34,830 nucleotides of DNA from Thermoplasmata archaeon (lineage in GTDB: Archaea; Thermoplasmatota; Thermoplasmata; Lutacidiplasmatales; UBA184). The notes below the pieces were generated by a model that made no database searches, was not told the origin of the DNA, and was given only the letters and a program-made list of their open reading frames with translations. The stretch covers positions 1-34,830 of the forward strand of contig JAKIWH010000009.1 in NCBI GenBank assembly GCA_022750125.1, in the 5' to 3' direction. Positions 1-34,830 of this stretch are shown here, one piece after another; positions within the stretch are counted from its first letter, which is position 1; every line of letters begins with the position of its first letter. The position numbers and the translations under genes are program-made.

Positions 1-98
1 AAGGCGCCAGATTCGAGATCTGGTGGTGCGTATGCATCGCGGGAGTTCAAAGGGAACGCGGGACGAGGAGTCCCCTCCGGAAACTCTCCCCCTCAGCG
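1..98 (+). tRNA. 3' part of tRNA-Ser(CGA), truncated by window edge, with a putative intron in the T-loop (about 52-84)
   Basis: Anticodon arm CCAGA-TTCGAGA-TCTGG (7-16 region, anticodon CGA), long variable arm GGTGC-GTAT-GCATC, T-arm 5' strand GGGAG + TTCAAA (41-51). The matching 3' half T+CTCCC appears at 85-90, followed by CCTCAGC+G (91-98) as acceptor 3' strand and discriminator. The 33 nt between would be an intron. Confidence 0.6.
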
Positions 99-328
99 CC
101 TCCCCCGCCGCGACGGTCGTTCTCGAGTTCGAGCTCGTCCGGGGCGGGAGGAGCGAGCTCCGATCGGTGGAGGTGCCGGTCGGCACCTTGTTGCGGGTCG
201 CGCTGCGGTCGATCTCGCAACCGCCCGAGGGGAGCGCGGTGCTCCGGGGCGAACTCCCGATCCCCCTCGACACACCTCTCCGGGTCGCCGAGCGCCTGAC
301 GGTCGTGCCGACCTTCTCCGGTGGCTGA
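23..328 (+). CDS. MoaD/ThiS/SAMP-like ubiquitin-fold protein ending in Gly-Gly (true start unclear)
   Basis: Core TVVLEFELVRGGRSELRSVEVPVGTLL...RLTVVPTFSGG with beta-grasp spacing and terminal GG. Confidence 0.6.
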   Translation: MVRMHRGSSKGTRDEESPPETLPLSASPAATVVLEFELVRGGRSELRSVEVPVGTLLRVALRSISQPPEGSAVLRGELPIPLDTPLRVAERLTVVPTFSGG

Positions 329-413
329 CGTCTAACCGCAGCCCCCGAGCGAAGCGATAAACCCTTATGGCGGGAACAACGGATACTGCTCACGTCGTTG
401 GTGTTGAGCGGGG

Positions 414-1628
414 ATGCCCGGCGAGTGCGCGATCTGTGAGAACCTCCTCGAACCGGAAGCGCCGCACTGCGGGAGCTGCGGCTTTCCCGTCGCCCTTACC
501 TCCGCGGCTGTGATCGCTCTCGGGCGAGACGAGCCCCCCGAGGAGTCCGAGGCTTCCTCCGCGCTCGGCGCGACTCCACCCCACGTCGAGGCCCCCGTCC
601 CACCCGAACGGGCCTCGCTCGAGCGGTTCGCCGAATCGCTTCGAGGGTGGGTCGAGATACTGAAGCAGCTCGGGACCGAAGCCCGGGCGCAAGTGGGCGA
701 GGTGCGCCAGGCGGCGCTTCTCGATGCCGAAGGCCGGAGCGGAGAAGCGCTGCAGCTTATCCGTAACGCCGCCTCCTCGGCAGCCGACCAGGCTGAGGAG
801 TTGTTTACCCGGCGGCTTCTGGAGCTCGAAGAGAGGACGCAAGGGCTATCCGCCCAAGGACTCGACGCGGAGACGCCCGAGACGTTCGTGCGCCTCCGTG
901 CCGAATTCGACGACGGACGGACCCGCGAAGCGGTCCTTACGCTGCGCAGCGAGGACGCTCGCCTCCAGGAGCTCGAGAGCTCCTGGCGCGAGCTCAAGTC
1001 GCTCCTCCTCCAGATCGACGAGCTCCGCGGGAGTGCCCTCTCGATCGGCGAGGAGTCCGCCCGCATCGACGCGGAGCTCACCCAGGTCCGGGAACTTCTC
1101 GCGAGGAGCCGTATCGGTGCGAACGAGATCCAGGAGGCGCACGCCGTCGCCGCACGTCTCCTCCTGTTCTTCCAGGAGGCGCTACCGGCGCAGCTTCAGG
1201 AGCAGCTCGACCGCCGCGCCGACGAACTCGCTCGCTTTGGCGTGGACCATCCCCCTAGCCAGAAGGCTCGCCAGCTTCACGCGGAGTCCTCGCGCCACCT
1301 GAGGCACGGCCGACTCGCCGAGAGCGCGCTCCGCCTGACCGAGCTCAAACGCGCGATCGCCGAGCTCGGGAGCCCGGAGTCGAAGAAGACCGGCCGTCGG
1401 ACCACCGCGCCGGACGAACAGCAGCTCGCCTCGCTCCTGCAGAAGGCCCGGCACCTCGCGAGCCGCGTCCGCCACCTGCCTCCCGGTAGCCCCGTCGCCG
1501 AAGAGGCCGCGACCGAGATCCGCCAGGCGACCGAATCGCTGCGCGACCGGCGCTTGGACGACGCGGAGCAGGCCCTCACGCGGCTTATGCACTCCATCGA
1601 GTTGTTCGAAGCGAAGAAGGGGGCGTAG
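414..1628 (+). CDS. N-terminal zinc ribbon (CAIC..CGSC) plus long alpha-helical/coiled-coil protein
   Basis: ORF MPGECAICENLLEPEAPHCGSCGFPV... followed by heptad-rich Glu/Arg/Leu sequence. Confidence 0.75.
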   Translation: MPGECAICENLLEPEAPHCGSCGFPVALTSAAVIALGRDEPPEESEASSALGATPPHVEAPVPPERASLERFAESLRGWVEILKQLGTEARAQVGEVRQAALLDAEGRSGEALQLIRNAASSAADQAEELFTRRLLELEERTQGLSAQGLDAETPETFVRLRAEFDDGRTREAVLTLRSEDARLQELESSWRELKSLLLQIDELRGSALSIGEESARIDAELTQVRELLARSRIGANEIQEAHAVAARLLLFFQEALPAQLQEQLDRRADELARFGVDHPPSQKARQLHAESSRHLRHGRLAESALRLTELKRAIAELGSPESKKTGRRTTAPDEQQLASLLQKARHLASRVRHLPPGSPVAEEAATEIRQATESLRDRRLDDAEQALTRLMHSIELFEAKKGA

Positions 1629-1629
1629 C

Positions 1630-2616
1630 GTGGGCGACCCGACGTTCGACGACCCGCTCGCAAGCCGTCTTCAGAAGCTCATCCAGCACGGAAACGCGCT
1701 CGTCGCGGAAGGCCTGCCCTTCCCAGCAAAACAGGTGCAGGAGCTCGTCGAGCAGTTCCGATCGCGGGGAGAGGCGGACAAAGCCGAGCAAGCGCTCAAC
1801 CGGGCGGAGCGGCTGCTCGAGCGGGCGAGCTCCGACTGGCTGCTGCTCCGAGAACAGCTGCGGCGGCTCGAGGAGCTCGAGGAGCTCGCGCGCCGGTGTG
1901 GCCTGGACGTGGCGGAACTCGAGAGCCGTCTGGGAAGCCCCCGCGAACTGTTGCGCAAGAGCCGCCTCTCCGAGGGACTCCTCGAGCAGGCGAGCGGGAT
2001 CTGCTCGAAGAGCCTCACCGTCCTCGGCGACCTGCTCCCGAAGTATCTCATTCCCGAGTCGCAGAAGCTCGCCCGGTCCATCCGCTCCGCGCGGGACCGC
2101 GGCGAGGACGTCGCGGATTCGTCGGACCGGCTCGGCCAGTTCGTGCGGACGATGCGGAGCGGCCAGCTCCGGGGCGCGACGCTCGCCTTCCTCGAGCTGC
2201 GCAAGGCCGTTCGCCAGATCCCCAAGGCGCCGACGCTCCCCCTCCCGCCCCAGGACGAGGAGGAGGAGATCCTCCGCGAGGCGCGCAACCTCGCTCGACG
2301 CCTGAACCGCATCAAGACCCGCGCGCGGGACGCTCCGAGCGCCGCCCGTTTGATGAGCGAGGTCCGAGCCGCGCTCTCCGAGGACCGGCGCTTCTCGACG
2401 CCCGAGGAGGAGATCGAGGAGCTCTGGAACGAGGTGGACCGACTGACCCGAGAACGGCTCGAGGCGAAGCAGACGGTCCCGCCGGCCGCGAAAGAGGCAG
2501 AGCTCGACACGACGGATATCCCTCCCGAGCTTCTCGAGGCCGCGAACGAGCCGCTCCCCGAGCTCCAGGAGCGGGCGGCGGCGCGCCGGTCGCGAAAGCC
2601 TATTCGAAACCCTTAA
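1630..2616 (+). CDS. Coiled-coil protein, apparent tandem paralog of the preceding gene without the zinc ribbon
   Basis: GTG start one nt after the upstream stop; helical composition; alignable segment with 414-1628. Confidence 0.7.
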
Positions 2617-2639
2617 ATACGCATCGAAAATCCTTTATA
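2611..2639 (+). promoter_or_regulatory. Two closely spaced TATA-like boxes (TTAAATA and TTTATATC) upstream of gar1-tfb
   Basis: AT-rich motifs in GC-rich DNA directly upstream of the Gar1 ORF. Confidence 0.55.
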
Positions 2640-2685
2640 TCAGTTGTCTCGCGCGGCCGGCCGGGGGGAATCGGGAGGCCACGCG

Positions 2686-2916
2686 GTGGGCGTGGTGATC
2701 GGGATTTCTCCGAGCGGATTGCTCACCGCGCGCTCTTCCAGCTCCTCGACGGTGCCCGAAGGCAGCGACCTGAGGACCGACGTGGGCGGCGTGCGCGGAC
2801 GGGTGGTCAGGGTGTTCGGGCCGGTCGCCCGACCGTACTACTCGATCCGGCTGGCACGCCCACTCCCGCTCCCAGACGCGGCCCGCATCGTTGGGGCCGC
2901 GGTCGTGCGAGGCTAG
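2686..2916 (+). CDS. gar1: H/ACA RNP protein Gar1 (start may be TTG at 2644 instead)
   Basis: [17 protein letters not shown]...[27 protein letters not shown] matches the Gar1 fold; adjacent to tfb as commonly seen in archaea. Confidence 0.75.
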
Positions 2917-2921
2917 GCTTT

Positions 2922-3890
2922 ATGGCAGGCGAGGAAGGAACGGGAAACGCGCCCCGCGGACCGGAACCCCCTGTCGAGGCGGCGGTGCCGACCCGCTGCT
3001 CGAACTGTGCATCTACCCATCTCACCCGCGATTACGAGCGCGGCGAGCTCGTCTGCGACGAGTGCGGGCTTGTGCTCGAGGAGGCGATGATCGACCAGGG
3101 CCCCGAGTGGCGGGCCTTCGACGCGGAGCAAGGCGAGAAGCGTACCCGTACGGGTGCACCTACGACCCTCACGATCCACGACAAGGGACTCTCGACCGAG
3201 ATCGGCTGGAAGAACAAGGACCCGTACGGGAAATCCATCCCGACCCGGAACCGGGCTCAGCTCTACCGACTGCGCAAGTGGCAGCGGCGGATACGGGTGA
3301 GCAACGCTACCGAGCGGAACCTGGCCTTCGCGCTCGCGGAGCTCGACCGTATCGCGAGCTCGATGGCGCTTCCCCGCAACGTCCGGGAGACGGCGGCGAT
3401 GATCTACCGAAGGGCCGTCGGAAGGAACCTCATCCGCGGCCGGTCGATCGAAGGTGTCGTTGCGGCTTCGCTCTACGGCAGCTGCCGGCAATGCAACGTA
3501 CCTCGCACTCTCGACGAGATCGCGAGCAAGTCCCGTATCGGGCGGAAGGAGATTGGCCGTACCTACCGGTTCATGACCCGCGAGCTCAAGCTCAAGCTCA
3601 TGCCCACCCGTCCGCAGGATTACATCCAGCGGTTCTGCTCCGAGCTCAAGCTCAAGGGTGAGGTCCAGACCCGCGCGAACGAGATCCTCAAGGAAGCGAC
3701 CGAACGGGAGCTCACGAGCGGTCGCGGTCCGACCGGGGTCGCCGCCGCCGCGATCTACATCTCTTCCGTGCAGTGCGGCGAGCGCCGCACCCAGCGGGAG
3801 GTCGCCGAGGTGGCGGGCGTCACCGAGGTCACGATCCGTAACCGCTACAAGGAGCTCACGGAGAAACTCAACCTCCGGGTCATCCTCTAA
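2922..3890 (+). CDS. tfb: Transcription initiation factor TFB
   Basis: Zn ribbon [25 protein letters not shown]-reader/linker, two cyclin repeats. Confidence 0.95.
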
Positions 3891-3910
3891 ACCGACGGAG
3901 GGCCTTCCGG

Positions 3911-5365
3911 GTGGAGGAGCTACTCGAGACCGCGCTCGCGGCGGCGCTCACGAACGGCATCGTTGCCGCGGACGCACGCATCGTCGCTCCCGCCCGAGCG
4001 GAGTACCTCTCGGTACGGGACGGCGTGCCGACCGCCCTCACGTCGACGACCGGCTCCGGTCTCGGGGTCCGGGTCCGCACCGAACGCGCCTGGGGTTTTG
4101 CCACCGTAGGGGAGCTCACCCCGTCCGCGGCCCGGGAGACGGCCCGAACGGCGGCGAAGCTCGCACGCGCCGCGGGGCGCACGACGCGGGAGCCGCTCCG
4201 CCTCACGCGGGACGTGGGCCCGAGCTCTGGGCGGTACGCGAGTTCGCTGAGGCTCGACCCGTTCGAGGTCGGCCGCGAAGAGAAGCTCGCGTTGCTCACC
4301 GAGGCCGAGCGGGGGCTGCACGTCCATCGCTCGGTGAAGAGCGGGGAGGCGAGCTTCCGCGCGTGGACCGAGAAGAAATGGTTCCGTTCCTCCGAGGGGA
4401 GCGCGTATGCGAGCGAGATCACCCACGTGGGCGCGGGCGTGACCGCGACCGCGATCCGCGGGAGCGAGGTACAGCGACGGAGTGCGCCCACCTCGTTCGG
4501 GGGCGACTTCGGCCAGGCCGGCTGGGAGTTCGTCCGGGCACTCGACCTCGTCAGCCGCGCGGACGCGGTGGGGCGGGAGGCGGTCGCGCTCCTCGACGCC
4601 CCCGCGCCTCCCGAGGGACCTACGACCCTCGTGCTCGGGTCCGATCAGCTCGCGCTCCAGGTGCACGAGTCGATCGGGCACGCCACCGAGGCGGACCGGA
4701 TCCTCGCCTACGAGGCGGGGTACGCGGGGACAAGCTGGGTGCGTACGGAGGACGTGGGCCAGCTGAAGTACGGCAGCCCGCAGCTCGAGATCGTAGCGGA
4801 CGCCACCGTGCCCGGCGGGCTCGGGAGCTTCGGGTTCGACGACGAGGGGCTGCCGGCCCGCCGCGTCCCGATCGTCCATGAGGGGATCCTCGTCGGTCTC
4901 CTCTCCTCTCGGGAGAGTGCGGCCCGTCTCTCGCTCGGTGCGAGCGGAGCTGCGATGCGGGCCGAAGGGTTTCATCGCACACCGCTCGTCCGAATGACGA
5001 ACGTCAACCTGAGCCCCGGCGACCACTCCCTCTCCGAGCTCCTCGAGGGGGTCAACGAGGGAATCTACCTCGAAACGAACCGTTCCTGGTCGATCGACGA
5101 CAAGCGGCTCAACTTCCAGTTCGGCACGGAGTTCGGCCGGAGAATCGTGGACGGGGAGCTAGGTCCGCTCGTCCGGAACCCGATCTACGGCGGGATGACG
5201 CCGACCTTCTGGGGCTCGATGGACGCCGTAGGGGATCCGAGCACGTGGCACCTCTGGGGCGTCCCGAACTGCGGCAAGGGCCAACCCGGTCAGATCGGCC
5301 GGGTCGGCCACGGCGCGCCGGTGGCGCGCTTTCGCAACGTGCGGGTCTGGGGGGCGGGACGATGA
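3911..5365 (+). CDS. tldD: TldD family metalloprotease
   Basis: HESIGHATEADR motif; GTG start; overlaps the next gene by ATGA. Confidence 0.9.
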   Translation: MEELLETALAAALTNGIVAADARIVAPARAEYLSVRDGVPTALTSTTGSGLGVRVRTERAWGFATVGELTPSAARETARTAAKLARAAGRTTREPLRLTRDVGPSSGRYASSLRLDPFEVGREEKLALLTEAERGLHVHRSVKSGEASFRAWTEKKWFRSSEGSAYASEITHVGAGVTATAIRGSEVQRRSAPTSFGGDFGQAGWEFVRALDLVSRADAVGREAVALLDAPAPPEGPTTLVLGSDQLALQVHESIGHATEADRILAYEAGYAGTSWVRTEDVGQLKYGSPQLEIVADATVPGGLGSFGFDDEGLPARRVPIVHEGILVGLLSSRESAARLSLGASGAAMRAEGFHRTPLVRMTNVNLSPGDHSLSELLEGVNEGIYLETNRSWSIDDKRLNFQFGTEFGRRIVDGELGPLVRNPIYGGMTPTFWGSMDAVGDPSTWHLWGVPNCGKGQPGQIGRVGHGAPVARFRNVRVWGAGR

Positions 5366-6738
5366 TCCCGGCCTCGGAGGCACGCACGATCCTGGACAGG
5401 CTCTTCGACCGGCTGCCGGCGAACGCGACCGCCGACGCGCGGCTCTACTCTTCCGGTTGGGGCACGATGCGGTTCGCTGTCGGCAGGATCCATCAACCCC
5501 ACGCGGAGAAGCTTCGCGGCGCGTCGCTGCGCGTCGTCCTCGACAAGAAGGTAGCGACGGCCACGAGCGGCGACCTCACCCCCGCCGGACTCCGGGCTCT
5601 CGCCGAAGATGCCCTTGCCCTCGCGCGCGCAGCGCCCGAGGACCCGAAGTTTCCCCAGTTCCCCGGCGGGAGCCGATCGAGCACGATCGACTTTTCCGCC
5701 GCAACGGCGAGTCTTCCGATCGATCGTCAGGCGCGTATCGCGGAGAACATTCTCGCCGGAGCATCCTCTCCAGATTTTCCTGTGAGAGTAGCGGGCGTGC
5801 TCTCGACCGGCTACGAACAGTGGCACGTGGGCAACACTTCGGGCAGGTTCACCTCGACGCGGCGTTCGATCGTCGGCGCGAACGTGCTCGTCGAGCGGCT
5901 CGACCTCGACCCGCCCGGCTCCGGTTGGTCGGAGCGCGCGGTGTGGGATCATCGCGCCCTCGACGGTGAGGCGCTCGGCCGGGAAGCCGCCGACCGGGTC
6001 CCCCGGGTCCGGCCCGGCACCGCGAAGCCGGGCAAGTACCGCGTTCTTCTCGACGGCCCCGCCTCCGCGAAGCTCGTGGGGGAGCTAGCGTACCTCGGGT
6101 TCGGCGGACGAGGGTGGGAGGAGGGCTGGAGCTGCCTGCGAGGACGCATGGGCAAGCGTGCGGTCGCCCCCATCCTCAGCATCCGGGACGATGCGACCTC
6201 GCCGCTCTCGCTGCCGCAGGGAATCGACTTCGAAGGCACCGCGAAGCGGCGGACCCCGCTCCTCGACGGTGGTGTGGTCCGCGGGCCCGTGACCGACCTG
6301 CGGAGCGCGTCCCGGCTCGGTCGACCGCTCACGGGCCACGCACCGAGCCCGGAGGCGCCGGGGGGCGAGTACGGGGCGATCCCGACCCAGCTCATCCTGA
6401 CCTCGACCGACCAGGGGAGTTGGGAGGAGCTCGTGAAGGAGGTCCGGACCGGACTTCTCGTTACGCGGTTCCACTACGTCCGGACCGTCCACGCTGGCCG
6501 CTCCATCATCACCGGCATGACCCGCGACGGTACCTACCGCATCGAGCGCGGCGAGGTGACCGAACCGGTCGTGAACCTCCGGTTCACCCAGAGTGTCCTC
6601 GGTGCGCTTTCCACCGCCCTCCTCGTCGGGAAAGCTCGCCGGTGCTACACGGGGGAGGACGACCGCGGAAACAGCTCCGTGAGCGCGGGGCCGCTCGCGC
6701 TGGGCGATTTCCGGTTCACCTCCGCCACCGTCTTCTAA
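5362..6738 (+). CDS. tldE: TldE/PmbA family protein
   Basis: PmbA-like C-terminus; ATGA overlap with tldD. Confidence 0.85.
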   Translation: MIPASEARTILDRLFDRLPANATADARLYSSGWGTMRFAVGRIHQPHAEKLRGASLRVVLDKKVATATSGDLTPAGLRALAEDALALARAAPEDPKFPQFPGGSRSSTIDFSAATASLPIDRQARIAENILAGASSPDFPVRVAGVLSTGYEQWHVGNTSGRFTSTRRSIVGANVLVERLDLDPPGSGWSERAVWDHRALDGEALGREAADRVPRVRPGTAKPGKYRVLLDGPASAKLVGELAYLGFGGRGWEEGWSCLRGRMGKRAVAPILSIRDDATSPLSLPQGIDFEGTAKRRTPLLDGGVVRGPVTDLRSASRLGRPLTGHAPSPEAPGGEYGAIPTQLILTSTDQGSWEELVKEVRTGLLVTRFHYVRTVHAGRSIITGMTRDGTYRIERGEVTEPVVNLRFTQSVLGALSTALLVGKARRCYTGEDDRGNSSVSAGPLALGDFRFTSATVF

Positions 6739-6759
6739 GCGCGGCTCGCTAGGGTCCCC

Positions 6760-7392
6760 ATGCCCCGGCGTCTTGCGCTCGCCCTGCTCGTCTCGGGAGA
6801 GGGGACGCTGCTCGAGGCGCTCGCGGAGGATGCCCAGAGCGGGCGGCTGCCCGCCCGGATCGTCATTGTCGTCGCGGACCGACCGCACGTCCGGGCGATC
6901 GAGCGCGCACGCCAACGCGGCTTCCCGACCGAAGTGCTCCCGTTGCGCGGCGCCTCCGAGGAGCGCTGGTCCGCGGCGCTCGACGCGCTCCTCCGCGCCC
7001 AGGGAGCCGAGCTCTGCCTGCTCGCGGGTTTCCTGTCGCTCCTGCCGGCTCCGTTCCTCCAGAAGTGGAAAGGCCGCGTTCTCAACGTCCACCCTTCGCT
7101 TCTCCCGAAGCACGGCGGCCGAGGGATGTACGGACTCCGCGTCCATGCGGCGGTCCTCGCAGCAGGGGAGGCCCGCACAGGCGCCACGGTCCACCTCGTG
7201 ACCGAAGCGCTGGATGCCGGGCCTATTCTCGCGCAGAAAGAGATCCCCGTCGAGATGGGGGAGACGCCCGACCGGCTGCGCGAGCGCGTTCGCTCCGTGG
7301 AGGTGGAGGCGTTGACGGAGGTGCTGCGACGCTTAGCGGAAGGTCGGATCGTGTTGCCCATCCCCCCGGACACTCCTCGGATCTCCGAGTGA
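6760..7392 (+). CDS. purN: Phosphoribosylglycinamide formyltransferase
   Basis: LLAGFLSLLP..., VLNVHPSLLPKHGGRGMYG, TGATVHLVTEALDAGPILAQ. Confidence 0.9.
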   Translation: MPRRLALALLVSGEGTLLEALAEDAQSGRLPARIVIVVADRPHVRAIERARQRGFPTEVLPLRGASEERWSAALDALLRAQGAELCLLAGFLSLLPAPFLQKWKGRVLNVHPSLLPKHGGRGMYGLRVHAAVLAAGEARTGATVHLVTEALDAGPILAQKEIPVEMGETPDRLRERVRSVEVEALTEVLRRLAEGRIVLPIPPDTPRISE

Positions 7393-7440
7393 CGCGTCTC
7401 TGCTTCCGGGGCGCATCTCCGCGGGGCGACCGGTTCGACC

Positions 7441-7875
7441 CTAGGCCGACGGGGAACGGGCCGGCGCTCGGCCGGGAGTGGGGCGGAGCGCCGAGAGAGG
7501 GGTCGGGCGGGATGGGAGCTCGAAATCGAGCAGGTGCCGGCTCGTCTTCGGCGGAAACGGTCGGCCCTCGGTCGCGCGCTGCACCACCTCGGCCTTGCTG
7601 AGCGCGGGACCCTCCCCCCAGCGGGCGAGGCGGATCCTCGGGTCCCGGTAGTCGAAGAGCCAGGCGGGGATACGCTCGGCCCCGAGCGCGCGCAGGGCCG
7701 CAAACCGATGATGGCCGTTCAGGATGACCCACGAGCCGCGGTCGACCCAGATGGGCTCGATGAGCTCACCAGTTCTCTCGAGCTCTTGGATGAGCTTCGC
7801 GACATCCTCGTCCGAGATCTCCTCGTGGATCCGGAGCCGCACGAGCTCGACGAGCTCGAACTTCGGCTCCGTCAT
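7441..7875 (-). CDS. ParB/sulfiredoxin-fold protein, SerK-like (free serine kinase family)
   Basis: VELVRLRIHEEISDEDVAKLIQELERTGELIEPIWVDRGSWVILNGHHRFAALRALG...PFPPKTSRH, resembling archaeal SerK. Confidence 0.7.
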   Translation of the reverse strand: MTEPKFELVELVRLRIHEEISDEDVAKLIQELERTGELIEPIWVDRGSWVILNGHHRFAALRALGAERIPAWLFDYRDPRIRLARWGEGPALSKAEVVQRATEGRPFPPKTSRHLLDFELPSRPTPLSALRPTPGRAPARSPSA

Positions 7876-8864
7876 GCCGCTCGACTCCCGCTGGGCGAAC
7901 GGGCCCGCGTGAGCGTGCGGCGCACGAACACCTCGGTCATACGTCGACGGTAATCGGGGGGGAGGAACGTGTTGTGGACCGGCCGGACCCTTCTCGTCAC
8001 TGCCTCCGCGACGGTCCTGACCTTGGCGTCGGTCAGAGCGGCCCCCGCGAGCGGGTCAGTGTCGGCGTCGAATCGGCGCGGGTAGGTCTCGAGCCCGCCG
8101 ATCGCGAGCCGGACCTTCTCGGGGGACTCCTCCGCTCCCCACACGGCGGCCGCGACGCCGAGCTCGGGAAAATCGAACGAGGGGCGGACGCGGAGCTTCG
8201 AGTACGCTGCGCGCGCACGACGGGCATGCGCGGGAAAGTGGACGGCTACGACGATCTCTCCCGGGACGAGGGAGAGACGGAGGATCCCGTCGCCCGCGGC
8301 GTTGTAGAGATGCTCGACCGGCATCCGGCGCCTCCCCGACGGACCGGCGACCTCGACCTCCGCTTCGACCGCCGCGAGCGCCGGCGCGAGGTCCCCCGAG
8401 AAGGTGGCGTAGCACCGCTCCTTTTGCGGAACGACGTGGCAACGGTCCCCGTCCGCCTTGAGACAGAAGCCGAGGCTCTGTCGCCATGGGTAGGTCTGGT
8501 TGAAGAAGAAGCAGCGAGTTTCGAGGAGCAGGTTCCCCCCCACCGTTCCGCTCGCCCGCACGAGCGGGGTCGCCACCTCGCGGACCGCCTCGGCGACACC
8601 GGGGTAGGCGGCTCCGAACTCTCGATGCTCTTCGAGCTCCGCTAGCCGCGTCATCGCCCCGATCCTATCCGCGCTCACGCCCCGGAGCTCCGAGACCCTC
8701 TCGAGGGAGATCAGGTGGGGTCGAAGGTTGATGTGCATCTTGTAGTTCGGAAGCAGGTCGGTGCCGCCGGCGAGGTAGTCGAACTTCCCGCTCAGGGATC
8801 CCGCGAGCTCGAGCGCCTCCTCCACCGTCGTCGGCTCGTGAAGCTCGAACGGGTCGAGGTGCAT
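7872..8864 (-). CDS. Molybdenum hydroxylase FAD-binding subunit, 4-hydroxybenzoyl-CoA reductase beta-like with Cys-rich insert
   Basis: YLAGGTDLLPNYK; ASGTVGGNLLLETRCFFFNQTYPWRQSLGFCLKADGDRCHVVPQKERCYA. Confidence 0.85.
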   Translation of the reverse strand: MHLDPFELHEPTTVEEALELAGSLSGKFDYLAGGTDLLPNYKMHINLRPHLISLERVSELRGVSADRIGAMTRLAELEEHREFGAAYPGVAEAVREVATPLVRASGTVGGNLLLETRCFFFNQTYPWRQSLGFCLKADGDRCHVVPQKERCYATFSGDLAPALAAVEAEVEVAGPSGRRRMPVEHLYNAAGDGILRLSLVPGEIVVAVHFPAHARRARAAYSKLRVRPSFDFPELGVAAAVWGAEESPEKVRLAIGGLETYPRRFDADTDPLAGAALTDAKVRTVAEAVTRRVRPVHNTFLPPDYRRRMTEVFVRRTLTRARSPSGSRAA

Positions 8865-8866
8865 CG

Positions 8867-11188
8867 CTACGTCCCTTTCCAGCGCTTGCCGTCCGCCCGG
8901 AGCCGCTCGATGCCTCGCCAGACCTTGTCGGGCGTCACCGGAAGGTCGTAGAACCGGACCCCGACCGCGTCGTAGAGCGCGTTCCCGACAGCGGGCAGTA
9001 TGGCGACGAGCGGGCCCTCCCCGGCTTCCTTCGCGCCGAACGGCCCCTCCGGGTCGTCGGCGCCGACGAGGAGCACCTCCACCTCGGGCATCTGCTGCGG
9101 CGTGGGGATCTTGTACTCGAGAAGGGAGGGATTGAGGAGCCGCGAGCCCCGGTAGTTCATCGACTCGCCCATGAACTGGCCGAGTCCCATGTGGATCGAA
9201 CCCTCGATCTGTCCCTCCACGGCGAGCCGGTTGAGCGGCCGGCCGCAGTCGAAGGCCGCCCACACCTTTTCGACCGCGAAGAAGCCTGTCTCGGGGTCGA
9301 CCGACGCCTCCGCGACGTAGGCCGCGAACGAGTACGCGGGCGCCGTCCCGGCACGAGCCCCCTTGTGGGTGCCTCCCATCGGCGGCGAGGTGTACGCGCC
9401 GCTCGCTTGGAGCGCTCCGGAGTGTTCCATCGCCTTGTGGAGCGCTTCGAGGTACGAGACCCCCACGTCCGGCCTGTGCGCCACCTCGTACCGCTCCTCC
9501 CGCACCCGGAGCTGCTTCGCAGGATAGCCGGTAAGCTCGTGGGCGGCCGCGAGGAGGAGCGCGAGGAGCCGCTCCGAAGCCTGTCGGGCGGCGTTGCCCA
9601 TCATGAACGTGACACGGCTCGAGTAGCTCCCGATATCGACCGGTGAAACATCGGAATCGACCGGAACGACGTGCACCCGGTCGAGCTGTACCCCGAGCAC
9701 CTCGGCCACGATCGCGGCGAGGAGGGTGTTCGAACCTTGTCCGATGTCCGCCTGCATGCAGTGGACGGCGATGCCGCCGTCCATGTCCGCCTTCAGGTGC
9801 ACCGTGCACTGCGGCATCTTCGGGGTGAAGTGGATCGGGCTGTTCGAGCCCGAGATGTAGAAGCCGCAGCCGAGGCCGATCCCCCGGCCGTAGGGGAGCT
9901 TTCGGAACTTTGCGTCAAACCCGCTCCGCTCCCGCGCGGCTTTGAGGCATGCAAGGAACGAAGTGGAGGTGATCCGGAACTGGGTGATGGTCGTGGAGTT
10001 CGGGGGTAGGGCGTTGAGGTTCCGAAGCTCGAACGGATTCATCTGGAGCTTCTCGGCGAGCTCGTCGAGCGCCGTCTCGATCGTGTAACGCACGTTGGTG
10101 CCGCCGTGCGCCCGCATCGCGCCCGACGGGGGCTTCGTCGTGTAGACGCGACGGCCGTGGTACCGGAAGTTCGGGACGCGGTACGGTCCCATCGCGAGCA
10201 CCCCGTTGTAGTAGGTGGTGACCGTTCCGAACGAGCTCCAGGCCCCCCCGTCGATCACGGCGCTCAGGTCGTAGGCGAGCAGGTGACCTTCCGCGTCCGC
10301 GGCGACGCGGAGATCGTTCTGGGTCGGGTGGCGGCCGTGGTTCGTGAGGAAGACGTCCTCGCGGTCGAGGAGCATCTTCACCGGACGGCCGGTCTCGAAG
10401 GCGAGCGCGGCGCAGACGATCTCGTGCGGCAGCGGGTCCGATTTTCCCCCGAAACCCCCGCCCACCTCGGGTTTGAGGACTCGGATGCGGTGGAGCGGGA
10501 TGCCGAGCACCTCGGAGAGGGCGCGGTGAAGGTAGTGCGGCACCTGCGTCGCGCTCCACACCGTGAGGCGACCGTCCGGCGTTGCCTCCGCCATCGTGAC
10601 GAGCGGCTCGGTGAAGGCATGCGTGACGCCGGCGAAGTTCCCGCGGACTCGGACGGTGTGCGCGGCTTCGGCGAACGCCGCGTCGACGTCCCCGAAATGC
10701 TGGATCACCTCCTTCTGGATGTTCGAGCCGTTGAGCCCGCGGCTGTGGATCGGCTCCTCCACGGCCCCGAGCCCCACGTGCGGGTCGGAGTACTCGGGCA
10801 GCACCTCCGCGTCGACCCGGATCGCCTCGAGCGCCCGCTCGGCGGTGAGCTCGTCGGAGGCGGCGACCGCGGCAAGGATGTCGCCAATGTACCTGGTCTT
10901 CCCGACCGCGAGCGCCGTCTCGTCGTGGGTGATCGGCAGCACCCCGAAGGTAGTGGGGTACTTCTCCCCGGTGAGGACCGCCGCAACGCCGGGCATCGTG
11001 CGGGCCGCGGAGACGTCGATCGAGCGGATCCGGGCGTGCGGCCACGGGCTCCGCAGCAGCCGGCCGACGAGGAGGTTGGGGCGCGTCAGGTCGTCGGTGT
11101 ACTCGGCCCGTCCCGAGACCTTGAGCGGACCTTCGACGTACGGGATCCGCGTGCCGAGCAGGCGGTAGGGGTTCGCCTCAGTCGCCAC
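8867..11188 (-). CDS. Molybdenum hydroxylase Mo-cofactor subunit (xanthine dehydrogenase / HcrA-like)
   Basis: EVGGGFGGKSD, PPSGAMRAHGGTNVRYTIETALDELAE, DIGQGSNT, GAKEAGEGP catalytic-Glu region. Confidence 0.9.
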   Translation of the reverse strand: MATEANPYRLLGTRIPYVEGPLKVSGRAEYTDDLTRPNLLVGRLLRSPWPHARIRSIDVSAARTMPGVAAVLTGEKYPTTFGVLPITHDETALAVGKTRYIGDILAAVAASDELTAERALEAIRVDAEVLPEYSDPHVGLGAVEEPIHSRGLNGSNIQKEVIQHFGDVDAAFAEAAHTVRVRGNFAGVTHAFTEPLVTMAEATPDGRLTVWSATQVPHYLHRALSEVLGIPLHRIRVLKPEVGGGFGGKSDPLPHEIVCAALAFETGRPVKMLLDREDVFLTNHGRHPTQNDLRVAADAEGHLLAYDLSAVIDGGAWSSFGTVTTYYNGVLAMGPYRVPNFRYHGRRVYTTKPPSGAMRAHGGTNVRYTIETALDELAEKLQMNPFELRNLNALPPNSTTITQFRITSTSFLACLKAARERSGFDAKFRKLPYGRGIGLGCGFYISGSNSPIHFTPKMPQCTVHLKADMDGGIAVHCMQADIGQGSNTLLAAIVAEVLGVQLDRVHVVPVDSDVSPVDIGSYSSRVTFMMGNAARQASERLLALLLAAAHELTGYPAKQLRVREERYEVAHRPDVGVSYLEALHKAMEHSGALQASGAYTSPPMGGTHKGARAGTAPAYSFAAYVAEASVDPETGFFAVEKVWAAFDCGRPLNRLAVEGQIEGSIHMGLGQFMGESMNYRGSRLLNPSLLEYKIPTPQQMPEVEVLLVGADDPEGPFGAKEAGEGPLVAILPAVGNALYDAVGVRFYDLPVTPDKVWRGIERLRADGKRWKGT

Positions 11189-11669
11189 GCGGCTTCCCTC
11201 CGTTCACGGCGAGCACCGCTTCGATGATCTTCGTGTAGCCCGTGCATCGGCAAAGGTTTCCCGAGATGGCGCGCGCCACCTCCTCCCGATCGGGGTGCGG
11301 GTGGTCGCGCAACAGCGCGACCGACGTAAGGACGAACCCTGGAGTGCAGAAGCCGCATTGGGTTGCGCCGTGCTCGACGAACGAGCGCTGCACGGGGTGA
11401 AGCCCCTCTGCCGGCGTGACGCCTTCGATCGTGGTGACCTCGCGTCCCTCCGCGGAGCGAGCGAGCGTGAGGCAGCTCAAGGTGGGACGTCCGTCGAGCA
11501 GCACCGTGCAGCAACCGCAGGTGCCGAGATCGCAACCCCGTTTGGTGCCGGTGAGGCGGAGATCCTCACGGAGGAGGTCGAGCAGGATCCGTTCGTCGGG
11601 AACGGTCCGCTCCACGGCGGTGCCGTTTACCCGCGTCCTAAGGGGCCGAGATGTCATGCGCCTCCACAC
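11178..11669 (-). CDS. Molybdenum hydroxylase 2Fe-2S subunit (HcrC/CoxS-like)
   Basis: GTKRGCDLGTCGCCTVLLDG...QCGFCTPGF...GNLCRCTGY. Confidence 0.93.
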   Translation of the reverse strand: MWRRMTSRPLRTRVNGTAVERTVPDERILLDLLREDLRLTGTKRGCDLGTCGCCTVLLDGRPTLSCLTLARSAEGREVTTIEGVTPAEGLHPVQRSFVEHGATQCGFCTPGFVLTSVALLRDHPHPDREEVARAISGNLCRCTGYTKIIEAVLAVNGGKPRGD

Positions 11670-12477
11670 GTGCGTCTCCCTCAGCGGGAGGTGCCCGCGC
11701 CTCCGCTGCGCGGTGGTCGCGGATGACCTCCCCGACGACGCTCACGGCGATCTCCGAGGGTGTCTCCGCGCGGATGTCGATGCCGATCGGCGACCGAATC
11801 CGCCGGAGTTCGGACTCCGATAGACCAGCCCGGCGGAGCTCGGCGAAGACGTGCTCCCTCTTCGCCGCGCTCGCGATGAGCCCTACCTGTCCCGAGAATT
11901 TCCCGAGAGAATGGCGCAGCACCTCCGTGTCCTTCCGCGCATCGTACCCTAGCAGATAGAGGTGGGAGAACGCACTCGGCTCGAACCGATCCCAGAGCGC
12001 CTCGGCCGAGACTACCTCCCGGCGCTCGGCCTCGGGGAACCGGTCGAGGCTCACCCACTCGGGTCGGTCATCGGCCACCGAATAGTCGACCTCGAGCGCA
12101 GGAAGTAGGCGGGCGACGGCGAGCGCCACATGGCCCCCGCCCCAGAGGAGGAGGTTGGGGCGCGCTGGAACGTACTCCACCGCCACGTCGACGGAGCCTC
12201 CGCAGAGGCTGGGGAGTCCCCCCTCTTTCCACGCCTGGAGGTCGAAGTGGAGGAGTTCCCCGCGGTGCGTTTCAAGGGCGCGAGCCGCGGCCTCTTTCAC
12301 CCGCTCCTCGAGTGCGGCGCCTCCGACGGTCCCGAACGAGTCGCCGGTGGGCGTGCGCAGGAGCGTCGCGCCTTCCTTCGCCGGCACGGAGCCGACCATC
12401 TTCACGACGGTCGCGCGGACGAACGGTATCCGCTGCTCCATGAGGCGGAGGGCCAACCGCGTCAGCGCCCGGTCCAT
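11638..12477 (-). CDS. XdhC/CoxI family molybdenum hydroxylase maturation factor
   Basis: VVKMVGSVPAKEGATLL, LCGGSVDVAVEYV, LLLWGGGHVALAVARL. Confidence 0.88.
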   Translation of the reverse strand: MDRALTRLALRLMEQRIPFVRATVVKMVGSVPAKEGATLLRTPTGDSFGTVGGAALEERVKEAAARALETHRGELLHFDLQAWKEGGLPSLCGGSVDVAVEYVPARPNLLLWGGGHVALAVARLLPALEVDYSVADDRPEWVSLDRFPEAERREVVSAEALWDRFEPSAFSHLYLLGYDARKDTEVLRHSLGKFSGQVGLIASAAKREHVFAELRRAGLSESELRRIRSPIGIDIRAETPSEIAVSVVGEVIRDHRAAEARAPPAEGDARVEAHDISAP

Positions 12478-13100
12478 GGCTCCTCCCACTCGCTCCGGGT
12501 CCGCACCATCTGCTCGTACTGTTCGGGAGTATTCAGGTTCGCGGTGACGCCGGGATCGCTCACCGGGACGCGGACCACTTGGGGACCGAGCTCCGGGAGG
12601 AGCGCACGCAGCGGCGCGTCTCGCGCGAGAGCGAGCACCCTCGGGCGGACTTCTGGACGGAAGAGCACCGGATGTCCCCCGCGGCCCTCGTAGGTAGGGA
12701 CGAACCAAAGACCCAACGCGTCCGCTCGGAAGCGGTCGACGAGGGTCTCGAGTGTGGCGGCGCTTCCCAGCGGACAATCCACGGGCCAAAGCAGTATCGA
12801 CGCACCAGGATCGGTGGCAGCGAGGCCCGCCTGCACCGAACCCGTTCGACCCGCCGCCCACTCCGCGTTCTCGACGATCTCGTCGGGCCGGTTCTTTGCG
12901 AGGCTCAGGCTCGAGCGAATCTCGACCGCGTGCCGGCCCACGACGGCAACCACCGGCGAGAATCCCGCTTCCCGCGCAATGCGAGTAATTCGCTCGATCG
13001 CGCTCTCGCTCCCCAGGCGAAGCAGCGCCTTGGGGTGGCCACCAAACCGGGTCGAGGCCCCTGCCGCGAGGATCAGGGTCGCGCTAGCTTCCAAGGTCAC
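12462..13100 (-). CDS. MocA/MobA-like nucleotidyltransferase (Mo-cofactor cytidylyltransferase family)
   Basis: LILAAGASTRFGGHPKALLRLG...WPVDCPLGSAATLETLV...GHPVLF. Confidence 0.85.
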   Translation of the reverse strand: MTLEASATLILAAGASTRFGGHPKALLRLGSESAIERITRIAREAGFSPVVAVVGRHAVEIRSSLSLAKNRPDEIVENAEWAAGRTGSVQAGLAATDPGASILLWPVDCPLGSAATLETLVDRFRADALGLWFVPTYEGRGGHPVLFRPEVRPRVLALARDAPLRALLPELGPQVVRVPVSDPGVTANLNTPEQYEQMVRTRSEWEEPWTGR

Positions 13101-13154
13101 GCCCCCTCGGTTCGGAGCCCGCGGTCTGCGCACACGAGAGGAAACTCTGCGCAC

Positions 13155-13163
13155 TTTTAAATA
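13155..13163 (+). promoter_or_regulatory. TATA box for S19e, consistent with a leaderless transcript
   Basis: TTTTAAATA about 25-30 nt before the ATG at 13189. Confidence 0.6.
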
Positions 13164-13188
13164 GCGTCGCCGGGTCCGCGCGCCGCTC

Positions 13189-13644
13189 ATGACCCACGTC
13201 GTAGACGTGCCTCACTCCGTCCTTATCCCCCGCCTTGCGCAGGAGCTCCGTACCCGACCCGGCGTTGCGGCACCTGCGTGGGCCTCCTTCGCAAAGACCG
13301 GTACACACAAGGAGCGAGCGCCGGTGTCCACCGATTGGTGGTACACCCGGAGCGCCTCGGTACTGCGGAAAGTGGCCCTCACCGGCCCCGTCGGCGTTAC
13401 ACGGCTCTCCTCCGAGTACGGCGGTCGCCGCGATCGAGGCAGCGCTCCCTACCACTCGAGGAGCGGTTCCCGTTCCATCTCCCGCGAGATCCTCCAACAG
13501 CTCGAGGGCGCTGGACTGCTGCGCGCGGACAAGAACCGGGGCCGGCGCATCACCGCGGAAGGCGAGAAGCTCCTCGACCGCGTCTCCCGTGAACTCCTGA
13601 AATCGCTCGCCGAGAAGCGGCCCGAGCTCGCCAAGTATCTCTAG
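13189..13644 (+). CDS. rps19e: 30S ribosomal protein S19e
   Basis: WWYTRSASVLRKVALTGPVGVTRLSSEYGG...SREILQQLEGAGLL. Confidence 0.95.
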   Translation: MTHVVDVPHSVLIPRLAQELRTRPGVAAPAWASFAKTGTHKERAPVSTDWWYTRSASVLRKVALTGPVGVTRLSSEYGGRRDRGSAPYHSRSGSRSISREILQQLEGAGLLRADKNRGRRITAEGEKLLDRVSRELLKSLAEKRPELAKYL

Positions 13645-13660
13645 ACGGGAGGAGGGACGC

Positions 13661-14017
13661 GTGGCGCAAGGGGAAGATTCCGAGCTCGCGGAGCTCCGCA
13701 AGCGCCGGATGCAGCAGATCCAGGAGATGCAGACTAGCCCCGGCGCGAATCCGTACCTCGCCGCGCAGCAGGCCGAGATGGAACGCCGAGACCAGGAGCG
13801 GGCCGAGCTCCTCCGGCGGGTCCTCACCCCCGAGGCGCGGGAACGGCTCGGGCGGATCCGACTCGCGAAGCCGGACATCGCCCAAGCGGTGGAGCAGCAG
13901 GTGCTCGGGCTAGCGGCGAGCGGCCGACTGCGCGGCCCTATCGACGACGCGACCCTCCGCGCCCTGCTCGAGAGGCTCATGCCCGATCGCCGCGAGATCA
14001 AGATCACCCGGCGGTAG
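13661..14017 (+). CDS. PDCD5-family DNA-binding protein
   Basis: [17 protein letters not shown]...[28 protein letters not shown]. Confidence 0.92.
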
Positions 14018-14030
14018 GGAGGAAAGAGAG

Positions 14031-14189
14031 ATGGCCAATCGTCGCAAGAGCCTCGCCCGGAAGTCCCGGCTCATCCGGGCCACGAAGAGCAACCGACGGG
14101 TACCCTCCTGGGTCATGCAGCGCACGAGCCGGCGCGTGACGCGCCATCCGAAGCGGCGCAGCTGGCGCCGCGGGCACCTGCATCTCTAG
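14031..14189 (+). CDS. rpl39e: 50S ribosomal protein L39e (52 aa, absent from the supplied ORF track)
   Basis: Manual translation [52 protein letters not shown]. Confidence 0.95.
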
Positions 14190-14201
14190 GGAGATCTCAC
14201 C

Positions 14202-14495
14202 ATGGCGAAGACATCCAAGACCCACGTCGAGGAGCTCGAGCGAGAGTTCGTCGTCCCGCTCCGGGCGAGCATGCACCAGCCGTCCCGACGCCGCCGCGCG
14301 GGCCACGCGCTGCGCACCGTCCGCAGGTTCGTTTCCCGGCACATGCACGGTGCCGAGGAGCAGGTCTGGATCGACCCGCGCCTGAACGAGTTCATTTGGG
14401 AACGGGGCATCCAGCACATCCCGAGCCAGGTTCACATCAAGGCGATCCGCTTCGAGGACGGCCTCATCGAGGTCGACCTGCTCGAGTCCACGTAG
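14202..14495 (+). CDS. rpl31e: 50S ribosomal protein L31e
   Basis: RHMHGAEEQVWIDPRLNEFIWERGIQHIPSQVHIKAIRFEDG. Confidence 0.93.
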   Translation: MAKTSKTHVEELEREFVVPLRASMHQPSRRRRAGHALRTVRRFVSRHMHGAEEQVWIDPRLNEFIWERGIQHIPSQVHIKAIRFEDGLIEVDLLEST

Positions 14496-14515
14496 CGGGG
14501 CGCGGCGGGGGTCGG

Positions 14516-15181
14516 TTGTCCGTCGCACGGGCCCTCTACGCGGGGAGCCCGTACCTCGGGGTCTATCTTCGGGCGGGGGAGACCCACGCGCTCTTGCCCG
14601 CGAGCGCCCCGACGAGCCTCGAGCGGGAGCTGCACCGCGCGCTCGGGGTCGAGGTGGTGCGCACGACCATCGCCGAGTGCGACCTCCTAGGATCGCTCGC
14701 GGTGTTCACGAAGCGTGGCATTCTCGTGGGGGAACGGCTCGACACGGAGGAGCGGGACGCCCTAGCGGAGGTCGCTCCCGTGACCGAGCTCCTCCTTCGG
14801 CAGAACGCCGTGGGCAACGTCGTTCTCGCGAACGACCGAGGCGCCCTCGTCACCCCAGAGCTCTCGGACGACGCGCTCGAGCTGATCTCCGAAGCGCTCG
14901 GCGTGCCGGTCCGACGGGGGACGCTCGCCGGACTGGGAACCGTGGGGATGGCCGGCGTCGCGAGCGAACGTGGCGTGGTGGTGCATCCCAAGACGACCGA
15001 CCGCGAGGCCACGGAGGCGGCGGAGGCCCTGGGCGTCCCTGTCTACCGCTCGACCGCGAACTTCGGAGTTCCCGTGGTGGGGGCCTGCCTCGTTGCGAAC
15101 TCCAAGGGATTCCTCACGGGTGTGCCCACGACCCCTGTCGAGATCGTACACCTTCAGGAAGCGTTCGGGGCGTACGACTAG
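14516..15181 (+). CDS. eif6: Translation initiation factor aIF6
   Basis: QNAVGNVVLANDRGALVTPELS...GLGTVGMAGVASERGVVVHPKTT...TANFGVPVVGACLVANSKGFLTG; TTG start. Confidence 0.95.
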   Translation: MSVARALYAGSPYLGVYLRAGETHALLPASAPTSLERELHRALGVEVVRTTIAECDLLGSLAVFTKRGILVGERLDTEERDALAEVAPVTELLLRQNAVGNVVLANDRGALVTPELSDDALELISEALGVPVRRGTLAGLGTVGMAGVASERGVVVHPKTTDREATEAAEALGVPVYRSTANFGVPVVGACLVANSKGFLTGVPTTPVEIVHLQEAFGAYD

Positions 15182-15244
15182 CGCCTCCGAAATCGGCGCG
15201 ACGGGATCTGTAAGATGTAGCCGCGAGGCGGCCAGCCGAGCAGG

Positions 15245-15469
15245 TTAGATGCCGCGCTTGCGCTTCATGTAGCGCGTCGCGTAGCCCGCGATCCGGTTCG
15301 CGAGCTTCTTGTGCGTCACCTGGAGCTTGCCCTCCACCATGACGCCGAGGTCGGTGAGCTCGATCACTTTCTGCTTGTTGTGGGCGAACTCCCCGTTGAA
15401 CTCCTCGGGGAAGTGGCGGATCAGCTCGATCGCGACCCGCTTGATGTAGGTCTGGCGAATGTTGCCCAT
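15245..15469 (-). CDS. rps17e: 30S ribosomal protein S17e
   Basis: MGNIRQTYIKRVAIELIRHFPEEFNGEFAHNKQKVIELTD; TATA-like CATATA at 15493-15498 fits leaderless start. Confidence 0.95.
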   Translation of the reverse strand: MGNIRQTYIKRVAIELIRHFPEEFNGEFAHNKQKVIELTDLGVMVEGKLQVTHKKLANRIAGYATRYMKRKRGI

Positions 15470-15641
15470 CTGGGGGCGCCGACCGCCCTGCCCATATAGC
15501 GCTGACTTCCGCGAGGCACCACCCCGGGTTCCGGGGGTAAGGCTCGCCCGTTGGGATCTCACGCTGGTTCGCGGAAGCTGAACCGGAGTCGCCCGGATTC
15601 ACTCCTGTCCCGGGGAAAGCGGGGCTTTCTGCCGCCGACCC

Positions 15642-16094
15642 ATGGCGCGGAACGTGCCGTGGTTTCGTAAATCTGAGGAAACGGCAGCCCCAGCGAGCCC
15701 GCGGACCGATTCCCCGGCCCCCGCGGCCGGCACCCCGCTGACCGCGGCCCTCCCTTCCAAGCCAGGACCTTCCTCCTCGGCCGGGAATCGCTTCCGGATC
15801 CGGACGAGTATCGGGAGTCCAAGGATAGGGGCCATCGTCGGTGGGGAGGTAATCTCGGGCTCCGTCCGGCGCAGGATGTCCGTGCGGCTTCAGTCCGCCG
15901 ACGATGGAGCCGTGCGACCAGCGCCCATCGAGATTGTAGAGATCACCCGCCAAAAGTCGATGAAGGTCGTTCTCTACCGGGGGCAGAATGTGGAGTCCTC
16001 CGAAGAGGCCACCCCGGCGTCCGGAGAAGTGGGCATGAAATTGAAGGGTATGCAGTGGAGCGAGCTGAAGCCCGGTGACTTGCTTCTCGGCTAA
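15642..16094 (+). CDS. Small protein with Pro/Ala/Ser-rich N-terminus and EF-Tu domain II-like beta-barrel
   Basis: IVGGEVISGSVRRRMSVRL...IEIVEITRQKSMKVVLYRGQNVE...GEVGMKLKGMQWSELKPGDLLL resembles translational GTPase domain 2. Confidence 0.6.
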   Translation: MARNVPWFRKSEETAAPASPRTDSPAPAAGTPLTAALPSKPGPSSSAGNRFRIRTSIGSPRIGAIVGGEVISGSVRRRMSVRLQSADDGAVRPAPIEIVEITRQKSMKVVLYRGQNVESSEEATPASGEVGMKLKGMQWSELKPGDLLLG

Positions 16095-16422
16095 CCTGAC
16101 CCGCAACGCCCCGAGATCTTAGGACGGACAGCGTTCCGTCGGACGACCCAGCTCGGCTCCGGTCGAGGAAGCTCGGTCCTCACCGATCGGCGGGTCGACT
16201 CGTCGGGAAGTGCGCGTAACTGCTCCGAAGGCGCGCCTCCGGAGCCTAGAAGCTCGCCGGAGTGGGCTCCGTACTCGGCGGTTTCTGCGCTCGTCCAGTG
16301 GGAAGGCACAAATAGCCCACCCCGTCTAATTCTATCGCGTGGGGCTCTGCGCTCGTACTTCTGAGAGTGAGGGCGCAAGCGCTCTCCCGGTTCGGGCGCC
16401 CGGTTCCGGCTAGGTTTTTCTA

Positions 16423-17952
16423 ATGTCCACCGACACCGAGAACCTCGCCTCCCCGCCCTTCCCGGCGCAGCGAGAGCGTCACATCCTCGTCCTCGACCTT
16501 TCGAAGAGCATGCTCGCGCCGCTCCCGGACCCGACGAACCCGGGGCAAGACCAGCAGAAGATCGAGGTCGCAAGAACGGCCGTCTACCGCATCCTCGAGA
16601 ACGCGGCCACCACCGGCGCCGCGTTCGGTCTCGTCACCTTCACCGAGACCCCGCGCGTCGCCGTCCCGCTCACGGAGATGCGCCGGGACATCTTGCCCTC
16701 CGTGGAGGGGCTCATCTCCATGCTCCAGCCGAGCGGACGCTCGGCGATCTGGGACGCGCTTGCGCTCGCGGCCGATCTCTTGCGGTCGATGAACGGCGGG
16801 GTGCGGGGCACGATCGTGCTCGTGACGGACGGGTGGGACAACGCTTCCACGCGGTTCACCGTATACCATCCGGAGATCCCTGTCCCCACGCCAGGTCCGA
16901 AGCTCAACCTCACCGAGTATCTCCTGCCGCACAACTCGGAGCTCGTGCTCCGGGTCATCGGCATCGGGAGCGGGGGGGAGCGCGACAAGGGCGTCGACTC
17001 GGGTCGCATGGGCACCTTCCTCGGCGAACTCGAGCGGCGGAGCCGCGACCTCGCGCTCGCCTCGAGCTTCTCCTTCCAGGAGGTGGTGACCGGCTCGCAG
17101 CTGTTCAGCCAGATGGTGCACGCCTTCCTGGACGTCGGGTTCGAGGAGTCCCGGCCGTTCCACGAGTTGCATCCCGAGGAGCTCGCACGGCACGCCGCGA
17201 GCGCCGCGCGGGCGCTCAAGGACCCCGAGCAGCACGCTACGGTCGGGAGGCTTTCCGGTCCACGATCCCCAGAATCGACTGGCCCCGGGGGCGCCGGTAA
17301 GCCCGCTCCCTCCGACGGGACGCCGCTCGAGGTCGACATCGTCGAGACGCCGGGCGGTACGGCCCCGGCCTACCTTCGGGACCGGTACGGCCCCCTCGGC
17401 GTGGTCATCGAATCGTTCCTCGCGGGAGAGTACGACCGGGCGTACGACCGTCTCGAGCGCGCCCGCTCCATCCTCCCCCCCGTTACCCTCCTCTACTGGG
17501 AGGCGCGGATCCAGTTCGCGAAAGGCCAGATCGTCGAGGCGGCCCGCTCCCTCTTGCGCGCCTGGTCGGCCGCGGAGCAGCTCCCGAGCTCGGACCGGCC
17601 TCGGATCATCCGTAGGCTCGCGCTCCTGCAGGCCCGCATGCAGAGCGACCGCGAGACCGAGACCCTCGTGCGTTTCATGGACGAGACGGAGAGCCGTCTC
17701 GGCAAGGGGGACCCGAAGGTGAAAGAGCGGGTCCTCAATCTGTTTGAACGGCTGATGGACCTTCGCAGCACCTACCAGCTCACCCGGATCGAGGGGGCGG
17801 CGAGCAGCTCCGACGGCGCGGTGCGGCACGAGGACGCGGTCGAGCAGGCGTTCAGCGCCCTGCAGGACGCACGGCTCGAGAACCTCTCGGGGGACCCCGG
17901 CGTAGAGGGTGCGCTTGACTTCATCGAGATCTGCCTCGCGGAGATGCGGTAG
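16423..17952 (+). CDS. von Willebrand factor A domain protein with C-terminal helical region
   Basis: MIDAS-type HILVLDLSKSM, SGRSAIWDALALAADLL, IVLVTDGWDN. Confidence 0.88.
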   Translation: MSTDTENLASPPFPAQRERHILVLDLSKSMLAPLPDPTNPGQDQQKIEVARTAVYRILENAATTGAAFGLVTFTETPRVAVPLTEMRRDILPSVEGLISMLQPSGRSAIWDALALAADLLRSMNGGVRGTIVLVTDGWDNASTRFTVYHPEIPVPTPGPKLNLTEYLLPHNSELVLRVIGIGSGGERDKGVDSGRMGTFLGELERRSRDLALASSFSFQEVVTGSQLFSQMVHAFLDVGFEESRPFHELHPEELARHAASAARALKDPEQHATVGRLSGPRSPESTGPGGAGKPAPSDGTPLEVDIVETPGGTAPAYLRDRYGPLGVVIESFLAGEYDRAYDRLERARSILPPVTLLYWEARIQFAKGQIVEAARSLLRAWSAAEQLPSSDRPRIIRRLALLQARMQSDRETETLVRFMDETESRLGKGDPKVKERVLNLFERLMDLRSTYQLTRIEGAASSSDGAVRHEDAVEQAFSALQDARLENLSGDPGVEGALDFIEICLAEMR

Positions 17953-17968
17953 GGGAACCCGGGGACCG

Positions 17969-19141
17969 ATGCCAGAGAAGACCGGGACCAAGAGCCGCAC
18001 CAAGGGGCCGGCGCGCAAATCCGAGGCGAAGGGACCCGCGGCCGACGCGGCGCGCATCGCGGTCGTGGGCATCCCGGCCTCCGGGAAGACCACCTTCTTC
18101 CGGTTCCTCTCGGGCCATTTCGGCCTGAACCTGCCCATCGTCTACGTGCCGACCCGCACGGACGGCTTCTCGCTCCCGCTCTACGGGGACCTCGACAGCG
18201 ACGTCATCCTCGAGGAGACGACGTACGAGACCACCGACCCGACCGACCCCGAAGGAGGGATGGAGACGACGACCCGGCTCTACGTGAACCGGGCGATGGA
18301 GGACAAGAAGAAGCTCTGGGTCGAGCTCGCGGCCGGACGGGAGGAGCAGGGGATCCTCACGAAGTACCCGCTTCCGACGAAGTTCAACCAGTTCGTGGAG
18401 ATGAAGCTCCACTTCCGCTACGGTCAGCCCGCGATCGGCAACGCCGTCTCGCGGCCGATGATCCTCCACACGATCGACGAGGCGGGGGGGATCATCTCCG
18501 ACTACTTCACCTCCGACCGGCTCTGGATCGATTCCGTCGACAAGGAGGTCGACGAGAAGAGCTGCCGCGTCATCCCGCACTTCGACAGCTGGCGACCGGA
18601 CCGCCGGGACCTCTGGCGGCGGGGCCTCACCCTCTTGGGCCACTTCGTTGCGGAGGCGGACGGCGTCATCCTGCTCCTCTCCCCCGCGCTCCCCTCGCTC
18701 CGCGACCAGGCGCAGCAGGTGAACCTCGCGCGGGGCGTCTTCCGCTACTGCCGCACGCACAACATCCCGCTCGTCCTCGCCGTCTCGAAGGCGGACAAGC
18801 TCCGCGAGTTCTACGGGGAGATCGAGCACGTCGTGAAGGACCGCGGCTACAAGAGCGGCTTCGACACGAACGAGTTCCTCGTCCAGCGGGACGGTGCCGG
18901 TCTCGGCACCATCCTGGTCGCGAACGAGGGCCGGGGCATCTCGACCAAGGAGGATGTCTTCCTCGTCTCCTCGGCGGTCTCGAGCGGCGAAGGGGTGCCG
19001 ATGCTGCTGCGCGACTTCGGACTCTTCCCCGACGCTGAGCCCGGCGAGGTTCCCGGCGTACCTGTGATGGTCAACACCACTCTCCCCCTCGCGCGGGCGT
19101 GCGAGCGCGTGCTCGAGCGGAGAGCCACGAAGGGCGGGTGA
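17969..19141 (+). CDS. P-loop GTPase-like protein with long insert between G1 and G3
   Basis: G1 GIPASGKTT, G3-like IDEAGG, G4 SKADK, G5-like SSA. Confidence 0.8.
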   Translation: MPEKTGTKSRTKGPARKSEAKGPAADAARIAVVGIPASGKTTFFRFLSGHFGLNLPIVYVPTRTDGFSLPLYGDLDSDVILEETTYETTDPTDPEGGMETTTRLYVNRAMEDKKKLWVELAAGREEQGILTKYPLPTKFNQFVEMKLHFRYGQPAIGNAVSRPMILHTIDEAGGIISDYFTSDRLWIDSVDKEVDEKSCRVIPHFDSWRPDRRDLWRRGLTLLGHFVAEADGVILLLSPALPSLRDQAQQVNLARGVFRYCRTHNIPLVLAVSKADKLREFYGEIEHVVKDRGYKSGFDTNEFLVQRDGAGLGTILVANEGRGISTKEDVFLVSSAVSSGEGVPMLLRDFGLFPDAEPGEVPGVPVMVNTTLPLARACERVLERRATKGG

Positions 19142-22100
19142 TGCCGGCGTCCGCGGAGGCCGCGCCCGCCGGAAGCTCGGGCCTCCCCTCCCCCGCGACC
19201 GAAGGACAGCCCGGCTCGGGCGCCTCGGGACCGGTCGCCGTCGTATGGTGCCGTCAGGTCGACAACGAGGCGGAAAGCCCCGGGTACACGACCGTCCCCG
19301 ACGACTTCCCGGGCCGGCGCGAAACGCTCGAGGTGATCCGGCTCGTCGGGAACCTCACCATCAACGTCGCGGACACCCAGGACTACTGGACCCCGGGACC
19401 CCCCGCCCCGCTCTCCTACTACCCGAACCTGTTCCTCTATCCGGCGTTCGGCGGAAGGTACACGTGCGTCGGCCGGATGTTCCTCTCGACCGAGGACCGC
19501 CCCCGCCTCGGGATGAAGACACTCGTTCTCGATACCTCCCAGCTCCTCGCGACCGGCGAGTTCGGCCCCGCGCTCCTGCGTTGGCACGCGACGATGGCGG
19601 GCGCGCGCAGGGAGGGGACCCGGCCTCCCCCCGTGCCGGACCCGCGCCTCTTCCCCCTACTCGGTGAGGGGTTCCTCTTCCAGCGCGGCTCGACCGACCC
19701 CGTCCTGGTCGTCGCCTCCGCCGATTGGGACCAGGCGATGGAGGGGATCTTCGAGCTCGTCCGGAGCATGCCCGCCTCGCTCCTCATGCTCGGTGCGATC
19801 CTCGCCTTCCCGTACTTCCTTCCCCAAGCGAAAACGAACCTGCACGAGTTCTGCGAGCAGCTTCCCCTCGCGCTCGCCCTGATGCGGATCCCGGCGCTCG
19901 AGGCGACGGGGGACCGGCTCAAGAAGCGGATGCAGAGCTGGGAGAGCGCGCCGGTCACGCTCCGCAACCTCCTGGACGGGATCCCCGAGCCTTCCGGTAA
20001 GGGGAAGGACACGGTCCCGCTCGTCCTCCAGCTCGTTCGCGACCAGAACGCCTCCCGTCTCGGGCCGATCGCGCAACGGGTCGACCTCGTGGAGCTGCCG
20101 AAGCTCCGCGGGATGCTCGCGGATCCCGAGCGGCAGGGCGGCAAGGAGCGGCGGAAGGAGATGTGGCGGATCGGCACAGCGATGGAAAGCGCCGCCCTCC
20201 TCCTTCAGCGCGCACGTGGTCGGCACGTTCCCGTGAGCGTCGAGACGGCGAAGCGGGCGCAGTCGTACCTCCAGGCGCGTTTGCCCGCCAAGGGCGGCGA
20301 GCTGGAGGCTGACGCCGAGAGCGCGGTGGTGGCTCCCGAGACGAACGGAGCGGTCGCCGCGACGGGAACGACCGCGCCGACCTCGGCGCATCCGCCCTGG
20401 CTCATCAAGTCCGCCCCGCTTCCTCTCGCGCGCAGCCCACCCGAAGTGGTGCCGGTCTCGCGGAGCGACGACCCTTCGACGCTTCCTTCGGCGCGGCCGC
20501 CAAGCCCCCCCAGCGAGCGGGCGCATGCTCCCGGCCCGATTCTCCCCTCCGGGGTTCCCTCCCCGGTCTCCGCGCCGCAGCTTCCACCCGCAGACCTCCG
20601 GCGCGAGATCGAGGCGACCGTGAACCGGCTCCTCGAGCTCCGCGAGGCGGACGCGGTGAGCCGGCTCCTCCCGAGGCTCGCCCCCGAGCTGCTCGCCCGG
20701 GCGCAGAGCGAATCCGACGCCCGCAACGAGGCCCGGATGAAGTCCGTCCTCGAAGTGGAAGAGTCCCGCCTCTCGAGTGCGATTCGTGAGCTCGAGAGTC
20801 GCTGGCAGGCGAAGCTCGCGGCCCCCTCCACGGTGAGCCCCGAGCTCGTGAAAGCGATCATCGAGCTCGCCGACGCCCGCGTTTCGGTGCAGAGCACGGA
20901 GCTCACGGGACGGTTCAGCCAGCGGCTCGGCGAGACGGAGAGCCGTCTCACCCAGCAATCCACGGCGCTCCTCGCGTCGACGGAAAGCCGGCTTCGGGAG
21001 TCGCTCGTGAGCGCGCTCGGTGTCGAGGTGGACCGACGAGCGAAGGCTCTCCTCGAACGCGAGCTCGCGCTCTCCCAGAAAGGCGAGCCGGCGGGCAAGA
21101 TCACCGAAGCGACACGGGCCGCGGTCTCGGCTCAGCTCGCAGCAGCGCTCACGAAGTCGCAGCAGGAGCTCGAGGCGAAATGGGAGGAGAAGCTCCGGCA
21201 AGCCGCCGGCTCGACGCCGCTCTCGGGGAAGGCACTCGAGGCGGTCAACGCTCTCATCGACCAGCGCGCGAACGAGGTGAACGTGGCGACGCAACGCGCT
21301 CGTGATGAGCTGCGGACCGCCGTGCTCACCCAGGCCGAAGCGCAACGCGCGGTCGCTACCGCCCAGCTCGAGGAGGAGCTCCTTCAGGCGATGGCGAAGG
21401 AGATGGACGTCCGGAGCGAAGAGCTCGCTCGGTTGCGCGACAAAGTGCTGGAACGGTTCCAGGAGGGGGACGGCCGACGGCTCCAGGAGGCGCGAGCAGC
21501 GGAGGAGCGCTCTCAGGCGATGTTCGAGACCCGAGTCCGTGAGCTCGGAACCAAGGCGGCCACGAGCCTCAAGGAGTCGGAGGGCCGGCTGCGCGCCCTC
21601 CTGGACGAGCGGGCGGCCACCCAGGAGAACCGGCTCAAGGAGGAGCTCGACGGCAGGATCCAGGCGCTCCGCGATCTTCAGGGACACGCGGACGCCGACC
21701 TTCAGGTCCGGCTTCAAGGCTACATCGACCAGAAGCTCCGCGAGGCGACCGAGGCGCACCGCGAGATGGTGGTGAACCTCCTCGCCCGGATGAAGGGGGA
21801 GGTGGTCGAATCTTCCCGGGACCGGGGCATCGACGCCACGCGCCTCGAACCGCTCCTGCGCGAACGGTTCCAACGGGCCGCAGACACGCTCCGCTCCGAT
21901 CTGCTCCTGACGGTCGAGCGGAAGATGGGGGAAGCGGAGGACCGGCTCCTTCACGCGGGCGGCGAGCGGGTCCAGCGGCTCGAATCGGTCGACCGGAACA
22001 TCCAGGACCAGTCGAAGGAGCTGCTCCGGATCGAGGAGGGGCTCCGGACGGAGCTCGGGGACCTCGAGCGGCGGATCGCTGTCCTCTCCGACCGGCTCGT

Positions 22101-22488
22101 GCCCGTGGTGCGCAAGAGCTGGCTACGGATCGCGGAGCTCGAGAAGGGCGGCGGCGGTTCTTCCGGCGATGTGGACCTCCGTCTCTCCCAACTCCGCCGC
22201 GAGCTCAAGGAGGAGCTCCGACGGCACGATGGCGAGATCGCGGACCGGGTCCGAGAGATCCGCGACCGGATGGAGACGACGATCGCCCACCAGGGGAAGG
22301 TTTGGCTCACCCTCATCCATCAGCTCTCGCAGCTCACCGAGGATCGCCGAAACCTCGCCCCGGGGATCCCGCTCGCCGCCGCGGCGCTCGCCCAGGAGCT
22401 GCCCGACCTCGAAGGAGCCCACGAGGAGTCCGAAGAGGAAGAGCGACCGTACCGCCGCCGATCCCGCCGCCCGAGCCGATCGGCTTAG
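19141..22488 (+). CDS. Giant (about 1115 aa) protein: globular N-terminal domain, Pro-rich linker, long coiled coil
   Basis: N-term VAVVWCRQVDNEAESPGYTTVPDDFPGRRETLEVIRLVGN...; heptad-rich from about residue 480 on; overlaps GTPase stop by 1 nt (TGATG). Confidence 0.85.
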   Translation: MPASAEAAPAGSSGLPSPATEGQPGSGASGPVAVVWCRQVDNEAESPGYTTVPDDFPGRRETLEVIRLVGNLTINVADTQDYWTPGPPAPLSYYPNLFLYPAFGGRYTCVGRMFLSTEDRPRLGMKTLVLDTSQLLATGEFGPALLRWHATMAGARREGTRPPPVPDPRLFPLLGEGFLFQRGSTDPVLVVASADWDQAMEGIFELVRSMPASLLMLGAILAFPYFLPQAKTNLHEFCEQLPLALALMRIPALEATGDRLKKRMQSWESAPVTLRNLLDGIPEPSGKGKDTVPLVLQLVRDQNASRLGPIAQRVDLVELPKLRGMLADPERQGGKERRKEMWRIGTAMESAALLLQRARGRHVPVSVETAKRAQSYLQARLPAKGGELEADAESAVVAPETNGAVAATGTTAPTSAHPPWLIKSAPLPLARSPPEVVPVSRSDDPSTLPSARPPSPPSERAHAPGPILPSGVPSPVSAPQLPPADLRREIEATVNRLLELREADAVSRLLPRLAPELLARAQSESDARNEARMKSVLEVEESRLSSAIRELESRWQAKLAAPSTVSPELVKAIIELADARVSVQSTELTGRFSQRLGETESRLTQQSTALLASTESRLRESLVSALGVEVDRRAKALLERELALSQKGEPAGKITEATRAAVSAQLAAALTKSQQELEAKWEEKLRQAAGSTPLSGKALEAVNALIDQRANEVNVATQRARDELRTAVLTQAEAQRAVATAQLEEELLQAMAKEMDVRSEELARLRDKVLERFQEGDGRRLQEARAAEERSQAMFETRVRELGTKAATSLKESEGRLRALLDERAATQENRLKEELDGRIQALRDLQGHADADLQVRLQGYIDQKLREATEAHREMVVNLLARMKGEVVESSRDRGIDATRLEPLLRERFQRAADTLRSDLLLTVERKMGEAEDRLLHAGGERVQRLESVDRNIQDQSKELLRIEEGLRTELGDLERRIAVLSDRLVPVVRKSWLRIAELEKGGGGSSGDVDLRLSQLRRELKEELRRHDGEIADRVREIRDRMETTIAHQGKVWLTLIHQLSQLTEDRRNLAPGIPLAAAALAQELPDLEGAHEESEEEERPYRRRSRRPSRSA

Positions 22489-22579
22489 ACGGGTTCCTCG
22501 GGTCGCGCGCCTCGGCTTGGCTGCCCCTCTCACGCCCCCGTCAGCCCTATCCCCGTAAGCGACCTCGTAGCGGAGGTCC

Positions 22580-22768
22580 ATGGACGACGAGCACCGCCAC
22601 TGCAAGGTCTGTGGGAAAGTCTGCGACGTCGATGAGGAGGTCTGCAGCACGTCCTGCGCGACGAAGCGTGAGGAGAGGAGGCAGTCGAGTCGGAACCTCA
22701 AGTGGATGCTCTACGGTGGGATGGCGGTCATCCTCTTGCTCTTCGTCGCGTCCTTCCTCCACGCCTAG
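22580..22768 (+). CDS. Small zinc-ribbon (DUF2116-like) single-TM protein
   Basis: HCKVCGKVCDVDEEVCSTSC + KWMLYGGMAVILLLFVASFLHA. Confidence 0.7.
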   Translation: MDDEHRHCKVCGKVCDVDEEVCSTSCATKREERRQSSRNLKWMLYGGMAVILLLFVASFLHA

Positions 22769-22951
22769 AGAGCGCTCGTTCGGGGTGCCGATGCCTCAGG
22801 GACGGGGGAGGACGCACCCTCCCAACCGCGCAGCGACGCACGGAATCGAGCAGGGGAGCCCGCAGGGCCTGCCCCTTGCTTCCGCATGGGAAAACCAGTG
22901 GCACGGCGCCCCGTGCGGCACGCAGGAGCCAGGGCGGGGCAAGCGAACAGC

Positions 22952-23815
22952 ATGAGGGGAGAGACCTCGGTGCTCGGGGGCACCTTCGACCGGCTCCACG
23001 CCGGACACAAGGCGCTGTTGCGAGAGGCGTTCCGTGCTGCCCCGAAGGTGGCTATCGGGGTCACGACGGACGCCTACCTCGCCGACCATCCGAAACCTGC
23101 CGGCGACCGCATCGCACCGTACCGAGTACGAACGGCGCGTCTTGCGGCGTACTTGCGCCGGACGTTTGGAGGCCGTTCCTGGCGGATCGTTCCTCTCGCC
23201 AACCCGTATGGTCGCTCGGTCGAGCCGGGAGTCGACATCCTCGTCGCCTCGGTGGAGACGCGTCGAGGCGCATTCGCGGTGAACCGATTCCGTAATCGCC
23301 GCGCCCTCCCCCCGCTCGCACTGAGATTCGTCCCGCTTGTCCGGGGGACCGATGGCTTACCGGTGAGCTCCCGTAGGATCAGGGCCGGCCGGATCGACGC
23401 GAACGGTCGACATCGGGGACCGCTCGTGGTGGCATTGGACTGCCCGCCGAACGCGATGGGGGCTTTGGCGAGAGCCTTCGCGACCGAGTTCCCGGCCCTG
23501 GGGGTCGCTCCGGTACGGGCTCGCGTTCGCCCATCGCGGGCGTCGGGAAAGGGAGCTGGGAGGAGTTCGCTCCCCCGCCGAGCCGAGTACGGGGTGCGCC
23601 TCCGGCGCCTAGCGGGAGGCGCCCGGAGCCCCTTGCGCGGGGAGCTCTGGATCGTGGCTGTCGATGGGGCTTCGAGGCACCGGACCTTCCGTCTCCCCAA
23701 CGCGAGCAAGCCGTCGTGGAACCGTGCTGGCCGAGAACTCCAGCGGCTCCTCCATACGGCGTTTCCTGCTCCGCAAAAGGTTCCTTCGAAACGCATATCC
23801 GCGCGAAGCCGGTAG
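22952..23815 (+). CDS. coaD: Archaeal phosphopantetheine adenylyltransferase with about 150-aa C-terminal extension
   Basis: VLGGTFDRLHAGHKALLREAF...VGVTTDAYL-type nucleotidyltransferase; SSRRIRAGRID end of CoaD domain. Confidence 0.85.
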   Translation: MRGETSVLGGTFDRLHAGHKALLREAFRAAPKVAIGVTTDAYLADHPKPAGDRIAPYRVRTARLAAYLRRTFGGRSWRIVPLANPYGRSVEPGVDILVASVETRRGAFAVNRFRNRRALPPLALRFVPLVRGTDGLPVSSRRIRAGRIDANGRHRGPLVVALDCPPNAMGALARAFATEFPALGVAPVRARVRPSRASGKGAGRSSLPRRAEYGVRLRRLAGGARSPLRGELWIVAVDGASRHRTFRLPNASKPSWNRAGRELQRLLHTAFPAPQKVPSKRISARSR

Positions 23816-23823
23816 AGCTCGCG

Positions 23824-24045
23824 ATGGAGACGTACCTGCGCGTGACTTTCCACAGCGAGGGGGCGAAGCCCTCCGAGGTCGCGGACCGGCTCGTGGGCTT
23901 CGGCTTCCTTCCGACGCAGGGGAACTACGACTTCGTCTACGACTGGAAGTCCGCGGGCAACTCGGAGCAGCTGCTCGACCTAGCGGACGAAGTGAGCCGG
24001 CTCCTGCGTGGCTACCGAGTTCTCTTCGAAATCGAGAGCGTCTGA
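23824..24045 (+). CDS. Conserved hypothetical protein
   Basis: METYLRVTFHSEGAKPSEVADRLVGFGFLPTQGNYDFVYDW; 8 nt after coaD stop. Confidence 0.65.
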   Translation: METYLRVTFHSEGAKPSEVADRLVGFGFLPTQGNYDFVYDWKSAGNSEQLLDLADEVSRLLRGYRVLFEIESV

Positions 24046-24063
24046 AGCGCGCGGCCGTCAAAC

Positions 24064-24071
24064 CTTATATC
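24064..24071 (+). promoter_or_regulatory. TATA box, leaderless spacing to GTG at 24093
   Basis: CTTATATC in GC-rich context about 26 nt upstream. Confidence 0.6.
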
Positions 24072-24092
24072 GCGTGGGTCGGTTGAAACGAC

Positions 24093-24419
24093 GTGCAGGT
24101 GTACCCGGTCCGTCCGTCGCACCGGGCTCGGCTTCGGGACGGCTCCCTGCTCGCCGTCGCGACGGAGCAGTTCGGCACCGCACGGGCGGACGGCCCCAAG
24201 GTCGTGGCCACCTACGGTGCGCTCGCCGAGCTGAGGGTCTGGGGCGAAGGGAACGCGCTGGCCGTCGAAGTGAGGATGGACCCGAAGGTCGCCGAGGAGG
24301 TGGCCCGGGAGACGATCCGCCGGTACAATCTGTTCCTCGAATCCGCGACGGGCTACTCTGCGAAGGAGCGGGCGAAGCGACTTCGCAAGAGCGGCGCGGC
24401 GGAAGCGCCCAAAGGCTAG
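24093..24419 (+). CDS. Conserved hypothetical archaeal protein (possibly DUF5611-like)
   Basis: VQVYPVRPSHRARLRDGSLLAVATEQFG...EVARETIRRYNLFLESATGYSAKERAKRL. Confidence 0.65.
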   Translation: MQVYPVRPSHRARLRDGSLLAVATEQFGTARADGPKVVATYGALAELRVWGEGNALAVEVRMDPKVAEEVARETIRRYNLFLESATGYSAKERAKRLRKSGAAEAPKG

Positions 24420-24422
24420 TCG

Positions 24423-25994
24423 ATGGCGGCGGGCCACCCCCTTCCCGGCACCGGCACCGAGTACGACCGTCTCCGCGCCACGGTCCAGCAGTACTTTCCG
24501 GTCTACGAGACCCGACTCACACCGTACTCCCTGGTCCTCCTCGTCCACATCGACCCGGCGACCCTGGAGTCGAAGTTCGATGAGCTCCGCCAGGAGCTGT
24601 GGGGACAGTTCTTCGTCCCTCAGCTCCGACGGGAGCAGGGCGAGTACCTCGTCGAGGTGGTGCGGCGTCCCAAGCGGAGCGCGTGGGGACCGTACGTCAA
24701 CTTGGGACTGCTGCTCATCACCGTCGTCTCCACGGTCTCCGCCGGGGCGTTCCTTTGGCTCTCCTACCGCGGGGGGACGAGCCTCCACACGGCCGACTTC
24801 CTCTACGGCGGCCTCTACTTCGGACTCCCGCTCCTCACGATCCTCGGGATCCACGAGTTCGCCCACTACGTGATGGCCCGCCGCCATCACGTGGAGGCGT
24901 CGCTGCCGTACTTCATCCCGGTTCCGCCGCCGTTCCTCCTGTTCGGGACGTTCGGGGCATTCATCTCGCTCCGCGAACCGATCCCGGACAAGAAGGCGCT
25001 CCTCGACATTGGCGCCTCGGGGCCGATCGCGGGATTCATCGCCGCCATTCCGGTCACGCTCGCGGGCCTCTACCTCTCCGGGCACGCGCCGGTCCTCTCC
25101 GCGGCCAACTGCGGCCCGACCATTCTCGGCGTGAACTACGGGAACATGCTCATCGGACTGCCGGCGGTCTGGTCGCTCTTCCAGAGCCTGATCGGGATCA
25201 ACCCGTCGAACCTGCATCCGCTCGCGCTCGCGGGATGGGTGGGGATCCTCGTGACCGCCATCAACCTCCTCCCCGCGGGCCAGCTCGACGGAGGCCATGT
25301 CGCGCGGGCGCTCCTGGGCGCGAAGTCGATGTACGCAAGCTGGGCCGCCCTCATCATCCTCTTCGGGCTCGGCTTCCTCTACCCGGGCTGGTTCTTCTTC
25401 GCCATCCTCGTCTTCTTCCTGGGGATGCGGCATCCCCCGCCGCTCAACGACATCACGCCGCTCGACACGAAACGGGTCGGGGTGGGCATCGTCGCGGTGG
25501 CGCTCCTCATCTCGGGCTTCGTCATCATCCCCATCGGGACGCCGACAGGACAGTTCGCGCTCCAGAACGAGTCCTCCGCCTCCGCGCCCCGGCCGCCGGG
25601 ATTCGCGATGGCCGACAACATCAGCCTCACCATCGTGAACCAGGACGTCGTCCCTCGGGCGTTCCTCTTCACCGCTACGGTAACCGACGTGGTGCAAGGA
25701 TCGAATCATAGTGCGACCGAGCTCACCGGCGCAGCGCTCACGAGCTTCCTCGCGAACTCTACGTGGGCGATCCACCTCCCGAACGGCAACACCACGTACG
25801 TGAACGGCAGCGGGAACTGGTCGATCCCCCGCGCGGAGTTCTCCACGATCCGCGCGATGGACGGTACCGCCACCCTCCAAGTGCAGTACGCGAACCCTCA
25901 GCAGGCGGTGGTCACGCTGCGCATCACGGCGAACCAGCTCTGCCCGCCCGGGGTCGCCTCCTCGTCCGAGTCGTTCACGACCCAGATCTCCTAG
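24423..25994 (+). CDS. Site-2 protease family (M50) membrane protease with C-terminal extracytoplasmic domain
   Basis: HEFAHYVMARRHHVEASLPYFIP, multiple TMs, NLLPAGQLDGGH, C-terminal N-glycosylation-sequon-rich domain. Confidence 0.9.
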   Translation: MAAGHPLPGTGTEYDRLRATVQQYFPVYETRLTPYSLVLLVHIDPATLESKFDELRQELWGQFFVPQLRREQGEYLVEVVRRPKRSAWGPYVNLGLLLITVVSTVSAGAFLWLSYRGGTSLHTADFLYGGLYFGLPLLTILGIHEFAHYVMARRHHVEASLPYFIPVPPPFLLFGTFGAFISLREPIPDKKALLDIGASGPIAGFIAAIPVTLAGLYLSGHAPVLSAANCGPTILGVNYGNMLIGLPAVWSLFQSLIGINPSNLHPLALAGWVGILVTAINLLPAGQLDGGHVARALLGAKSMYASWAALIILFGLGFLYPGWFFFAILVFFLGMRHPPPLNDITPLDTKRVGVGIVAVALLISGFVIIPIGTPTGQFALQNESSASAPRPPGFAMADNISLTIVNQDVVPRAFLFTATVTDVVQGSNHSATELTGAALTSFLANSTWAIHLPNGNTTYVNGSGNWSIPRAEFSTIRAMDGTATLQVQYANPQQAVVTLRITANQLCPPGVASSSESFTTQIS

Positions 25995-26998
25995 GGCAGC
26001 GCTCCCGCCCGCGCGTACACGCGGAACTCCCGCACGAGGCTCCGGTGGACGTAGTCGGGGATCGCACTGCGACGCTCCCAAGGTGCGCCGATCGGGTCCG
26101 CCCGCTCTCTCGGGACCGCGATGGCGATGCGAGCGTTGGGGGCCAGCCGCGATTCCCAGGCGGAGAGCACCCGCTCGAGAAGCGGCTCCGGAGCTTCGCC
26201 TCCGGTGCCCGCGGCGCGACCGTACGGGGGGTCGGTGACAAGCGCGCCGATGCTCCGGGGGGCGAACCGGCGAGCGGCGGTCCCCGCATCCTCGGCGAGA
26301 AGCTCTTCGGCGGACTGCCCGAGATGCGAGAAGTTCCTGGCGGCGCCGCGCACCATCTCCGGCGAACGATCCACGCCGACCACACGGGCGCCGAGGAGGG
26401 CCGCCTCGAGGAGGAGCGCACCGGTTCCGACGAACGGGTCGACCACGACCATCCCGGGTTCAACTCGGCCCAGGTTCGCGAGCGCGCGCGCTCGCTTGGG
26501 GGGCAGGCTCACGGGTCGCTGGAACGGGAGCTGCGGCATGCGCCGGGCCGCGAAACCCTCCCGGTCAACCACGGCGATTCGTTCCGCCACGGCGAGCCTC
26601 TCCCCCTCGAGCCAGACCCGGAACTCGCGGTCCGCGCGAGCGAGCTGCACCCTGCCCCCCCCGCTCCGATGCTGCTCCACGAGCCGGCGGAGCCGCTCCT
26701 CAACGTCGACGGGGGGAGGACCGAGCCACCGGAAGCATGCGGTCGGTTCGCGTCCCGAAATCGGATCGATGGCCGCCTCGAGGGGGAACGATGCGCGAAG
26801 GAGCAACTGTCGCAGGAGCCCCATCCGGCGGCCCAGTTCCCTCGCCAGCTCGGAGTGCCGCACCTCGCCGACCCGGATGTAGGGCAGCGGGGTCCCATCC
26901 TCCGCTTGGATCCTGTGGCCCCGAGTCGAGAGGAGCGCGTCGAACTCGGCGTCTGCGAGAGGAAGGTTCTCCCCCGAGAGTTCGCAGAGAAGCCTCAC
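25991..26998 (-). CDS. tRNA (guanine-N2)-dimethyltransferase, TrmG10-like
   Basis: PGMVVVDPFVGTGALLLEAALLGARVVGVDRS...VTDPPYGRA. Confidence 0.87.
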   Translation of the reverse strand: MRLLCELSGENLPLADAEFDALLSTRGHRIQAEDGTPLPYIRVGEVRHSELARELGRRMGLLRQLLLRASFPLEAAIDPISGREPTACFRWLGPPPVDVEERLRRLVEQHRSGGGRVQLARADREFRVWLEGERLAVAERIAVVDREGFAARRMPQLPFQRPVSLPPKRARALANLGRVEPGMVVVDPFVGTGALLLEAALLGARVVGVDRSPEMVRGAARNFSHLGQSAEELLAEDAGTAARRFAPRSIGALVTDPPYGRAAGTGGEAPEPLLERVLSAWESRLAPNARIAIAVPRERADPIGAPWERRSAIPDYVHRSLVREFRVYARAGALP

Positions 26999-27516
26999 GG
27001 CGGGGATCCGGACCAGCTTGCCAGGTCGCGTTCGAGGTGCTCGGTGTGGCTACCGCGCCAGTAGCGGTGACCGCACGTCAGACAGGTGAACTGAGGGTTG
27101 AGACCGGCGGACTCTCGGATGCCGGCTTGCCCTCCGGAGGTCACGCGCGCTGCGGGGGCCGCCGCCACGAGCTCACCGTTGCAGCGCGTGCAGCGGGTGA
27201 ACCGAGGGGTGCGGGGGAGCGACGGGTGCACGGCCCAGAGCTCGCGCAGCTGGTCGCGTACCTCGACAGCGCGGAGCAGGGTAGAGCGAGAAGCGCGAGA
27301 AGCCAGGCGGACATCCCGGGTGAGGAGGATCCGATGCGACTCCTGCAGCTTTGCTAGTACCTCGTCGTCGGAGAGTCCCTGAACATATTCGGCGTCCGTG
27401 CCCAGGATTCGAAGGTACCGCGCGAGTTTTCCCAGCATCTCGTCCACGAGCCAACTGGCCCCGGGGGCAACCGGAGCGGCGAACTCGGGCCCGCGGCCGG
27501 ACCGGGATTCGGCCAA
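26995..27516 (-). CDS. Mut7-C PIN-like RNase domain protein with Zn ribbon
   Basis: FLVDEMLGKLARYLRILG-type start, ILLTRDVRLASRA, CTRCNGEL...CLTCGHRYWRGSH. Confidence 0.9.
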   Translation of the reverse strand: MAESRSGRGPEFAAPVAPGASWLVDEMLGKLARYLRILGTDAEYVQGLSDDEVLAKLQESHRILLTRDVRLASRASRSTLLRAVEVRDQLRELWAVHPSLPRTPRFTRCTRCNGELVAAAPAARVTSGGQAGIRESAGLNPQFTCLTCGHRYWRGSHTEHLERDLASWSGSPP

Positions 27517-27546
27517 GGTTATCTCCCCCCGCTTGCGTCGCGGGGC

Positions 27547-28926
27547 GTGCGACTGTTCGGCACGAACGGAATCCGCGAAGTGGTGGGCGAGAAGCTCACG
27601 CCGGCGTTCGCGGTCGACCTAGCCGGTGCCATTGCGCGAAACCACCCGGTGGGCGCCCCGATCGCCGTAGGCTGGGACGGCCGGACCTCGAGCCCCGGGC
27701 TCGCGCACCTCGTAGCCGGCACCCTTGCGCTCTCCGGCCACGATGTCGTGGAGCTAGGTCTCCTCCCTACGCCGGCCTTCCAGTACAGCGTCGCGGCGGA
27801 AGGTGCCCAGCTCGGCCTCATCGTCACCGCCTCGCATAACCCACCCGAGTTTAACGGGTTCAAGCTCATCGCCGCGGACGGGCTCGAGGTGCTACGCTCC
27901 GTCGAGGAGGAGATCGAGGCGTCGGTCGCGAAGCAGCTCGCGGCTCCCGTCCCGTTCGACCGGATCCTCCCGATACGCACCGACCCCGCCGGAGCGAACC
28001 GGTACCTGAAAGCGATCCTGAGCTGCGTCGAGGTGGAGCGGATCCGCAAACGCGGATTCTTCGTGGTCCTCGACTGCGGGAACGGCGCCTCGGCGGTGAC
28101 GAGCCCCGAGCTCCTGCGCCGACTCGGCTGCCGGGTCGTCACGCTGAACGGTCAGGTCGACGGAACCTTCCCGGGCCACCCCTCCGAACCGACGGAGGCA
28201 AATCTGTCGGGACTGCGCGCCACCGTCCCGGCGCTCGGCGCCGACCTGGGTATCGCCCACGATGGAGACGCCGACCGGGCGGTCTTCGTCGATGCGACCG
28301 GCCAGTACCTCCCAGGAGAGCGCGTTCTCACGCTGTTCGCGCGGAACCGTGTCCGACTGAATCGGGGCGGTATCGTGGTGACGCCGGTCTCGAGCTCCCA
28401 GAGCGTCGAGGACGTCGTCGTGGCGCTCGGTGGCCAGGTCACGTACACGCGTATCGGATCTCCGACGGTGACTCGGGAGATGCAGCGCTCGAAGGCGGTG
28501 TTCGGCGGGGAGGAGAACGGCGGACTCATCTTCCCCGAGCTTCACCTGGCGCGGGACGGTGCCATGAGCGCGGCCGCGATGCTGGATCTGCTCGCCCGGG
28601 AAGAGCAATCGCTCGCGGGCGCGGTGCGGGATCTCCCCGTCTACGCGCTCCGGAAGGAGAAGCTGCCCTGCCCGGAGCCTCAGCTCGAGGCGGTGATGAA
28701 GGGGATTGCCGAGTCGCTTGCCAAGACCGCGGACAAAATCGTAACCCTCGACGGCGTGAAGGCGTACCGGGACGGCGGTTGGGTCCTTGTGCGCCGGTCG
28801 GGTACCGAGCCTCTCATCCGCGTCTTCTCCGAGGCGAAGCAGTCGGCGGTCGCAGACCGGCTCGTTCGGGAGACCCTCGAGGCGCTCATCGCCCTACGCG
28901 ACCGAGCTGCGGCGGGCCGCGCGTAG
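27547..28926 (+). CDS. glmM: Phosphoglucosamine mutase / phosphomannomutase family
   Basis: VRLFGTNGIREVV, VTASHNPPEFNGFK, AHDGDADRAVFVD, RRSGTEPLIRVFSEA. Confidence 0.92.
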   Translation: MRLFGTNGIREVVGEKLTPAFAVDLAGAIARNHPVGAPIAVGWDGRTSSPGLAHLVAGTLALSGHDVVELGLLPTPAFQYSVAAEGAQLGLIVTASHNPPEFNGFKLIAADGLEVLRSVEEEIEASVAKQLAAPVPFDRILPIRTDPAGANRYLKAILSCVEVERIRKRGFFVVLDCGNGASAVTSPELLRRLGCRVVTLNGQVDGTFPGHPSEPTEANLSGLRATVPALGADLGIAHDGDADRAVFVDATGQYLPGERVLTLFARNRVRLNRGGIVVTPVSSSQSVEDVVVALGGQVTYTRIGSPTVTREMQRSKAVFGGEENGGLIFPELHLARDGAMSAAAMLDLLAREEQSLAGAVRDLPVYALRKEKLPCPEPQLEAVMKGIAESLAKTADKIVTLDGVKAYRDGGWVLVRRSGTEPLIRVFSEAKQSAVADRLVRETLEALIALRDRAAAGRA

Positions 28927-28980
28927 TACCGCGTTCCCGGTCCGACCGGGCTTAAGTGCAGCAGCCCCCCTCCTTCCCCG

Positions 28981-31833
28981 ATGAGGCGGTGGGGCCTCCT
29001 ACCGACCGCGATCGGCGCACCTGCGGTCGCTCTCCTCCTTCTGGTGACGGCCGGCGGGGCCGGGCCGAACAGCACGTCCTTCGGAGCGGATCCCCCCTCC
29101 CACGCCGCCCCTTTCGTGATCGATCGAGCGGCGAGTGGCGAGCCGAGAGTGGCCGCGGGAGCCCAGGGCGTAGAACCGCTCCCCGGGAAGGTCTACGCCC
29201 CGGTCGTGACCCCGCTCGCCGGGGTCGCGCAACAGTCGTCCGTAGCGATTGACACCGCGACCGGGATCGTCTACGCCCTGGCCAGCCACGGCGGATTCCT
29301 CACCGAGTCCAGCCTGGCGAACGGCACCCTTCTCGCGAGCAGTGTCATCGACCCGAACCCCCTTCCAGGGCTCGCCTCCTGGGTCGCCCTCTGCCTCGCG
29401 CCGGCCGACGGCCGGCTGTTCCTCTCGTTCGAATCCCCCGGCGGCGGCTCGGTGTGGGTCGTCAGCTCCACCAACCTGTCGCTGCTGTCCGTGATCCGAA
29501 CCTTTGCGGACCCGAGCTTTGAACCCGGCGCGATCCTCTGCGATTCGAGTTCGGGCATCGTCGTGGTGCAAGGCGCGAACGACGGCGCGGTCGACCTGAT
29601 CAACGCCTCGACGCTGAACGGGGCAGGCTTCCTCACCGTCTGCACGCTCTCGTGCGCGCCCGCCGGCCTCGTCGACGTGCCCGCCTACGGCTACATCGTA
29701 CCGCTCGAGGGGGGGAATTCCACGCGCGTTATCGTGCCGGGATTTGCCTCCCTCGGCCCCGTCCTCTACTCGCCGTCTTCGACGTTCCGAATGGGCGCGG
29801 GCGTCTACGACGCCGCGGACAACGCCGTCTGGATAGCCAACCGAAGCCTCCCCACCAGCACGGACCTCGCGCTCTTCGATGCCCCGGGCCGAGGCTACGT
29901 CAGTTCGCTCCACGCGCCCGGTCCGGTTGCGGCGCTCGCCTTCGCGCCGCAGAAGAACGCCGTGCTCCTCGCCGACAGCACCGCTGCCGGGCCTCCGGAC
30001 CGGCTCGATTGGATGAACGCCTCGACCGGGGCCCCGCTTGTCAACGACTCCGCTTCGCACCCACCGGGGACCGCGGGTCTGGCGGTCGTGTCTCTCGCGT
30101 ACGCGACGGTAGGCGCCGCTGGCTACCTGCTTGCGATCGACCCGATCTCGACGGAGCTCTTCGAACTCGGGCCGCTCGGACCGCCCGAGTTCCTGTTTCT
30201 GCGGGCGCTCGCGAACGTCCCGACGGAGTACTCGATCACGACCGACCCGGACGACGGAGCTGTCTACCTCCTCCAATCGGCGACCGGCGACCCGACCAGC
30301 TCCGGAATGCTTCTGGCGTTGAACGGGAGCTCGGGGAACCTGAGCTGGAGCGTACCGCTCTCCGGGTTCAGCCCGGCCTCGGGTGCGATCGCGGTCGACC
30401 CGGCCCTCGAGACGCTCTACGTCGCCGAGTCCTCGGGAGCGGTCGCCATGTTCGATGCGCGGAACGGTTCTCCCCTCGGTTCGCTCAGCACGCCGCGCGG
30501 CACCGTGGGGGTCACCGTCGACCCGAAGCTCGGGCTGCTCGACGCGCTCGCGCAGCCCGTGGCCGCAACGACCACGAACGTGAGCGTGTTCGGCCTATCG
30601 GCATCAGGTGCCGTGCCGCTCGGGACGTTCGTCGTCTCGGGGCTGGCGGTGTGTGCCTGGACCTCCGACACCGCCGTCGGCGCCCTCGCCGTGGTCGATT
30701 GCGGGGGGGCTCCCGCCCCGGATCGGCTGAGCTGGTTCTCCGAGCTCGACGGAGCCCCGGAGGGATCGGTCCACACCGGGACCGCGCCGTCCGGGGTCAT
30801 CGCCGACCGCGCGGGGGTGCTGTACGTGGCCAACCTCGGGACAGAGAACATCACCATCGTGAACGTGAGCGGCCCCACGGTGCGCTCCGTCCTCGCGGGC
30901 GTGGTCGAACCGGAGTACCTCTCCGTCGACCCCACCTCGCAGCTCCTGTTCGTGACCGGGCCTCTCTCCGCGTCGGTCCGCATCGAGTCCACGGCCAACG
31001 GGGCCTCGCTGGGCTCGTTCCCGCTCCCGAGCAGCGCCGGCGCCGTCGCCGTCAATCCGGGCACGGGCGAGGTGGTCGCAACTGCCTACCTCACGGGTCA
31101 ACTCCTGCTCGCCCCGCTCCTGGCTCCTCCTTCCCAGGTGGGGGGAGTGTCGGTGCGCGCTTCGAACGGCTCCCTCGCTGTGTCCTGGGGCCCGGTGCCT
31201 GGTGTCGCCGGCTACCCGGTGCACAACTACTCGGTTCGCCTCTCTACGGCGGGTCCCGCCGGACCGTGGACGGTGGCGGCCATCGTGACCGCAACGGCTA
31301 CGAATCTCAGCGGGCTCAACGACGGCACCACCTACACTGTCACGGTGGCGGCCGCAGGGGAAACGGGCACAGGTCCCGCGTCCGCGCCGGTGTCGGCAAT
31401 CCCCGTCGGGAGCCCGTACCCTCCCACCGCGGTCGCGGTGAAGCCCGGGTCAACCACCTCCCTCAACGTGAGCTGGGAAGCCCCCATCTCAACCGGTGGG
31501 AGCAATCTCACCGGCTTCCTGCTCGCCTGGGCGCTCGACGCGATCGGCCCGTGGGTCAACCTCTCCGAGCCGCCTACCCCGACGGCAGCCACCTTGGGCG
31601 GGCTCGCTGCCTCCACGGAGTACTTCGTCCGGGTGAGTGCTGAGAGTGCGGTCGGAGTCGGGAATCCATCCCCGGCCGTGTCGGCTCACACTTCGAGCGT
31701 TTCCGTCCCGACCTCGGGCAACAGCTCCGGGACCGAGGCAATCGAGCTCGCGGCGCTCGTGCTCGGCGCGGCCGTCGTTTCCTTGCTTGGGGTCTACCTC
31801 TATCGAAGGAAGAAGCGCTCGCAGTCGCGCTGA
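28981..31833 (+). CDS. Secreted/anchored beta-propeller protein with two fibronectin type III domains and C-terminal TM
   Basis: Signal-like N-terminus, repeated propeller-like strands, FN3-like PPSQVGGVSVRASNGSLAVSWGPV... and PPTAVAVKPGSTTSLNVSWEAP..., C-term IELAALVLGAAVVSLLGVYLYRRKKRSQSR. Confidence 0.82.
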   Translation: MRRWGLLPTAIGAPAVALLLLVTAGGAGPNSTSFGADPPSHAAPFVIDRAASGEPRVAAGAQGVEPLPGKVYAPVVTPLAGVAQQSSVAIDTATGIVYALASHGGFLTESSLANGTLLASSVIDPNPLPGLASWVALCLAPADGRLFLSFESPGGGSVWVVSSTNLSLLSVIRTFADPSFEPGAILCDSSSGIVVVQGANDGAVDLINASTLNGAGFLTVCTLSCAPAGLVDVPAYGYIVPLEGGNSTRVIVPGFASLGPVLYSPSSTFRMGAGVYDAADNAVWIANRSLPTSTDLALFDAPGRGYVSSLHAPGPVAALAFAPQKNAVLLADSTAAGPPDRLDWMNASTGAPLVNDSASHPPGTAGLAVVSLAYATVGAAGYLLAIDPISTELFELGPLGPPEFLFLRALANVPTEYSITTDPDDGAVYLLQSATGDPTSSGMLLALNGSSGNLSWSVPLSGFSPASGAIAVDPALETLYVAESSGAVAMFDARNGSPLGSLSTPRGTVGVTVDPKLGLLDALAQPVAATTTNVSVFGLSASGAVPLGTFVVSGLAVCAWTSDTAVGALAVVDCGGAPAPDRLSWFSELDGAPEGSVHTGTAPSGVIADRAGVLYVANLGTENITIVNVSGPTVRSVLAGVVEPEYLSVDPTSQLLFVTGPLSASVRIESTANGASLGSFPLPSSAGAVAVNPGTGEVVATAYLTGQLLLAPLLAPPSQVGGVSVRASNGSLAVSWGPVPGVAGYPVHNYSVRLSTAGPAGPWTVAAIVTATATNLSGLNDGTTYTVTVAAAGETGTGPASAPVSAIPVGSPYPPTAVAVKPGSTTSLNVSWEAPISTGGSNLTGFLLAWALDAIGPWVNLSEPPTPTAATLGGLAASTEYFVRVSAESAVGVGNPSPAVSAHTSSVSVPTSGNSSGTEAIELAALVLGAAVVSLLGVYLYRRKKRSQSR

Positions 31834-31917
31834 CGCCGCGGGCCTCGCCGCACTGCCCAAGGTCGCCCGCACCTCGCGGAGCGAGCGTTGCCCAGAGGCG
31901 GCGCGGCGTCGCCGAGC

Positions 31918-32448
31918 TCAGCTGCGGGAGCTCGATCGGATGTGACGCACGAGGGCTTCGCCGAGGTCCGTCAGCTGGTACACCTTGAGTCGTTGGAGTT
32001 TGCGTTGGACGCGGTAGCGCTCGACCCGAAGCGCGCCGCCGTCGACCAGTCGATTCAAGGCGTTGGAGACAGCTGGCTGCGTCGTTCCTAGGGCCTGCGC
32101 CATCCCAGCCTGGGTGAGCGACACGGGCGCGGTCTCCGAGCGGTCGAAGCGGGGTTGGCTCGCGATGTGAAGCAAGAGCCGGGCTGAGATCTGGAGCTCT
32201 TGCTCCGTCGGCTCGAGGCGATCCACCCACCCTGAAACGTGCCCGGCCTCTACGGAACTCTTGGAACTCCGCGTCCTCCCTTCGGTGTCCGGATCGCCGC
32301 GTTCGGTCGCGCGGCCACGGGCCGTGGGAAAGGAGGCGTCCGAAAGCCCCTGCGCTTGAGTATCTAGCATCGAGGCCTCAAACTGTCCGGTTCGAGGGAG
32401 CCATTCCCTCCGCAGGGCCGAGCCGAGGTCGCCGGCGGTTCGGCGCAT
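31918..32448 (-). CDS. Winged-helix (MarR/ArsR-type) transcriptional regulator
   Basis: VSLTQAGMAQALGTTQPAVSNALNRLVDGGALRVERYRVQRKLQRLKVYQLTDLG. Confidence 0.8.
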   Translation of the reverse strand: MRRTAGDLGSALRREWLPRTGQFEASMLDTQAQGLSDASFPTARGRATERGDPDTEGRTRSSKSSVEAGHVSGWVDRLEPTEQELQISARLLLHIASQPRFDRSETAPVSLTQAGMAQALGTTQPAVSNALNRLVDGGALRVERYRVQRKLQRLKVYQLTDLGEALVRHIRSSSRS

Positions 32449-32449
32449 C

Positions 32450-34807
32450 TCAGAGAGTCGTCTCTTCGGAAGGCTCGACCTCTTCCGACGCGTCCCATTC
32501 GGTGGCGGAGATCTTTGCTACCAACCGTCGACCGCGTTCCACGCGCCTGCGCCTCGAGAGCACTCCGACCGCGCCGAACGAGGCTCCGAGCAGTAGGGAG
32601 GTCAGGCCGAGAACGCTGAGCACCGTGGCGAGGCTCACTCCTAGCACGGAGGCATGAGCGCCGGCGGAGACCGGAACGAACGGAATCGTCACGGTAGCCG
32701 GCGTCGGAGCTGCCACCGAGACTGCGCCCGAGGCCGCACGGTAGCCGCTCAAGGAGGTCGAATAGGAGTAGTTCCCGCTCGACACCTGGAACTGAATGGT
32801 GGACGCGCCGTTCGACCACCGGGTCAGTCCGTCGCCGAGCTCGATGGTTAGGCCCGAAGTATCGCCGACGAGCGTCACCGACCAGTTGGAGCCGGTACCG
32901 AGCCCTGAGGTCCGGAAGGTGAGCGGGACGAGGTGCAGGAGCGGCGAGAAGCTCACGTTTACGAGGACGGGCGCGCCGTTCACGGTCACGGTGCCGCCCG
33001 CGGGCGACGAGAATCCGCTCACGGCAGCGACGGTGTACGAGAAGCTGCCGCTCGGAACGGAGAAGACCACCGTCGAGGTCGACGAGGTTCCCAGCGTCTG
33101 ATTCAGCAGCACGCTCCAGGCGGTGCCGTCGGGCAGCCCGGCGGCTACGAAGCTCACGTCGTACACGGGCACGGCGCTCCAGGCGACGGTGATCGTCGTT
33201 GGTAGACCATTCACGATCACCTCCCCGGATCCCGGAGACGCCCTCCACCCGGAAACGGCCCCGACCACGAACGCGTAGGTTCCGTTGGGCTCGACGAACG
33301 AGAGGCTTGAGGTCATGGAGGAGCGGGAGGTTCCGGCGAGGGTCACCGACCAGGTCGTCGGAGTGGGCAACCCGGTCTCGGTGACCAGCACCTCGTAGGT
33401 GACCGGCGAAAACGTGATCGAAATGTCGCGTTCGGCACGGGCGATGATCGCGGTCCCTTTGCTGGGTGCGGACGTGTAGCCGTCCACGTGGCCGGTCGAG
33501 AAGAAGTAGGCGCCGTTGGTTAGAGAGAACGCGATGCTCGAAGAGGTCGAGCTCCTGGTGACACCGTCCACCGAGATGTTCCACGGGGTACCGTGCGGGA
33601 GGCCCAGCTGAGTGAACACGAGGGGATAGGCGGCCGACGGGGGGGTCGGGAGCGCGGTGACGTTCGCGCTCTCGGCGTTCATCACGTAGAGGTAGCCGTT
33701 GAAATTGTCGTACACGATGGCCCACGGAAGCAACCCCACGCTGGCCGTTCCTTCGACCGTCGTTCCGTTCAAGATGGTCACGTTGGTCGAGCTCTGGTCG
33801 GCCACGTACACCCAACCGTTCCCTGCGTCGTAGGCGGAGGCGTACGGGGAAACGAAGCCCGTGAACGTCTTCACGAGGGTGGTTCCGTTGATCACCGAAA
33901 CGTTGTTGTTGCCCGGGACGTAGATGAACCCGTTCTGGGCATCGAACGTCGCGCTTCGCGGGTACCAACCGACGCCCACGGAACCGACGATCGTCGTACC
34001 GTTGAGCGCCGTGACGTTGAGGCCTCCCTGATCCACCACGTAGATCCACCCGTTGTTGGGATCGTACGTGGAGGCGATCGGGCTCGAACCCGCCGGGCCC
34101 GCCGGGATGTAAACGGTCTTGATCAAGGACGTGCCGTTGAGGAAGCTCAACGTGTTCGAGAACCAGTTCTCGACGTAGACGAAGCCGTTCTTAGGGTCGA
34201 AGGTGGCTGCGTTCGGATAGTTGCCGACGCTCACGTTCCCGACGATCGAAGTACCGTTCAGGAACACGACCCGGTTGGTGCCGTTCACCGGCACGTAGAC
34301 GTAGCCGTTTCGTGCGTCGTAGGCAGTGGTGGTGGGGTTGGGGCCGACCGCTACGGAACCGACCGACTTCGTCCCGTTGATCACCGTGACGTTGGGAGAG
34401 CCGCTGTTGGAGACGTAGACGAACCCGTTCGTCCCGTCGTACGTCACCGAGACGGGAGAGCTTCCGGCGCCGACGGTCGCGATAAGCTTCGTCCCGTTGA
34501 TCACGCTCACGTTGTTCGAACCACTGTTCGCGACGTAGAGGTACCCGTTCGTCGGATCGTACGCTGCGCCCTCCGGCCAGCTTCCTACGTGGATGGAACT
34601 CGAGTTTCCGGCATGCGGGCCAGCCTGTCGCATCCCCGGTAGCTGGGGGGTTGGCGGGTGTGTCTCAGCTGGGGGGCGAACTACGGTGGCGGAAGCAAGG
34701 GGCAGCGCTCCAAGCAGAAAGGACGCCGTAACCAGCACCGCGATCAGGAGGTGGGCTCCGGCCGGAGGTGCCTGGTATGGGCCGGACGAGAGCCGAACGC
34801 GGGACAT
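32450..34807 (-). CDS. YVTN-type beta-propeller surface protein with four PEGA/Ig-like repeats, C-terminal TM and cytoplasmic tail
   Basis: Signal peptide-like LLIAVLVTASFLLGALPLASA; repeated YDxxNGYVYVxNSGSxNVTVINGT; C-term TM then RRRRVERGRRLVAKISATEWDASEEVEPSEE. Confidence 0.88.
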   Translation of the reverse strand: MSRVRLSSGPYQAPPAGAHLLIAVLVTASFLLGALPLASATVVRPPAETHPPTPQLPGMRQAGPHAGNSSSIHVGSWPEGAAYDPTNGYLYVANSGSNNVSVINGTKLIATVGAGSSPVSVTYDGTNGFVYVSNSGSPNVTVINGTKSVGSVAVGPNPTTTAYDARNGYVYVPVNGTNRVVFLNGTSIVGNVSVGNYPNAATFDPKNGFVYVENWFSNTLSFLNGTSLIKTVYIPAGPAGSSPIASTYDPNNGWIYVVDQGGLNVTALNGTTIVGSVGVGWYPRSATFDAQNGFIYVPGNNNVSVINGTTLVKTFTGFVSPYASAYDAGNGWVYVADQSSTNVTILNGTTVEGTASVGLLPWAIVYDNFNGYLYVMNAESANVTALPTPPSAAYPLVFTQLGLPHGTPWNISVDGVTRSSTSSSIAFSLTNGAYFFSTGHVDGYTSAPSKGTAIIARAERDISITFSPVTYEVLVTETGLPTPTTWSVTLAGTSRSSMTSSLSFVEPNGTYAFVVGAVSGWRASPGSGEVIVNGLPTTITVAWSAVPVYDVSFVAAGLPDGTAWSVLLNQTLGTSSTSTVVFSVPSGSFSYTVAAVSGFSSPAGGTVTVNGAPVLVNVSFSPLLHLVPLTFRTSGLGTGSNWSVTLVGDTSGLTIELGDGLTRWSNGASTIQFQVSSGNYSYSTSLSGYRAASGAVSVAAPTPATVTIPFVPVSAGAHASVLGVSLATVLSVLGLTSLLLGASFGAVGVLSRRRRVERGRRLVAKISATEWDASEEVEPSEETTL
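33640..34600 (-). repeat. About eight tandem propeller blades of about 120 nt (40 aa), DNA similarity visible
   Basis: TTCGTCCCGTTGATCAC recurs exactly 120 nt apart near 34370 and 34490; further diverged copies downstream. Confidence 0.8.
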
Positions 34808-34830
34808 GGAGGGAGGTGGGGCAGCCCGCT

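Follow-up and report, generated by a model that had tools for sequence, protein, structure and literature searches.

A vWA, GTPase and coiled-coil gene trio restricted to one archaeal family looks like a vertically inherited cellular component

Do three tightly packed archaeal genes, encoding a vWA protein, a GTPase and a very large partner protein, constitute a conflict system, as the original prediction for this locus proposed, or do they serve the cell that inherits them? The window analysed here is a stretch of 34,830 nucleotides from a Thermoplasmata archaeon (assembly GCA_022750125.1, contig JAKIWH010000009.1), whose genome assembly amounts to 1.9 Mb in 146 contigs and is 87% complete. 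Its close relatives belong to the Lutacidiplasmatales, an acid-soil order with isolates named AcS/SubAcS (PMC9287336), and are MAGs, as are all members of its family. The three genes, the third of which we call P3, and the features recognized within them are as follows.

16423..17952, + strand: vWA-TPR protein, first gene of the trio (ATG start, 509 aa; Pfam VWA_2 2e-14, VWA 1.4e-10)
16474..16845, + strand: vWA domain with MIDAS (Pfam match at residues 21-141; DLSKS at residues 25-29, D136)
17969..19141, + strand: Ras-like (TRAFAC-type) GTPase, second gene of the trio (ATG start, 390 aa; long insert between G1 and G3)
18068..18091, + strand: G1 or P-loop, GIPASGKT (GTPase residues 34-41; motif conservation among orthologues)
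18476..18487, + strand: G3, DEAG (GTPase residues 170-173; motif conservation among orthologues)
18785..18796, + strand: G4, SKAD (GTPase residues 273-276; motif conservation among orthologues)
19141..22488, + strand: P3, third gene of the trio (ATG start, 1115 aa; globular head, linker and long helical tail)
19237..19596, + strand: predicted longin-like part of the P3 head (residues 33-152; AlphaFold2 model and Foldseek longin matches 8yqg and 4zy8)
19252..19281, + strand: RQVDNEAESP loop after strand 1 of the P3 head (residues 38-47; alignment of orthologues)
19702..19968, + strand: predicted DENN-like alpha/beta part of the P3 head (residues 188-276; AlphaFold2 secondary structure)
20020..20274, + strand: predicted helical (dDENN-like) part of the P3 head (residues 294-378; AlphaFold2 model)
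20578..22395, + strand: putative helical, coiled-coil-like tail of P3 (about residues 480-1085; hydrophobic periodicity, length variable among genomes)

The vWA and GTPase genes are separated by a 16-nt gap, and the GTPase stop codon overlaps the P3 start codon in a TGATG. Because third-codon GC is 0.87-0.92 for the trio genes and their orthologues are kept in dozens of genomes, we consider all three ORFs to be real genes. No transmembrane segment was seen in the vWA protein, the GTPase or P3, and searches of the trio proteins against NCBIfam and PADLOC gave nothing over threshold, including no PADLOC family or system.

In an alignment of 37 orthologues of the vWA protein, the MIDAS residues D25, S27, S29 and D136 are invariant, as is S107 at the T/S position. 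With the DxSxS motif, the downstream T/S and the downstream D all present and a VWA_2 match, the protein belongs to the vWA domains bearing a MIDAS. A weak TPR_19 match (0.015, Pfam) was found in its C-terminal half. The GTPase is well preserved: among 37 orthologues, G1 (G-I-P-[AS]-S-G-K-T-T, starting at G34), G3 (D-E-A-G from D170, within DEAGG), G4 (S-K-A-D) and a G5-like S-A motif are invariant or nearly so, which makes it a P-loop GTPase, and G1 and G3 lie about 130 residues apart. GTP binding and hydrolysis by this protein are thus very likely, judging from the invariant motifs. Pfam returned weak, sub-threshold GTPase or P-loop matches only. A structure model of moderate quality (pLDDT 62) matched Ras and Rab27B in Foldseek with probabilities of 0.84-0.87. 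No relatives of the GTPase were found in viral contigs and phages.

P3 comprises a globular head up to about residue 380, a low-complexity linker rich in Pro, Ser and Ala (about 385-480) and a tail of about 600 residues. Pfam found nothing on P3, and neither Pfam nor NCBIfam gave a family match for this partner of the GTPase. Across 35 orthologous heads the mean column identity is 53%, and nine of the ten residues of the RQVDNEAESP loop are invariant, with A44 kept in at least 90%. An AlphaFold2 model of the head built on this 35-sequence alignment (pLDDT 84.6, pTM 0.84) predicts a strand, the loop, a helix, a three-stranded beta meander and two helices for residues 33-152, a beta-alpha-beta-alpha-beta-alpha-beta arrangement for residues 188-276, and long helices for residues 294-378; the model does not resolve the second longin strand. 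The tail is rich in A, E, L and R and has a hydrophobic period near 3.7 with a power of 2.48, a value reached by none of 500 shuffles, 95% of which fell below 1.29. This periodicity fits a helical tail, as a long helix or coiled coil that would be hendecad-like rather than a clean heptad. Complete copies of P3 range from 578 to 1330 aa, mostly through variation of the tail, the length of which therefore seems unconstrained. The protein inventory of the original prediction was thus sound: tight packing on one strand, an intact MIDAS-like DLSKS, GTPase motifs with a long insert between G1 and G3, and a third protein of about 1115 aa with a globular N-terminal domain and an extended coiled coil, now best described as helical and coiled-coil-like.

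The distribution of the trio was assessed by searching profiles of the GTPase and of the P3 head against 293 genomes of Thermoplasmatota; a further collection-wide genome scan used exact peptide patterns, which pick up close relatives only. The GTPase was found in 31 and the P3 head in 30 of the 37 genomes of the family (Lutacidiplasmatales, Thermoplasmatota), and the order of the trio is kept in 31 of them, always as vWA-GTPase-P3 on the same strand where it occurs. Among the 293 genomes of the phylum, no relatives of the trio were found in members of other families of the order or in other Thermoplasmatota. Matches to PF19993 in two genomes of the same order (G037 and G039) were rejected as GTPase orthologues, the proteins being HflX. 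In genera g1, g5, g6 and g7, the trio is flanked on one side by the gene for eS17, accompanied by that for eIF6, and on the other by a small zinc-ribbon/TM gene together with a CoaD-like nucleotidyltransferase gene. These observations confirm two elements of the original prediction, co-conservation of the cassette in related genomes, on which it had staked itself, and an embedding in a housekeeping neighbourhood.

Five g5 genomes (G014, G027, G032, G034 and G036) lack all three genes. In four of them the site is empty (L215-L218), with about 160-210 bp between eS17 and the zinc-ribbon/TM gene, and in the fifth the flanks share one contig at a distance of about 9 kb, with no trio between them. 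On a tree of four core genes two state changes are needed, and the starred branches force only one; the trio has been lost whole in one or two lineages. Two further genomes are incomplete at the locus: G026 (64% complete) contains a vWA fragment and was left undecided in the tally of presence and loss, and in G030 the contig ends within the P3 gene.

The simplest reading of such a locus is that three unrelated genes have merely stayed side by side, and the gene order around the trio is indeed very stable in g1, g5, g6 and g7. However, the trio is intact in genus g3 (L092, L097, L100 and L103), where neither the eS17 nor the zinc-ribbon/TM flank was found around it, and the five losses removed all three genes and only these. 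Synteny alone is thus largely refuted as an explanation, and we give it hardly any weight. Because the genes are co-conserved, co-lost and intact despite the different flanks in g3, we conclude that the trio comes and goes as one unit, can be dispensed with and is inherited vertically. That the three proteins form one unit is supported by these observations.

The losses also bear on a possible role in enzyme maturation. Molybdenum-hydroxylase-type genes, recognized from their translations, lie 5-8 kb upstream of the trio (8867-12861), and vWA-NTPase pairs occur in assembly systems (PMC7159879). The GTPase and the vWA protein could accordingly act as a chaperone for assembly or cofactor insertion, with P3 as their scaffold, in the manner of MoxR-vWA and other NTPase-vWA pairs. 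However, the molybdenum-enzyme genes remain in genomes without the trio, no AAA+ MoxR partner belongs to it, and no His/Cys-rich metal-binding stretch was seen in the GTPase across the 37-orthologue alignment. We therefore regard a chaperone function as very unlikely.

Resemblance to known conflict systems required closer scrutiny. GTPase-centric systems described by Kaur et al. 2020 (PMC7159879) combine DO-GTPases, GAP1 proteins and variable effectors in mobile neighbourhoods, occur also in a few archaea, and include vWA proteins in their GAP1-N2 form. The trio could be a divergent archaeal version of such an anti-invader switch, in which P3 would be the GAP1 protein and the vWA protein and the tail would be accessories. 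Its layout matches that of a locus in other Thermoplasmata (L144), where a DO-GTPase2 gene (8.7e-12) is followed by an overlapping gene for a weak GAP1-N2 protein. Furthermore, the bacterial control locus L151, with GAP1-N2 (PF20013, 1.8e-18), GAP1-M (PF20014, 1.3e-8) and DO-GTPase2, has a vWA-like protein nearby. The P3 head shares an in-register Q-V...G-Y motif with GAP1-N/M, and one 31-column beta-alpha-P motif in its alpha/beta part is GAP1-M-like at a marginal P of 0.0035 (hhalign). In a column-shuffle control of the P3 head against GAP1, one of 60 shuffles scored higher (empirical p about 0.03).

Membership is nevertheless not supported. None of 35 P3 heads matched the GAP1-N/M Pfam domains at E<=10, which disappoints the original prediction's expectation of a GAP1-type third protein, and hhalign of the whole head against GAP1 sets gave marginal P values of 0.057-0.09 in comparisons with 5-6 GAP1 sequences, a sampling to which a plasmid search added only two near-identical Rhodococcus plasmids. 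PF20014 had no match in genome G000, and its single hit in the other family genomes searched fell below threshold and lay outside the trio (E 0.216, on contig 24 of G008). On the GTPase side, where DO-GTPase profiles had likewise been named as a check, the search with PF19975 and PF19993 produced DO-GTPase2 matches in seven of 37 orthologues, the best at E 0.013 and below the curated cut-off; PF19993 had no match in the 12 genomes of family f1 that were searched. The GTPase aligned with six DO-GTPases by hhalign (P 7.8e-7, score 53.7) better than with HflX (P 1.4e-3), but a single FeoB-like sequence (L185) scored 59.2, higher than any DO-GTPase set. We therefore rejected a specific assignment to the DO-GTPases and attribute the match mostly to the P-loop. 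A glutamate is present in G3 of both but is placed differently, in an invariant DEAGG in the GTPase versus DxAGE in the DO-GTPase members compared.

The genomic context argues in the same direction. No recurrent effector was found beside the trio, as the original prediction had already noted for this one locus, and the next conserved gene begins within about 120 bp of P3 in nearly all readable 3' flanks. Few loci have any inserted genes there and these differ, namely phosphate transporter and kinase genes (L065), a helix-turn-helix-type regulator (L048 and L108) and a secreted protein on the opposite strand (L043); they were rejected as effectors. Nor does a second GTPase, GASH, FNIII or effector gene recur at trio loci. 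Whereas DO-GTPase/GAP1 conflict systems are marked by variable effectors and a mobile distribution, the trio has the same neighbours, mostly one fixed site, and a vertical pattern, and no PADLOC system was recognized. A conflict role is thus not indicated: the proposed conflict system did not hold up, and an anti-invader switch is unlikely. The trio has the look of a vertically inherited part of the cell rather than of a mobile defence against viruses. A distant kinship in kind with the DO-GTPase/GAP1 systems is possible, although the sequence profiles do not support membership of these families. What stands of the vWA, GTPase and GAP1 analogy is a resemblance of layout, a GTPase followed by a large partner; the membership that it implied does not.

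A different likeness, absent from the original prediction, emerged from the predicted fold of the P3 head. The DENN module consists of longin, DENN and d-DENN parts in this order, is described as having been assembled in the eukaryotic stem lineage, and contacts GTPases through its longin and DENN domains in known systems (PMC3521125). The predicted order of the P3 head, longin-like, alpha/beta and helical, is that of the DENN module in the AlphaFold2 model. Foldseek against the PDB gave a single match below 1e-3, 7mge_C (E 7.4e-4, probability 0.66), followed by the Lokiarchaeal longin 8yqg and the Lst4 longin 4zy8 (E 0.7-1.5). The 7mge entry holds C9orf72, and we take its chain C to be this protein; C9orf72 and SMCR8, present in the same entry, are longin-DENN proteins. 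The superposition with 7mge_C is poor (global TM 0.20, rmsd 19.8 A), so either the domains would be placed differently relative to each other or the match may be partly fortuitous. The P3 head had no DENN-type Pfam match, hhalign against DENND1A/B fragments found no link (P 0.27-0.57), and a fold search of viral proteins returned none with the P3-head fold below 0.02. The model points to a longin-DENN-like module. We consider it possible, but doubtful, that P3, in an archaeon outside the Asgard group, bears a genuine longin-DENN-type module alongside a Ras-like GTPase of its own, with bacterial and archaeal GAP1 proteins as perhaps divergent versions of this module and the DENN type predating eukaryotes.

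The tail suggests yet another use. P3 could build filaments or long tethers, which the GTPase would place for cell shape, division or chromosome positioning, with the head as a dimerisation or anchoring device and not a regulator. A helical tail of some 600 residues with strong periodicity and variable length would suit such a structural or cytoskeletal role, Thermoplasmata are expected to lack a cell wall, and the GTPase model has many kinesin matches in Foldseek (probability up to 0.57). However, we discounted kinship with kinesins, as the model that yields the matches is of low confidence and the P-loop core is common to both, and the head, with its near-invariant loop, is conserved far beyond what simple anchoring needs. 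A cytoskeletal role for P3 is therefore rather improbable.

We favor, on evidence that is computational throughout and at roughly even odds (about 0.5), the reading that the three genes make up a single cellular GTPase module, vertically inherited and dispensable, made of a GTPase switch, a coiled-coil regulator or scaffold and a vWA-TPR adaptor. The GTPase would cycle between GDP and GTP forms. The P3 head, through its longin, DENN-like alpha/beta and helical parts, would bind the GTPase and set its nucleotide state as a GEF or a GAP, a proposal made because of the TGATG overlap, the joint loss and the longin/DENN-like model. The tail, because of its composition and variable length, may tether or scaffold over varying distances, and the vWA-TPR protein, because of its MIDAS, may be a metal-dependent adaptor that holds a client or complex partner through the metal site and its helical repeats. 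As a first guess, the trio would help to organise the cell in space (polarity, envelope or trafficking-like tethering), which we consider its most likely use. We infer the GTPase-P3 interaction from the gene pairing and the predicted head fold; the direction of regulation and the roles of the tail and the vWA protein are inferred as well.

In the part of the literature that was searched, no name or description of the vWA-GTPase-P3 trio was found. A DENN-like module in archaea, unproven as it is, would be notable: if the kinship is true, GTPase regulators of the DENN type are older than eukaryotes rather than a product of the eukaryotic stem lineage, and if the P3 head is indeed such a module serving its own GTPase in Thermoplasmatota, archaea would offer a place to test how this class of regulators arose. 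Without DENN kinship, it would still be a GTPase module neatly confined to one family, and the lineages that have lost it provide natural deletion controls. A warning comes with the trio too, as a conflict-system label given by analogy failed here on mobility, effectors and family membership.

Compared with known systems, the trio resembles DO-GTPase/GAP1 systems of bacteria (PMC7159879) and of the Thermoplasmata locus L144 in having a GTPase gene directly followed by a large partner gene, in the short motifs common to the partner's N-terminal part, and in the vWA proteins found in GAP1-N2 systems. It differs from them in lacking a GAP1 Pfam match, in its single, non-DO-specific GTPase without zinc ribbons or TM segments, in lacking FNIII, GASH and effector genes, and in its fixed chromosomal locus. 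With MglA/MglB, a Ras-like GTPase and its roadblock GAP, it shares an adjoining regulator of a related predicted fold class (roadblock/longin), but P3 far exceeds that regulator in size, the set includes a vWA protein, and no roadblock Pfam match was found anywhere in the source genome. With MoxR-vWA systems it shares a MIDAS-bearing vWA protein coupled to an NTPase, which is a GTPase instead of an AAA+ MoxR protein. Finally, the longin-DENN proteins (C9orf72, SMCR8, FLCN/FNIP and DENND1) share the part order of the predicted P3 head, the top PDB match of which lies in an entry with C9orf72, and have a small-GTPase partner, as is presumed for P3. In contrast to them, P3 is archaeal, has no detectable sequence similarity and a poor global superposition, and comes with a dedicated neighbouring GTPase, a coiled-coil-like tail and a vWA partner gene. 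The trio is therefore best called a GTPase with a dedicated regulator, a kind of system that is already known.

Two short ORFs border the trio that encodes the vWA protein, the GTPase and the third protein, P3:

15642-16094, + strand: 150-aa ORF located between the eS17 and vWA genes; its match to EF-Tu domain 2 is very weak (E 0.013)
22580-22768, + strand: zinc-ribbon-like/TM small protein of 62 aa, with a Cys-rich part and one TM helix

Among the loci compared, a counterpart of the 150-aa ORF was found only in the near relative L042. The zinc-ribbon/TM gene starts about 20-120 bp past the P3 stop codon in most genomes and is possibly cotranscribed with the trio. In genomes where the trio was lost, this gene still adjoins CoaD; therefore, it is a neighbour of the trio and not a core component.

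The record DAIDCO010000028.1 (L049), titled 'bacterium isolate clean3188', holds the archaeal trio flanked by archaeal genes (eIF6, eS17), and its 'bacterium' title looks mislabelled. In L065, a 5-kb insertion (14229-19299) carrying phosphate-ABC-transporter-like and adenylylsulfate-kinase-like genes lies immediately 3' of P3, a feature limited to UBA61 among the loci compared. The C-terminal portion of the P3 head has a second, weak match (E 7.1e-4) in genome G013 (contig 40, 4577-4864), inside a 734-aa open frame; this is a possible paralogue.

HflX proteins (L142, 9601-10821; L141) match the Pfam DO-GTPase2 model close to its cut-off, so that scanning genomes with this model easily picks up HflX as a false positive. 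Another Thermoplasmata family has DO-GTPase2 proteins (L145-L147), which in L145 and L146 adjoin HSP70-type proteins; no GAP1-N-like gene was recognised among the neighbours of DO-GTPase2 in these three loci. Other Thermoplasmata carry apparent operons of DO-GTPase and GAP1-like genes (L144, 4959-14087; L148; L149; L150). The GAP1-like protein of L144 scored under the Pfam cut-off (E 0.012), so archaeal GAP1 is probably under-annotated.
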